Source of the DNA: an uncultured Flavobacteriaceae bacterium
GTDB taxonomy: Bacteria > Bacteroidota > Bacteroidia > Flavobacteriales > Flavobacteriaceae
Direction of reading: 5' to 3'
Assembly (NCBI GenBank): GCA_947502495.1
Contig: CANNAC010000001.1
Span: 434,001 to 498,000, forward strand
DNA length: 64,000 nt
The notes beneath the pieces were generated by a model. It had not been told where the DNA came from, did no database searches, and saw only the letters and a program-made list of their open reading frames with translations. The translations under genes were made by a program, and so were the position numbers. Of this stretch, positions 1 to 64,000 are shown one piece after another (position 1 is the first letter of the stretch; each line of letters starts with the position of its first letter).

Positions 1-2852
1 GTTATTATAATGAGGTTTTGTTCTTTTATAAGACTTACTGATAGTGCTTTTGCTTCCGCATGTTTTAAAACATTATTGGTGCATTCCTGAATAAAACGAT
101 AGCAGTTTAACGCTTGTGCTTCATTAAAAAAAGCATCGATTTTATTCACTTCTCCAGAAACAAATAAGCTAGTTTCTTTATCTATATCTAAAATTAATTG
201 CTCAATACTTTCGGTTAGTCCAAGTTGTTTTAATAATGGCGGATATAAACCACGAGAAAGAGTTCTTACTTCTTCTAAAGTGTTATGGGTAAGGGTGGTT
301 ATTTCGTCTTGATTGGTGTTTTGTGCTTTCTTTTTAATTAAAGTAAGTTGCTGACTAATACTATCATGAAGTTCTATGGCAATTCGGCTTCGTTCTTCTT
401 CTTGAGACTGTATTAAACCTTGTGAAAAGTTTTCCTGAAGGAGTTTTTTAATTTGCGCCTGTTTTAACATCCATAATAAAATGGCTATAATGATGAGGCT
501 AATTAACGCAATAAACCACCAGGTTTTATAAATAAATTCTCGACTCTTTATAGTGATGTTTAAGGAATCTGCTATTTTTTTTCTAGAAAAATCTAAGGCT
601 TCAATTTCTAAGGTGTAATTTCCAGCTGCTAAATTCGGAATTTGAATTACATTCTGGTGTTTTAAGTCTACCCATTCCTTTTTGTTTAAACGATACCTAA
701 AATTGTAATCTTGCGTAATTTTGACTGCGTTTTTTAAAGCAAAATGAAGCTCTAACGCTCTGTTTTCTGTTGGAAGTATAATGGGATTGTTAGCTTCTAA
801 ATCGATACGATTAAAGTTGGTCGTGTATTTCTTTAAGTCATTATCATATTTATTTACTTGAAGTAAAACTAATTCGGAAACATCTTTTTTTACTTCTAAA
901 TCTTCTGGTCTAAAATAGTTTAGTCCTTGAATCGTACCTACTAAAAATACATTATCATGCGTTTTTAAAGCACTATATCTATTCGCTTCGTTATTGCTTA
1001 AGCCTTCATTTTTAGAAAAACGGGTTGAGGTTTTATCTTTTGGATTATAGGATACAATACCGTTAAAAGTATTAATCCACCAAAGATCCTTGTTAAAAAG
1101 AATAGTCGCAATTCCGGCCTTTAAATCGTCTTTATAGAGTGTTGTGAAACTTTCGTTTTCCGGATTAAAGCCTATTATGTTTCCTGCTCTTGTTCCTAAT
1201 AAGTAGCCGTAATCTTTATGATAATCACACATTAAAATATAAGGATCTTCCAGTTGCGTTTTCTCATTATAGAATTTATGTTCTTTTGTTTTTAGATTAT
1301 AGGTTAGCAGTCCTTTATCTGTTCCTGCGACTACTAAATTGCTGTTTTTTTGTATTTCAAGATCGTAAATATATAAGGAGTCTGTTGCAACTAGCGGTTT
1401 ATGCGTTTTAGTACTTGTGTTAAACTCCATTAAATTATAATTCTGTGTACCATAAATAATCGTACTATCTGTAGAACGTTCCATGCATATTACGGTATAA
1501 TGGTTAAAGCGCTCGGTATTTAATGTCTTTATATTCGTTTTTAAAATGGAACCTTCATTGCTACTCCAAACAATACTATCATTTTCTTTAATGAGGTTTC
1601 GTGAAGATCTTGGGGTTAGTAATTTATTGTTTAGTTTAAGATTTAAAGGGTTTACTTCATTTGTTGTAGTATTTACATTATACCATCCTTTAAGCTCTGT
1701 AGATATTAGGTAATTTGAAGTATCTATTTCGTGAATAGACCGTATACTATTTGTTTTTAAAAAGGTTTTTATTTTTTCTGAAGGAAATTCATAATAATAT
1801 AATTCATTATTATAAGCCGTCCAGAACCCTTCTTTTAAATTATTGGAAACAATTTCAAAACCAAAGTCCACATCAGAATAGCTAACCTTTTCTGTGTACA
1901 TCGTTTTAAAACCATCTGATTCTAATAGGTTAAAATGCATTTCATCTTTTAGCAAGGATATTATAATATGATTACCTAAAGCGTCATTATAAGCATTAAA
2001 ATAGGTTTTTGAAAGTGTTGTGTTTTTTATGTCAGAAGGTATGATTTCCTTCGTTTTTTCCTGAATCGTATATAACTGTTTCCTATTGCGAATAAAAGCA
2101 TAAAAACTAGAATCTATTTTGAATATGTCTTCCATCCAAAACTTAGTTTGTCCTTTTTTAGGATGGTTAAAAGCATTTTGATCTTGTTTTTGTAATAGCT
2201 TTCCATTCCAATCAAATACCATTATAGGAAAGCAATTATCTCCAATAATACAATAGTCTTTAAAGGGAATAAATCGTGTGGAAGCAGATATTAAATATTG
2301 GTTATCTAGGTATTTATAACTAAATATAGGTTGTAAGTCAAGGTCGTTTCCTATACTGTTAATCGTAGTTTTAGCTCCTGTTTGTGTTAAAATATAATCT
2401 TTCTCTTGGTATGTAAATACATTGGAAAGTTGCACTTGATCCTTTATCGATTTTCCGGTTTTTATTCTTGTAAATACAGTGGTAATCGGATCAAATAAAT
2501 ATAAAATATGTCCAATAGCAGTTACTGCTTTGATATAAAATTTGCCATCATTACGCTTATAGATTTGTCCTATTTTGTTGATTGGCTCGTCTAAAATGGG
2601 TAACGCTATATTATGAAAAGATTTACCGTTAAAGCGTTGTAAAAATAACTGTTGGTTATTAAGGATAATAGTTCTTACATCATTATTGGTGCCGCCTAGC
2701 CATAAAAAACCATCATTATCTATACACATGGTGGTTACAAGATGTAATTCTAATCCGTCTTGCTTTGTAAAGGTTTTTTTGAATAGTTTATTCGATTGCC
2801 CAAAAGAAAGGATGGAGAATAAAAATAAAAAGAGCAACAGACTTTTATGCAT
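1..2852 (-). CDS. Two-component sensor histidine kinase with N-terminal propeller repeats (partial; C-terminus runs off the window start)
   Basis: Reverse-strand open frame from ATG at 2852 (MHKSLLLFLFLFSILSFGQSNKLFKKTF...); propeller-like motif (GLELHLVTTMCIDNDGFLWLGGTNN); near the edge a HisKA_3-type motif (AIELHDSISQQLTLIKKK) and ...FIQECTNNVLKHAEA. Not in the ORF track because it is open at the window edge. Confidence 0.85.
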   Translation of the reverse strand, partial: MHKSLLLFLFLFSILSFGQSNKLFKKTFTKQDGLELHLVTTMCIDNDGFLWLGGTNNDVRTIILNNQQLFLQRFNGKSFHNIALPILDEPINKIGQIYKRNDGKFYIKAVTAIGHILYLFDPITTVFTRIKTGKSIKDQVQLSNVFTYQEKDYILTQTGAKTTINSIGNDLDLQPIFSYKYLDNQYLISASTRFIPFKDYCIIGDNCFPIMVFDWNGKLLQKQDQNAFNHPKKGQTKFWMEDIFKIDSSFYAFIRNRKQLYTIQEKTKEIIPSDIKNTTLSKTYFNAYNDALGNHIIISLLKDEMHFNLLESDGFKTMYTEKVSYSDVDFGFEIVSNNLKEGFWTAYNNELYYYEFPSEKIKTFLKTNSIRSIHEIDTSNYLISTELKGWYNVNTTTNEVNPLNLKLNNKLLTPRSSRNLIKENDSIVWSSNEGSILKTNIKTLNTERFNHYTVICMERSTDSTIIYGTQNYNLMEFNTSTKTHKPLVATDSLYIYDLEIQKNSNLVVAGTDKGLLTYNLKTKEHKFYNEKTQLEDPYILMCDYHKDYGYLLGTRAGNIIGFNPENESFTTLYKDDLKAGIATILFNKDLWWINTFNGIVSYNPKDKTSTRFSKNEGLSNNEANRYSALKTHDNVFLVGTIQGLNYFRPEDLEVKKDVSELVLLQVNKYDNDLKKYTTNFNRIDLEANNPIILPTENRALELHFALKNAVKITQDYNFRYRLNKKEWVDLKHQNVIQIPNLAAGNYTLEIEALDFSRKKIADSLNITIKSREFIYKTWWFIALISLIIIAILLWMLKQAQIKKLLQENFSQGLIQSQEEERSRIAIELHDSISQQLTLIKKKAQNTNQDEITTLTHNTLEEVRTLSRGLYPPLLKQLGLTESIEQLILDIDKETSLFVSGEVNKIDAFFNEAQALNCYRFIQECTNNVLKHAEAKALSVSLIKEQNLIII

Positions 2853-3022
2853 CAGGTCAAATTTGGGGATTTGTTGTACTTTTTTTGAAGAAAGTACATG
2901 GGTAAAGATATTCAAAAATAAAAAAAAGGAAGCAATACTATAATTGTTTATAATTATTAATAATTCTGAAGCATTAAAACACAGGGATTGGTTATTTTCA
3001 CGCTTTATAAAAGGAAAGAGAT

Positions 3023-5377
3023 TTGGAGAAGTATTTAAGTCAGTTAAACGAAGCACAATTAGCACCAACTATTCAAAAAGATGGTCCTATGATCGTCATT
3101 GCAGGAGCAGGTTCTGGGAAAACGCGTGTGCTTACCTATAGAATTGCATATTTAATGAGTCAAGGTGTAGACTCGTTTAACATATTAGCGCTAACCTTTA
3201 CCAATAAGGCAGCTAAAGAAATGAAAGAACGTATTTCCAGTATTGTTGGTAATGAAGCCAAGAATTTATGGATGGGAACGTTTCACTCTGTATTTGCTAA
3301 AATCCTTCGTTTTGAAGGGCACCATTTAGGATTCCCTAGTAATTTTACTATTTATGACGCGCAAGATTCGCAGCGTCTTTTGGGTTCTATTATAAAAGAA
3401 ATGGGCCTAGAAAAAGATATCTATAAAACCAAACAGGTTTTTAGTAGAATATCTTCTTATAAAAATAACTTAATCACCGTAAAAGCATACTTTAAGAATC
3501 CCGAATTAATGGAAGCCGATGTCATGACACGACGACCAAAAATGGGAGAGATTTACAAAGAATACGTAGATCGTTGCTTTAAAGCGGGTTGCATGGATTT
3601 TGATGATTTGTTATTACGTACCAATGAGCTATTAACTCGGTTTCCTAATGTATTAGCACAATATCAAGATAAATTTAGATACATATTAGTGGATGAGTAT
3701 CAAGATACAAACCATAGTCAATACCTTATTGTTCGTGCATTAGCCGATCGTTTTCAAAATATATGTGTGGTAGGTGATGATGCACAAAGTATTTATGCGT
3801 TCCGTGGCGCAAACATTAATAATATTTTGAATTTTCAGAAGGATTATGATGATGTGAAACTTTTTAGATTAGAGCAAAACTATCGTTCTACAAAAAATAT
3901 AGTTGGAGCTGCCAATTCCGTTATTGAGCATAATAAGACCAAAATTGATAAGATAGTTTGGACCGCAAATGATGAAGGAGCAAAGGTGAAAGTGAATCGC
4001 TCTTTAACCGATGGAGATGAAGGACGTTTTGTAGCGGGAACTATTTGGGATGAAAAAATGAACAATCAATTGCATAATAGCGATTTTGCCGTTCTATATC
4101 GTACCAATGCACAATCTCGTTCTATTGAAGATGCCTTGCGTAAAAGAGATATTCCGTATCGTATTTATGGAGGATTATCTTTCTACCAACGTAAAGAAAT
4201 AAAAGATGTAACTGCATATTTACGTTTAATTCTTAATCCTTCGGATGAGGAAGCACTAAAACGTGTTATTAATTATCCAGGAAGAGGAATAGGGCAAACC
4301 ACTATTGATAGGTTAGTGGTAGCTGCTAATGGTTACGGGAAAACAATTTTTGAGGTTTTACAAAACATTCATAAAGTCGAGATTAATATAAATGGTGGTA
4401 CAAAAAATAAGTTGCGTGATTTTGTGACTTTAATTGAAAGCTATCAAGTAATGAATAAAACGGCAAATGCATTTGATTTAGCCGAACACGTTACTAAAAG
4501 TAGCGGATTAATACGCGAATTTAATAAAGACGGAACACCAGAAGGGATTTTGCGTTTAGATAACGTGCAAGAACTTTTAAATGGTATCAAAGATTTTGTG
4601 GAAGGACAAATGGAGCTGGCAGATGCTGGAGATTCATTAGCAGAATTCTTAGAAGATGTTGCTCTAGCTACCGATTTGGATGCCGATAAAGGCGATGCAG
4701 ATCACGTGGCATTAATGACTATTCACCTTGCAAAAGGACTTGAGTTTAATCATGTCTTTATTGTTGGTTTAGAAGAGGATTTATTTCCTAGTGCTATGAG
4801 TATGAATACACGTAGCGAACTAGAAGAAGAACGTCGTTTGTTTTACGTGGCACTTACTAGAGCCGAAAAACAAGCGTATTTAACCTATGCTTTGTCTCGT
4901 TATAGATGGGGGAAATTAGTAGATTCAGAGCCTAGTCGTTTTATTGATGAAATAGACGAGACCTTTGTAGAAAATACCACTCCTAAAGAAGAAAGACGCT
5001 TTAACCCAATGTTAGATTCTGATATTTTTGGTGATACACCTCCAAATAAAATTAGATTTAAAAAACCAAAAGAACTTACTTTTAAGAAAAAGGGAACAAC
5101 TAAAAAAGAACCAGATAACTTTAAAATAGCAACACCAAAGAATTTAAAAAGGGTATCAAAAACCACAGAAAGTGCAACCGAAAGCGCAAACACAAATACA
5201 AACTTGTTTGACGGAGAATTAAGAGTTGGTAGTGTGGTAAAACACATGCGTTTTGGTAAAGGAGAAGTTTTAAAAATTGAAGGTGTTGGTGGCGATATGA
5301 AAGCTGAAATTAAGTTTCTAACTGGTGGTGTTAAGAAATTATTGCTTCGTTTTGCTAAGTTGCAGGTTATTGGATAG
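3023..5377 (+). CDS. uvrD: UvrD/PcrA-type ATP-dependent DNA helicase
   Basis: Walker A AGAGSGKT, LVDEYQDTNHSQ, VVGDDAQSIYAFRGA, ALMTIHLAKGLEF, YVALTRAEK: superfamily 1A helicase motifs. Confidence 0.95.
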   Translation: MEKYLSQLNEAQLAPTIQKDGPMIVIAGAGSGKTRVLTYRIAYLMSQGVDSFNILALTFTNKAAKEMKERISSIVGNEAKNLWMGTFHSVFAKILRFEGHHLGFPSNFTIYDAQDSQRLLGSIIKEMGLEKDIYKTKQVFSRISSYKNNLITVKAYFKNPELMEADVMTRRPKMGEIYKEYVDRCFKAGCMDFDDLLLRTNELLTRFPNVLAQYQDKFRYILVDEYQDTNHSQYLIVRALADRFQNICVVGDDAQSIYAFRGANINNILNFQKDYDDVKLFRLEQNYRSTKNIVGAANSVIEHNKTKIDKIVWTANDEGAKVKVNRSLTDGDEGRFVAGTIWDEKMNNQLHNSDFAVLYRTNAQSRSIEDALRKRDIPYRIYGGLSFYQRKEIKDVTAYLRLILNPSDEEALKRVINYPGRGIGQTTIDRLVVAANGYGKTIFEVLQNIHKVEININGGTKNKLRDFVTLIESYQVMNKTANAFDLAEHVTKSSGLIREFNKDGTPEGILRLDNVQELLNGIKDFVEGQMELADAGDSLAEFLEDVALATDLDADKGDADHVALMTIHLAKGLEFNHVFIVGLEEDLFPSAMSMNTRSELEEERRLFYVALTRAEKQAYLTYALSRYRWGKLVDSEPSRFIDEIDETFVENTTPKEERRFNPMLDSDIFGDTPPNKIRFKKPKELTFKKKGTTKKEPDNFKIATPKNLKRVSKTTESATESANTNTNLFDGELRVGSVVKHMRFGKGEVLKIEGVGGDMKAEIKFLTGGVKKLLLRFAKLQVIG

Positions 5378-5404
5378 GTTTACTTAGTCTTTAGTCTTTA
5401 GTCT

Positions 5405-6277
5405 TTAGTCTTCAGTGTCTAAATGCGCTTCAATAAAAGTGTGTAGTTTGATCGTGGTATCTAGTAAGTTTAAGCCAACCCAGCCGTGACCTTCATTTTG
5501 ATATAGAGTAAAATCATGGATAACACCAAGATTTTCCAATTTATCACGCATTGCTGTTCCTTGTGAAGTTGGTATTAATGGATCTTCTCCGCCATAAAAT
5601 AAAATAGTTGGCGGAGCACTTGCGGTTACTTGATGGTACGGACTAACTTCTTCTAAAAGGGCAGTAGTTGCATGTACATCAAAGACATTTAATATTGCTT
5701 GTAATTCGGGATCTGTACTGTTTAGGTATGCAGGATCTGTGAAATTTGTCGGACCAACAATGCTACAAAGCATTTTTGTTTGCTCATTTATATCAAAAGC
5801 ATAGCTCCAAAGCATCGATAAATGCGCACCAGCACTTACTCCAAGAAAGCCTAAATCATCGGAAATAACATATTCATTTTGCTTGTTCCTTAGATGGTTT
5901 ACAACCGACGTGATATCATTGATTTGCATTGGGTATGCTTCGGAAGTATTTTCTGCCAACCTATAATTCATATTTACAACAGCAATATTAGATAGGTTTT
6001 CTAGCATATAATCTTTAAAACCATTCATGTCTGCTTTATCTCCAGAAGTCCAACCACCGCCATGAACTAGTATCATGATTTTAGTGTCTTCTGTTCGATT
6101 AGCAGGAAGATATAGATCGAAAACTTGGTCGCTATCGCTACCATAAGAAATGTTTAGTTCTTCATGAAATTCTAAAGGATCCATACTCGTTATATCCTCA
6201 GTATTATCTGTTTCATCACACGAAAACACACCAATTAGAAGAAGGAATAATAATAAATGCCTGAAGATATTTCGCAT
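5405..6277 (-). CDS. Alpha/beta hydrolase (esterase/lipase-like) lipoprotein
   Basis: Lipobox-like LIGVFSCDE; HGGGW oxyanion motif; GVSAGAH nucleophile elbow; C-terminal GHGW. Confidence 0.85.
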   Translation of the reverse strand: MRNIFRHLLLFLLLIGVFSCDETDNTEDITSMDPLEFHEELNISYGSDSDQVFDLYLPANRTEDTKIMILVHGGGWTSGDKADMNGFKDYMLENLSNIAVVNMNYRLAENTSEAYPMQINDITSVVNHLRNKQNEYVISDDLGFLGVSAGAHLSMLWSYAFDINEQTKMLCSIVGPTNFTDPAYLNSTDPELQAILNVFDVHATTALLEEVSPYHQVTASAPPTILFYGGEDPLIPTSQGTAMRDKLENLGVIHDFTLYQNEGHGWVGLNLLDTTIKLHTFIEAHLDTED

Positions 6278-6324
6278 AATGAATTAATTAACTACTTTGT
6301 AAACGCTTTTTAAAGATAGTTATT

Positions 6325-6945
6325 ATGGCGCAGTTTATAAAAATATACGAAGAAAATCCTAACAGTAAGATGATTAGGAAGGTAGTGGACGTGTTAAAAA
6401 AAGGAGGATTAATTATCTATCCTACAGATACCGTTTATGGTTTAGGCTGTGATATCACTAATACCAAAGCTTTAGAACGAATTGCAAGGATTAAAGGAGT
6501 AAAGCTCGAAAAAGCAAACTTCTCTTTTATTTGTCATGATTTAAGTAATTTAAGCGATTACGTAAAGCAAATTGATTCTTCGACCTTTAAAATATTAAAA
6601 CGTGCGCTTCCGGGACCATATACCTTTATTCTTCCTGGCGCAAAAAGTTTACCAGTCGTTTTTAAAAAGAAAAAAACAGTGGGTATTCGTGTGCCAAATA
6701 ACAATATAGCGCTCGAAATTGTAAAAGAATTGGGTAACCCAATTGTTTCTACTTCTATTCGTGATGACGATGCAATTTTAGAATATACCACAGATCCAGA
6801 ACTAATTTTAGAGAAATGGGGTAGCCTCGTCGATTTGGTTATTGATGGTGGTTACGGAGATAATGAAGCATCTACTATTATCGATTTCTCGGAAGGAGAT
6901 CCAATAATTGTAAGAGAAGGAAAAGGAAGCTTAGATATTTTTTAA
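6325..6945 (+). CDS. L-threonylcarbamoyladenylate synthase (Sua5/YciO/YrdC family)
   Basis: GGLIIYPTDTVYGLGCD and PGPYTFIL motifs; 206 aa. Confidence 0.93.
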   Translation: MAQFIKIYEENPNSKMIRKVVDVLKKGGLIIYPTDTVYGLGCDITNTKALERIARIKGVKLEKANFSFICHDLSNLSDYVKQIDSSTFKILKRALPGPYTFILPGAKSLPVVFKKKKTVGIRVPNNNIALEIVKELGNPIVSTSIRDDDAILEYTTDPELILEKWGSLVDLVIDGGYGDNEASTIIDFSEGDPIIVREGKGSLDIF

Positions 6946-7104
6946 TTAGAAACTAAATGTCATTGCGAGGAGTGAGCGACGTGGCAATCTTTTAAATGGA
7001 AGTTAATATTTATGTTTTCAAATAGATTCTGAATCCAGTTCAGAATGACAAAATCTGGTTCCTAATACTAAATTTTTGAGAAAAATTAATATAAATCAAA
7101 ATGC

Positions 7105-7452
7105 ATGAAACCCACCAACAACCACATCAATTACATAGAATTTAAAACGAAAGACTTAGAAGCAACGAAAGCGTTTTATGCGAAGGTGTTTGGTTGGACG
7201 TTCACCGATTACGGACCAACATATACATCTTTTGAAGATAGTGGAATAGCAGGTGGTTTTGAAAAAACGGAAGCAGCAATTACAAATGGTGTTCTGATAG
7301 TGCTGTATCATGAAAACTTAGAAGAAATCAAACAGCAAGTAATTGCTGCAAAGGCTAAAATTAGTGTGGATACTTTTTCTTTTCCTGGCGGAAAACGATT
7401 TCAGTTTTTAGATCCTTCTGGTAATGAGCTTGCTGTTTGGTGTTATGATTAA
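7105..7452 (+). CDS. VOC (glyoxalase/bleomycin resistance) family protein
   Basis: YIEFKTKDLEATKAFYAKVFGWTFTDYGP ... FLDPSGNELAVW. Confidence 0.9.
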   Translation: MKPTNNHINYIEFKTKDLEATKAFYAKVFGWTFTDYGPTYTSFEDSGIAGGFEKTEAAITNGVLIVLYHENLEEIKQQVIAAKAKISVDTFSFPGGKRFQFLDPSGNELAVWCYD

Positions 7453-7696
7453 TTCTTATTCCTGTGAAAGCAGGAATCTACATTAGATTCTAAATCCAGT
7501 TCAGAATGACAAAACCCCGTTTAGAAAGACAAAATTTAGTTTAGAAAGATAAATATTCATGTATTTGCGTTAAGGATGGAAAGGTTTGTTTGAGCTCATC
7601 TTTGATAGCGAGCCTAGAAAGCCTGACGCTACGTAGCTTGACACCTTCGCCGAAATGGTTATGAAGGCTGAATAGCGAAGTAGGGTAACGCCATAA

Positions 7697-7724
7697 AAAA
7701 AGCCCAACCTTTCGGTTGAGCTTT
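7697..7724 (-). terminator. Hairpin terminator downstream of the OmpA gene
   Basis: AAGCCCAACCtttcGGTTGAGCTT with A-tract on the left (T-tract on minus strand). Confidence 0.75.
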
Positions 7725-7746
7725 TAAAATTATTCTTTTCTAAAAA

Positions 7747-8607
7747 TTAGTTTTCTTCAGAAAGTGCTTTCATTTCCGTTTCAATCATTTCATAAAATTG
7801 ATCGATTTTTGGAAGAATGTAAATTTTAGTTCTTCTGTTAATTGCTCTGTTCTCTGCAGTATCATTAGATACTAAAGGTAAATGATCTCCACGTCCTGCA
7901 GCAATTAATTGTTCTGGTTTAACACCTAAACTTTGTAATGCTCTAACAATGGAAGTACTACGTTTTACACTTAAATCCCAGTTGTCCACTAAAACACCAC
8001 CTCTGTTATATGGTACATTGTCTGTATGACCTTCTACCATTGCTTCAAAATTAGGTTTACCATTAATTACAGTAGCAACTTTTCCTAAGATTTCATTTGC
8101 TCTATCCGAAATATTGTAGCTACCTGTTTTAAATAATAACTTGTCGGATAAAGAGATAAAAACAACGCTTTTCTCTACGTTAATTTGAATATCCTCGTCA
8201 TTTAAACCAACTTCTTTCTTTAAACTCGTAACTAAAGCTAGTGTTACACTATCTTTTTTAGTTAAAGCATCTTGTAATCTAGAAATTTTAAGATCTTTTT
8301 CTTTTAAGCTTTCTAAAGATTTTTCAAGATTTGAAGCACCTTTAGTCGTTAATACAGTCATACCTTGTGTAGTTTGTATTAAATCTTTATTGGTGTCTTT
8401 CAAATTCGCTAATTGCTCTTGTAATGCAATTGCACGAGCACTTACAGCCGATTTGTCTTCTAAACAAGAGTTCAGTTTGACCGTTGCTGTATTTAATAAA
8501 TCTTGTGTTGTTTTTTGTTTGGCTTCCATAGCAGCAAATTCTTTTTTAGAAACGCATGAGCTTAAAAGCAAAAGTGCTGTTGCACTTAGTAATACAATTT
8601 TTTTCAT
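7747..8607 (-). CDS. OmpA family lipoprotein (coiled-coil plus OmpA C-terminal domain)
   Basis: Lipobox LLLSSCVSK; VEGHTDNVPYN...LSVKRSTSIVRALQSLGV...GRGDHLPL..NRRTKIYILP. Confidence 0.93.
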   Translation of the reverse strand: MKKIVLLSATALLLLSSCVSKKEFAAMEAKQKTTQDLLNTATVKLNSCLEDKSAVSARAIALQEQLANLKDTNKDLIQTTQGMTVLTTKGASNLEKSLESLKEKDLKISRLQDALTKKDSVTLALVTSLKKEVGLNDEDIQINVEKSVVFISLSDKLLFKTGSYNISDRANEILGKVATVINGKPNFEAMVEGHTDNVPYNRGGVLVDNWDLSVKRSTSIVRALQSLGVKPEQLIAAGRGDHLPLVSNDTAENRAINRRTKIYILPKIDQFYEMIETEMKALSEEN

Positions 8608-8712
8608 AATAAATGAATGGATTAAATAATGTTAATTTAACAGGACAAAATTATACAAAAGAATGATACAATATTCCATCATTAACAAAAACTTTAACAT
8701 TTTTATAAACAA

Positions 8713-9690
8713 TTAAAAAGTCTTGTTACCTTTTATAAAATAAGAAAAAACGATCGATTTAGTCTGGTAATAATCCTTTTTCTTCGGAAGTATTTTTCGC
8801 TCTTTTAATAATCTTGGTAATGCGGAGTAATAACTAAAATGCGCTTTAAATATTGCACCGATATGTGTTATTTTAAATTGAAGCAAAAACTTAATTGCCG
8901 CAACACCATCTAAAACTAATCTGTTGAAGATTAAAAAGAATAAAACACCGGAAGCATTTTTGGTTAGCGTGAACAAACTATTTCTAAAATTAAGATAGGT
9001 TTTTTTAGGATTGCTACTTTGTAATGTTGCTCCGCCTACGTGATATACGGTAGAAGTCCCAATATATTTGGTGGTATAGTTTAGGTTAAAAGCTCTCCAA
9101 CATAAATCTATTTCTTCCATGTGCGCAAAAAAACTTTCGTCAAATCCATGTAGCGCTTTAAAGGTCTCCTTTCTTATAAAAAAGCATGCACCAGAGGCCC
9201 AGAAAATAGTTGTGTCTTGGTATTGGTTTACGTCTTTTTCAATGGTATCAAAAATTCGTCCTCTGCAATACGGATAACCATATTTATCTATAAACCCGCC
9301 AGCAGCTCCTGCATATTCAAAATGACTCTTGTTTTTGTAGTCTAATATTTTTGGTTGAATAATAGCCGTTTTTGCATTGGTTTGAAATTCGGATAGAATA
9401 GGAGCAAGCCAGTTTTTGCTTACTTCAATATCGCTATTTAAAAGGCAGAATATTTCTTCTTCTACATGTTGCAAAGCATCGTTATAACCTTTTGCATAGC
9501 CTCCGTTTTCGGTATTCTGTATGATTTTAATTTCTGGATAATTGGTCTTTACAAAAGCTACAGAATTATCTGTAGACGCATTATCAGCAACATATATAGT
9601 TGCTTCTTTAGAGTATGCAACTACAGAAGGTAAGAACTTTTCGAGAAGCTCTTTTCCGTTCCAGTTTAATATGACGACAGCTATTTTCAA
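8713..9690 (-). CDS. Glycosyltransferase family 2 protein
   Basis: VVILNWNGKELLEKFLPSVV...VADNASTDNS...FCLLNSDIEV...GFDESFFAHMEEIDLCWR. Confidence 0.93.
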   Translation of the reverse strand: MKIAVVILNWNGKELLEKFLPSVVAYSKEATIYVADNASTDNSVAFVKTNYPEIKIIQNTENGGYAKGYNDALQHVEEEIFCLLNSDIEVSKNWLAPILSEFQTNAKTAIIQPKILDYKNKSHFEYAGAAGGFIDKYGYPYCRGRIFDTIEKDVNQYQDTTIFWASGACFFIRKETFKALHGFDESFFAHMEEIDLCWRAFNLNYTTKYIGTSTVYHVGGATLQSSNPKKTYLNFRNSLFTLTKNASGVLFFLIFNRLVLDGVAAIKFLLQFKITHIGAIFKAHFSYYSALPRLLKERKILPKKKDYYQTKSIVFSYFIKGNKTF

Positions 9691-10313
9691 ACGTTATTTT
9701 GGTTTTTAATATACAGCGCAAAGTTAAGCAACCAAAACAAAATAGAAGCTTCTAAAAGTCTTTGTTGTAAACCAATAAAATCACCTGCAGGATTACTCGA
9801 AATTAGAAAACTAAATAGGAAAGCCGATATGCCACAAATAATAGAAAGTAAGGTAATGTTTTTTCCGTGTTTGGCCTTTTTTAAACCAAGTCCAATTATA
9901 AGCAAACAGAGTGGAGTAATTAAATAGGTCAAAGCACCAATGATATTATGAATGATTTGAGAGATACTCGGATTAATAAATTCTTTATTACAACCAGCAT
10001 CACAAGGGAAAATACCTACTATAATAGTGGCAATTCCGTAGCATAAAGCAAATCCTAATAGTCCCAGTTTTATCCAATTTGATTTTGGGAAAAACTTCAT
10101 TGCCGAAATAGCGAATATGCTAGTAAAAATACCACTGGGTATATATCCTAGAACTCTAATATATAGTCCGTATTGCGTATCAATAGCGTAAATTTCGCTT
10201 ATAAATTGTTGTATATGGTTGTAATTTGGAATTAAGAATCCTCCTAAAATGGATGGAACAATAAAAAATAAAGCGCCTAGAATGGCAAACCAAAAAGTAG
10301 TAGTTCTATTCAT
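9687..10313 (-). CDS. DUF998-like multi-spanning membrane protein
   Basis: About six hydrophobic segments; GIFPCDAGC motif; overlaps the glycosyltransferase start by 4 bp. Confidence 0.75.
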   Translation of the reverse strand: MNRTTTFWFAILGALFFIVPSILGGFLIPNYNHIQQFISEIYAIDTQYGLYIRVLGYIPSGIFTSIFAISAMKFFPKSNWIKLGLLGFALCYGIATIIVGIFPCDAGCNKEFINPSISQIIHNIIGALTYLITPLCLLIIGLGLKKAKHGKNITLLSIICGISAFLFSFLISSNPAGDFIGLQQRLLEASILFWLLNFALYIKNQNNV

Positions 10314-10758
10314 TTTTTACATAATCTGGGATATCTTTCAAAAACTGATAGCGCTCTGCTTCAAAGTCCATTTCGCAATAATAATGATTAATTCCGTTAG
10401 TAACCATTAAATAAGTAGCGTTTAAAGCTAAATTATAACGTGCAATTTGGTCAAAAGTAGTTTGGTCAATATTTATTTTAGCCGATTTACACTCTACAAT
10501 TAAGTGAATACTTCCGTCTGGATTAAAAATAACAATGTCGTAACGTTTGCGTAAGTTGTTTACCTTTAATTCTTTTTCTACATTAATTAAAGATTTTGGG
10601 AATCCTTTTTCCTCCATTAAATATTTTACGCAATGTTGCCTAACCCATTCTTCGGGTTGTAAGACCATAAATTTTTTGCGTATTTCATCATAAATAAGCG
10701 TTTTATTTTCGCTATTTTTGAATCGAAACGAATATGTAGGAAAATTTAGTTTTTGCAC
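10306..10758 (-). CDS. Type I restriction enzyme HsdR N-terminal-like (PD-(D/E)XK) stand-alone protein
   Basis: KRYDIVIFNPDGSIHLIVECKSAKI nuclease-like motif; 150 aa. Confidence 0.8.
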   Translation of the reverse strand: MQKLNFPTYSFRFKNSENKTLIYDEIRKKFMVLQPEEWVRQHCVKYLMEEKGFPKSLINVEKELKVNNLRKRYDIVIFNPDGSIHLIVECKSAKINIDQTTFDQIARYNLALNATYLMVTNGINHYYCEMDFEAERYQFLKDIPDYVKNE

Positions 10759-10947
10759 TACACAAATTTATAATTATAATGTTACTTCCAATGATTTTTG
10801 TAGAAAAGATTATCGAGAAGTTTTGGTTATTTTTTAATAAAATTATAGTTATCCGTCAAGCGGAATGCAGTCGATGTCCATTGGATAAGAAGAACAATGG
10901 CATTACAATCGTGCACCAAGTGACAACATTAAAACAATTTATTTATT

Positions 10948-11952
10948 TTGGACGAAGTTAAGCAACTAATAATAGACATAAAAAAAGGAAACCTGAAACC
11001 CATTTATTTTTTAATGGGAGAAGAAGCCTATTATATAGATAGTGTTTCCGATTATATTGAAGCAAATGTTTTGGCCGAAGAAGAGAAAGGTTTTAATCAA
11101 ATGGTACTTTATGGTCGCGATGTAACGATAGATGATATTGTTGGAAATGCAAAACGCTACCCAATGATGGCAGAGCGCCAAGTAGTAATTGTTAAAGAAG
11201 CTCAGGATTTATCTCGATCTATTGAGAAATTGGCTGCTTATGCTGCCAATCCGCAACCAACCACCGTTTTAGTCTTTAATTATAAGTACAAAAAACTGGA
11301 TAAACGCAAAGCTTTATACAAAGCATTAAAGAAAGTAGGAGTTGTTTTTGAAAGTAAAAAACTATATGAAAATCAAGTCGCAGATTGGATTCGTCGTGTG
11401 CTTTCCGGACAGAATTATACGATTTCACCAAAGGCATCGCAAATGCTTGTGGAGTTTTTAGGAACCGATTTAAGTAAAATTAGCAATGAGTTAGATAAAC
11501 TTAAAATTGTTTTACCAGCGGGAACACAAATTACGCCAGAACATATTGAGGAGAATATTGGTATTAGTAAAGATTATAATAACTTCGAGTTGCGCAAGGC
11601 GGTAGGGGAACGTAATATATTAAGTGCACATAAAATTGCACATTATTTTGCCGATAACCCAAAGGATAATCCTATGGTAGTAACGGTTTCCTTGCTTTTT
11701 AATTTTTTCTCACAGCTATTGCATCTACATGGTTTAAGTGATAAGAACCCTAGAAATGTTGCTTCGGCCTTAAAAGTGAATCCGTATTTTGTAAACGAAT
11801 ATATTGCTGCAGCTAGAAATTATCCCATGCGAAAAGTGAGTGAAGTTATTGGGACTTTACGTGAGTTTGATGTGAAGAGTAAAGGTGTTGGTAGTAATTC
11901 TGTTTCTCAAGGCGATTTGCTAAAAGAATTGCTGGTTAGAATAATGAATTGA
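10948..11952 (+). CDS. holA: DNA polymerase III subunit delta (apparent TTG start)
   Basis: LKPIYFLMGEEAYYID...RQVVIVKEAQDL...ELDKLKI; frame opens at TTG 10948. Confidence 0.9.
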   Translation: MDEVKQLIIDIKKGNLKPIYFLMGEEAYYIDSVSDYIEANVLAEEEKGFNQMVLYGRDVTIDDIVGNAKRYPMMAERQVVIVKEAQDLSRSIEKLAAYAANPQPTTVLVFNYKYKKLDKRKALYKALKKVGVVFESKKLYENQVADWIRRVLSGQNYTISPKASQMLVEFLGTDLSKISNELDKLKIVLPAGTQITPEHIEENIGISKDYNNFELRKAVGERNILSAHKIAHYFADNPKDNPMVVTVSLLFNFFSQLLHLHGLSDKNPRNVASALKVNPYFVNEYIAAARNYPMRKVSEVIGTLREFDVKSKGVGSNSVSQGDLLKELLVRIMN

Positions 11953-12181
11953 TGTAGAAGATAATTAGATACTTGATGTCACACTGAGCTTGTCGAAGTG
12001 TACTAATGAATGTATTAAATAGGAATAGTCTATGACAAGCTCAGACTGACTAAAAAGTTTATAATTGTATTCTTGTTAGCAATGAATATTAATACAGTAA
12101 AACACAGACAAATTATAGTTGTATGTCACACTGAGCTTGTCGAAGTGTAACGATTTATGAAGTAATAAAAAAAATAAACAC

Positions 12182-12547
12182 ATGAAAAACCTCTTCGTAT
12201 TCCTTTTTTGTATTTCTCTTTTTTCCTGTAAAGAAAAAACAACCCTTCCAGACCCTTTACAAGCAGGCTGGGAAGGAGAAAGCGTTTGCGAAATTGTACA
12301 TGAAGACAAAGAAGTACGTGTTTTAAAATGTACGTTTGCTCCAGGAGTTGGTCATGAAAAACATGAACACCAACCACATTTTGGCTATACTTTAAAAGGA
12401 GGAACGTTTAAAATAACAGATGCAAATGGTACTAAAACGATTAACGTAAAAGCAGGAACTAGCTGGAGTAAAGATGCCGTAACACAGCACGAAGTTTTAA
12501 ATGTTGGCGATAGCACTTCCGTTTACTTAATAGTAGAGTACAAGTAA
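12182..12547 (+). CDS. Cupin-domain lipoprotein
   Basis: Lipobox ISLFSCKE; GVGHEKHEHQPHFGYTLKGGTF...VKAGTSWSKDAVTQHEVLN. Confidence 0.88.
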   Translation: MKNLFVFLFCISLFSCKEKTTLPDPLQAGWEGESVCEIVHEDKEVRVLKCTFAPGVGHEKHEHQPHFGYTLKGGTFKITDANGTKTINVKAGTSWSKDAVTQHEVLNVGDSTSVYLIVEYK

Positions 12548-12619
12548 TTTTTGTAAAACTGTAACAGTTTCAAAAAAAGGAGGTCTTTAGTTTATATTTA
12601 TTCATTTAAAACAAAACCA

Positions 12620-13384
12620 ATGCATACCTTTTTAAAATTCAGAGCAAATCTTAGCGCCCTTTTTATAGCAATATTTTTCTTGCAAGCATTTGCAGTACAA
12701 GCACAATCCAAAACTTTTAAAGTAAAAACCTTCGATAAAGTTATTGTTAGTCCGCACATTGAAGTAGTTTTTAAAACTGGAGACGTAGAGAAAGTGGTTA
12801 TTGAAATGCTAACCGAAGACTTAGACGAAATGAATGTAGAAGTTAGCGGAAAAACACTTCAGATCTATTTAGATGATGCAAAAACGACTACAAAAGCGGA
12901 TAAAGAAAAAAGTACCAAACACAGAACGGTTGCTGCTTATAAAGGAACGGTTGCTAAAGCGATTGTGTATTATAAAAAAGTAAAAACTTTTTCGTTACGT
13001 GGCGAAGAGCGTTTTCTTTTTGAAGATCCAATCATTTCCGATAAAATAATATTTAATATTTATGGTGAATCACAAATAACAATGAAAGATGTTACTTTAA
13101 AGGAATTAAAAGTTTCTATTTATGGCGAAAGCTATTTGAAAATTGAAAACGGAAGTATCGAAAATCAGAAAATCACTGGTTACGGAGAATCTGTTGTTGA
13201 CTTTTTACAAGTAAACAATAAGGAAACAAAGATTACAGCTTATGGTGATGGTAGCTATCAATTTAATGTTAGTGATAATCTTAAAATCACTTCTTATGGA
13301 GAACCAACAATAAACTATAAAGGCAGTGCTACTTTAGAAAATGGTATTTCTATTGGAGAAGTAGATATCAATAAACTGGATTAG
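12620..13384 (+). CDS. GIN-domain (DUF2807-like) secreted protein
   Basis: Signal peptide; repeated beta pattern with YGES/YGDG/YGEP motifs typical of head-GIN proteins. Confidence 0.8.
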   Translation: MHTFLKFRANLSALFIAIFFLQAFAVQAQSKTFKVKTFDKVIVSPHIEVVFKTGDVEKVVIEMLTEDLDEMNVEVSGKTLQIYLDDAKTTTKADKEKSTKHRTVAAYKGTVAKAIVYYKKVKTFSLRGEERFLFEDPIISDKIIFNIYGESQITMKDVTLKELKVSIYGESYLKIENGSIENQKITGYGESVVDFLQVNNKETKITAYGDGSYQFNVSDNLKITSYGEPTINYKGSATLENGISIGEVDINKLD

Positions 13385-13385
13385 C

Positions 13386-14177
13386 CTAACGCACTTTACT
13401 ATGCAATACCAATTTATGTAACAATCTAGGAGAGATTCGCTTTAAATAAATCGCAAATCTTTCCTTTTGACCAATATATGCTTCAAACTTTTCTTTACGG
13501 ATTGCTTGAAGCATTTTTTTTGTAAATACATCTACATGCAATCCTTTTTCGGTCATTTCATCTTGATCTCCTTGTTTGCTTCCATCAGCGGTAAATGCAT
13601 TTCTAGCCACATTGGTATTCACAAATCCAGGACAAATCATCGTTACTTTTACCTGATCTTTTCCGTGTTCTAAACGCATGGCATCAAAAAAGCCATGTAA
13701 GGCATGTTTTGCACCGCAATACGCAGAACGTAGCGGAGAACTAAATTTCCCCATAAGACTAGAAACGACCACGTAATGTCCAGATTGATTCGCAACAAAA
13801 TGAGGTAGAAGCGCTTTGCTTAAAGCAACAGTTCCTAAGTAATCGACCTCTATTAACTTTCTATCTACTGCAATAGTGGTTTCAATGATCGCAGAACGTT
13901 GACTAATGCCGCCATTATTGATAAGCACATCTATTTTTCCGAATATAGAAATTGCATCGTTTGCTATAGAAGTTAAGGAATCTGTTTCTGCTAAATCTAA
14001 AGGTAACACCGAAATATTTTCAGGACGGTTACACAAGGCTTTTACCTTTTCTAATGCTTCTTTTCTTCTAGAAGAAAGTATCAGTTTGCAGTTTTCTTTT
14101 GAAAGCGCAATGGCTAGGCTTTTACCAATGCCGCTGGAAGCTCCAGTAATCCAAACTACTTTGTTGTTAAATGTCAT
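13386..14177 (-). CDS. SDR family oxidoreductase
   Basis: VWITGASSGIGKSLA, NNGG, SSLMGKFSSPLRSAYCGAKHAL. Confidence 0.93.
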   Translation of the reverse strand: MTFNNKVVWITGASSGIGKSLAIALSKENCKLILSSRRKEALEKVKALCNRPENISVLPLDLAETDSLTSIANDAISIFGKIDVLINNGGISQRSAIIETTIAVDRKLIEVDYLGTVALSKALLPHFVANQSGHYVVVSSLMGKFSSPLRSAYCGAKHALHGFFDAMRLEHGKDQVKVTMICPGFVNTNVARNAFTADGSKQGDQDEMTEKGLHVDVFTKKMLQAIRKEKFEAYIGQKERFAIYLKRISPRLLHKLVLHSKVR

Positions 14178-14243
14178 CTTGTGTTTTATTTTTTTTTTTG
14201 CTACGAATGCACGAAAGTTTTTTATTGAATTCTTATTTTGAAT

Positions 14244-14777
14244 TTAGATCGTATCATAGATATTAGTAAACTTAGAGGTTGCTCCTGGAGGTCCCCAAAA
14301 AATAATCAAAAAAGCACCTTCTCTTTTTTCTGCACCATTTATTATTAAATGACCTAAATTACTTAGTCCGATTTCATGTTTTTTGATTTCATAATCTCCA
14401 AGAATATAAGGAATGCCATGTAGTCTAAAGTTTTTGTTTTTTAAAAGTAGAAACCCATCCTTAGTTATTTTATACTTTATAATTTTTGAATCTATTTTAG
14501 TTTTATTTTTTAAAAATGAAAACAAGATTTCTTCGTTTTTTAAAACTTCTATTTTTACATGAGAAATTGTGTCTTTCAGCTGTTTACCTATTAGTTTTCC
14601 TGAAATAGTATGATACCAGCGTTTTGTTGTGTTTTTTGTTGAGTTATTATAAACACCATTTATTTGTTTAATATTTTTCTCAGTAAGTTGTTGTGTATTT
14701 AGTGAACTAGTATCAGGAAGAGAAGCACAACTTGAAAGGAGAAAGAAAATTCCAATAATCAACATTTTTTTTATCAT
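14244..14777 (-). CDS. Hypothetical lipoprotein
   Basis: Lipobox FFLLSSCAS; no recognised domain. Confidence 0.65.
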   Translation of the reverse strand: MIKKMLIIGIFFLLSSCASLPDTSSLNTQQLTEKNIKQINGVYNNSTKNTTKRWYHTISGKLIGKQLKDTISHVKIEVLKNEEILFSFLKNKTKIDSKIIKYKITKDGFLLLKNKNFRLHGIPYILGDYEIKKHEIGLSNLGHLIINGAEKREGAFLIIFWGPPGATSKFTNIYDTI

Positions 14778-14828
14778 ATTAGAATACCGTTTTTAGTTTA
14801 AAGACAACACTAATTATTATTTTACTTA

Positions 14829-14922
14829 CTGACCACTGACCACTGACCACTGACCACTGACCACTGACCACCGAACACTGACCACTGACCACTGAACACT
14901 GCTTACTGTTTACTGCTAACTG
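14829..14922. repeat. Heptanucleotide tandem repeat (CTGACCA-type), about 13 units
   Basis: CTG/CCG anchors at 14829, 14836, 14843 ... 14913, 14920, all in exact 7-bp register; overlaps the 3' end of the next CDS. Confidence 0.95.
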
Positions 14923-15802
14923 ATTTTTCCCATTCCGCTCTCAAATCCCCACTTAATTTACCAGTTCCATCATGTTTCCAACCTGGCGGTTTTACTAAAT
15001 ACAAAAACCTGCTTTTTAAAGATTTCTTTCCGGAAAAGGCATCTTTAAACATATTGATCCATTCTATAAAAGCAATTTTCACAGGATTATAGGTGTTGAT
15101 GTTTGCAACCAATCCGTAAACGACTTTTTCTTCTTTAAGTTCTGGTTGAAAAGTTCCGAAGAGTTTATCCCAAATAATTAAAATTCCAGCATGATTTCTA
15201 TCTAGGTAAATAGGATTACTTCCGTGATGTACTCTATGATGCGAAGGCGTATTCATTACTGCTTCAAACCAAGTTGGCATTTTCTCAATTGCTTCGGTAT
15301 GAATCCAATATTGGTATAGTAAACTAATGGACATTTGTAGGATAATCATTCCCGGATGGAATCCTAAAAGAGGTAACCATAACCAAAAGATAAAAGTGTA
15401 AAATCCGCCAGACCATGTTTGTCGTAACGCAGTACTTAAGTTGTAATGTTGTGACGAATGATGTACCACATGCGAAGCCCAAAATAAGCGACACTCATGG
15501 CTAATTCTATGAAACCAGTAATAGGCAAAATCGTCGGCAAAGAAAATCAGAATAAAACTCCACCAAACAACAGGAATAGTGAATAGTCTGAAATTTTCAT
15601 ACACATAATAAAAGCATATTAAAACCAAAGCTTTACTAAAATAGCCCAAAACCACATTTCCTAAACCCATTGCAATAGAAGAAAGGGCATCCTTTTTTTC
15701 GTAGGTTTTTATGTTCTCTTTGACTGTAATATAAAGTTCCAGCAACATAGAAATTATAAAAAAAGGAATGGCATAAAGTATGATATCTGGAAATTCTGTC
15801 AT
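14903..15802 (-). CDS. Sterol desaturase / fatty acid hydroxylase family protein
   Basis: WFHRISHE, HVVHHSSQHYN, HRVHHGSN histidine boxes. Confidence 0.93.
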   Translation of the reverse strand: MTEFPDIILYAIPFFIISMLLELYITVKENIKTYEKKDALSSIAMGLGNVVLGYFSKALVLICFYYVYENFRLFTIPVVWWSFILIFFADDFAYYWFHRISHECRLFWASHVVHHSSQHYNLSTALRQTWSGGFYTFIFWLWLPLLGFHPGMIILQMSISLLYQYWIHTEAIEKMPTWFEAVMNTPSHHRVHHGSNPIYLDRNHAGILIIWDKLFGTFQPELKEEKVVYGLVANINTYNPVKIAFIEWINMFKDAFSGKKSLKSRFLYLVKPPGWKHDGTGKLSGDLRAEWEKSVSSKQ

Positions 15803-15915
15803 TTTGTTTTCTTGATTAAGTGGATATTGTCATACGGAGCGCAGTCGAAGTACAATTATATCCATCTTTTTACTTTGCAAAATACAAAAATTATTGTCTA
15901 TTTTTGAAGTGAACT

Positions 15916-16950
15916 ATGATAGCAACCTACCAACAATATATTTTAAACTTTAAACAAGCCAGCGGAACTTCTCGCGGTGTTTTAAAAACGAAAGAAACTT
16001 GGTTTCTAATTATAGAACATCAAGGTAAGAAAGGAGTAGGCGAATGCGGGCTTTTTCGAGGTTTAAGTGCTGATGACGTCACCAACTACGAAGAAAAATT
16101 ACAATGGGTTTGTGCTAATATTCATTTAGGTCTAGACCTTCTATTAGCCGAATTAATAATGTTTCCTAGTATACAATTTGGCCTAGAACAAGCTTTTGTT
16201 TCTTTGCAAGGGGAACATCCTTTTCTGCTTTTTCCTTCCGAATTTACCCAAGGAAACGATACTATTCCTATTAATGGATTAATATGGATGGGAACCGAAG
16301 CTTTTATGAAAGAACAAATAAAAGACAAAATTGAGGCAGGTTTTAGTTGTATTAAAATGAAAATCGGAGCTATAGATTTTAAAACAGAACTAGAACTATT
16401 AAAATCGATTAGAAAAGAATTTTCTGCGGAAGACATCGAATTACGAGTAGATGCCAATGGCGCTTTTAAGCCTTCGGAAGCTTTAGAGAAATTAAAGGTA
16501 CTTTCTCATTTTGATTTGCACTCTATAGAACAACCCATTAAACAAGGTCAAATTCAAGAAATGGCAAGGCTTTGTGAAAACACTCCTTTACCAATTGCAC
16601 TAGACGAAGAATTAATTGGTGTTTTTGATGTAACAAAGAAAGAAGATTTGCTACTAACTATCAATCCGCAATACATTATTTTAAAACCAAGTTTGGTTGG
16701 CGGATTTTCAGGCAGTCAAAACTGGATAGATTTGGCAGAAAAGCAAAATATTGGTTGGTGGATTACTAGTGCATTAGAAAGTAATGTGGGGTTAAATGCA
16801 ATAGCACAATTTACATACACCTTACAAAGTAAATTGCCGCAAGGACTTGGTACCGGAAGTCTTTTTACCAATAATTTCGAAAGTCCGTTACAAGTAAAAA
16901 ACGGTACATTGCAATATCAAAATAATAATAACTGGAATTTTAAATTATAA
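15916..16950 (+). CDS. menC: o-succinylbenzoate synthase (enolase superfamily)
   Basis: KMKIG...LRVDANGAF...IEQPI...DEELIG; adjacent to menE-like gene. Confidence 0.88.
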   Translation: MIATYQQYILNFKQASGTSRGVLKTKETWFLIIEHQGKKGVGECGLFRGLSADDVTNYEEKLQWVCANIHLGLDLLLAELIMFPSIQFGLEQAFVSLQGEHPFLLFPSEFTQGNDTIPINGLIWMGTEAFMKEQIKDKIEAGFSCIKMKIGAIDFKTELELLKSIRKEFSAEDIELRVDANGAFKPSEALEKLKVLSHFDLHSIEQPIKQGQIQEMARLCENTPLPIALDEELIGVFDVTKKEDLLLTINPQYIILKPSLVGGFSGSQNWIDLAEKQNIGWWITSALESNVGLNAIAQFTYTLQSKLPQGLGTGSLFTNNFESPLQVKNGTLQYQNNNNWNFKL

Positions 16951-16952
16951 GT

Positions 16953-18125
16953 ATGTATATAGAGCAAGCGTTTAAATCATTACATGAGTGGTGGAGATAT
17001 TTATTAGGTTTCATCATTATTTTTATAGTATGGCAATTAATTGGATCTATTCCGTTAATCGCTGGAATTTTATATACTATAGGTTTAGAAGGAATACAAA
17101 ATGGAGATTTCCCAACAGATATTCCAGAAATGGCTGATATTTTAGGAAACAATATGTTTTTGTTTTTAATGCTTTTATCCTTTGCTATTGGCTTGGTTGG
17201 TGTCTTTTTTAATTCTAAAGTGATCCATCAGCAGTCTATTACAGAATTAACTACTGCCAGAAAAAAAATAGATTGGAGCCGATTTTGGTTCGTTTTTATA
17301 CTTTGGGGAACGGTATCTTCTGCTTTTGTATTTGTAGATTATTTTATGGAACCAGAAGGTTATGTGTGGAATTTTAAATTAGTTCCGTTTTTAACACTTG
17401 CCGTAATTGCTATAATCTTAGTGCCATTACAAACCAGTATGGAAGAATATTTTTTTAGAGGTTATTTAATGCAAGGACTAGGAATAGGAACGTTGCATAA
17501 AAAGTTCCCAATACTATTCTTCTACATATTAGCTGCTATTTTTGGGTATATTTATTTTTATGGTATTTATGATTTTGGCATGATGGATAACCTATTGATT
17601 TTTTCAGGTTTATCTGTTTTACTGCTTTTGATTTTGAATATTAAGCTGGTGGAAAAAATGTTAGTATCCGATTCTTATTTAGCAGTATATGATGTTTTAA
17701 AACGAAGGTCAACACCTTTATTTATTACCTCCATTGTCTTTGGATTAATGCATTTAGCAAATCCAGAAGTAGAGCAACTTGGTTATGTCATTATGGTGTA
17801 TTATATAGGAACTGGTTTCTTTTTAGGAATTATGACACTAATGGATGATGGTTTAGAACTCGCATTAGGATTTCATGCTGCTAATAATTTATTTACTGCT
17901 TTATTAGTAACAGCAGATTGGACTGCTTTTCAAACCGATTCTCTTTTTAAAGATATTTCGGAGCCAACTTCGGCAGGATTTATAGATGTATTTATGCCTG
18001 TATTTGTTGTTTTTCCTATTATTCTTTTCATTCTAGCAAAAAAATATAAATGGACCAATTGGAGTGAAAAACTTTTAGGAAAAGTAGTAGAGCCTGTAAA
18101 AGAAGATTATAAAATAATAGAATAA
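16953..18125 (+). CDS. CPBP family intramembrane metalloprotease
   Basis: SMEEYFFRGYLMQG (EExxxR), FGLMHLAN, GFHAANN motifs; multiple TM segments. Confidence 0.92.
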   Translation: MYIEQAFKSLHEWWRYLLGFIIIFIVWQLIGSIPLIAGILYTIGLEGIQNGDFPTDIPEMADILGNNMFLFLMLLSFAIGLVGVFFNSKVIHQQSITELTTARKKIDWSRFWFVFILWGTVSSAFVFVDYFMEPEGYVWNFKLVPFLTLAVIAIILVPLQTSMEEYFFRGYLMQGLGIGTLHKKFPILFFYILAAIFGYIYFYGIYDFGMMDNLLIFSGLSVLLLLILNIKLVEKMLVSDSYLAVYDVLKRRSTPLFITSIVFGLMHLANPEVEQLGYVIMVYYIGTGFFLGIMTLMDDGLELALGFHAANNLFTALLVTADWTAFQTDSLFKDISEPTSAGFIDVFMPVFVVFPIILFILAKKYKWTNWSEKLLGKVVEPVKEDYKIIE

Positions 18126-18132
18126 TAGAATA

Positions 18133-19200
18133 ATGATACCAGCGTATAATAAAATACACAATCGTTTTAAATTAAATGATAGCTCTTTTTTATATGAAGA
18201 TCTTAAAGAAGTTGCTTACAGTCATGTAAAAGAAGGATTGCCTTATGAAAAGAATATTGGCGATTTTTTAATTGATTGGCTAGACGATAAAGAGTATGTA
18301 TTGGTACAAACTTCTGGATCTACTGGAAAACCAAAAACTATTAAATTACAAAAGCAAGCAATGGTACATTCTGCTATTGCAACAGGTGATTTTTTTAAAT
18401 TAGAACCAGGAGACAAAGCATTACATTGTTTGCCAAGCAACTATATTGCAGGGAAAATGATGTTAGTAAGAGCGATGATTTTAGGTTTAGAGCTGGATCT
18501 GGCAGAACCGACGAGTCAACCACTTTTTGATTATGAAAAGCACTATGATTTTTGTGCAATGATACCTTTACAGCTTCAAAAAACGATGACGTATTGCAAT
18601 AATATTAAAACGATTATTGTTGGCGGTGCTTCGGTTTCTAGTAACTTAAAAGCTGCTATTCAAGGAATCAAAACCAATGTGTTTGAAACCTATGGAATGA
18701 CGGAAACCATCACACATATTGCGGTTAAGAAGATTAATAACTTGGAAGGTGAAGTTGAAGCATGTCATTTCAAAACCCTTCCAGATATTCATATTTCTCA
18801 AGACGAAAGAAACTGTTTAGTCATTGAAGCACCAAAACTTTCTGAGGACAAAATTGTAACCAATGATGTGGTGAAATTGCATTCTGAAACTTCTTTTGAA
18901 TGGCTTGGTAGATATGATCATGTTGTAAATTCTGGTGGTGTTAAATTATTTCCAGAACAGATAGAAGCAAAGCTAGAGTCTGTAATGAGTACTCGCTTTT
19001 TTATAACAAAAGAGGAAGATGAAACGCTTGGCGAATGCATCATTTTAATAGTAGAAAGCAAAAGTAATACTATAGAAGCTTCCGTTTTTGAAGGATTAGA
19101 AAAATTTGAAATTCCGAAAAAAATCTATTCCGTAGAAAAATTTATAGAAAGTGGTACTGGCAAAATTCTTCGTCAGGAAACGGTGAAAAAAATAAAATAA
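18133..19200 (+). CDS. menE: AMP-binding protein, likely o-succinylbenzoate-CoA ligase
   Basis: VQTSGSTGKPKTI, FETYGMTETITHIA, SGTGKILRQ; operon with menC. Confidence 0.87.
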   Translation: MIPAYNKIHNRFKLNDSSFLYEDLKEVAYSHVKEGLPYEKNIGDFLIDWLDDKEYVLVQTSGSTGKPKTIKLQKQAMVHSAIATGDFFKLEPGDKALHCLPSNYIAGKMMLVRAMILGLELDLAEPTSQPLFDYEKHYDFCAMIPLQLQKTMTYCNNIKTIIVGGASVSSNLKAAIQGIKTNVFETYGMTETITHIAVKKINNLEGEVEACHFKTLPDIHISQDERNCLVIEAPKLSEDKIVTNDVVKLHSETSFEWLGRYDHVVNSGGVKLFPEQIEAKLESVMSTRFFITKEEDETLGECIILIVESKSNTIEASVFEGLEKFEIPKKIYSVEKFIESGTGKILRQETVKKIK

Positions 19201-19293
19201 CGCGTTAACTCATTCAAAAGGATACTTCACGCATTTGTGGTTTTATAAAATATAGCTTAGGTATAAGTTTACCTGAACTTTAAAACTAACCAA

Positions 19294-22200
19294 ATGAAAA
19301 AAGTATTACAATTTGTTTTTGTATTGTTATATGCAATGCAATTATGTGCGCAGGAAATTCCATCCATAAAAGTAGGAGAAGATAAACTTGGTATCACTTC
19401 ATTAGATATCCAAGTAGAAGTTGTTGGTAATATAGCTACTACAACGTACGACATGCTGTTTTATAATCCTACAAACACCGTATTAGAGGGTGAGTTAGCT
19501 TTTCCTTTAGGTGAAGGTCAAAACGTTTCTAGATTAGCATTAGAAGTTAACGGAAAATTACGCGAAGCCGTTGTTGTAGAGAAAGAACTAGGTAGAGTTG
19601 CTTTTGAAGCCGTTGTAAGGCGAGGAGTAGATCCCGTTTTGCTAGAAAAAGGAACTGGAAATAACTATAAAGCAAGAATTTATCCTATTCCGGCAAAAGG
19701 TTATAAACGTGTAGTTTTGGCACATGAGCAAGAATTAATCTTAAGCGAGGACGCGCATTCTTTTCAATTGCCTTTAGGTTTTAAAAAGAATTTAGATCAT
19801 TTCGCTTTAGAGATGCAAATTTTGGATCAAACAATAGCACCTAAACTGACTAAAGGAACATTAGAAAATTTCAATTTTAATTCTAAGAACGGAAATTATT
19901 ATGCCAAGTTTGAAAAGAAAAATTTTACTCCAGAAGCATCCCTAACTATAAAAATACCACAAGATTATAATGCCAATAAAGTAATTACAAGTAGTGATTA
20001 TTTTTATGTGTATAAAACCATAAAGAATACGGAAAGGTTAAGAGATAAATCTAAAGTTATCACAATCTATTGGGATACTTCACTCTCGATGAAAGATAGA
20101 GATTTGGAAAAAGAATTAGCCTTTTTAGATGCCTACGTTTCTCATTTATCTAATGTAAAAATTAAGTTAGTTAAGTTTAGTAATACGATTACTTTAAATA
20201 AGGATTACAATATTAAAAATGGAGATTGGGATGTTCTTAAAAAGGAATTATTACAGACTACTTATGATGGAGGAACTTCGTATTCATCTTTGTTTTTTAT
20301 AGAAAAATCGGATGAAATTTTATTGTTTTCAGATGGTATGAAGAACTTGAGTGATATGGTAATAAATACAGAACAGCCTGTTTATGTAATCAATAGCATT
20401 ATTAAAGCAAACCATAGCGAGTTAAATAGTATTTGCGAAAGTACAAATGGAAAATATATTAATTTAAAAAAGAAAAGTACAAAAGAATCTTTAACAGATA
20501 TTCAACAACAGTCTTTTAAGTTTTTAGGGTTTGAATCTTCAAATAGTGACTTGGAAATATATCCTAAAAAAGGAATTACTGTAGATTCTGATTTTTCAAT
20601 TGCAGGGAAAAACTTTAAAGATAAGGATGCTATAACGTTGCTTTTTGGCTATGGGAATTCCATAACAGAAAGAGAAACTATTACCATTAATAATACCATA
20701 TTTAATCGTTTGGTACAAAGAATATGGGCACAGAAGAAATTAGATGTATTACAAGAAGATAGTGATATAAATAAAGACGAAATCATTATACATAGTAAAC
20801 AGTATAGTTTAGTTAGTAATCATACTTCTTTAATTGTTTTAGAGCGCGTTTTGGATTATGTGAAATATAGAATTACGCCACCTGAAGAGTTATTAGAAGA
20901 ATACAACCGAATTATTAATAGAAATAGTAAGCGAGTAGTTTCTGTGCAAACAGACCAGACTATAGAAACAGAAAATGGAGATGTTTCTAGTACTACTTCA
21001 AATCTTTCAGGAAATATTACAGGAACGATTGCGGATGAAAACGGATTGCCTTTACCAACAGCAACCATAATAATTGAAGGTACAAGTACAGGAACTTCAA
21101 CCGATTTTGATGGTAACTATGCTATTAATGCGAGCCCAGAAGATACGTTAATCATTTCTTATGTAGGTTATGGTAACAGTGCTGTTACCGTTGGATCCGG
21201 GACTATTATTAACGTTTCCTTACAGCCGGATAATTCTTTAGACGAAGTTGTGGTAACTGCTTTAGGTATGAAGAAGGAAGCAAAAGCTATTGGTTATGCT
21301 GTAGAAAGAGTGAGTAGTGAAGAAATCAATGATTCGGGCGAAAGTAATTTTGTTAATGCCTTAACGGGAAAAGTTGCTGGTCTGCAAATAGCAAATAATA
21401 GAGGTAGTGTTGGTGCTTCTTCTAGAATTGTTTTAAGAGGAAATTCTAGCCTTTCTGGAAGTAATGAGCCTTTATATGTAGTGGATGGCGTTCCTTTAGA
21501 TAACAGCAGTTTTGTAGGTTTAGACAATAATAGAATAAGAAATTTACCAAATGGTTTATCAGAACTTAATCCGAAAGATATTGAATCTGTAAATGTAATT
21601 AAAGGACCAAGAGCTGGAGCTTTATATGGAATGCGAGGAACAAATGGCGTTATTGTAATTACAACAAAGTCCGGTAGAAGATCGGGGAATAATTTTTTAG
21701 GAACTAGTAATAATAATAATAATAATAATAATGAAAATAGAATTGTTACCCCAATAAGAAATGGATATAAGGGGAAATTAAAGGTGAAACTTCATGCGAA
21801 TAATGAGACTTATATTAAAGAACTAGAAAAAGCTACATCCTTAGAAGATGCATATGCAATGTATCTAAACCAAAGAAGTACCTATAGTAATTTGCCTGCT
21901 TATTATATAGACGTATATGATTATTTTAAAAAATGGAATAATAAAGACATTGGTTTAAGAATCCTTACCAATATTGCCGAAATGGACTTTGCTAATTATG
22001 AATTACTTCGTGTTTTCGCTTATAAATTAGAAGAAACAAATAACTATGGATTGGCTAGTTTTATTTATAATCAAGTATTAAAATTAAGACCTGAAGATGC
22101 ACAATCTTACAGAGATTTAGCTTTAGCTTATCATGAAGTTGGTTTTAAACAGGAGTCCTTTAATTTATTTAATAGCATATTAGATAATAGTATTTATAAA

Positions 22201-22689
22201 AATAATAATAGAAGAAAGTTTGCTGGAATGCAGCGTATTGTTGAAAATGAAATAAATCAACTACTTCAGAATAGTACAGAAATTGAAAAAGAAAAACTGG
22301 AAAAAATAAAAGAAAGAGAAACCGCATTTGATATTAGAATTGTAATAGATTGGAATCATAACGACACCGATATTGATTTGCATATTATTGATCCATTTTT
22401 AGAAGAATGCTTTTACAGTCACCCTAAAACAATTATTGGAGGTGAGATTTCACAAGATATGACACAAGGTTTTGGTCCAGAAGAGTTTACATTACGCAAT
22501 GCTAAAAAAGGAGCATATTATGTAAAAATCAATTATTTTGGGGATAGATATCAAAAATTAGAAAACCCAACTTTCATGAAAGTTACTATGTTTCGAAATT
22601 TTGGAAAAGTAAATCAAACGAAAGAAATTCAAGTTATTAGATTAACTAAAAGAAGAGATAATCAAATAGTTGCTAAACTTATAGTTTAA
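19294..22689 (+). CDS. VIT + vWA + carboxypeptidase-like + TonB plug + TPR-like + DUF2135-like multidomain secreted protein
   Basis: N-terminal VIT-like (FYNPTNTVLEGELAFPLGEGQNVSRLAL); vWA-like (YWDTSLSMKDRD, TYDGGTSYSSLFF); CarboxypepD (ITGTIADENGLPLPTATIIIEGTSTGTSTDFDGNYAI); SusC-type plug (LDEVVVTALG...LYVVDGVPLDNSS...VNVIKGPRAGALYGMRGTNGVIVITTK); C-terminal RIVIDWNHNDTDIDLHI. Confidence 0.85.
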   Translation: MKKVLQFVFVLLYAMQLCAQEIPSIKVGEDKLGITSLDIQVEVVGNIATTTYDMLFYNPTNTVLEGELAFPLGEGQNVSRLALEVNGKLREAVVVEKELGRVAFEAVVRRGVDPVLLEKGTGNNYKARIYPIPAKGYKRVVLAHEQELILSEDAHSFQLPLGFKKNLDHFALEMQILDQTIAPKLTKGTLENFNFNSKNGNYYAKFEKKNFTPEASLTIKIPQDYNANKVITSSDYFYVYKTIKNTERLRDKSKVITIYWDTSLSMKDRDLEKELAFLDAYVSHLSNVKIKLVKFSNTITLNKDYNIKNGDWDVLKKELLQTTYDGGTSYSSLFFIEKSDEILLFSDGMKNLSDMVINTEQPVYVINSIIKANHSELNSICESTNGKYINLKKKSTKESLTDIQQQSFKFLGFESSNSDLEIYPKKGITVDSDFSIAGKNFKDKDAITLLFGYGNSITERETITINNTIFNRLVQRIWAQKKLDVLQEDSDINKDEIIIHSKQYSLVSNHTSLIVLERVLDYVKYRITPPEELLEEYNRIINRNSKRVVSVQTDQTIETENGDVSSTTSNLSGNITGTIADENGLPLPTATIIIEGTSTGTSTDFDGNYAINASPEDTLIISYVGYGNSAVTVGSGTIINVSLQPDNSLDEVVVTALGMKKEAKAIGYAVERVSSEEINDSGESNFVNALTGKVAGLQIANNRGSVGASSRIVLRGNSSLSGSNEPLYVVDGVPLDNSSFVGLDNNRIRNLPNGLSELNPKDIESVNVIKGPRAGALYGMRGTNGVIVITTKSGRRSGNNFLGTSNNNNNNNNENRIVTPIRNGYKGKLKVKLHANNETYIKELEKATSLEDAYAMYLNQRSTYSNLPAYYIDVYDYFKKWNNKDIGLRILTNIAEMDFANYELLRVFAYKLEETNNYGLASFIYNQVLKLRPEDAQSYRDLALAYHEVGFKQESFNLFNSILDNSIYKNNNRRKFAGMQRIVENEINQLLQNSTEIEKEKLEKIKERETAFDIRIVIDWNHNDTDIDLHIIDPFLEECFYSHPKTIIGGEISQDMTQGFGPEEFTLRNAKKGAYYVKINYFGDRYQKLENPTFMKVTMFRNFGKVNQTKEIQVIRLTKRRDNQIVAKLIV

Positions 22690-22702
22690 ATAAATGTGAA
22701 AT

Positions 22703-22746
22703 AAAAGCGACCATACTTATTTGATAAAGTATGGTCGCTTTTTTTT
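22703..22746. terminator. Bidirectional hairpin terminator between convergent genes
   Basis: AAGCGACCATACTTatttgatAAAGTATGGTCGCTTTTTTTT. Confidence 0.85.
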
Positions 22747-22775
22747 ATTTTCTTTCTTTCTGTTTAAGAAAAATA

Positions 22776-24404
22776 TTATACCTGCAAAACACCTAAATTA
22801 AATTTCTTTTCAATAGGCGAGTGGTCTGCAGCTTCAATTCCCATACTAATCCATGTTCTAGTATCTAAAGGGTTTATCACGGCATCGGTCCATATTCTAG
22901 CAGCCGCATAATACGGAGATACTTGATTATCGTATCTGTCTTTTATTTTATTAAAAAGTTCCGCTTCTTTTTCCGGAGTAATTTTTTCACCTTTCTTTTC
23001 TAAGGAAGCTTTTTCAATTTGCAGTAATACTTTAGCAGCAGAATTTCCACTCATAACAGCAAGTTCTGCACTTGGCCAAGCGACAATAAGTCTTGGGTCG
23101 TATGCTTTTCCACACATGGCATAATTTCCTGCTCCATACGAGTTTCCAAGAATAATGGTGAATTTGGGCACCACGCTATTACTAACAGCATTAACCATTT
23201 TGGCACCGTCTTTAATGATTCCTCCGTGTTCCGATTTACTTCCAACCATAAACCCAGTAACGTCTTGTAAAAAGACTAACGGAATTTTCTTCTGGTTGCA
23301 ATTCGCAATAAATCGCGTAGACTTATCGGCACTATCGTTATAGATTACACCACCAAATTGCATTTCGCCTTTGGCATTTTTAACTAGTTTACGCTGGTTG
23401 GCAACAATACCAACAGCCCAACCATCAATTCTTGCATATGCTGTAATAATTGTTTTTCCGTAGCCAGCTTTGTATTCATCAAACTCACTATTATCTACCA
23501 AACGTTTAATAATTTCGTACATATCATATTGATCGGCACGACTTTTTGGTAAAATCCCGTAAATATCTTCTTGGTTTTCAATAGGTTTTATTGCTTTTAC
23601 TCTGTTAAAACCAGCTTTATCATAATCGCCAATTTTATCCATGATACGTTTAATCGTATCTAAAGCATCTTTATCATCCTTCGATTTATAATCGGTAACA
23701 CCAGAGATTTCACAATGTGTAGTTGCGCCACCAAGCGTTTCATTATCGATACTTTCTCCAATTGCAGCTTTTACTAAATAGCTTCCAGCAAGAAAAATAC
23801 TTCCTGTTTTATCTACAATTAAAGCTTCATCACTCATAATTGGTAAATATGCGCCTCCAGCAACACAGCTTCCCATAATAGCAGAAATTTGCGTAATTCC
23901 CATGCTACTCATTATGGCATTATTTCTAAAAATACGTCCGAAATGTTCTTTATCTGGAAAAATTTCGTCTTGCATTGGTAAATAAACACCTGCAGAATCT
24001 ACCAAGTATATTATTGGTAATCGGTTTTCAATAGAAATTTCTTGCGCGCGTAAATTCTTCTTTCCTGTAATAGGAAACCAAGCTCCAGCTTTTACCGTAG
24101 CATCATTTGCAACAACAATACATTGCTTTCCTTTTACATATCCTATTTTAACGATAACTCCACCAGAGGGACATCCACCATGTTCTGCATACATATCTTC
24201 TCCTGCAAAAGCTCCAATTTCAATAGATTTAGCTTTAGAATCTAGCAAGTAATCTACGCGCTCTCTAGCACTCATTTTACCTTTAGCATGTTGTTTGTCT
24301 ATTCGTTTTTGTCCGCCACCAAGTTTGACTTTAGCAAAACGTTTGGTTAAATCGGAAACTAGAAGTTTATTGTGATCTTCGTTTTTATTGAAATTGATAT
24401 CCAT
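22776..24404 (-). CDS. Acyl-CoA carboxylase carboxyltransferase (beta) subunit, propionyl/methylcrotonyl-CoA carboxylase type
   Basis: KGKMSARERVDYLLD, SAGVYLPMQDEIFPDKEHFGRIF, NSYGAGNYAMCGKAYDPR. Confidence 0.93.
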   Translation of the reverse strand: MDINFNKNEDHNKLLVSDLTKRFAKVKLGGGQKRIDKQHAKGKMSARERVDYLLDSKAKSIEIGAFAGEDMYAEHGGCPSGGVIVKIGYVKGKQCIVVANDATVKAGAWFPITGKKNLRAQEISIENRLPIIYLVDSAGVYLPMQDEIFPDKEHFGRIFRNNAIMSSMGITQISAIMGSCVAGGAYLPIMSDEALIVDKTGSIFLAGSYLVKAAIGESIDNETLGGATTHCEISGVTDYKSKDDKDALDTIKRIMDKIGDYDKAGFNRVKAIKPIENQEDIYGILPKSRADQYDMYEIIKRLVDNSEFDEYKAGYGKTIITAYARIDGWAVGIVANQRKLVKNAKGEMQFGGVIYNDSADKSTRFIANCNQKKIPLVFLQDVTGFMVGSKSEHGGIIKDGAKMVNAVSNSVVPKFTIILGNSYGAGNYAMCGKAYDPRLIVAWPSAELAVMSGNSAAKVLLQIEKASLEKKGEKITPEKEAELFNKIKDRYDNQVSPYYAAARIWTDAVINPLDTRTWISMGIEAADHSPIEKKFNLGVLQV

Positions 24405-24487
24405 GAATAAGAATTATTTGCTACGAATTTACAAAACCAAAGCTTGTATAAAAAGTGAATGTTTTGTTAAATAATATTACATGGAAA

Positions 24488-24527
24488 TATTTACCTAGGT
24501 AAATAAAATTATTTTGTTATATATTTG
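24488..24527 (+). promoter_or_regulatory. Candidate operator (18-bp perfect palindrome) plus Bacteroidota -7 element TATATTTG
   Basis: TATTTACCTAGGTAAATA at 24488-24505; TATATTTG at 24520-24527; upstream of the DoxX-like gene. Confidence 0.65.
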
Positions 24528-24549
24528 CACGAACTAAATCAAACTAAAA

Positions 24550-24906
24550 ATGAAAAGAGATAAAATTATTTTTTACGTAGCTACGGGATTATTAACCTTA
24601 ATCATGTTGTTTTCGGTGAACATGTATTTTTTTAAACATGACGATGTAGCGCAAATGTTTATTAATTTCGGATATCCAAGTTATATAATATATCCTTATG
24701 CAGTAGCTAAGTTGTTAGGGTTGTTTGCTATTTGGAATCCTAATTTTAAAGTAATAAAAGAATGGGCGTATGCAGGTTTCTTTTTTGCATTTATTCTAGC
24801 CTTTTTCGCACATTACATGATAGGTGATGGCGGACAAACAGCAGCTTTAGTCGCTTTTATTCTGTTAATTATCTCTTATATTTTTAATAAAAAAACACAA
24901 AACTAG
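24550..24906 (+). CDS. DoxX-like family membrane protein
   Basis: Four TM segments; FFKHDDVAQMFINFGYPSYIIYPYAVAKLLGLFAI. Confidence 0.82.
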   Translation: MKRDKIIFYVATGLLTLIMLFSVNMYFFKHDDVAQMFINFGYPSYIIYPYAVAKLLGLFAIWNPNFKVIKEWAYAGFFFAFILAFFAHYMIGDGGQTAALVAFILLIISYIFNKKTQN

Positions 24907-25007
24907 TGCAAAACAAGCATGTTAATAATGATATCCATCCAAAAAAGGATTCGCGGTGAAAACATGACAACATTAATAAAACATTAATAAAACATAAATA
25001 GAAACAC

Positions 25008-25538
25008 ATGAAAAATATCATAGCATTTGCAGGGAGTAACAGTAAGCAATCTATAAACAAACAGTTAGCAAGGTATGCGGCAAACCTAGTTACAGATGCG
25101 CAAGTAGAAGTATTAGATCTTAATGATTTTGAATTACCACTTTACGGAATCGATTACGAAACCGAGCATGGTATTCCAGAGAACGCTAAAGTGTTTTTAG
25201 AGAAAATAAAATCTTCAGATGGGATTGTTCTTTCCTTAGCAGAACATAATGGTGCCTATGCAACGGTATTTAAAAATATCTTTGATTGGATGTCTAGAAT
25301 CGACGGAAAATTATGGAGTAAAAAACCAATGTTACTTATGGCTACATCTCCAGGAGGTAGAGGCGGATCTAGTGTTTTAGAAATCGCTAAAGGACGTTTT
25401 CCTTTTATGGGTGGGAATATTATTGCTGATTTCTCATTGCCCTTGTTTACCGCTAATTTTTCCGAAGAAAAGATTATAAATGAAATTCTAAAGGAAGAAT
25501 TACTTAATAAGGTTGCGCTATTTTCTAAAGCATTATAA
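25008..25538 (+). CDS. NAD(P)H-dependent FMN reductase-like flavoprotein
   Basis: AFAGSNSKQSINKQLA, GIVLSLAEHNGAYATVFKNIFDW, SPGGRGG. Confidence 0.9.
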   Translation: MKNIIAFAGSNSKQSINKQLARYAANLVTDAQVEVLDLNDFELPLYGIDYETEHGIPENAKVFLEKIKSSDGIVLSLAEHNGAYATVFKNIFDWMSRIDGKLWSKKPMLLMATSPGGRGGSSVLEIAKGRFPFMGGNIIADFSLPLFTANFSEEKIINEILKEELLNKVALFSKAL

Positions 25539-25581
25539 TTATGAAGTAATCCTTCATATCGATTAGCTTAAACATAAAATC

Positions 25582-26019
25582 ATGGGAAACATTTCTAAAG
25601 ATATTAACTCCACATTTCCAAATCATAAAGTGAAAGCGATGCTTAACATTATGTTTACAGCAAATTGGATTAATAGTTATCAAAATTCATTTTTCAAACC
25701 TTTTAAAATATCGTCACAGCAATATAATATTTTACGAATTTTAAAAGGAGCAGAAGAACCTGTAAAGGTACAAACCATTAAGGAGCGAATGATTGATAGA
25801 TCTCCTAACACAACGCGTTTAATGGATAAGCTTTGTGCTAAAGATCTCATCGAACGTATAGCTTGTTCCGGTGATAGAAGAGTGGTGCATATTAAAATTA
25901 CAGCAGAAGGATTACGTCTGCTAGACGCTATTTCGAAAACAAATCGAAAAGATTTACTAGAAAACTTAACGGAAGCAGAAGCATCTCAATTGAGTGATTT
26001 GTTAGATAAAATTAGATAA
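25582..26019 (+). CDS. MarR family transcriptional regulator
   Basis: SSQQYNILRILKG...RMIDRSPNTTRLMDKLCAKDLIER...GDRRVVHIKIT. Confidence 0.93.
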   Translation: MGNISKDINSTFPNHKVKAMLNIMFTANWINSYQNSFFKPFKISSQQYNILRILKGAEEPVKVQTIKERMIDRSPNTTRLMDKLCAKDLIERIACSGDRRVVHIKITAEGLRLLDAISKTNRKDLLENLTEAEASQLSDLLDKIR

Positions 26020-26207
26020 TTTGATATGGATTGTTCATCCTAAATAGGATGTCATTCATACGATGTATATGCATAGAAAAATGACAAATAAATCAAAAAA
26101 ACGTGTGTGTAGTCGGTACTAGGAATGTTGGAAAAGTAGTACGTTTTAAAATGAAACATAAAGTAGATTCGGTTTTACGCTTCTTAGAAGTTTCTGTAAT
26201 TTAAATT

Positions 26208-26232
26208 AAGCATCTATTTAGGATGCTTTTTT
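26208..26232 (+). terminator. Hairpin terminator
   Basis: AAGCATCtatttaGGATGCTTTTTTT. Confidence 0.7.
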
Positions 26233-26282
26233 TATACAAAATAGCGATATTTGTATTTACTAACTAAAAATTGAAATAGAAA

Positions 26283-26465
26283 ATGGCTATGAATAAAAAT
26301 ACAGTATTAGCTTGGGCTACATGGATTATGATTTTTGTAGGTTTAGCACTAATTGCCTTAGGCGCATTTAGATATGATGATGTAGCAGGATGGGGATTCG
26401 CGGCAGTAGGAATTGGATTTTTTGCAATTGCATGGGTATTTAATGCTTTAAAAGGAAGAATGTAA
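26283..26465 (+). CDS. Small conserved membrane protein (resembles CAL67264 family)
   Basis: 60 aa with two TM segments; family name from memory only. Confidence 0.7.
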   Translation: MAMNKNTVLAWATWIMIFVGLALIALGAFRYDDVAGWGFAAVGIGFFAIAWVFNALKGRM

Positions 26466-26531
26466 TTCTGCCTTATTAACTAAATTTAAGAATAAAAAAA
26501 AATATCAATAAACTATATAACGTAAAATATT

Positions 26532-28223
26532 ATGAGTGACGATAAAAAAGTAATCTTTTCTATGTCTGGTTTAACCAAGACATTTCAAAGTGCACAAACA
26601 CCAGTTTTAAAAAATATTTATTTAAGCTTCTTTTATGGAGCAAAAATTGGAATATTAGGACTTAACGGTTCTGGTAAATCTACTTTGCTTAAAATTATTG
26701 CAGGAGTAGATAAAAACTATCAGGGAGATGTAGTATTTTCTCCTGGTTACACCGTTGGTTACTTAGAGCAAGAACCACAACTAGACGAAGATAAAACCGT
26801 TATGGAAATCGTTAGAGAAGGAGCGGCGGAAACCGTTGCAATTCTGGATGAATATAACAGTATTAACGATCAGTTTGGTTTAGAGGAAGTATATAGCGAT
26901 GCCGATAAAATGGAAAAGCTAATGAACCGTCAAGCAGTGCTTCAAGATCAAATTGATGCTGCTAATGCTTGGGAATTAGATACCAAACTAGAAATTGCAA
27001 TGGATGCTTTGCGTACTCCAGATGGAGACAAAAAGATAAGTGTACTTTCTGGTGGAGAGCGTCGTAGAGTTGCTTTATGTCGTTTGCTTTTACAAGAACC
27101 AGATGTATTACTATTAGATGAGCCAACCAATCACTTGGATGCAGAATCGGTACATTGGTTAGAGCACCATTTAGCGCAATATAAAGGAACTGTAATTGCG
27201 GTAACGCACGATAGATACTTTTTAGATAATGTAGCAGGTTGGATTTTAGAACTAGATAGAGGGGAAGGAATTCCTTGGAAAGGAAATTACTCTTCTTGGT
27301 TAGATCAAAAGTCAAAACGTATGGCGAAAGAAAGCAAAACAGCTTCTAAGCGTCAAAAAACACTAGAACGTGAGTTAGAATGGGTGCGTCAAGGAGCAAA
27401 AGGTCGTCAAACCAAACAGAAAGCGCGTTTAAAGAATTACGATAAATTAATGAGTCAAGATCAAAAACAACTTGACGAAAAATTAGAAATCTATATACCA
27501 AATGGACCTCGTTTAGGAACAAATGTTATTGATTCTGTTGGTATTAGTAAAGCGTACGATGATAAACTACTTTATGAAGATTTAAACTTCAGCTTACCGC
27601 AAGCTGGTATTGTTGGTGTTATTGGTCCTAATGGAGCTGGTAAAACAACGATCTTCCGTATGATTATGGGAGAAGAAACACCAGACAAAGGAGAATTTAA
27701 AGTCGGAGAAACAGCTAAGATTGCATACGTAGATCAAAAGCATTCTAATATAGATCCTGAAAAAACAATTTGGCAAAATTTTAGTGACGAGCAAGAATTG
27801 GTAATGATGGGAGGAAAAGAAGTGAATTCTAGAGCATACTTAAGCCGATTTAACTTTTCTGGTGGCGAGCAAAACAAAAAAGTAAAACTACTTTCAGGTG
27901 GGGAACGTAACCGTTTACACCTTGCAATGACGCTTAAAGAAGAAGGAAACGTATTACTTTTAGATGAGCCAACCAATGATTTAGATGTAAATACATTACG
28001 TGCATTAGAAGAAGGTTTAGAAAACTTTGCTGGTTGTGCTGTAGTAATTAGTCACGATAGATGGTTTTTAGATAGAATTTGTACACACATTCTTGCTTTT
28101 GAAGGAGATAGTCAAGTCTATTTCTTTGAAGGTGGATTTAGTGAATACGAAGAAAATAAAAAGAAACGTCTTGGTGGTGATTTAATGCCAAAACGAATTA
28201 AGTATAAAAAGTTAGTAAGATAA
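26532..28223 (+). CDS. ettA: Energy-dependent translational throttle protein EttA (ABC-F)
   Basis: Two ABC cassettes (GLNGSGKSTLLK, LSGGERRRVALCRLLL; GPNGAGKTTIFR, LSGGERNRLHLAMTL). Confidence 0.95.
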   Translation: MSDDKKVIFSMSGLTKTFQSAQTPVLKNIYLSFFYGAKIGILGLNGSGKSTLLKIIAGVDKNYQGDVVFSPGYTVGYLEQEPQLDEDKTVMEIVREGAAETVAILDEYNSINDQFGLEEVYSDADKMEKLMNRQAVLQDQIDAANAWELDTKLEIAMDALRTPDGDKKISVLSGGERRRVALCRLLLQEPDVLLLDEPTNHLDAESVHWLEHHLAQYKGTVIAVTHDRYFLDNVAGWILELDRGEGIPWKGNYSSWLDQKSKRMAKESKTASKRQKTLERELEWVRQGAKGRQTKQKARLKNYDKLMSQDQKQLDEKLEIYIPNGPRLGTNVIDSVGISKAYDDKLLYEDLNFSLPQAGIVGVIGPNGAGKTTIFRMIMGEETPDKGEFKVGETAKIAYVDQKHSNIDPEKTIWQNFSDEQELVMMGGKEVNSRAYLSRFNFSGGEQNKKVKLLSGGERNRLHLAMTLKEEGNVLLLDEPTNDLDVNTLRALEEGLENFAGCAVVISHDRWFLDRICTHILAFEGDSQVYFFEGGFSEYEENKKKRLGGDLMPKRIKYKKLVR

Positions 28224-28246
28224 TATCAAACGACTTTATGGAAAAC

Positions 28247-28276
28247 AAAAAAACCTGCATTTAGCAGGTTTTTTTT
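28247..28276. terminator. Hairpin terminator
   Basis: AAAAAACCTGCatttaGCAGGTTTTTTTT. Confidence 0.85.
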
Positions 28277-28281
28277 ATTCT

Positions 28282-28482
28282 TTATTTTGTGTACAAATGA
28301 CCGGAGCCCAATTTGTAATCTGCAATATTTGTAAGATCATTTATTTCGGTAATACTTTTGTCAAAAGTATCTAGTTCGCGTAATATATCTGCTTCGTGTT
28401 CGTAAGTATATAAGTCTTTCTTTATGAAAAAAGCTAAAACTAAGAACGCAACAACAAAAATTGTAGTGCATATAACTGCCAT
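28282..28482 (-). CDS. Small single-TM protein
   Basis: N-terminal TM; C-terminus DYKLGSGHLYTK similar to its neighbour. Confidence 0.65.
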   Translation of the reverse strand: MAVICTTIFVVAFLVLAFFIKKDLYTYEHEADILRELDTFDKSITEINDLTNIADYKLGSGHLYTK

Positions 28483-28485
28483 TCT

Positions 28486-28722
28486 TTATTCTTTTTTTGT
28501 GTTATTACTATACATGTGTCCTTCTGTAAAATCGGTATATTCTTTATCCTCATCATCCAATAAATGATCGGTAGCTTTCATCAGTTTTTCGTTTTCTGAT
28601 TTCAATTTATAGGACTTTCTTAAAACGAGAATTAATACAATAGAAAAGAAAATAACGCTAATACTTAAAAGAGTAACAACACTAGTTTGTTTTATTAAAG
28701 CAATAAAATGTGAAGTAACCAT
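28486..28722 (-). CDS. Small single-TM protein
   Basis: One TM; C-terminus YTDFTEGHMYSNN. Confidence 0.65.
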   Translation of the reverse strand: MVTSHFIALIKQTSVVTLLSISVIFFSIVLILVLRKSYKLKSENEKLMKATDHLLDDEDKEYTDFTEGHMYSNNTKKE

Positions 28723-28806
28723 GATTAGCTATCGATTGTGTTTCTGGGGATAATCTGCTTCAAATATATAAAAAACATTTTAAGTAATGTGTTCATTATT
28801 AAATTA

Positions 28807-29592
28807 TTAATACCAATTTAATGGAATAACTTCTATCTCTTTATTACCGTTATTAACAATAGTTTTAAATAAACGAACATCACTAAACCCTTCCGTACCT
28901 CTAAAATGATAAGGATATACTTGCTTTGGTTTAAATTCTAAAACCGCACTTGCAGCACTTTCGACTGGCATTGTATACGGTAAATTCATACAAACAAAAG
29001 CTTTGTCAATATTCTTTAAAGCGCGCATTTCCGGAATATCTTCGGTATCACCAGAAATATAAATACGCTCTCTGCCAAGGGTAATAACATAACCATTTCC
29101 TCTTCCTTTTGCGTGAAATTTTAAAGCTTCCTCTCTTAAATTATACATGGGTATTGCTTCAATAGTATGCTTATTTACGGTAGTTGTTTTTCCATTGTCT
29201 AAAACAATACGTTCTAAGGAATTTAGTTCTGGTAATTTTTCGGATACCGCTTTTGGCAGTACAACAACAGCATTACTTAAATCTAGACTTTCTAAGGTTT
29301 CTACACTTAAATGATCTCCATGAATATCTGTAAGTAAGACAATAGTTGGCTTCTTTTGATCTTTAAAAGCATCGGCACCACCAACAGGATCGGTGTAAAT
29401 CACAGTGTCTTCATACTCTAAAACCATAGTTGCATGACTTATCGGAGTAATTTTTAAGTCACTTTCTATTTCCGGTTTTACCGCTTTTTTTACTTCTGGT
29501 GTAACGGTTAGTTCTGTGGTTTCTTTGCTTTCGTTCTTGCAACTAATAAAAGATAGAAGCACAATAATAAGAAAGGATACAGTATTTTTCAT
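28807..29592 (-). CDS. MBL-fold metal-dependent hydrolase lipoprotein
   Basis: Lipobox SFISCKN; TDIHGDHLS, YISGDTED, YPYHFRGTEG. Confidence 0.88.
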   Translation of the reverse strand: MKNTVSFLIIVLLSFISCKNESKETTELTVTPEVKKAVKPEIESDLKITPISHATMVLEYEDTVIYTDPVGGADAFKDQKKPTIVLLTDIHGDHLSVETLESLDLSNAVVVLPKAVSEKLPELNSLERIVLDNGKTTTVNKHTIEAIPMYNLREEALKFHAKGRGNGYVITLGRERIYISGDTEDIPEMRALKNIDKAFVCMNLPYTMPVESAASAVLEFKPKQVYPYHFRGTEGFSDVRLFKTIVNNGNKEIEVIPLNWY

Positions 29593-29761
29593 AATTAGGT
29601 ATAGATTTAATTTAAAGATAATATTCCAAAAGGAATTAATTAAATATGTAACAAAATATTATGATTCGCTACTTATATTTTAACGATTTCTTTTTGATAC
29701 TGATAATTTTTATCGAAATTGCTTATCCAAATATAGTTCAACTTAAAACACACAATACAAT

Positions 29762-31105
29762 ATGTCTGACGATTTTGATTTATTAGAAACAAACTCCAAC
29801 GAGAAAACGGAGAAAGTAGATGTTAACTGGGGAAAAGCCATAGACCAAATGAAGTCTAAATTGGCACAGGAAGATGATCCAGAAAGTCGTCAGAAAATAT
29901 TAAATGCAACATTAGATAATGTTGTAGACATGGCAGAAAAAGATAGAACTACTTTGTTAGATGCGATTAAAGATTTAACAGACTATCAAGACGAAGTTGG
30001 TATTATGTTCGAAGGTTTTTCAGCATTAAATCCAGCAGAACAAAAAATTATAGACGACGCTATTAAACGTTTAGAGCGTGCAAAAGTAGAGCTAGAAGAT
30101 GCAAACGCTAAACCAGATACTTTTTGGAATAACCTTTGGGGGAGAAAAGGAAAAATAAAAGAAGCAGAACAAGAACTGCAACAAGCACAAAAAACACGTG
30201 ACGAAGCAGACAATAAAGCAAAAGCATTATTTCAACAACGTATTGAAAGTGCAGATGTACAAACTTTACTAAACGAACTTTCTTTTAAAAGTCAGGCAGC
30301 AGTAAAACGCTTGAAAGACAGAGAGATAGAAATTAAAGAGGTAGAAGAAAGTCTTAAAACAGCCATTGTAGAAGCTTCCAATAATCATACAAAAGCACTT
30401 CAGAAAAAGAAAGAAGTAGAAGATAAACTAGAAGCGCAATACGCCTTATTAAAACAAGCTCGCCAAGCTCTAGAAGAAGTAGCAGATAAGCAATCGGAAG
30501 AATACTCCAAAGCATTATCGGCAGTAACGACTTTAGAGCAAAAAGTAGAAGAGTTAGAAGGTCTTAAAAATGCATATACAACACTTGCGGCTTCTAAAGA
30601 TAGTTTTGTACACAAGCATAATTTAACCATTAAAGTACTAACTTCTTTACGTAGCAATTTACAAACGCATCGTGCAAAATTAAAGAGTGATACCGACGAG
30701 CGCCTTAAATATTATGATGGTTATGTAGTTGCTTTAAAAGCAAGAACAGATCAAGAATTCGCCGCTATTTTAGAGCATTTAGGTGTTAAAACAGATGAGC
30801 ATATTGGAGCAACTCTTGCGTCTATGCATACGGCAAGTGCAAAAGCACGTCAAGAAATGATGGATAATATTCCGGTGCATGAAAAAGTAATGCAAGGGGT
30901 TTATGGTAGTTATGCAGAGGCTTTAAGCGAAATCAGAGCTAAAGATTCAGCAATCCAAAAGAACTTTGCAGAACGTTACGGCATCGATATGAAAGAAATT
31001 TTTGAAGATTACTATAAAGCAGATGCAAATGCACCTTCCGGTGGAGGAGATGAACCAGCAGATGCTCCAAAACCAGAAGCTAACGACGACGATTTATTAG
31101 GATAA
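29762..31105 (+). CDS. Coiled-coil protein of unknown function
   Basis: 447 aa, long Glu/Lys/Gln-rich heptad-like stretches, acidic C-terminal tail. Confidence 0.75.
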   Translation: MSDDFDLLETNSNEKTEKVDVNWGKAIDQMKSKLAQEDDPESRQKILNATLDNVVDMAEKDRTTLLDAIKDLTDYQDEVGIMFEGFSALNPAEQKIIDDAIKRLERAKVELEDANAKPDTFWNNLWGRKGKIKEAEQELQQAQKTRDEADNKAKALFQQRIESADVQTLLNELSFKSQAAVKRLKDREIEIKEVEESLKTAIVEASNNHTKALQKKKEVEDKLEAQYALLKQARQALEEVADKQSEEYSKALSAVTTLEQKVEELEGLKNAYTTLAASKDSFVHKHNLTIKVLTSLRSNLQTHRAKLKSDTDERLKYYDGYVVALKARTDQEFAAILEHLGVKTDEHIGATLASMHTASAKARQEMMDNIPVHEKVMQGVYGSYAEALSEIRAKDSAIQKNFAERYGIDMKEIFEDYYKADANAPSGGGDEPADAPKPEANDDDLLG

Positions 31106-31295
31106 TTTAAAGAAGGCATGTCCAACGTAGCTTTTAAAGCGAAGTTGGGCGTTTCCCTCTTTCGCTGAAAAGCTTCAGAGGGTCAGGTTTTCACTACTCG
31201 CTCTCTGCGAGGAGCTCAAACAAACCGTTCTATCCTTAACGCACGTACGCAATATTAAATCAAACTGCCAAAAGCTATAAGCTAATAGCAAAACA

Positions 31296-32333
31296 ATGAT
31301 CGTAACACCTCTAGATTCCGCTTTATTAGACTCCAAAGAACAATACGTTTTCTATCACAACATGGTAGACTTTGCGCTTAAAGAACTAATTGTTGCGGTA
31401 CAACAAAAACAACTTTTAAACCAACAAGAAATACTTCTGTTTAAACAATACAGTGATTTACTCTTGTATTCTATAGAAGCCATGCGTGTAAAATACATGT
31501 ATGATGATGAGGAAAACATGAAGGTCGATTTAACAGATTCGGGGTTTCCAAATTACTTAGAATTCCGTTATCTATTTAACGATTTAGAATTACGCGAAGA
31601 ATACTTAGGGAAACTGACGAGCATAGATACTTTAAAAGAAGAGTTTTTAGATACTTTACTTCATAAAAAAGAACCAATATCTAAACGAAAGTTATTTCAA
31701 GCAGCTTCCATAGTCTATTACGCTTCGGCAAAAAAAGAGTTCATATTTAATCGTTTCGTACAAGGTAAAATTTTAGAAGCACCAGAAAATGAGCCAGGAG
31801 AACATTTAGTAAGTTGGAGTTTTTATGATGTGTCGCACAACCGACCTTTTATTTGTTATATGTATTTTGATTATGATGGTAGCAACGTGCAAAAAGAAAG
31901 AGACGAAATCTACACGACGCTTAAAACCGTTGCAGATAGAGATATGAACTTAGATACCATGGCGTATGGTATTGATAAACGCTTACCAAAAGTGTTTCCT
32001 AAATTGATAAAACGTGTGGATTTAGGACCGATACATAATGTATTTGCAAAAGATGAAAATAAAGTAACACACGCTATTTTAGAAGGTATTGCGAGTAAAA
32101 CCATTCCGTTAAATTCCTATGCCATTTCTTTTAAAATAGACGAGCTAAAGTCAGAAAGCGAATTTAAAGAAGGTAGTTTCTTTAGTAAGCAAACCTTTCA
32201 AAAATGGGATACTATTTTTAGACAACGTTACGTATTTGCGCCACATAGAATCATACAATTGCTATATAATAAAACACCAGAAATAATGAATAAGTTGGCG
32301 AAAGCTCCGATTCAAATTTCAGAATTAAAATAA
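31296..32333 (+). CDS. Uncharacterised 345-aa protein
   Basis: Long ORF in a co-directional cluster; no recognised motif. Confidence 0.7.
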   Translation: MIVTPLDSALLDSKEQYVFYHNMVDFALKELIVAVQQKQLLNQQEILLFKQYSDLLLYSIEAMRVKYMYDDEENMKVDLTDSGFPNYLEFRYLFNDLELREEYLGKLTSIDTLKEEFLDTLLHKKEPISKRKLFQAASIVYYASAKKEFIFNRFVQGKILEAPENEPGEHLVSWSFYDVSHNRPFICYMYFDYDGSNVQKERDEIYTTLKTVADRDMNLDTMAYGIDKRLPKVFPKLIKRVDLGPIHNVFAKDENKVTHAILEGIASKTIPLNSYAISFKIDELKSESEFKEGSFFSKQTFQKWDTIFRQRYVFAPHRIIQLLYNKTPEIMNKLAKAPIQISELK

Positions 32334-32362
32334 AGTATAGACCTATAAAACCATTTTATTAT

Positions 32363-32800
32363 ATGAAAAAAGCATTACTAATTATGATCCTTTTTGTGTC
32401 CTTTTCAGCTTCTGCACAAAACGACCCAAAAGAAGTTGTCGAGTTATTTTTTAAAGAGTTCAAAGAAAAAGGATCAGGAATAGCAATAGATAATTTGTAT
32501 AAACCTAATAAATGGATTAGTAAGTCAGCCGATGCAATTATTCAATTAAAAAGTCAATTAGATGGATTAAATGAAGATTATGTTGGTAAATATTATGGAA
32601 ATGAATTAATCCTAGAAAAGAAATTAGCAGATAGTTTTATTTTAATGAGCTATTTGGTGAAATATGATAGGCAACCAATTCGCTTTACATTTCAATTTTA
32701 TAAACCTAATGATACTTGGATGATTCATAGCTTTAAATTCGATGGGAATTTAGATGCCGAAATTGAAGAAGCAGCGAAATTATATAATTTTCGATTATAA
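32363..32800 (+). CDS. Small secreted protein, unknown
   Basis: Signal peptide MKKALLIMILFVSFSASAQ; NTF2-like pattern possible. Confidence 0.65.
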   Translation: MKKALLIMILFVSFSASAQNDPKEVVELFFKEFKEKGSGIAIDNLYKPNKWISKSADAIIQLKSQLDGLNEDYVGKYYGNELILEKKLADSFILMSYLVKYDRQPIRFTFQFYKPNDTWMIHSFKFDGNLDAEIEEAAKLYNFRL

Positions 32801-32952
32801 TAAAATAGGTCGATTTATTCTGAGATAACAGAATAAAGAAGGAAGGGTAAAATCTACTCCTCCTTCCAAAGGGAGAATGAAATTGATAACGAAATAAGTC
32901 AGAAGCAAAAGAAATTGTTTACTGAAGACTGCAAACTGAATACTAAAAAAAA

Positions 32953-34908
32953 ATGGAACACAACTCAACATTCCCAATAAAACAAAACGAATTAGATATG
33001 CTTCGTGATGAAGCAACTAGTTATATAAAATCGGTACAATGGGAGCAAAGCCAACGTGCAAAAAATAAAGATAAGGACGCCAAAGACGAATCCATATTAC
33101 TGTATTTGTCGCGAGCAAATAACGGAAGCAATGTGAGTTTAACGTCTGTTTCTAAAACGATTTTAGCTTTAAAAAAGCGTTTGTTGCCAGAATCTGTAGC
33201 AATTCCTATTCATTTAAATCACACGCTTTACGCAGTTCAAGAGGGAATTACGCTAGGTATTTGGATAAAAGATAGTTTTTACGATGCGTCTGGTTTATCT
33301 ACTTTAATAGATAATAGATCTGCTTTAGATAGTGACGGAAAACGAGAATACGAAAGTAAAATGCACACCGCAACGGCATACATGCTTTTTGCTACTGCTT
33401 ATAAAATTTTATACGATTTAAAACCGCATGCTTCCGATGATCTATCGGTTATGAAGCAAAAGTTTGCAGGCATTCCAGAAGTATCCTTGCTTTCTCCTTT
33501 AAAAGGAATTGCTTGTCAGTTGTTTTATTACGATAAATACCTATCGCATCCAGATATTATAAAATCCGATAAAGATGTCATCGATTTTACAGTGGTTTAT
33601 TTTGAGGCTTTAATCGATGAAATTCAACTTCGTAAAAGCAATTTAGAATACACCGAAACCATTATAGATAGAACCTATAAACTAGAAAAAAGTGATTTTG
33701 CTGTTTCTGGTTGGGAAAATGTATTCCAAGGAACCGCAAAAAGTGTCGAATTTAATAAAATAGAATTCGAACAAATTGTTGGAAACAGAGATGCAAAACA
33801 CTTTGCAAGACGTTTAACAGAACGTATGCTGAGTTACGATTTTGAAGAAAAAAAGAATCCGTTTCAAGAACTTGGTGGTTTTATGCCTGTTTTTATGGGT
33901 TATGGAATTCCGGGAACGGGAAAGAGTATGCTTATTGCAGCTATTGCTACACGATTAAAAATGCATTGCGATAATTTAGATATTCCGTTTTTATTTCATC
34001 CAATGCCAGATACGTTAATTAGTACCTTTCAAGGTGGTTCTGCCGAAAAAATGGTAGAATGGATGAAGCCTTTACAAGATCCTACCAAATTAATTTTTGC
34101 ACCAATTGATGATGCCGAAAATAATCTGCAAGAACGTACAGCACAAGGCGTTTCTGCAGGAGTTAAAGAAGTAATAGGTGTGTTTTTAAGGTATACAGAA
34201 GGCGCTTATGCTGTGAATTATGGAAATAGTTCAGTTGGTTTATTTACCAATCTTCCAGAGATGTTGGATAAAGCGGTGATTTCTCGTGTACAAGGACGAT
34301 TTAAAATTGATGGAGCAAGAACCGAACATGACTTTTTAGATCAAGATCATTTATGGTGGCGAAAATTAGATACTACCATGCCAGATTTTGTTAACATGCA
34401 AGGTCCAGAAAACTATAGTTATCTGCAAGATCAAGGTTTAGCTAAAAGTATGGGAGAAATTCTAAATGTTTCTAACAAACCAACAGAACAGCGAGTTTTA
34501 GATGCTTATGGTAAAGTAGAAAAACATTTTAAAACCAACCATCATTTGTTTTATGCGAATCTGTATATGGAGATTCAAAAGATATTTCCATTCTTTTCTT
34601 CTCGTGATGTGCGTAATATTCAAAGTGCTGTTTCGTTACGTTTAACCGATTTCGATTTAGAAGAAGATTGGTTCGATAATCCGGAAATCTATTTCAAAAA
34701 AGATTACGATACCAAATTCAATATGTTGCAAGAATTAATGCGTGCCAATATGAAAGGTTTAGATTTTTCAGAAATAAGAAGACAAGAAGTAGTGCGCTAT
34801 TTAGATAATGTAGCAACCATTGCAGATACCGACTTTAAACGAAAAGTAGATGCAAGAGTGAATCAAATGAATATAGATTTAAAGGCTAGAGAGACTTTTG
34901 GAAAATAA
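32953..34908 (+). CDS. AAA family ATPase
   Basis: Walker A GYGIPGTGKSM; Walker B-like LIFAPIDDAE; LPEMLDKAVISRVQGRF. Confidence 0.88.
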   Translation: MEHNSTFPIKQNELDMLRDEATSYIKSVQWEQSQRAKNKDKDAKDESILLYLSRANNGSNVSLTSVSKTILALKKRLLPESVAIPIHLNHTLYAVQEGITLGIWIKDSFYDASGLSTLIDNRSALDSDGKREYESKMHTATAYMLFATAYKILYDLKPHASDDLSVMKQKFAGIPEVSLLSPLKGIACQLFYYDKYLSHPDIIKSDKDVIDFTVVYFEALIDEIQLRKSNLEYTETIIDRTYKLEKSDFAVSGWENVFQGTAKSVEFNKIEFEQIVGNRDAKHFARRLTERMLSYDFEEKKNPFQELGGFMPVFMGYGIPGTGKSMLIAAIATRLKMHCDNLDIPFLFHPMPDTLISTFQGGSAEKMVEWMKPLQDPTKLIFAPIDDAENNLQERTAQGVSAGVKEVIGVFLRYTEGAYAVNYGNSSVGLFTNLPEMLDKAVISRVQGRFKIDGARTEHDFLDQDHLWWRKLDTTMPDFVNMQGPENYSYLQDQGLAKSMGEILNVSNKPTEQRVLDAYGKVEKHFKTNHHLFYANLYMEIQKIFPFFSSRDVRNIQSAVSLRLTDFDLEEDWFDNPEIYFKKDYDTKFNMLQELMRANMKGLDFSEIRRQEVVRYLDNVATIADTDFKRKVDARVNQMNIDLKARETFGK

Positions 34909-34931
34909 ATAATTAAATAATGAATACGTAT

Positions 34932-35134
34932 GTCACTTCGAGTGATTTTTGAGGAACGAAAAAAATAGTATCGAGAAGCGGGTGATTTTTGAGGAATGAA
35001 AAAATAGTATCGAGAAGCAAATGATTTTTGAGGAACGAAAAAATAGTATCGAGAAGCGGGTGATTTTTGAGGAACGAAAAAATAGTATCGAGAATCGAGT
35101 GATTTTTGAGGTGCAATAAAATAGTATCGAGAAG
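34932..35134. repeat. Direct tandem array, 39-40 bp unit, 5 copies
   Basis: TGATTTTTGAGG(AACG)AAAAAATAGTATCGAGAAGC; TGATTTTTG/TGATTTTT starts at 34943, 34983, 35022, 35061, 35100. Confidence 0.95.
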
Positions 35135-35167
35135 TAGTTTTTATTATTTGAAATTTGAAGTTAAAAC

Positions 35168-35749
35168 ATGGGTAAACTAAAAAACATAACCACCAAAATA
35201 CTAGCCAACGAATGGGCAACCTTAAATCAAATTGATTACGATTATCAATTTAACGATGGCAGTTGGAAACGCGTATCTAGAGAAAGTTACGATAGAGGAA
35301 ACGGGACATGTATTTTATTATACAACAAAGAAAAAGGGACTGTTATTTTGACGAAACAATTCCGAATGCCAGCTTATGCAAACAATAAAAATGAAGGCAT
35401 GTCCATCGAAGTTTGCGCAGGAGCAATAGATAATAATGAAGCTCCCGAAGTTTGTATAATTAGAGAAGTGGAAGAAGAAGTTGGTTATAAAATACCAAAA
35501 GCAACCAAGGTTTTAGAAGCGTACACTTCTCCAGGAGCAGTTACCGAAAAAATGTATTTGTTTGTTGCAGCATATACAGATGCCATGCAAGTAAATGAAG
35601 GTGGCGGATTAGAAAGCGAAAATGAAGAAATTGAAGTGATGGAAGTTCCTTTTACGAAAGCTATTGAGATGATGAACGATCAAACCATTCTGGATGCCAA
35701 AACTATTATGTTATTGCAGTATGCACAAATACATAATTTAATTAAATAA
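35168..35749 (+). CDS. NUDIX hydrolase (ADP-ribose/nucleoside-diphosphate-sugar type)
   Basis: Nudix box-like GAIDNNEAPEVCIIREVEEEVGY. Confidence 0.92.
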   Translation: MGKLKNITTKILANEWATLNQIDYDYQFNDGSWKRVSRESYDRGNGTCILLYNKEKGTVILTKQFRMPAYANNKNEGMSIEVCAGAIDNNEAPEVCIIREVEEEVGYKIPKATKVLEAYTSPGAVTEKMYLFVAAYTDAMQVNEGGGLESENEEIEVMEVPFTKAIEMMNDQTILDAKTIMLLQYAQIHNLIK

Positions 35750-35757
35750 AGGAAAAT

Positions 35758-35894
35758 GTCACTTCGAGTGATTTTTGAGGAACGAAAAAATAGTATCGAG
35801 AAGCGAGTGATTTTTGAGAGACGAAAAAATAGTATCGAGAAGCAAGTGATTTTTGAGGGACGAAAAAATAGTATCGAGAAGCAAGTGATTTTGA
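35758..35894. repeat. Direct tandem array of the same 39-bp unit, about 3.5 copies
   Basis: TGATTTTTG starts at 35769, 35808, 35847 and TGATTTTG at 35886. Confidence 0.95.
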
Positions 35895-35906
35895 AGAAAT
35901 ACTAAG

Positions 35907-37142
35907 ATGCAAAAACTAAAAAACGCAAATTTATACCAAAGCGAACTAATTCCAATAAGCGGAAAATTAGTAGAGCGTTACAACAAATGCCTAGTAAAAT
36001 TAGGCTTTGATGCTACTTCGCTCACTCGTTTTTCTATAGACGGAATAGGTTGGAGTCCAGAAATAGCTGCAGAAAAAACGGACATGCATTACCTAAATCA
36101 TGGCGATGCAAATCCGCACGGAATCATTATTACACCATTACAAAAAGGAAAACCAGTGTACATTCCGTATCACACTTTCGATCGGGAAATGATGAAACTT
36201 GTTTTTAGTACTTACGAAGCTAAAATTAATGATATCACCAGAGATTGCGCTATTTGTTTAGATTTCAATCAGCATATTGATGCTTTTTATGAGCCGTTAG
36301 ATGTGCTTAAATACGATACGGTTTCTATAAATTTTCATTTGATTAATGAATTGTATCATGTACAAAAAGACCAATTTGAACTGATAGAAAAGTTTAAAAG
36401 AGGTAATCATTTTATAGATGAAGATTTACAGCAGCAATTATTAAATTCAGCGAAAACCTACGGCGATTTACGTCAGAGAGATTTAGAATTACCCGTATTA
36501 GAATTTAAAACAAACTCATTTTATACCAGAGCACTTGGAGGCGTTTATGTATTGCGCGATTTTATTAGTGAAATTGTGGTTTTCGAAGACAAGGAAACCT
36601 ATAGAGAAGCGATAAAAGATACTATTCATGACGTGTTAATTTATCATATCGAGCAACCAGAACTGATGGAGAAATTGCGAGATCACATGTTAATTGAATG
36701 TGATTTAGAAAAAGTTATAGAGAAGCCACAATACAGTCGTGTGAAAAAAATGATGCTGTATCAAGAATTAAAAGAAACCAAACATCCTATAAAAGATATT
36801 CTGAATGATAATGTGTTATTTAGAAGATACTTAAACACCATAGATGCAGAAGCTTTAAAACGCGTAAATGGCGTGGAAATTTATTTAGAAAAAATAGAAC
36901 GAAGCAACGCTTTTAAGATTCATGATTTAGTAGATCAAAAGTTTTATGATGCATTACACCAACCGCATTCTTCATTAAATGCAAAACACCAAGATTTAAT
37001 ATGGAAGTTGCTAATTAATGTGTCGCCTAAAGATGTGCTGTTTTTATATTGGTACGATAAAGAAGCATTTTATAAGGCCTATCAAACCTATAGCGAGTCT
37101 ATGAAAGATTGGGTTATAGAAACAATTAGTAACAATATATAA
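35907..37142 (+). CDS. Uncharacterised protein (resembles DUF6638)
   Basis: 411-aa ORF; family name from memory and uncertain. Confidence 0.7.
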   Translation: MQKLKNANLYQSELIPISGKLVERYNKCLVKLGFDATSLTRFSIDGIGWSPEIAAEKTDMHYLNHGDANPHGIIITPLQKGKPVYIPYHTFDREMMKLVFSTYEAKINDITRDCAICLDFNQHIDAFYEPLDVLKYDTVSINFHLINELYHVQKDQFELIEKFKRGNHFIDEDLQQQLLNSAKTYGDLRQRDLELPVLEFKTNSFYTRALGGVYVLRDFISEIVVFEDKETYREAIKDTIHDVLIYHIEQPELMEKLRDHMLIECDLEKVIEKPQYSRVKKMMLYQELKETKHPIKDILNDNVLFRRYLNTIDAEALKRVNGVEIYLEKIERSNAFKIHDLVDQKFYDALHQPHSSLNAKHQDLIWKLLINVSPKDVLFLYWYDKEAFYKAYQTYSESMKDWVIETISNNI

Positions 37143-37185
37143 AGAAATTAGACTAATTTAGTAGTTATAGTTTAAACATAGGTTT

Positions 37186-37550
37186 GTCATTCCGCACTGG
37201 ATGCGGAATCCATTATAAAATGAAAGGAAATTATCATCAGTATTACACATATATACTTTCTAATATGAAAAATGGAACATTATATATTGGAATGACGAAT
37301 GATTTAGAAAGAAGGATGTTTGAGCATAAAAATAAGCTGTATGAAGGTTTTACTGAAAAATATAGTTTGCATATTTTAGTTTATTTTGAACAATTTCAAT
37401 ATGTAAACGATGCAATTAAAAGAGAAAAGCAATTAAAGAATTGGAATCGACAATGGAAAATTGATTGGATTGAAAAAGAAAACAAGAATTGGGAGGATTT
37501 ATCATCCGATTGGAAATATTAATGGATTCTGCGTCGTAGCGCAGAATGAC
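37186..37550. mobile_element. Candidate REP-like element: GIY-YIG ORF bracketed by inverted hairpins
   Basis: Left GTC-ATTCCGCA-ctgga-TGCGGAAT-CC (37186-37211); right GG-ATTCTGCG-tcgtag-CGCAGAAT-GAC (37524-37550). Confidence 0.7.
37220..37522 (+). CDS. GIY-YIG nuclease family protein (start re-assigned to ATG 37220; ORF track opens at TTG inside the hairpin)
   Basis: YYTYILSNMKNGTLYIGMTNDLERRMFEHKNKLYEGFTEKY...AIKREKQLKNW. Confidence 0.9.
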   Translation: MKGNYHQYYTYILSNMKNGTLYIGMTNDLERRMFEHKNKLYEGFTEKYSLHILVYFEQFQYVNDAIKREKQLKNWNRQWKIDWIEKENKNWEDLSSDWKY

Positions 37551-37567
37551 AAAACAACTAACAAAAC

Positions 37568-38101
37568 ATGACACTAGAACTCATTATATTTATCGCATCC
37601 ATTTTATTCGGAATCCTTTTATATTGGAGAGAATCACAAGGAAATGGCGTATATCGTTTTTTTAACAAACTATTTAACGCTAAAGAATTACAAATGCCTG
37701 CCAAAAGTAAAAAAGGCTTTGTATATCAGCAATCCTTATTGTTGCGCATCGTATTTATTACTTCTTTATTTTTAGTAGGAATTGTAATCGCACGATTTTT
37801 AATTCCAATAGATATTGCAACTATTTCTTTATTTGCTTCTATGATTGTTGGAACCTTGGTTGGAACATACATCGCTAATTTTGTGTTTAAATCTGGAGAA
37901 GTGATAGACGAACAAAGCGAATCTATTGAAGATGTTTTTCATGAAACTATTGAAAAAGGAAAAGATTTTATGGAGGATTTAAAGGAAAAGGGAGAAAGAA
38001 CTTTTGAGAAGTCGGAAGATAAAGCAGTCGAAGCAAAAGAAGATATTAAACCGGAAACCAAAAGCGCGAGAGATCGTTTGAAGGATAAAGGATTGATGTA
38101 A
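37568..38101 (+). CDS. Membrane protein with long charged cytoplasmic tail, unknown
   Basis: Three TM segments then Lys/Glu-rich helix. Confidence 0.7.
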   Translation: MTLELIIFIASILFGILLYWRESQGNGVYRFFNKLFNAKELQMPAKSKKGFVYQQSLLLRIVFITSLFLVGIVIARFLIPIDIATISLFASMIVGTLVGTYIANFVFKSGEVIDEQSESIEDVFHETIEKGKDFMEDLKEKGERTFEKSEDKAVEAKEDIKPETKSARDRLKDKGLM

Positions 38102-38107
38102 CTACTT

Positions 38108-38171
38108 GTCATTCCGCATTGAATGCGGAATCCGCAAAAAAAATAGATTCTGCGTCGTAGCGCAGAATGAC
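38108..38171. repeat. 64-bp paired-hairpin repeat without an ORF (REPIN/MITE-like)
   Basis: GTCATTCCGCAttgaaTGCGGAATCC ... GATTCTGCGtcgtagCGCAGAATGAC. Confidence 0.85.
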
Positions 38172-38246
38172 AAAACAAAAAACAAAAAATAAACAAATTG
38201 CCATAGCAGCTAAAGGCTAATAGCTAGTGGCAAAAAGCCATAAAAA

Positions 38247-39977
38247 ATGATTAAAAACTACTGGAAAAAAGGAGGAAAGCAAAAAAGAATAGTAATTATA
38301 GGGTTACTAGTTTTAATCATCGCACTATTTTTATTGCGTGACGATTATCAACCAGCTTTACTATTTGTTAGGAAGTACATTTTTGTAATTCTTTTAAGTG
38401 CTATCGTGCTCTTTTTTGGTTTACGAAGATTTAGAAATACGGCATCCGGAGGAAGCAGAATTGGTGTTTTGGTAATGATGATGCTGTTCTTTGGGATTCT
38501 TTATATTGCAGGTTGGCATTTTAAAATGTACGATTATATGAAAACATACAACGTTTTTAATAATCTGAATAAAATTGAAATCAACGAATTGCCTTTAACG
38601 CAAAACGAACGTATTCAGCCTTTACGAAACATTTATTCTATGGCTAACGAAAGCGTTGGTGAAACCAAAGATGTTTCTTTACCACATTTAGTTCGAGTAG
38701 ATGGTTTAAATAAATGGACTATGGCCATTCAGCCGACGGAAAAATACGTTTGGCAAGGAATGAGCGATAATACCGAAGAAGTTTTCTCGGTATCTAGTAC
38801 CACACCTTTTCCTCGTTTTTCTAGTGAAAACAGAATTTCGGTAACTTTCTCTATTGGCGAATCTTTAAAGTTTAGTAGAAACACATATAATGCAGTAGTG
38901 CAACGTTTTAATCCTTGGATGCTATTTAATTATGAGCCAAGTGATACCTTTTATATGAAAAACGATTCTGGGAAATGGGTCGAAGTGGTAAGTTTAATTA
39001 AGTGGAAAGGTTTCTTATTTCCATATCCAACCTTTGGTGGCGTTATGGTTGTAGATAGTGGAGAACATGATTTTAACGATTATCTAGAACGTGTTACTAT
39101 TGGTAAAGGAACTTTTATTTCTCCGGAAGAAATGCAAAACCATCCGTATTTAACGAAGCAAAATACCTTATCGGAAAAAGTTTCTCGTTTACAAGCAGAA
39201 TCTTTAAAGTTTCTTGGCGGGTTTAGCGATCCTTTACCTTGGAATATGAAAACTGCGGTGAAGATTCCGAATTTACCAAATGATCAAAATCAACAACCAT
39301 TTGTGACCGATTTCGATTTTTCAGATACTAAAGTAAGTGCATATAGTGGTTTATATCACTGGTTCGGTTTAGAGCCAGTTGGTGATGAACGTACCAGTTT
39401 AACCTATAGTGTATTTGTTCCTGCAGATGGTACAGATGCTTTGTTTTATTATGATCATGCAGCTAAAAAACAAGGATACGCAGGAGTTTCAGCCATGCCT
39501 TTAAAAGTAATAGAGTCTAGAAAAGAATACGATTGGTCAGTAAACAAACCTGTAGAATTTAGACCTTATATTAAAGATATCGCTGGTAGAAAACGTATGT
39601 TTTTCTTAGGAACTGTATCTGCAATTAGAGACGAGAGCGCACAATTTGATGGTTCTGCAACTCCGGATTTGGCCTTAATTGATAGCGAATACAGAGATGT
39701 CGTTTGGATTGACGCAAAACACCCGAGTCAATGGGAAAAAACCGTGTACGACCAATTAAACGAAGCTTGGAGAGCAAGTGAAGGTATTGGGTACTATTTT
39801 GTAGAAGAAACTAAAACGGTAGAAACTGCACAAAGGATTTTAGATTCTATAAAAGCAATTCCTGCTGTAGATAAAGAGTCGTTGCAAATTGAAAAGTTAC
39901 AACGTCAGATTGATTCTATAAGGGGGTTGAAGGAAGTGGTTAAGGAAGAGATGGATGAAGTTGTGAAAGAAGATTGA
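38247..39977 (+). CDS. Membrane-anchored uncharacterised 576-aa protein with C-terminal coiled coil
   Basis: Three N-terminal TM segments, large extracytoplasmic region, C-terminal LQIEKLQRQIDSIRGLKEVV. Confidence 0.75.
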   Translation: MIKNYWKKGGKQKRIVIIGLLVLIIALFLLRDDYQPALLFVRKYIFVILLSAIVLFFGLRRFRNTASGGSRIGVLVMMMLFFGILYIAGWHFKMYDYMKTYNVFNNLNKIEINELPLTQNERIQPLRNIYSMANESVGETKDVSLPHLVRVDGLNKWTMAIQPTEKYVWQGMSDNTEEVFSVSSTTPFPRFSSENRISVTFSIGESLKFSRNTYNAVVQRFNPWMLFNYEPSDTFYMKNDSGKWVEVVSLIKWKGFLFPYPTFGGVMVVDSGEHDFNDYLERVTIGKGTFISPEEMQNHPYLTKQNTLSEKVSRLQAESLKFLGGFSDPLPWNMKTAVKIPNLPNDQNQQPFVTDFDFSDTKVSAYSGLYHWFGLEPVGDERTSLTYSVFVPADGTDALFYYDHAAKKQGYAGVSAMPLKVIESRKEYDWSVNKPVEFRPYIKDIAGRKRMFFLGTVSAIRDESAQFDGSATPDLALIDSEYRDVVWIDAKHPSQWEKTVYDQLNEAWRASEGIGYYFVEETKTVETAQRILDSIKAIPAVDKESLQIEKLQRQIDSIRGLKEVVKEEMDEVVKED

Positions 39978-40037
39978 TAATTCTTTTGTTTTGGTAGTGA
40001 AAGTAGTTTTAGGTTATTTTAATAGAAGTGTAAATTA

Positions 40038-40520
40038 ATGATAGATAGGTTTTTAGAAAATATAACCCTAAATACACTAATCGTAGCGTTAATACTAAAC
40101 GTAATCTATGATTTTATCAAAGGAATATTTTTTTGGCTGGTTAAAGTTACCTCTAGAATTGTTAATACTAAATCCTATAGTAATATTTTGTTTTTAATTA
40201 AATATTATAAAAGAGAAAATGAAAACATAAAAAAAATAGAAAATAAGGATGGTGATTTCTTAAAAAAAGTTGCAAAAGAACTGATTAATGACTCTATTTT
40301 TGGTTTTATAATTTTGGTAATACTTTTGATTCTTAACAATATTGAGAACAGGTTATTATTTTTCGGAACACTTGGCTCTTCTTTAATTATTTTATTAAAG
40401 GTTTTTGCAGGTTTTTTCTACTACATAAAACTGTTTTATAAAGCAAGATTCCAAGATAAATATATTTTGAAGAATTTGAAGCGTATATCTGAATTAGAAA
40501 AAATAGTATTAGCAAATTAG
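40038..40520 (+). CDS. Hypothetical membrane protein
   Basis: 160-aa ORF with hydrophobic segments. Confidence 0.5.
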   Translation: MIDRFLENITLNTLIVALILNVIYDFIKGIFFWLVKVTSRIVNTKSYSNILFLIKYYKRENENIKKIENKDGDFLKKVAKELINDSIFGFIILVILLILNNIENRLLFFGTLGSSLIILLKVFAGFFYYIKLFYKARFQDKYILKNLKRISELEKIVLAN

Positions 40521-40647
40521 AAAAAGACTTAAATCCATTTTGTCTTTAATTGCTTTTTTTACTTGATTTCAAAACTCTTATTTATTTTATAAAAGGTTTG
40601 AAGGAACTAATTGAGGAAGAGTAATTTGTAACATTTTAGTATTCTGA

Positions 40648-41157
40648 ATGACTTATAATATAAAGTATATTATGGGTTACATGGGAATGGGTTTACAGCA
40701 ATGGATTTATGGAATGCAACCTCGTAAGCCATTTTCTGTAGAACCTAAAAAAACATTTACAGCCTTACCAAAATACAGTAGGACTTTTAAATTACAGCCT
40801 TCCAAACCGGTTGGTAATTTTTATATTATTTTTTCCTTATTGCTTTTAAGTTTCTTCCTGGTTGTCGTGTTTGTGAAAAAACCTGCGTTTTTAGAACATG
40901 CAAGAAAAGTACAAGTTCAAAAAGCCGAAAGAATAGAAGTCTTTAATAAAGAAGCTTTTTTGTTTTTAATGAAATCGGGGAAAAGTCGTTTACAGGATAA
41001 TAATGTTATTGGAGCATATTCTGAATTCAAACTAGCGCACAATTTATGTCCTAAAAATAAAGAAGCAATGGATTTATTATTTAATACTACCTATATTTTG
41101 TGTGCAAACAATAATGCATTCTGTAAAGAGTTAGATGTATTGGTAAATAATTTTTAA
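40648..41157 (+). CDS. Hypothetical single-TM protein
   Basis: 169-aa ORF, one TM, TPR-like tail (GAYSEFKLAHNLCPKNKEAMDLL). Confidence 0.5.
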   Translation: MTYNIKYIMGYMGMGLQQWIYGMQPRKPFSVEPKKTFTALPKYSRTFKLQPSKPVGNFYIIFSLLLLSFFLVVVFVKKPAFLEHARKVQVQKAERIEVFNKEAFLFLMKSGKSRLQDNNVIGAYSEFKLAHNLCPKNKEAMDLLFNTTYILCANNNAFCKELDVLVNNF

Positions 41158-41291
41158 CTCCTCTTTCTTCCGATTTTCTTTACGGAAAATCAAAATTCAT
41201 TCTCCTCTTAAAATAAGAGGAGAGCTTAAATAATTAGACACATGTTGTTAGAACTGGCTCCACCTTTTCCTTCAAAGGAGTTGGGTTTCTG

Positions 41292-41378
41292 GATAAAGAG
41301 TCGTTACAAATTGAAAAGTTACAACGTCAGATTGATTCTATTAAGGCTTTAAAAGAAACTGTTAAAATAGAAGAGTAG
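41292..41378 (+). pseudogene. Detached duplicate of the 3' end of the 38247-39977 gene
   Basis: First 50 nt differ at one position from 39870-39919; encodes DKESLQIEKLQRQIDSIKALKETVKIEE*. Confidence 0.85.
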
Positions 41379-41558
41379 TAGTTGTCTTCTGGATAATAGA
41401 CTATTTTAGCACGTTAATAAAAAACACGATTAAATTTTTGAAAGCATTGCTATACCATAAAGTAAGCATTATAGTTTCAATAATTATTCAAAGAAGAAAA
41501 TGTATCCCTTAGTAATGCTCTAAAAATAAAAAGTAATACTTAATAATTACAATAATTA

Positions 41559-42209
41559 ATGAGAACCTTAAAAGAACAAACAGATGCTAAAATTGCAGCT
41601 GGAAGAAAAGCTAAGCCCGACTTTATGAAAGGTGTTGATACTATTATTGATAAAGCAAAAGCTTTTAAAGATGGTGAAAATGCGGCTAAAATTGGGGGGA
41701 AAGCGCCAAGTTTTGAACTTCCAGATCCTGAAGGAAATTTAGTAGCTCTAACTAGCTTATTAGATAGAGGGCCTGTGGTTGTTACGTTTTATCGAGGGGA
41801 TTGGTGTCCATATTGTAATTTACAACTTAGAGCGTTGCAAGCTAGATTAGACGATATTCATGCACTTGGAGCTACATTAATTGCTATTAGTCCTCAAGTA
41901 CCTGACGGTTCATTGACAAAAAATGAAATTACAGAAATGGAATTTATAGTATTGTCAGACCAAGATGCAAAAGTTGCCGAACAATTTGGTGTTGCTTGGG
42001 AAGTGCCAGAATTTTTAATGGAGCATATGCGAGTAGATCGAAATCTTGATTTAGAAACAATTAATAATGGAAACAGAAATATATTACCAATTCCAGCTAC
42101 TTTTGTATTAGATACCAATGGGGTTGTAAAGTGGAGCTATGTTAATGTAGATTATAGAACACGTTCAGAACCAAACGAAATTATAGATGCTTTAAAAAAG
42201 CTAAATTAA
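41559..42209 (+). CDS. Peroxiredoxin-like (AhpC/TSA family) protein
   Basis: FYRGDWCPYCNLQLRALQARL. Confidence 0.92.
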   Translation: MRTLKEQTDAKIAAGRKAKPDFMKGVDTIIDKAKAFKDGENAAKIGGKAPSFELPDPEGNLVALTSLLDRGPVVVTFYRGDWCPYCNLQLRALQARLDDIHALGATLIAISPQVPDGSLTKNEITEMEFIVLSDQDAKVAEQFGVAWEVPEFLMEHMRVDRNLDLETINNGNRNILPIPATFVLDTNGVVKWSYVNVDYRTRSEPNEIIDALKKLN

Positions 42210-42299
42210 TTAACGGTATTAGTCTAAAAAACAAGTGAATATAGCCTTTGAATGTGTTTTAGAATGGTAAGAATAAATCATCTTCTGCAAAGATATTTC

Positions 42300-43775
42300 C
42301 TAACTAAACCGCTCATTTAATTCCGCAACCACATCTTCAATCTTTTTGTTCTTTTCTTTTCTATCTAAAAATATAGCTGGCGCTTTTCGTACTTCACAAT
42401 TTTGAATGGCACATCGCTCGCAAGTAACACCAACATCTTGCGTTATTATCTTTTTGTTTTCCGCAAACTGAAGCTTCTTAATAAGTTGTTTATTTATTAG
42501 TAATCCAATACTAATACTTCGGTAATGGTTTTCTCTAAACGGATCTTTAGTGGCAGAGGAAAGTACTAAATATTTCATAGTATCACTTGGGTAATTCGAT
42601 ATTTGCATATCAAATACATGCTCTTTATTGTTGACGCTAATTTCTCTTAATACATGTAAAGAAACCCAGCGTCGGCAATAACTTTCATTGGTTTCATTGG
42701 CACGAGGAGAATGTTGATGCGATAAATGCAATTCTTTTTTAAGATGATATTTATCTGTTCCTGCTTTATGCGTGAATCGTAAAAAGAATAAATTCTGAAT
42801 ATTAAATTCTTTAGGTAGAATATTCGTTAAACGTTGGTAAAAAGATTCTGGCGAAGCATTAAAACTTTGCATCGTTTTCTCAAAAAGCGAAGTATCAAAA
42901 GTCTTTTTATCAAAAAGAAGTTTTAATTTTTGTGTGATTAATGCTTTTGGTAAAATTAATGCACCAGCAAAATACGAAGCATAAAAATTATTTAACACCT
43001 GATCAAAATTCTCAAATTTAATCCAAGAGAACGTATATAATCTATCTTCTAATTTTAAATAATTATAAGCTAATTCTTTCGCGTAAATAAAAGTGCGTTG
43101 TGCATCATCAATTTCACTAGCTAACAGTAAGTTTTTGTTTTTCGGCACAAACACAGAACGCAAATTATCTAAGCTTTTATGTTTATCTAATTCGTTATTA
43201 TGAATGGTATAACCGTATTCTTCCACTAAAATATCTTCTAGGTCTTTAGAAGTAATTGGTTGTGTTAAATCGACTTGATATGCTTTAGCGAAAGCAATAA
43301 CACTTTCCTCTAAATCATTAAAATAATTATTGTTTGCTTCTTGATACGAACGAAGCGAGGCTAAGTAAAAACTTTCCTTACTAAAGTTATAATGCTGTGC
43401 AATTTCAATAATCGTACTAATAAAAGCATTCACTTTTGCAGGAGCATTCGCTACAATCTCTATTAAGGTACTTTCTTTGATTCCGAAGACTTCTAACGGA
43501 ATTTCTTTTAAAATCTTCGACTGAAGAATCTCACCAATAGGAGCGAGGTTCTTATCTAGTTTTAAAGACACCATTTGGTCATAAGGGATATCTAATTTCT
43601 CCGAAAGCGTGGCAATTTTATCTGGTTTCGGATATTTTTTTCCTTTTTCAATTTCGTTTAAATACGATTTTGAGAGTCCAGAAAGTTTCGATAAACCAAA
43701 AAGTGATAAATCCTTGTCTGTACGTATTTGCTTGAGTTTCAAGCCAAATATGAGCTTTATATATTCTTCTTCCAT
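42300..43775 (-). CDS. XRE-family regulator with ImmA/IrrE-like and C-terminal Cys-containing domain (ScfR/RamB-like)
   Basis: HTH LKQIRTDKDLSLFGLSKLSGLSKSYLNEIEKG; YAKELAYNYL...NNFYASYFAGALILP; CERCAIQNCEVRKAP. Confidence 0.85.
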   Translation of the reverse strand: MEEEYIKLIFGLKLKQIRTDKDLSLFGLSKLSGLSKSYLNEIEKGKKYPKPDKIATLSEKLDIPYDQMVSLKLDKNLAPIGEILQSKILKEIPLEVFGIKESTLIEIVANAPAKVNAFISTIIEIAQHYNFSKESFYLASLRSYQEANNNYFNDLEESVIAFAKAYQVDLTQPITSKDLEDILVEEYGYTIHNNELDKHKSLDNLRSVFVPKNKNLLLASEIDDAQRTFIYAKELAYNYLKLEDRLYTFSWIKFENFDQVLNNFYASYFAGALILPKALITQKLKLLFDKKTFDTSLFEKTMQSFNASPESFYQRLTNILPKEFNIQNLFFLRFTHKAGTDKYHLKKELHLSHQHSPRANETNESYCRRWVSLHVLREISVNNKEHVFDMQISNYPSDTMKYLVLSSATKDPFRENHYRSISIGLLINKQLIKKLQFAENKKIITQDVGVTCERCAIQNCEVRKAPAIFLDRKEKNKKIEDVVAELNERFS

Positions 43776-43838
43776 AATTATAAAATCAAAGATACAAAAT
43801 ATTGCGAACTTTATAAAAAAAGCGGAAATGTAAAATTT

Positions 43839-43882
43839 AGCGAACGTTCGCTTGTTTTATTAAAAAGTTTGTTTTAATATTG
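43839..43882 (+). promoter_or_regulatory. Candidate operator/promoter of aceB
   Basis: 14-bp perfect palindrome AGCGAACGTTCGCT (43839-43852) abutting TTG (43852-43854), 20 bp, then TAATATTG (43875-43882). Confidence 0.6.
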
Positions 43883-43902
43883 TAGAGTAAAATCATAACA
43901 AC

Positions 43903-45501
43903 ATGGAAAACACACTTTTAAAACAAACGAAGATCCAATTCGCGAAATCCGTGAAAAATTACTATCCCGAAATTTTAACCGATAATGCGCTAGCTTTTAT
44001 AACTGCTTTACATGAAAAGTTTAATTCGAAAAGAGTAGAGTTATTAAGTAGACGTGAACAAGAACAAGCTGTTTTTGATACGGGAAAGTTTCCAGAGTTT
44101 CCAAGAGAGACTAAAAATATTAGAGAAGGCGATTGGACTGCAGGAAGAATTCCTTTAGACATGCAAGACAGACGTGTTGAAATTACAGGTCCTGTGGACA
44201 GAAAAATGATTATTAATGCCTTAAACTCTGGAGCAAAAACGTTTATGGCCGATTTAGAAGATAGTAATGCACCAACATGGAAAAATACTATTGAAGGGCA
44301 GCAAAACTTAATAGATGCCAACAATAAGACGATTTCTTTATATGATTCTAGAAAAGATAAGTCGTATCAATTAAATAGTAAAACAGCTGTTTTATTGGTA
44401 AGACCAAGAGGTTTACATCTAAACGAAAGGCATATACTTGTTAATAATGAAGAAGCTTCCGGAAGCTTAGTCGATTTTGGATTGTATGTTTTTCATAACG
44501 CCAAAACGATGCTAGAAAATGGTACTGCTCCATATTTTTATCTTCCAAAACTAGAACATTACTTAGAAGCGCGATGGTGGAATGAGGTATTCGCTTTCGC
44601 GGAAGAATATTTAAATGTATCTCAAGGAACTTTTAAAGCAACGGTATTAGTAGAAACGATTACGGCAAGCTTCCAGTTAGACGAAATCATTTATGAGTTG
44701 AAAGAGCATATTGTAGGTTTAAATTGTGGTCGTTGGGATTATATTTTTTCCTATATCAAGAAATTCAGAAACCATCCAAATTTTGTAGTTCCCAATCGTG
44801 ATCAAGTAACGATGACTACGCCGTTTATGGATGCCTATTCGAAGTTAGTTATTCAACGTTGCCATAAAAGAGGAATTCTTGCTATTGGTGGGATGGCAGC
44901 GCAAATTCCGATTAAAAATAATGAAAAAGCAAATGCTGCAGCTTTAGAAAAAGTTAGAAAAGATAAAGAACGTGAAGTTAAAAACGGTCACGATGGAACT
45001 TGGGTTGCACATCCAGACTTAGTAGCAGTGGCGATGCAAGAGTTTAACAAATACATGCCAACAGCAAACCAATTAGATGTGCTTCGCGAAGATGTACATA
45101 TTACCGCTGAAGATTTAGTCGAAATCCCTCAAGGTACCGTAACCGAAGCAGGAATTAGAAAAAATATTAATGTAGGTATTTTATATACCGAAGCTTGGTT
45201 AAGAGGTCATGGGGCAGTAGCATTATATAATTTAATGGAAGATGCCGCAACTGCCGAAATATCCAGAACACAAGTTTGGCAATGGCTTAAAAACGAAGTC
45301 CAACTAGAGGATGGCAGATTGTTTACAAGAACTTTATTTGATGCTATTTTTGATAGTGAAGTCGAAAAAATCATTACCATAATTGGTTCCGATAAGATCG
45401 AAAATACCAAGTTTGAATTAGCAATTCAGTTGTTTGAAAAATTAGTAACACAAGAAAAATTTGAAGAGTTTTTAACGCTTCCAGCATACCAATACATTTA
45501 A
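43903..45501 (+). CDS. aceB: Malate synthase A
   Basis: FMADLEDSNAPTWKN, FYLPKLEHYLEARWWNEVF, GHDGTWVAHP. Confidence 0.95.
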   Translation: MENTLLKQTKIQFAKSVKNYYPEILTDNALAFITALHEKFNSKRVELLSRREQEQAVFDTGKFPEFPRETKNIREGDWTAGRIPLDMQDRRVEITGPVDRKMIINALNSGAKTFMADLEDSNAPTWKNTIEGQQNLIDANNKTISLYDSRKDKSYQLNSKTAVLLVRPRGLHLNERHILVNNEEASGSLVDFGLYVFHNAKTMLENGTAPYFYLPKLEHYLEARWWNEVFAFAEEYLNVSQGTFKATVLVETITASFQLDEIIYELKEHIVGLNCGRWDYIFSYIKKFRNHPNFVVPNRDQVTMTTPFMDAYSKLVIQRCHKRGILAIGGMAAQIPIKNNEKANAAALEKVRKDKEREVKNGHDGTWVAHPDLVAVAMQEFNKYMPTANQLDVLREDVHITAEDLVEIPQGTVTEAGIRKNINVGILYTEAWLRGHGAVALYNLMEDAATAEISRTQVWQWLKNEVQLEDGRLFTRTLFDAIFDSEVEKIITIIGSDKIENTKFELAIQLFEKLVTQEKFEEFLTLPAYQYI

Positions 45502-45602
45502 CCTATAGTATGGATTAAAAAAAGTCTCGCAACTACTGCAATAGTTTGCGAGACAACAATATCAAAATCTAGAAAAAAATCTTAATACGTAAATACAAAA
45601 TT

Positions 45603-47234
45603 ATGAAAAATTTAGCAGAAAGTAATTATAGTTCAGCTTTAGAAACAGTAAGAAACCTTAAAGCAAAGTATGGAAATACTTGGAATGCAATAAATCCAGA
45701 AAGCGCAGCTAGAATGGTGACACAAAATCGTTTTAAAACAGGTTTAGACATCGCTAAATATACCGCAGCAATTATGCGTGAAGATATGGCTGCTTATGAT
45801 GCAGATTCTTCGAATTACACACAGTCATTAGGTTGCTGGCACGGATTTGTTGCCCAACAAAAAATGATTGCCGTTAAAAAACATCATAAAACAACAAGCA
45901 AAAGATACTTATACCTTTCTGGTTGGATGGTTGCTGCATTACGTTCAGAATTCGGACCATTACCAGATCAGTCTATGCACGAAAAAACAGCAGTACCAAG
46001 TCTTATTGCAGAAATCTATGATTTTTTACGTCAGGCAGATGCCATCGAATTGAATGATTTATTTAAACGATTAGAAAAAGGGGAAGATGTACAAGATCAA
46101 ATCGATAATTTTGAAACCCATATCGTTCCAATTATAGCAGATATTGATGCTGGTTTTGGAAACGAAGAAGCGACGTATTTATTAACTAAAAAAATGATTG
46201 AAGCTGGCGCATGTGCGATTCAGATAGAAAACCAGGTGTCGGATGCAAAACAATGCGGACATCAAGATGGAAAAGTAACCGTACCGCATGAAGATTTTAT
46301 TGCGAAATTAAATGCTATTCGTTATGCGTTTTTAGAATTAGGCGTAGACGAAGGAATTATAGTGGCAAGAACAGATTCGGAAGGAGCAGGATTAACACAA
46401 AAACTTCCTGTAAGTCAAGAAGCTGGAGATTTAGCGTCGCAGTATTTAGCTTTTGTAGAAGCAGAAGAAATTGCAATCGATGAAGCTAGAGAAGATGATG
46501 TATTGCTTAAAAGAGATGGTAAATTAGTGCGTCCGGTACGTTTACCAAACGGTTTGTATAAATTTAAAGATGGATCAAACATCGATCGTGTGGTTTTAGA
46601 TTGTATTACCAGTCTTCAAAATGGTGCAGATTTATTATGGATTGAAACACCAACACCAAATGTGAAGCAAATTGCACACATGGTAAATAGAGTAAAAGAA
46701 GTAGTACCAAATGCAAAATTGGTTTATAATAATTCCCCATCTTTTAACTGGACATTAAATTTCCGTAAACAAGTATTTGAAGAAATGCTTGCAGAAGGAG
46801 AAAACATGACTGCTTACGACAGAAATAATTTAATGAATGCAGAATATGATCATACCGAATTGTGCTTCCGCGCAGACGAAAAAATAAAAACATTCCAAAA
46901 AGATGGCGCAAGAGAAGCTGGTATTTTTCACCACTTAATTACATTGCCAACCTATCATACAACGGCATTACATATGAATGATTTAACCGAAGGTTATTTT
47001 GGAGAAGAAGGAATGCTCGCTTACGTAAAAGGTGTACAAAGACAAGAAATTAGAAAAGGAGTTTCTTGTGTAAAGCACCAAAGAATGGCAGGTTCTGATC
47101 TTGGAGATGATCATAAAGCCTTTTTTGCAGGCGATAGAGCTTTAAAAGCAGGAGGAGAAAATAATACTTCTAATCAGTTTGAAGTGAAAGAAACTAACAA
47201 TGCAAAAAAAGAGAAACTGGGTGTTGTAGCATAA
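45603..47234 (+). CDS. aceA: Isocitrate lyase
   Basis: PIIADIDAGFGNEEATYLL, QCGHQDGKVTVP (KKCGH-like loop), FNWTLNF. Confidence 0.94.
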   Translation: MKNLAESNYSSALETVRNLKAKYGNTWNAINPESAARMVTQNRFKTGLDIAKYTAAIMREDMAAYDADSSNYTQSLGCWHGFVAQQKMIAVKKHHKTTSKRYLYLSGWMVAALRSEFGPLPDQSMHEKTAVPSLIAEIYDFLRQADAIELNDLFKRLEKGEDVQDQIDNFETHIVPIIADIDAGFGNEEATYLLTKKMIEAGACAIQIENQVSDAKQCGHQDGKVTVPHEDFIAKLNAIRYAFLELGVDEGIIVARTDSEGAGLTQKLPVSQEAGDLASQYLAFVEAEEIAIDEAREDDVLLKRDGKLVRPVRLPNGLYKFKDGSNIDRVVLDCITSLQNGADLLWIETPTPNVKQIAHMVNRVKEVVPNAKLVYNNSPSFNWTLNFRKQVFEEMLAEGENMTAYDRNNLMNAEYDHTELCFRADEKIKTFQKDGAREAGIFHHLITLPTYHTTALHMNDLTEGYFGEEGMLAYVKGVQRQEIRKGVSCVKHQRMAGSDLGDDHKAFFAGDRALKAGGENNTSNQFEVKETNNAKKEKLGVVA

Positions 47235-47282
47235 ACTATAACATAAAAGAGGAATAAATTTAATATTTAAGTTTAATGGATT

Positions 47283-47318
47283 AAAAGACGCTTCTAATTT
47301 TTGAAGCGTCTTTTTTAT
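47283..47318 (+). terminator. Terminator of aceA
   Basis: AAAAGACGCTTCtaattttTGAAGCGTCTTTTTT. Confidence 0.85.
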
Positions 47319-47405
47319 TTCCTTGTCATATGGAGCGTAGTCGAAATAGTATTAAAGTAAGTTCCTTAATTTTTGGATAGCGCTCAAACAGATATCTTTT
47401 CTTGT

Positions 47406-48356
47406 TTATAAAGGATATTCCATTTTAATATCGCTTCGTTGGTATGGCGAATTTTTTTCTAAAGGCTGTTCTATAAATCCGTATTTTCTATAAATGTAAA
47501 TTGCATTTTCTAGTTTTCGGCTCGAGTAGAGTAGTAGTCTTTTAAATTCTTGCTCTCTAGCAAAATCTAAACAATGCTGCATGAGTTTTTGTCCGATTTT
47601 AAAACCTCTATGTGTAGGGGAAACTGCCATTTTTGTTAGTTCGAAAGTTCCTTTTTCTTCAATAGGCATTAATGCTACTGTACCAACAATTTCGTCATTT
47701 AATTTTGCGAAAAAGATATAACCGCCTTTTGCAATAATATATGTATCTGGCTTGCTAAGTACTTCCTCGTCATACGACTCAATAACAAAATATTTTTTTA
47801 ACCATTCTATATTTAGATTGTAAAAATCTTGAGAATATATGTCGTTGTAATCAATGATTTCTAGTGTTGTTGGTGTATTCATTTTTATTTTATCTATTAT
47901 TAATTGACTTAAATTCTGAGCATTTAGTTTACTTTCTAATTTATTTAAATGCTCTATTAAAGAAGATGGAGAATCCATTGTAAATTCTTTTATTACAGTA
48001 TGTATACCATTCCAAACGGGAATAATTTGAATATGAAAGGCTTCCCCTTTTTTAGATAGCTGAATATTTTTTTTTCTTTTATCTGCTTTAGACGCTGTTA
48101 CTGTGATTAATCCTTTTTTAGATAATTTATGGATTGCTTGTGTAACTGCAGGTTGTGAAATGTTTAAGGATTCCTTTATATCGGTATTGGTAACGCTTTT
48201 TTTATTGGTAATAATCTTAAATGTTGGAAATAAATACGGATCAAAGTCTATGTTAAAGTGATTGTAGACTAGTTGTGTTTCTTTCATCATAAACTCACTT
48301 ATTCGTTTTAATCTGGAGCCGATTGCTAATTCTCCGAAACCTTGAAATGCATCCAT
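47406..48356 (-). CDS. MarR-GNAT fusion: winged-helix regulator with N-acetyltransferase domain
   Basis: N-terminal MarR (SVTNTDIKESLNISQPAVTQAIHKLSKKGLI) and C-terminal GNAT (LTKMAVSPTHRGFKIGQKLMQHCLDFA). Confidence 0.9.
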   Translation of the reverse strand: MDAFQGFGELAIGSRLKRISEFMMKETQLVYNHFNIDFDPYLFPTFKIITNKKSVTNTDIKESLNISQPAVTQAIHKLSKKGLITVTASKADKRKKNIQLSKKGEAFHIQIIPVWNGIHTVIKEFTMDSPSSLIEHLNKLESKLNAQNLSQLIIDKIKMNTPTTLEIIDYNDIYSQDFYNLNIEWLKKYFVIESYDEEVLSKPDTYIIAKGGYIFFAKLNDEIVGTVALMPIEEKGTFELTKMAVSPTHRGFKIGQKLMQHCLDFAREQEFKRLLLYSSRKLENAIYIYRKYGFIEQPLEKNSPYQRSDIKMEYPL

Positions 48357-48425
48357 AGTATAAATAGTTATATAAGTACTTATGTAAAATTAATAGTTTG
48401 TATTTACTTTTCCTAGTAAATAATC

Positions 48426-48716
48426 TTATTTAATAAAAATTATAGCAAAAAATAGGAGTAGTAAAGAGATTGTAGATATAAAAAAGGTAAGATTAAATAT
48501 GGATTTATCGGCTACTTTTTTGCGGATTAAATCGATAAGCATCCAAATAGGAATTAGAAAACTGACAATAAAAACGGGAGTAGAAAGTGTTTTTGAAAAA
48601 TTCTGAAACCAATTGGAACGCACTTGATTGATTTCCATGAATAATAGGGTCATAATAAATATGAAAATGGCGAAGGCAAACCCTAATCGCAGGAACTCTA
48701 ATTGAATTTTAGACAT
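48426..48716 (-). CDS. Hypothetical small membrane protein
   Basis: Three TM segments; 1-bp overlap with the next CDS. Confidence 0.6.
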   Translation of the reverse strand: MSKIQLEFLRLGFAFAIFIFIMTLLFMEINQVRSNWFQNFSKTLSTPVFIVSFLIPIWMLIDLIRKKVADKSIFNLTFFISTISLLLLFFAIIFIK

Positions 48717-49738
48717 TATTTTGTGGTATTAGCTCTAATGAAATCGGTAATAAAATAGCTTATTAATTTACCAACTTGTGTTTCGTTTTCTGGAGTAGCG
48801 ACGGCTTCACAAATATGTATATAGGTTGCGTTTTTATGTTTTGCAAAGTAATCTATAAAAGTTCTAGCTTTAGTAACCGAAAACCCGCTTGGTGTCATGG
48901 CGCTACTTGGTATGTTTTCAACAGCATCACAATCTATTTCTATACCAAAAGGTTTTCCTGAAACGTGTTTTAAAGCGCGCTCCATTTCTTTTTTGAACTT
49001 TAGTTCTCTTCGAACAGCAATGGCTTCAAATGTATTAAAATCAATCCGTTTTTGTTTAGCAATCTGATTTAAAATATTTTCGGAATTATAGTTTTCATGC
49101 AATCCAAAAATAAAGTAATTATGTAAAAATCCTTCCGCGAAAGCGTAACTAAACCCATTACCACTATGTCTGCCTTCTTCTTCTCTAAAATCGGTGTGTG
49201 CATCGAAATTCACCACATTTACAGAAGTATTTAGCGCGAGAGAACTTCCTTTAATATTACCATAAGCGTTGTTATGTCCGCCACCAATAATAATTGGAAT
49301 TTTACCAGATTTCACTATAGTGTGTACCAAGTTAGACACGTGCTTGTCTATTTTTTGCACTATTTTTCGGGCTTTGGCGATATCTTTACTTTTAGTTTGG
49401 TCTAAGTTTTTTAGTTTTTCTAACTCTTCATTAAAGTCTAAATGCCCTAAAACAAGTACTTTATTAGCGTGTGTAAATTGGTTGCTTTGTGTATTTAACA
49501 AAACTTTAATTACTGCATTAAATGTAGTGGAAGTGCCTGATTTTCCGTAATTTGCGAAAACCCCTACATCTTCAGGTAAGCCAATTAAAACATAGCTAAC
49601 ATCTAAACTTATAAGTTGCTCGTATATATTGGAAACAGAGGTTAATAGTTTAATGTGTTCGCCAAATTTAGATTCTTTTGGTCTTTTACTAAGCAAGCTT
49701 TTTAGTTTTGTGTCGTTAAATAAAACCAATTTGTCCAT
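48716..49738 (-). CDS. hutG: Formimidoylglutamase (arginase/ureohydrolase family)
   Basis: IIGGGHNNAYGN, NFDAHTDFR, GIEIDCDAVENIPSSAMTP. Confidence 0.9.
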   Translation of the reverse strand: MDKLVLFNDTKLKSLLSKRPKESKFGEHIKLLTSVSNIYEQLISLDVSYVLIGLPEDVGVFANYGKSGTSTTFNAVIKVLLNTQSNQFTHANKVLVLGHLDFNEELEKLKNLDQTKSKDIAKARKIVQKIDKHVSNLVHTIVKSGKIPIIIGGGHNNAYGNIKGSSLALNTSVNVVNFDAHTDFREEEGRHSGNGFSYAFAEGFLHNYFIFGLHENYNSENILNQIAKQKRIDFNTFEAIAVRRELKFKKEMERALKHVSGKPFGIEIDCDAVENIPSSAMTPSGFSVTKARTFIDYFAKHKNATYIHICEAVATPENETQVGKLISYFITDFIRANTTK

Positions 49739-49868
49739 AAAATGAAATCTGTTTTTTAAGTAAATAAAAGTACATATTTTTTACACGAAACAAGAATTAT
49801 AATATTAAATAATAAATATATTTGGAAGAAAAATTACGCTCTAAATTTTAACCTTAAAACAAGTAATT

Positions 49869-50753
49869 ATGACTGATAGAAAAAATAGCATAGGATTAAA
49901 AGTAGCTTTAGGTATTGCATTAGCTTTATTTTTAGGAACTGGATTTTACACTTCTACTTTATACCAAGAGAAAAAAGAAAATGAAGTACAGCTTACTAAA
50001 GAAAAGCAATTAGTAATGAATGATTTAAGCAATATGGCAAAACAATATGAGATTGCTATTGGTGAAAATGATATTTCTAATGAAAAATTAGTGGAAGCTA
50101 AGGAGCGTATTCAAGGGCTTATGGATTCTTTACAAGTATCGGAAGCTAATGTTGGGAGCTTATGGAAATACAAACAAAAGTATTTATCCTTACAAAAAGA
50201 AATGGATGTTCTTTTAGTGGAAAATGATAGATTGAAAGTAGAAAATCAGTTATTAGCAACCTCTTTAGATAGTACGAAAATTAGATTAGAACAACGTAAC
50301 ATGTTTACAGATTCTTTATTAGTACAAAATACTGCTTTGGCGGAAGTTGTTGAAACCGCAGCGGTTTTAAATACAGTAGGTTTAAAAGGATATGGGGTTA
50401 TAGAACGTAGCTCTGGAAAATTGATTCCTACAGAAAGAGCAAGACGTGTAGATAAGATTAGAGTTTGTTATACGGTTGCTAAAAACCGATTAGTACAAGC
50501 AGGAGATCAAGAGTTTTATGTACAAGTAATAGGTCCTGGAAATAATATTTTAGGTGAAAATGCACAAGTAGAGTTTGAAGATCAAAGTTTAAACTATAGC
50601 GTTATTAGTAAATTTAATTATGAGAATAATTCTTTAGATGTTTGTGAGTTTGTAACCGCAAGAGGAGATGATGATTTTGTAAAAGGACGTTATGTAGTTA
50701 ATGTTTTTAATGAAAAAGAATTAATTTCAAGTGAAGAGTTTTCTTTAAAATAA
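49869..50753 (+). CDS. Hypothetical coiled-coil protein with N-terminal TM
   Basis: TM then long coiled coil; beta-rich C-terminus (EFYVQVIGPGNNILGENAQVEFEDQSLNYS). Confidence 0.75.
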   Translation: MTDRKNSIGLKVALGIALALFLGTGFYTSTLYQEKKENEVQLTKEKQLVMNDLSNMAKQYEIAIGENDISNEKLVEAKERIQGLMDSLQVSEANVGSLWKYKQKYLSLQKEMDVLLVENDRLKVENQLLATSLDSTKIRLEQRNMFTDSLLVQNTALAEVVETAAVLNTVGLKGYGVIERSSGKLIPTERARRVDKIRVCYTVAKNRLVQAGDQEFYVQVIGPGNNILGENAQVEFEDQSLNYSVISKFNYENNSLDVCEFVTARGDDDFVKGRYVVNVFNEKELISSEEFSLK

Positions 50754-50773
50754 GACTTAGTAATTAATCCATT

Positions 50774-50810
50774 TAAAAGTCTGAAGCTATTTAGTTTCAG
50801 GCTTTTTTAT
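50774..50810. terminator. Bidirectional hairpin terminator
   Basis: AAAAGTCTGAAgctatttagTTTCAGGCTTTTTT. Confidence 0.8.
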
Positions 50811-51376
50811 TTGCTTAATTCTGAAATACAAGCTTCTCTGATTCGCCATATTTTCGGAAAAGAATAAGGGATGTTTTTAGCTGTAATCCAGTTTTTAATA
50901 TAGTTCTTATGAAAGTCTAACTTGTAGTTTCCTATTTGCTTCGGAAGGATTTCTTCTTCGAACAAAATAACCTCTTTTAGGGAGTTTTGGCTTTCCTCTA
51001 TTCTTGTAAAATCTAATATTTTATTCTGAAACTTTAAATAGGTGTGTGCTTCTGGAATATAATCTAAGTTATAGTTTACTAAAATTTCACCTACACCTTT
51101 TGTGTTTATTTCCTTCATTTTATAAATACATAAACAGAACCGAATATGTTTTGCATCATTTTCTATAGCAATTTCTTTTAAAAAGGCGTGTTTTGTAGAA
51201 CAAGTCCCTTTATTTTCTTTTAGAATAGAAGCGTAGTTGGCTCTGTTTGTATTTCTTCCGTATGGTAATTTTTTCACATAGCTACACACCGAAACAAAAT
51301 CTGTTAATCCTAAAGCAATACAGAATTTAGATAATGGTTTTACATTTTTTAAGCTAAAGTTATAGGATGTTTCCAT
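50807..51376 (-). CDS. Hypothetical protein, transglutaminase-like fold possible
   Basis: KGTCSTKHAFLKEIA and EAHTYLKFQNKILDFT resemble transglutaminase-like Cys/His motifs. Confidence 0.6.
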   Translation of the reverse strand: METSYNFSLKNVKPLSKFCIALGLTDFVSVCSYVKKLPYGRNTNRANYASILKENKGTCSTKHAFLKEIAIENDAKHIRFCLCIYKMKEINTKGVGEILVNYNLDYIPEAHTYLKFQNKILDFTRIEESQNSLKEVILFEEEILPKQIGNYKLDFHKNYIKNWITAKNIPYSFPKIWRIREACISELSK

Positions 51377-52595
51377 TTATAATTACAGTATCTATATGGT
51401 TTTCTCCAAAAGCGTAAGGTAAAAAGTTATAGCTTGGTACTGGTTTCGTGATTATAAGGTTTGCTTTTTTTCCTCTGGTAATACTTCCGTATTGGTTAGA
51501 GATTCCCATGGCATAAGCGCCATTTATAGTTGCTGCGTTTATAGCTTCTTCTGGTGTCATTTTCATTTTTATACAAGCTGTACTTACCACAAAATTCATG
51601 TTTCCGCTAGGTGTCGAACCAGGATTATAGTCTGTTGCCAGCGCTAGAGGTAATCCCGCATCTATAATTTTTCTAGCAGGCGTATATGGTATGCTTAAAA
51701 AGTAGGAGCAAGAAGGTAGTGCTACTGCAATCGTATTACTTCCTTTTAAGGCTTGTATGTCTTCGTCTTTTAATTCTTCTAAATGGTCTACAGAAAGTGC
51801 ATTATGTTTTACCCCAAGCGCAATGCCGCCAAAAGCGTTAAATTGATTGACATGAATTTTAGGAGTTAAGCCATGTTTTTTTCCTGCTGTAAGTAAGCGA
51901 TCTGTGTCTTCTAAACTAAAGTAGCCTTTTTCGCAAAAGACATCCATAAAATGGGCAAGCTCTTCTTTTTCAATTTGAGGAAGCATCTCATTTATTATTA
52001 AATCCAGATAGCCTTTTTTATCTTCTTTGTATGTTTTTGGTAAAGCATGAGCACCTAAGAATGTAGCTTTTACTTTTATTGGAAATTCTTTTTTAATACG
52101 TTTTATAACGCGAAGCATTTTTAATTCTGCTTCTACCGTTAATCCGTATCCAGATTTAATTTCTAATGCACCTGTACCAAGTTGCATAACCTTGCGGACT
52201 CGTTGTATAGATTGTTGGTATAAATCTTCTTCGTTGGTGTTTTGTAGTTTTTCTGCGGAATTTAAGATGCCGCCACCACGATTAGCAATGTCCTCATAGC
52301 TCAATCCATTAATTCGGTCTACAAATTCTTGTTCTCTATGTCCTGCATATACGATGTGTGTATGAGAATCACACCAAGTTGGTAGGACGATTTTTCCTGT
52401 GGCATCTATTACTTTATCTGCTTCCATAGATGTTAAATCTTGCATACTACCATAGGCTACAATGGTATCATGTTCCATATAGATATATGCGTTTTTAATG
52501 GTAGGAAGTATTTTCATATCGCTTCCAGAGACCTTTAAAACGTTGGTGTCTCTAACTTGAAGTAGTTCTTTAATATTGGTAATTAGTACGGACAT
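51360..52595 (-). CDS. hutI: Imidazolonepropionase (start moved to internal Met MSVLITNIKELL)
   Basis: WCDSHTHIVYAGHREQEF, ALATDYNPGSTPSGNM; ORF track opens upstream at 52652. Confidence 0.93.
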   Translation of the reverse strand: MSVLITNIKELLQVRDTNVLKVSGSDMKILPTIKNAYIYMEHDTIVAYGSMQDLTSMEADKVIDATGKIVLPTWCDSHTHIVYAGHREQEFVDRINGLSYEDIANRGGGILNSAEKLQNTNEEDLYQQSIQRVRKVMQLGTGALEIKSGYGLTVEAELKMLRVIKRIKKEFPIKVKATFLGAHALPKTYKEDKKGYLDLIINEMLPQIEKEELAHFMDVFCEKGYFSLEDTDRLLTAGKKHGLTPKIHVNQFNAFGGIALGVKHNALSVDHLEELKDEDIQALKGSNTIAVALPSCSYFLSIPYTPARKIIDAGLPLALATDYNPGSTPSGNMNFVVSTACIKMKMTPEEAINAATINGAYAMGISNQYGSITRGKKANLIITKPVPSYNFLPYAFGENHIDTVIINGNIL

Positions 52596-52631
52596 AGATT
52601 TTATATTAAAGTATAAATTTAGGGAAATAAA

Positions 52632-52658
52632 AAAGCGTTGGCAATATGCCAACGCTTT
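52632..52658. terminator. Hairpin terminator
   Basis: AAAGCGTTGGCaatatGCCAACGCTTT. Confidence 0.75.
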
Positions 52659-52680
52659 AAATTTTATAAAGTGTAAAAAT

Positions 52681-54123
52681 TTATTGTTTTACAAACTTAA
52701 ACGACTCATTAGAATTATTAATTTTAATGGTATATAATCCATTAGCTAAAGCAGAAACATCAATATGATTGTTACTGTTAATAGTATGTGATAATATCTC
52801 TTTTCCTAATACATCATAGATTGTAACATCCAATGGTTTTGAGTTAGAACGTTTAAAGTTAAGTATGTTATTTGTAGGATTTGGGTATATGGTTAAGTTG
52901 CTAATTGTATTTTCGTTAATGCTTAAAGCTGGTAAATCATTTTCTATCCAATCTACTGTGCTACTAGAACGTCCAACAGTAGCAATATCCGCATCATTAT
53001 CACCATCAAAATCTGCAACTGTAAGATCAAACATTTGATAATTATTATTTACAATTAATTGATATGTTGTACTTGGGTTTGCATTACTAGCCCCTTTAAA
53101 CCAAATGATAGCGTCATTAGCTGTTCCACTATCTGTAAGAACAACATCATTGTATGAATCACCATCTATATCTGTAATAGCAATTGCTCCTGGTCTAGCA
53201 ATGGTACTAGCATCAGAAATAGTATGAGGTGTTGAAGCACCATTTTTAATTTTTTCATACCATATTACATCTCCTGTTGTATTATCCACTTTCACAACGT
53301 CCATTTGGCCATCGTTATTAACATCTGCAAACTTAACAACAAATAAGTAAGAGCTTCCTGTATTTACGGTAACAGTATCTTTAATCCACGTTACACTTCC
53401 AGTTTGTATAAATTGATTATAAAAAATTTCGATAGGTTGACCAGCACTAAAATAACCAACTAAAACGTCTAGATCACCATCTCCATCATAATCTGCCATA
53501 TCTGTATAATATGGAAGGGTAAAAGGGGAAGTAGTATCTTCTTCGATGTCTGTTTGAGCGGTAAAACCACCCATTCCGTTTCCAGCATACCATTTAACTC
53601 TACTAGCAGCAGGAGCAGATGTTGAATTATAGTAATCAACTATAACTAAATCTGTAAAAGTATCGCCATTTATGTCTCCAGATACAACTTGAGCAGGTTC
53701 CCCTAGCATATCATCTACTGGTGTTTCTGTACCAAATCCTCCAGCACCATCACTTAAAAAATATACAAGCTTGCCTTGACTAAGAGAAGTCGCAACAATA
53801 TCGTCTCCATATTGTCCATCAATATCTGCAATGATAAGACCATCTACCCAAAGAATAGATGAAGATAAAGTTTCCATAGTCGGAAAATTTCCAGTACCAT
53901 CATTTTTATACCATTTAATATAATCTTGAATTGGTGTACCACCATTATAATGATAAGTAGCCATTACAATATCCATATCACCATCACCATCAAGATCTCC
54001 TGAAGCAATTTCATACGCACCATCTCCTGTATCTGGATCAATATTTTCTAATGTCCAGTCTTGCGAGTAAATTAAATTGCTAGCAAAAACAATTATAAAA
54101 ATTGTAAGTAATTTTATTTTCAT
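52681..54123 (-). CDS. FG-GAP/VCBS-repeat secreted protein with T9SS type A sorting domain
   Basis: Repeated DxDGDGDxD motifs; C-terminal LTIYPNPTNNILNFKRSNSKPLDVTIYDVLGKEI...GLYTIKI..FKFVKQ. Confidence 0.93.
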   Translation of the reverse strand: MKIKLLTIFIIVFASNLIYSQDWTLENIDPDTGDGAYEIASGDLDGDGDMDIVMATYHYNGGTPIQDYIKWYKNDGTGNFPTMETLSSSILWVDGLIIADIDGQYGDDIVATSLSQGKLVYFLSDGAGGFGTETPVDDMLGEPAQVVSGDINGDTFTDLVIVDYYNSTSAPAASRVKWYAGNGMGGFTAQTDIEEDTTSPFTLPYYTDMADYDGDGDLDVLVGYFSAGQPIEIFYNQFIQTGSVTWIKDTVTVNTGSSYLFVVKFADVNNDGQMDVVKVDNTTGDVIWYEKIKNGASTPHTISDASTIARPGAIAITDIDGDSYNDVVLTDSGTANDAIIWFKGASNANPSTTYQLIVNNNYQMFDLTVADFDGDNDADIATVGRSSSTVDWIENDLPALSINENTISNLTIYPNPTNNILNFKRSNSKPLDVTIYDVLGKEILSHTINSNNHIDVSALANGLYTIKINNSNESFKFVKQ

Positions 54124-54231
54124 TTTTTAAAGGTTTTATTTTTAAATAAATATTTTGTAAATAATTGTTTACAAATATATTAAAATAATTGAATTTTATG
54201 CTTTTTATCGATAAAATAAAGCATTTCATCG

Positions 54232-55629
54232 TTATTTTAAACCTCCAACCATGTTTTCAGGTTTTACCCAAGCATCATAATCTTCTGCAGTAACGTAGCC
54301 AAGGTTTATAGCTTCTACTTTAAGAGTTGTCCCGTTTTTATGTGCTGTATTTGCTATTTCTGCAGCTTTATAATATCCTATTTTGGTATTTAAAGCAGTT
54401 ACTAGCATTAGAGAATTGTTTAGTAATTCTTTAATAACGGCATGGTTAGGTTCAATTCCCGCAGCACAATGTTCTTCAAAACTTTTACAAGCATCCCCAA
54501 TCAGTTGGGCAGATTGTAAAACGTTTGCAGCCATCATTGGTTTAAACACATTAAGTTCATAATGTCCTTGCATACCACCAACACTTACAGCTACATCATT
54601 ACCCATTACTTGTGCGCATACCATTGTTAAGGCCTCGCATTGTGTAGGGTTCACTTTTCCTGGCATAATAGAACTTCCTGGTTCGTTTGCAGGAATAGTA
54701 ATTTCGCCAATACCAGAACGAGGGCCAGAAGCCATCATACGAATGTCATTAGCTATTTTATTTAAAGAAACAGCTAGTTGTTTTAAAGCGCCATGTGTTT
54801 CTACTAATGCATCGTGAGCAGCAAGAGCTTCAAATTTATTTGGAGCAGTGATAAAAGGTAAACCTGTAAATTCTGCAATAAATTCGCTAACACGTTTTGC
54901 GTATCCTTTTGGTGTATTTAATCCGGTACCAACCGCTGTTCCACCAAGAGCAAGTTCGCTCAAGTGGTCCAAGGTGTTTTCTAATGCTTTTAATCCGTGA
55001 TCTAATTGCGATACATAACCAGAAAATTCTTGACCAAGTGTAAGTGGCGTTGCATCCATTAAATGCGTTCTTCCAATTTTTACAACTTCTTTAAAGGTTT
55101 CTGATTTCTTTTTTAAGGTATCACGTAGTTTTGTTACGCCAGGAATGGTGTTTTCTACAATTTTCTTATACGCAGCAATATGCATTCCTGTTGGAAAGGT
55201 ATCATTTGAAGATTGTGATTTGTTTACGTCGTCATTTGGCTGAATTACTTTTTCACCTTCACCAATAACTTTTCCTGCAATTTGTTGTGCTCTATTCGCA
55301 ATAACTTCATTTACGTTCATGTTACTTTGTGTACCAGAACCCGTTTGCCAAATTACTAACGGAAACTGATCATCATGCATTCCAGTTAAAATTTCATCAC
55401 ATACTTGTGCAATAAGATCTCTTTTTTCAATAGCTAAAGCACCTAACTCACAGTTAGTAAATGCTGCCGCTTTTTTTAAGTAAGCAAAACCGTAAACAAT
55501 TTCTAAAGGCATAGATGCAGTTGCGCCTATTTTAAAGTTGTTACGAGAACGTTCTGTTTGTGCTCCCCAAAGTTTATCTGCAGGAACGTTAACGTTCCCC
55601 ATTGTGTCTTTTTCTATTCTGTATTCCAT
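54232..55629 (-). CDS. fumC: Class II fumarate hydratase
   Basis: [32 protein letters not shown]. Confidence 0.95.
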
Positions 55630-55920
55630 AATATTGATGCTAATTTTAACGACGTAAATTTACGTATTTATGGTTTATTGGAGGATATATTTTTGTGTTT
55701 ATTTGTTAGAATATTATTTGATTTTCGGAAAATGAACTCGAGGAATATTCAGAATAAAAAAAGGGAATTCGCCTTCGTATAGAAAAATAGGGGATAGCCA
55801 TTCTTTCATTTCAAACGACAACATAAACATCTAACCAATACAAATGCTACTAGAAATATTCCAGAGCACTTCGTAAAGAAAAAAAAGAAAACCTATAATT
55901 TTTAGTCTATAACGTTAAAA

Positions 55921-57096
55921 TTATGCAGTTACTTTTTCTGTGGTTATTTCGTTAACAACTAAAGAAATCGCACCATCACCAGTAACGTTACAAGCAGTAC
56001 CAAAACTATCCATTGCGATATATAAGGCGATCATTAATCCTAACATTTCTTCGTTGAAACCTAGCATAGATTGTAAGATCCCAATAGCAGCCATAATTGC
56101 TCCTCCAGGAACTCCAGGTGCTGCAATCATAGCGATTCCTAATACAAAAATAAATCCTGCGAAGAGAGTAAAATCAAAAGGCATACCATGTAAAATCATT
56201 AGTGCCATAGCGCAAGCAGTAATTTTCATAATACTACCAGAAAGGTGAATGGTGGCACATAAAGGAATAACAAATCCTGCAATTTTTTCTGAAACACCAT
56301 TGTTTAAAGCTTGTTTTAAGGTAACCGGAATAGTAGCTGCCGAAGATTGCGTTCCTAATGCTGTGAAATATGCTGGCATCATGGTTACTAATAATTTTAA
56401 TGGGTTCTTTTTTGTAAGAATACCTGCAATAGTATATTGAAGTAATAATAATAAAATGTGCAGGGCAAAGATGACTCCGATAATACTGATAAATACAGAA
56501 AGAATAGAGAATACTTTTCCGCTAAAAGACATACTTGCAAATATTCCTAAAATAAAGAGTGGTAATAATGGTACAATTACGTTTTCGATTAATTGCATTA
56601 TAATTTTCTGAAAATCTTTGACTACCGATTTTAAAGTAGATTTTTCCTGCGCTGCCAGTCCTAAACCAATTACAAATGCTAAGATTAAAGAAGACATTAC
56701 ATCTAATACTGGTGGGATATTGATACTAAAATAAGGTAATAACTCCGGACTAGAATCGGAAATCTGAGCAGCGTCATTAACATGAGATTCTAAAAGTAAA
56801 GGGAATATATTAGATGCAGTAAAATACGTCATAAACCCAGAAAACAAGGTAGAACCATAAGCAATACCAGCGGTAAGTAATAATAATTTACCAGCACCTT
56901 TTCCTAAATCGGAAATAGCAGGCATTATTAAACCCATAATAATTAACGGAATTGCGAAATTTAGAAATTGTCCGAAAAACGCATTGAAAGTGGTAAAAAC
57001 TCGATTTATGGATTCAGGTAAATATTGTCCGAAAACAATTCCTAAAACTATAGCTAGAAAAACTTTAAATAGTAAGTTCGAAAATAAAGACTTCAT
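55921..57096 (-). CDS. Dicarboxylate/amino acid:cation symporter (SDF family)
   Basis: TALGTQSSAATIPVTL, HLSGSIMKITACA, AMDSFGTACNVTGDGA. Confidence 0.93.
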   Translation of the reverse strand: MKSLFSNLLFKVFLAIVLGIVFGQYLPESINRVFTTFNAFFGQFLNFAIPLIIMGLIMPAISDLGKGAGKLLLLTAGIAYGSTLFSGFMTYFTASNIFPLLLESHVNDAAQISDSSPELLPYFSINIPPVLDVMSSLILAFVIGLGLAAQEKSTLKSVVKDFQKIIMQLIENVIVPLLPLFILGIFASMSFSGKVFSILSVFISIIGVIFALHILLLLLQYTIAGILTKKNPLKLLVTMMPAYFTALGTQSSAATIPVTLKQALNNGVSEKIAGFVIPLCATIHLSGSIMKITACAMALMILHGMPFDFTLFAGFIFVLGIAMIAAPGVPGGAIMAAIGILQSMLGFNEEMLGLMIALYIAMDSFGTACNVTGDGAISLVVNEITTEKVTA

Positions 57097-57382
57097 AAAT
57101 ATATGCTAATTAATAGAAAATAATAACTGTTTTATTTTAAGCTCGCTAATATACAACCAATCTAAGTACACCACATTTTATAAGGCCTTTTTTTAAGTAT
57201 TATAATTCGCTTAGGTTAGTGGTTTACTATTATCATTGGTATTGTTGTTCTTTTCGATTTTATTCTAAAATACAAAGTGCATTTACATACCGTAGATATA
57301 GCTAAAATATATCTTGTCAAATTTTAGAAATCACTTTAAAAATGAATTTTTAATAATTCTGTTAATAATTCTACATTTTATA

Positions 57383-57413
57383 TTGCATAAAAAAACACTT
57401 TGCTCTATATTTG
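57383..57413 (+). promoter_or_regulatory. Bacteroidota-type promoter for the 57-aa ORF
   Basis: TTG (57383-57385) - 20 bp - TATATTTG (57406-57413). Confidence 0.65.
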
Positions 57414-57443
57414 CAATATCAATAAATAAGATACCAAAAAATT

Positions 57444-57617
57444 ATGTTCGAATTTGACCAATATTTAGGATTTTTAGCATTCTTAACCATTTTAACTATC
57501 GGGTTCTGGTTAATGATATTTTTAATGACTTTTATTATACCTTACTGGATTGGTGGTTCTTTAATGGAGTTTTTAAAAGAAAAAAGAGACGAGAAAAAAG
57601 CTGCGCGTAACGCATAA
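57444..57617 (+). CDS. 57-aa single-TM small protein (below the ORF-track cutoff)
   Basis: MFEFDQYLGFLAFLTILTIGFWLMIFLMTFIIPYWIGGSLMEFLKEKRDEKKAARNA*; own promoter and terminator. Confidence 0.8.
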   Translation: MFEFDQYLGFLAFLTILTIGFWLMIFLMTFIIPYWIGGSLMEFLKEKRDEKKAARNA

Positions 57618-57635
57618 GCTTGAAGTTAATATATT

Positions 57636-57670
57636 AAAAAGGGGAAACACATTGTGTTTCCCCTTTTTTT
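57636..57670 (+). terminator. Terminator of the 57-aa ORF
   Basis: AAAAGGGGAAACACattgTGTTTCCCCTTTTTTT. Confidence 0.88.
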
Positions 57671-57717
57671 GTTTGGCATACTTTCAAACTATAAGGCTTA
57701 AAATTTTTGTTTAAAAG

Positions 57718-57753
57718 AAAAAGCTCCCACCCTTTAAAAGGGTAGGAGCTTTT
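57718..57753 (-). terminator. Terminator of the TonB-dependent receptor gene
   Basis: AAAAAGCTCCcACCCTttaaAAGGGTaGGAGCTTTT. Confidence 0.75.
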
Positions 57754-57810
57754 ATTAAATTTATGAGATTGCTTTATAATTACAATTTCTACTTGTAATT
57801 TTATTATTTA

Positions 57811-60219
57811 CTATCCTTCAAACTCTTCATCTCCACCATTTCCTCTAGAACCTCTTTCACGTTTCTTTTGTTGGTTAAATCTGTAGGTGAAAGATAGGTT
57901 AAAGCTACGTTCTCTCCATTGGAACTCACTAGTGCTAAAGAACGTATCTGTGTTTGTTTCCATAGTACGTTTTCTAGAGTTAAACAAATCGCTAATATTA
58001 AAAGCGATGGATGCTTTTTCTTTAAACAAATCTTTACTAAAAGCTATATTGGTTGAAAAAACACCTTCACGTTTGTTTTGTGCATCTTCACTAGGACCAC
58101 TATAATTCATGCTCGTTTGCCATTCGATATCTGCAGGCAAAGTATATTTCGTATTTAATCTTGCGTACCAACTTGTATTTTCGTTTCCTAAATCTGCTCC
58201 GTTTGGATCTACACCTTCCGTTTTAGATTTGAATACATTAAAGTTTGCACTGGTATTAAATTTACGAGATGCTCTGTACATAAGTGTAAATTCAAAACCA
58301 TATCTATCTTCACTAGATAAATTAATAGGTGTACGTTGTATGATAGATACATCTTCACCGTCTACATTTACCGTTTCTCCTGTATCAAAACTGATAAAGT
58401 TAAATACGTCTGTTGCATGCTGGTAATACGCAGATGTGTTCAATGTCACTTTTCCAAAACGGTTTAAATAACCAAGATCAAAAGTGCCAGAGTAACTAGG
58501 GTCTAAGTCCGGATTTCCTTGAAAAACACTAGATACACTAGAACGAGAAGGGAATGGATTTATATATCTAGAACGAGGTCTACGTAAACGTCTGCTATAT
58601 CCAAGCGTTACATTTTCTGCATCGGATAATTCATAATTTAAATTTACTGTAGGAAATAAGCCAGTGTAGTCCTTTTTGCTAAAATCACCACTAGACGGTT
58701 GGTCAATAGTAATTCTAGTGTTTTCAAGACGTAAACCTAATAAGTAAGAAAATTTACCATGTTTACTACCATATTGCGTGTAAACAGCGTTAATATATTC
58801 TCTGTAGTTTAATATATTAGATAGATCGTTATCTACATAGAAAGCATTGGTGTCATCTAAAAGTGCTACCTCATAATCTGTAGATAGATTGTTGAAGTTT
58901 CCACGATAACCTAATTCAAATTGTGCTTTTTCGCCAATAGGCAATACATAATCTCCTTGTAATAAAATACGTTGTTGATCTTCAAGAGTTCCTACTTTTT
59001 CGGTCAAGATATCGTTTACTTCTACTAGAGAATTTTCGTCTTCTGTACTGTCTTCATATTGAAAATCGAAAGTAAGCTTATGTCCACTAGTTTCAAAGTT
59101 TTTTGTAAAATTTGCAGCGTATTGAATGGTTTTGTCATCTTCTAATTCTGGATCAAAACGAGAACTTGAGCTAGTTAACGCATTGTTGATATCATATTGA
59201 AGTAAGCTATTTGTTGTGTTGCTTTCATTATTGTTATCGCTATAAAAAATAGAAGTGGTTAAGGAAGCAGAATCTGTAATGTACCATTCTAGACCTAAGT
59301 TTGTATTAAAGCCTTTTCTAATACGGTCGTAATCTTTGGTTTCTTTAATTCTATTTCCAGCATCTTTATAGGTAGTATTTGTAAAAGAACTTCCTGGGGA
59401 TTCTCTGTAATTGTAAGCAGTGGTATTAAATATGTTTACATTTCCTGTTCTGTAGTTTATGTTTCCAGATATTCCTGCGGAAGGATTATAACCAGCGTTC
59501 GCCGTTATTGCTCCATTTAAACCTTGTAATTTACTTCTTCTTAAGATTATGTTTATAATTCCTGCAGTACCTTCTGAATCATATCTTGCGGAAGGTGACG
59601 TAATAACTTCTACTTTCTCAATAGATTCTGCTGGTAATTGACGTAATGCCTCCGTAGAGTTTAAACCAACTAAACCAGAAGGTTTTCCGTTAATTAAAAT
59701 ACGTACATTTTCTTGTCCTCTTAAAGATACATTTCCTTCTACATCTACTGCAACCGAAGGTACGTTGTCTAGTACATCACTAACAGTACCACCACGAACA
59801 GTAAGGTCTTTACCAACGTTGTATATTTTTTTATCTAACTTTATTTCAACGGTTGTGCGTTCTGCAATTATTTCTACCACATCTAAAGATTCTGCATCTT
59901 CACTAAGAAATATTCTACCTAGATCGGTATCTGCCAAAAGTTTTTGGTTTGCAATTGTCTTTGTTCCAAATCCAATGAATTCTACAGAAACGTCATAAAG
60001 ACCGGCAGCAACAGGAATACTAAAGTTTCCTTTTTGGTCTGTAATTCCTCCAGTAACCATTCTGTTTTCCTTTTTACTAAAAAAAGCGACAGTGGCATAT
60101 TCTAATGGTTGAAGCGTTTCTTGTTCTATAATACTTCCAGTAATTCTTACTTCCTTTTGTGCAAAGGAATTTAAAGTGAAAAATAAAATGCAAATGAATG
60201 CGAATAGTTGTTTAGTCAT
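57811..60219 (-). CDS. TonB-dependent receptor (carboxypeptidase-like + plug + outer membrane barrel)
   Basis: ITGSIIEQETLQPLEYATVAFF; plug VRGGTVSDVLDNVPSVAVDVEGNVSLRGQENVRILINGKPSGL; long barrel. Confidence 0.92.
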   Translation of the reverse strand: MTKQLFAFICILFFTLNSFAQKEVRITGSIIEQETLQPLEYATVAFFSKKENRMVTGGITDQKGNFSIPVAAGLYDVSVEFIGFGTKTIANQKLLADTDLGRIFLSEDAESLDVVEIIAERTTVEIKLDKKIYNVGKDLTVRGGTVSDVLDNVPSVAVDVEGNVSLRGQENVRILINGKPSGLVGLNSTEALRQLPAESIEKVEVITSPSARYDSEGTAGIINIILRRSKLQGLNGAITANAGYNPSAGISGNINYRTGNVNIFNTTAYNYRESPGSSFTNTTYKDAGNRIKETKDYDRIRKGFNTNLGLEWYITDSASLTTSIFYSDNNNESNTTNSLLQYDINNALTSSSSRFDPELEDDKTIQYAANFTKNFETSGHKLTFDFQYEDSTEDENSLVEVNDILTEKVGTLEDQQRILLQGDYVLPIGEKAQFELGYRGNFNNLSTDYEVALLDDTNAFYVDNDLSNILNYREYINAVYTQYGSKHGKFSYLLGLRLENTRITIDQPSSGDFSKKDYTGLFPTVNLNYELSDAENVTLGYSRRLRRPRSRYINPFPSRSSVSSVFQGNPDLDPSYSGTFDLGYLNRFGKVTLNTSAYYQHATDVFNFISFDTGETVNVDGEDVSIIQRTPINLSSEDRYGFEFTLMYRASRKFNTSANFNVFKSKTEGVDPNGADLGNENTSWYARLNTKYTLPADIEWQTSMNYSGPSEDAQNKREGVFSTNIAFSKDLFKEKASIAFNISDLFNSRKRTMETNTDTFFSTSEFQWRERSFNLSFTYRFNQQKKRERGSRGNGGDEEFEG

Positions 60220-60429
60220 GATTAGTTTTTTGCTTAAGACCGCAAAAATATAGTTTGGTTTAAAGTGACTTGGTTAAAAGTATGTTAAAGAACTAATTTT
60301 AACTTTTTAAAACTTCTTTTTATTTTTCATTCTATACACAGATGTTACAGAATGGTTTACCGTTTTCTTTGTGTGAAAAAAGGCTAGTTTTCATGAAATC
60401 TAAAAAAAGAGAATGTATTTAAATAAAAA

Positions 60430-60458
60430 AAAAACTTCAAAATATTTCGATTTTGAAG
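60430..60458. terminator. Hairpin terminator
   Basis: AACTTCAAAAtatttcgaTTTTGAAGCTTTTT. Confidence 0.7.
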
Positions 60459-60467
60459 CTTTTTAAA

Positions 60468-60830
60468 TTAGCTAGCTAGTATGCCTAATATTTTTTCTGG
60501 AGGCTGACAAATTGCAGCTTTCTCTCCATTAATAACTATTGGTATTTTTATGAGACAAGGAAACTCTGTCATCATTTTTATGTATTCGATATCGTCAAAA
60601 TCATCAGGATTAGAAACTAACTCTTGATAATGATCTTTCCAAATGGTAGATTCTGTTCTAATTAACTGAACCGCTTTAATGTTTAGAAGCTTAATTATTC
60701 TTTTTAGTTTTCTTTCTGTTAAGGGGTTATCAATATGTCTAATTACTTTGTGTCTTTGCTTTATTTTTTTTAATATATTGAGGCACTCCATAGAGTCTAT
60801 TGATTCTGGGTTGTGATAAATCAAAATCAT
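60468..60830 (-). CDS. ArsC/Spx-fold protein, apparently catalytically degenerate
   Basis: YHNPESIDSMECLNILK aligns with YHNNRCSKSRCGLEIIK of the neighbour; CQPPEKIL in place of GRPPELIL. Confidence 0.8.
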   Translation of the reverse strand: MILIYHNPESIDSMECLNILKKIKQRHKVIRHIDNPLTERKLKRIIKLLNIKAVQLIRTESTIWKDHYQELVSNPDDFDDIEYIKMMTEFPCLIKIPIVINGEKAAICQPPEKILGILAS

Positions 60831-60873
60831 AATGTAGGTAGGGATTTGGGCTTTTTTTTTTGGCTATTATAGG

Positions 60874-61218
60874 TTATGTTATTACATCTAGGATTAATTC
60901 TGGTGGACGACCAATGACCGCTTTGTTCCCTTTTATAACAATAGGTCTTTCTATTAGTTTTGGGTAGGTAATCATCGCATCTATTACTTCGGCATTTGTT
61001 AATGTTTTGCCTTTGTAATTTTCTTTCCAAATAGCTTCGTTTTTCCTTACTAAATCTATCGGGTTGATTTTGAGTAAGTTAATTATGTTGGTTAACTCTG
61101 CTTTATTCGGAACGCTTTCAAGGTAATTAATTATTTTATATTCTTTACCAGAATTCTTTATTATTTCTAGTCCGCAGCGAGACTTACTGCATCTGTTATT
61201 GTGGTATATAGTTATCAT
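60874..61218 (-). CDS. Arsenate reductase (ArsC) family protein
   Basis: ITIYHNNRCSKSR; RPIVIKGNKAVIGRPPELIL. Confidence 0.9.
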   Translation of the reverse strand: MITIYHNNRCSKSRCGLEIIKNSGKEYKIINYLESVPNKAELTNIINLLKINPIDLVRKNEAIWKENYKGKTLTNAEVIDAMITYPKLIERPIVIKGNKAVIGRPPELILDVIT

Positions 61219-61231
61219 ATAGCGCTTTAGG

Positions 61232-62342
61232 TTATAAGTTGTTTGTTTCGGTAGTTTGTTGGCCCATCATCATAAGGTATGCCTTTAAAAAACCACCAAT
61301 ATCGCCATCCATAACGGCATCTACATTACCGGTTTCATGTGCAGATCGAACATCTTTTACTAATTTATAAGGATGCATTACATAATTGCGTATCTGACTT
61401 CCCCATTCAATTTTCATTTTACCAGCTTCTATATCCTCTCGTTGTGCCAACTGCTTTTGTAATTCAATTTCATATAATTGCGATTTTAGCATTTGCATAG
61501 CGCGATTTCTATTATCATGTTGCGAACGCGTTTCTGAACAGGATATTTGAATTCCAGTTGGTTTGTGTGTTAGTTGTACTTTGGTTTCTACTTTATTTAC
61601 GTTTTGTCCACCAGCACCACTTGAACGAGCAGTAACAATATCGATATCTGCTGGATTGATTTCAATTTCTATGGTATCATCGACTAATGGGTACACATAA
61701 ACAGAAGCAAAACTAGTATGTCGCTTGGCATTGCTATCAAAAGGAGAAATTCGTACTAATCGATGTACGCCGTTTTCGCCTTTAAGCCATCCAAAAGCAA
61801 AATCTCCTTCAATTTCTAGCGTAACGGTTTTAATTCCAGCAACATCTCCTTCTTGATAATTAAGTTCTTTTACTTTAAAACCACTTTTTTCGGCATACAT
61901 TAGATACATACGCATGAGCATACTTGCCCAATCGCAACTTTCTGTTCCTCCAGCTCCAGCAGTAATTTGTAAAACAGCACTTAAACTATCTCCTTCTTCA
62001 GAAAGCATGTTTCTAAATTCTAGATCTTCAATAGAGGTTGTTGCTTTTTCAAAACGAATTTCTACATCTTGCAAAGTAGCCTCGTCTTCTTTAAAAAATT
62101 CATAGATGACTTCTAAATCTTCGACTAGTGTTTTAGAGGTATCATAATCAGTAACCCATTTTTTCTTCTCTCGAAGCGATTTCATAATCACTTCTGCGAC
62201 TTTAGAATCATTCCAGAAATTAGGATCGAAAGTTTGTTCTTCTTCGTTTTGTATTTCAATCAACTTAGCATCTAAGTCAAAGATATTGCCTTAGCGCACT
62301 AAGACGTGTGTTAAGATCTTTAATTTGATCTGTAGTAATCAT
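61232..62342 (-). CDS. prfB: Peptide chain release factor 2, with +1 programmed frameshift
   Basis: [16 protein letters not shown]; zero frame [21 protein letters not shown] then CTT TGA C at 62282-62276; +1 frame continues [22 protein letters not shown]. Join approximately complement(61232..62278,62280..62342). Confidence 0.93.
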
Positions 62343-62433
62343 AGGAAGTATATTTTTAACAAAAATATACTTTAATACTGTGTGTGAAAATATATTTTGA
62401 TTTAATTTTACAGTAGTTATAAATATAAACCAA

Positions 62434-63453
62434 ATGATAATAGATTTAAGAAGTGATACCGTAACCAAACCAACTAAAGGAATGCTAAATGCTATGCTGA
62501 AGGCATCTGTTGGAGATGATGTTTATAAAGAAGATCCTACCGTCAATGCTTTAGAAGAACGTATAGCGGAAATGTTTGGTAAACCGAAAGCATTATTCTT
62601 TCCTACAGGAACCATGGCTAATCAAGCAGCTATAAATTTACATACCAATCCTGGGGAACAGGTTATTTGTGATAAATATGCACATATATATAATTATGAA
62701 GGAGGCGGAGCGAGTTTTAATAGTGGCGTTTCTTGTAAGTTAATAGATGGACATCGCGGTATGTTTACAGCGCAAGAAGTAATAGATAATATAAATCCTC
62801 CAGAATTTTATCACAGCGCATTAACACGTTTGGTTGAAATTGAAAACACAACCAATAAAGGAGGAGGAGCTTGTTGGGATTTTAGTGAGTTAGAGAAAAT
62901 AAGAAAAGTTTGTGATGCTAATGGCCTTGGTTTTCATTTAGATGGTGCACGTATTTGGAATGCTTTGGTGGCTAAAAAGGAAACGACAAAGCAATACGGA
63001 AATGTGTTTGATACTATTTCTGTTTGTTTAAGTAAAGGATTGGGTTGCCCTATTGGTTCTGTATTGGTAGGTGATGAAGATATAATGCAAGGAGCAATGC
63101 GAATACGAAAAATATTTGGAGGCGGGATGCGTCAAGTTGGTTATTTGGCTGCTGCCGGAATATATGCTTTAGATCATCATGTAGAAAGATTAGAAGAAGA
63201 TCATCATAAAGCAAAGGAATTAGCAAAGGTTTTAAACGATGCTACTTTTGTTAAAAAAGTGGAACCTGTAGAAACGAATATTGTAATCTTTGAATTACAA
63301 AAAGATGTGGATTCAGAGGCTTTTATTTCTAAGTTGGATAGTAAAGGAGTAAAACTGGTAGGAATGGGAGAAAATAAGCTTCGATTAGTTACACATTTAG
63401 ACTATACTAATAAGATGCACACCTATGTTTTAGACTTGCTGAGCGATTTTTGA
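62434..63453 (+). CDS. Threonine aldolase family PLP-dependent enzyme
   Basis: IDLRSDTVTKPTKGM, GDDVYKEDPTVNALEERIAEMFGK, HLDGARIWNA, SVCLSKGLGCPIGS. Confidence 0.93.
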   Translation: MIIDLRSDTVTKPTKGMLNAMLKASVGDDVYKEDPTVNALEERIAEMFGKPKALFFPTGTMANQAAINLHTNPGEQVICDKYAHIYNYEGGGASFNSGVSCKLIDGHRGMFTAQEVIDNINPPEFYHSALTRLVEIENTTNKGGGACWDFSELEKIRKVCDANGLGFHLDGARIWNALVAKKETTKQYGNVFDTISVCLSKGLGCPIGSVLVGDEDIMQGAMRIRKIFGGGMRQVGYLAAAGIYALDHHVERLEEDHHKAKELAKVLNDATFVKKVEPVETNIVIFELQKDVDSEAFISKLDSKGVKLVGMGENKLRLVTHLDYTNKMHTYVLDLLSDF

Positions 63454-63663
63454 TTTTTTCTATCTAATAATCAGGCGATTAAAAAATAATTAAGTGTTTC
63501 GTCGTGTATAAATGTATTTTATCGAAATGTTAAAGAGTTCTTAATGTTTAATCAATTAATAGTTTGATAAGTTTTAATTTTGTTCGAAATTAGAGTTGTT
63601 ACTTCTCTTAAAGTATCTGAAAATTAGAACAATATTAATATTTAACCATTAAATTATTTAAAA

Positions 63664-64000
63664 ATGAAAAAAACCTTACTAACAATTTTATCTTTTGTCG
63701 TTTGCATTTCTGCAATTGCTCAAGATTTACCAACGAATCCAGAACCAGGAAAATGTTATGTTCGATGTGTAACACCAGACGTTTGGGTAAATCAAGATGT
63801 AACTATTCAAGTGTCTCCAGCGTACAAAAAGTTAAGCACGGTACCTTCAACTTATACTACGGTTACTGAAGACGTAGTGGTTGCTAATGCAAGTCAACGT
63901 TTAGAAGTTGTTCCTGCTGTATATGAAACGCAAACTTTTGAAGTAACTGTACAAGAAGCTGCTCAACGTTTAGAGAAAATTGCTTCAAGAACAGAAACGC
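63664..64000 (+). CDS. Secreted repeat-containing protein, probably OmpA family N-terminus (partial)
   Basis: MKKTLLTILSFVVCISAIAQDLPTNPEPGKCYVRCVTPDVWVNQDVTIQVSPAYKKL...; open at window end. Confidence 0.7.
   Translation, partial: MKKTLLTILSFVVCISAIAQDLPTNPEPGKCYVRCVTPDVWVNQDVTIQVSPAYKKLSTVPSTYTTVTEDVVVANASQRLEVVPAVYETQTFEVTVQEAAQRLEKIASRTET

Follow-up and report, generated by a model that had tools for sequence, protein, structure and literature searches.

A 64-mer in the window (the whole 64,000-nt stretch of Flavobacteriaceae DNA analyzed here) is probably a REPIN-like pair of hairpins of the TGTC/CGTC REP superfamily, for which stand-alone GIY-YIG nucleases would be the dedicated enzyme, a role like that of RAYTs toward GTAG REPs; as part of this explanation, each nuclease lineage appears to be tied to its own hairpin type. 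The reading is supported by the anatomy of the 64-mer, the bracketing of nuclease ORFs by matched hairpins across phyla, the co-variation of ORF and hairpins, the presence and absence of the nuclease cassette at orthologous sites, and a half-converted intermediate at the site of the 64-mer. The finding that such REPs, in most cases matching in type, stand on both sides of stand-alone GIY-YIG nucleases of ~95 aa is new.

Anatomy of the 64-mer and the adjacent nuclease cassette

The 64-mer reads GTCATTCCGCATTGAATGCGGAATCC + GCAAAAAAAATA + GATTCTGCGTCGTAGCGCAGAATGAC (26+12+26 nt), with its tags visible as TTGTC at 38106-38110 and the mirror GACAA at 38169-38173; the right stem is ATTCTGCG/CGCAGAAT, followed by C and T, and the left loop closes to 3 nt in the computed fold. 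As ssDNA the 64-mer folds to -17.3 kcal/mol (z = -5.4), a value equaled by 0 of 200 shuffles, and the window features five GTC-tagged perfect 8-bp hairpins and one close inverted pair vs 0.32 hairpins and no pairs in Markov-1 resamples; the structure is therefore not a product of chance. Most hairpins of this kind sit directly 3' of stop codons, and ORF-less copies in other genera have comparable short A-rich spacers between the hairpins. Matching of the hairpins to known RNA families returned a single match, which was below threshold.

Table 1. Coordinates of the 64-mer and of the GIY-YIG cassette in the window
Feature	Position	Strand	Description
64-mer	38108..38171	.	ORF-less head-to-head pair of TGTC-tagged REP hairpins (REPIN-like)
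64-mer, left REP	38108..38133	+	GTC tag, ATTCCGCA/TGCGGAAT stem, CC tail; type B left end
64-mer, spacer	38134..38145	.	12 nt, A-rich
64-mer, right REP	38146..38171	-	type B right end; 26 nt identical to cassette right end
GIY-YIG cassette	37186..37550	+	365 bp; left REP, ORF, right REP
Cassette, left REP	37186..37211	+	
Stand-alone GIY-YIG nuclease ORF	37220..37522	+	100 aa; PF01541 4e-15
Cassette, right REP	37525..37550	-	

The original prediction held that the 64-mer has the same two ends, in the same order, as a GIY-YIG nuclease cassette, and two such ends do bracket the nuclease ORF (Table 1); the cassette was placed 0.6 kb downstream, whereas it lies 0.6 kb upstream of the 64-mer. The identity claimed between the right hairpin with its following letters and the right end of the cassette also stands, as the hairpin together with the ACAAAACAA after it matches 37525-37559; the aligned repeat covers 49 nt at 92% identity. 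The nuclease shows the conserved residues Y11, YxG (22-24), R32, H36, and E69, and by alignment appears to have the catalytic Tyr, Arg, and Glu of the GIY-YIG domain; UPF0213 structures match the protein at E 1e-4 (PDB 1ywl, 1zg2). The dN/dS of ORFs of this type is 0.03-0.09 between genera, where dS is near saturation, and 0.37 within the genus, where changes are few; the ORF is thus estimated to be under strong purifying selection between genera. The orthologous spacer is without the cassette in 5/7 genomes of the genus; among those with it is G004.

Hairpins and cassettes of the same genome

The genome of the window (G000), from which the material included contig C1 (1.05 Mb) and sample stretches, contains 57 GTCATTC-N-GAATC hairpins vs 2 with the reversed control pattern; they belong to several stem types, many as inverted pairs and others single. 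The exact type of the 64-mer is present as one further full pair (C2:10374-10440), a head-to-head heterodimer as is the 64-mer, and as about 8 single hairpins. With relatives in G000 and in other genomes, the 64-mer is not a single-copy sequence.

A PF01541 search of G000 gives 13 GIY-YIG matches, and a profile of the stand-alone forms gives 9; one stand-alone ORF has an internal stop. Each of the 8 stand-alone ORFs that were inspected lies between hairpins of its own type, these being TTCCCACG/CGTGGGAA; GTCATTGCGAGG..GCAATC; GTCATCCTGAAC..TCAGGATCT; GTCATACTGAGCGCAG; GTCATTCAGAGC..GAAGAATCT, in an array with ORF-less copies; type B of the window; AACTTCCTGCG..GGAATCT; and GTCAGTTCGAGTGA..TCGAGAAC. 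Two Y1_Tnp (RAYT-like) genes of G000 (L133 and L134), one above and one below the Pfam cut-off, provide an internal control, as they are flanked by unrelated repeats of the GCGGATTTGCAATCCG and GACCTGCGAGGTTTTCAAAACC types; at L133 there is a long array of GCGCGGATTTGCAATCCGTG units.

The cassette L126 (G000:C3:193596-194653) is found within a tandem array of ORF-less hairpin pairs with units of about 130-150 bp; the cassette L029 (G000:C7, about 155.2 kb) is located in the 5' end of a gene resembling a lipoyl-domain acyltransferase, where 40 bp of the target are directly repeated on either side of it, along with a short filler. Within the window, positions 34939-35134 hold five tandem copies of a 39-bp unit, CGAGTGATTTTTGAGGAACGAAAAAATAGTATCGAGAAG, which resembles the TTCGAGTGA..TATCGAGAA REP type flanking the cassette L030 of G000, and positions 7455-7510 hold an ORF-less mixed-type pair of a CCTGTGAAAGCAGG hairpin and a TCTAAATCCAGTTCAGA hairpin ending in GAATGAC.

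Bracketed nucleases in other genera and phyla

Three sets of loci were compared: a family set of 78 distinct cassettes from G000 and other genera of the family; a named set of 75 loci from GTDB genomes, found with a single-protein query and mostly from Flavobacteriaceae (genera include Winogradskyella, Algibacter, Flavivirga, Polaribacter, and Tenacibaculum, with one UBP14 and one Omnitrophota record); and a plasmid-collection set of 14 GIY-YIG loci from other classes and phyla. Most stand-alone GIY-YIG ORFs have inverted hairpins of one type about 20-100 bp away on either side, and the bracketing occurs in G000, dozens of Flavobacteriaceae genera, Rhizobiaceae, Azospirillum, Sphingomonads, Neisseria (dRS3), and Aeromonas. 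Flanking inverted hairpins score above 12 at 57/75 named loci and are found at 11-12/14 plasmid-collection loci. Under a strict tagged-stem definition, both sides qualify at 49/74 named, 8/14 plasmid, and 14/76 family-set loci, vs 3/50 control ORFs and 0.9% of random 120-bp windows; the figure for the family set is low because many of its types have imperfect or longer stems.

The hairpins of the plasmid-collection set are textbook CGTC REPs. Rhizobium has CGTCATCCCAGGGCTTGACCCTGGGATCCA, and Shinella and Neorhizobium have CGTCATCCTCGGGCTTGACCCGAGGATCCA; the cassette of Azospirillum lipoferum 4B is located between sufB and sufC with the REP CGTCATCCCCGCGAAGGCGGGGATCCA, and CGTC REP brackets are also found in Novosphingobium, Sphingobium, and Aeromonas. 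The hairpins of the N. gonorrhoeae cassette are CGTCATTCCCGC..GCGGGAATC, a type present 201 times in the gonococcal record vs 0 in the control. No hairpins were found on the flanks of the R. tumorigenes and Photobacterium GIY-YIG ORFs, and the R. tumorigenes plasmid has no such hairpins anywhere on the record. A separate stand-alone GIY-YIG ORF (L368, G042:C32, about 17.3 kb) has its insertion site at a tRNA-Pro (TGG) gene, and a 62-bp stretch from the 5' part of the tRNA is directly repeated on either side of it. GTC hairpins are missing, and the locus seems to be a different kind of GIY-YIG element, one that targets tRNAs.

Co-variation of nuclease and hairpins

Across 75 cassettes, protein identity is correlated with near-flank similarity (Mantel r 0.37, null sd 0.04; far flank 0.00), and with 163 cassettes the Mantel r of protein vs hairpin similarity is 0.61 (far flank 0.14); cassette pairs that are 80-95% identical share their hairpins in 77% and their far flanks in 0.5%. 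As protein and hairpin similarity track each other and far flanks hardly do, the ORF and its hairpins travel, or stay, together.

The abundance of the repeats had been expected to follow the presence of the nuclease; this is the case at the level of the superfamily, but not for the exact type, since ORF-less copies of the latter are mostly in genomes without a matching ORF. Over 151 genera, the GIY-YIG count correlates with GTCATTC hairpins per Mb at rho 0.39 (p 7e-7, phylogeny ignored), with rho -0.02 for the control pattern. The exact type B right hairpin is present in 8/151 genera, namely 4/6 of those with an ORF of at least 75% identity and 4/145 others (Fisher p 5e-5); in 3 of the 4 ORF-bearing genera it is the cassette's own end. 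G035, G011, G077, and G137, none of which has an ORF of type B, hold ORF-less copies of the exact type; the only other genome with such copies is G000. G101 carries 89 hairpins yet no stand-alone GIY-YIG ORF; G031, G066, and G100 are milder cases.

Origin of the 64-mer

The site of the 64-mer is the spacer at 38102-38246 of the window, 3' of a 177-aa ORF. Within the genus, G001 and G003 display a type A pair in this spacer; the sister species G004 displays a type A left and a type B right hairpin, a sequence that is identical in the Oceanihabitans MAG L244; and G000 displays type B on both sides, its left REP standing where congeners have type A. The right hairpin of G004 has a long loop insertion otherwise found in the right end of G004's own cassette, with 3 substitutions, and after it stands ACAAAACAA..ACTAACAAA, roughly 20 nt of host sequence from 3' of the cassette. 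Because the hairpin has both the private loop insertion of the cassette and its host flank, the cassette site was most likely the template from which the right half and that flank were copied together; the left half may have been replaced later in the species of G000, a direction and order deduced from these comparisons. The half-converted spacer of G004 therefore suggests end-by-end copying. The same spacer contains an additional palindrome at 38198-38233 of the window, TTGCCATAGCAGCTAAAGGCTAATAGCTAGTGGCAA, which is present in G000 and G004 and missing from G001 and G003.

Outside the genus, the orthologous spacer of G137 holds a type B pair without an ORF, and its neighbouring spacer has no cassette; in G149, G156, G050, and others the pairs at this site are made up differently, and in several genera no pair is present. 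Deletion of the ORF from a neighbouring cassette was considered as the sole origin of the 64-mer and rejected, as the pairs of the congeners and of G137 occur without a cassette next door. The view of the 64-mer as a REPIN/MITE-like, ORF-less relative of the GIY-YIG element is borne out by its relatives in several genomes; its proposed derivation from the neighbouring master is upheld insofar as the right half looks to be copied from the neighbouring cassette, but it is not a simple deletion derivative.

In the upstream spacer, at 37143-37567 of the window, about a dozen species have the cassette; G011, G075, and G098 have solo hairpins there, and in many others this spacer holds neither. The empty upstream spacers within the genus are also without hairpins. 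Host and ORF distances for the cassette spacer are uncorrelated (Mantel r 0.00, p 0.47, 12 loci with one pseudogene), and the nearest relatives of syntenic cassette copies are mostly syntenic. The residence of the cassette at this one spacer may reflect long vertical persistence or repeated arrival; the data fit both.

Comparison with known repeat systems

The CGTC/TGTC REP superfamily was described by Di Nocera et al. in 2013 as lacking a dedicated transposase and as consisting mostly of head-to-head dimers, often heterodimers; its REPs have an unpaired CGTC, TGTC, or CCTC tag at one end, an 8-9 bp stem starting with complementary AT, a 4-5 nt loop, and a CCA-type tail, and include Neisseria dRS3 (= CGTC-1) and Rickettsia RPE-6/RPE-4 (PMC3733652). 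The elements described here are alike in the tag (TGTC in the 64-mer, CGTC in the alphaproteobacterial cassettes), the AT-starting stem of about 8 bp, the short loop, and the unpaired CC(A) tail; they are likewise head-to-head heterodimers, with singlets, and are intergenic near gene ends. They differ in the stand-alone GIY-YIG ORF between matched hairpins in many genomes and in the low copy number of each type in G000.

REPIN-RAYT systems combine GTAG REPs with a Y1 HUH transposase (PMC3116915, PMC2817692). Shared features are the inverted REP pairs, an enzyme gene lying between REPs that match it in type, singlets that are remnants, and tandem arrays beside the enzyme gene; in contrast, the elements here have a GIY-YIG nuclease and a GTC tag in place of the HUH tyrosine transposase and GTAG, and a single genome can contain about 8 lineages. 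As tag and enzyme differ, the 64-mer and the cassette are not members of REPIN-RAYT, though the arrangement works alike. By sequence, the nuclease shares the GIY-YIG fold (PF01541) with GIY-YIG homing endonucleases and small UPF0213-type proteins; unlike the homing endonucleases, it is associated with no intron or intein, and its flanks are REP hairpins rather than an interrupted gene. The 64-mer resembles MITEs in being short, without an ORF, and with inverted ends; however, each of its ends is a hairpin, and a constant target duplication is not seen.

Proposed role of the nuclease and alternatives

It is proposed that the ORF-bearing pair is the autonomous form, of which ORF-less pairs and single hairpins would be satellites and remnants. 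The nuclease would recognize its REP hairpins and nick or cut at them, near the tag; repair would then use another copy as template and bring in its REP sequence, either with the ORF or without it. The outcome would be a homing-like spread in which resident hairpin pairs are converted, one end after the other, to the type that belongs to the nuclease. In its widest form the proposal is tentative, though well within reason: GIY-YIG nucleases could be the missing enzymes of CGTC/TGTC REPs (dRS3, RPE, and others), acting through hairpin-directed cutting and templated repair, a form of REP homing distinct from RAYT transposition.

Such breaking and copying fits better than clean transposition because end types are exchanged between hairpin types at single sites, host flank is copied, and arrays occur beside cassettes. 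In a RAYT-like transposition, the nuclease would process ssDNA hairpin ends and the unit would move via an excised intermediate, with ORF-less copies moved in trans; this would account for the tagged hairpins that stand inverted at the two ends, an arrangement known from REPINs (PMC3116915). Whole cassettes with similar ORFs and hairpins at different genomic places also agree with this, as does the joint absence of hairpins and ORF from empty sites. However, GIY-YIG enzymes are nucleases with no known strand-rejoining activity, and the host flank copied along with the hairpin at the half-converted spacer, the swapping of ends between types at one site, and the direct-repeat arrays that hold 47% of cassettes vs 12% of random pairs all speak against it; no constant-length target duplication was seen near cassettes, where direct repeats are mostly REP arrays of varied length. 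Transposition of this kind is therefore considered rather unlikely.

It is less probable still that the GIY-YIG ORF is a passenger, merely caught between two REPs that a RAYT or another transposase spreads. Hairpin-rich genomes without a stand-alone GIY-YIG and the RAYT-like gene in G000 would be in keeping with this; however, the ORF matches its hairpin type and appears to be under strong purifying selection, and the 2013 survey found no RAYT with CGTC REPs on its flanks (PMC3733652). A RAYT as the mover was rejected, as both Y1_Tnp loci of G000 carry other repeats. The position of most hairpins right after stop codons might also suggest ordinary transcription terminators or RNA-stability elements, with the GIY-YIG pairing incidental; this is highly improbable given that the T-run of intrinsic terminators is absent, the GTC tag and CC/CT tail are constant across stem types, the same sequence occurs in unrelated contexts, and mirror-oriented hairpins are located on both sides of the ORF, the upstream side included.

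Implications

A literature search, with bioRxiv and most subscription journals outside its reach, found no link of GIY-YIG to REP, REPIN, or RAYT; earlier publication is possible. The 2013 survey of CGTC REPs closed by asking what moves them (PMC3733652); the small GIY-YIG gene, which in at least two phyla lies between REPs of its own type, is a testable candidate for this moving enzyme, and the bracketing connects Neisseria dRS3 and similar repeats with a single family of enzymes. The half-converted spacer suggests that copying can rewrite the REP type resident at a given site; if so, the evolution of REPs would have to be read differently.
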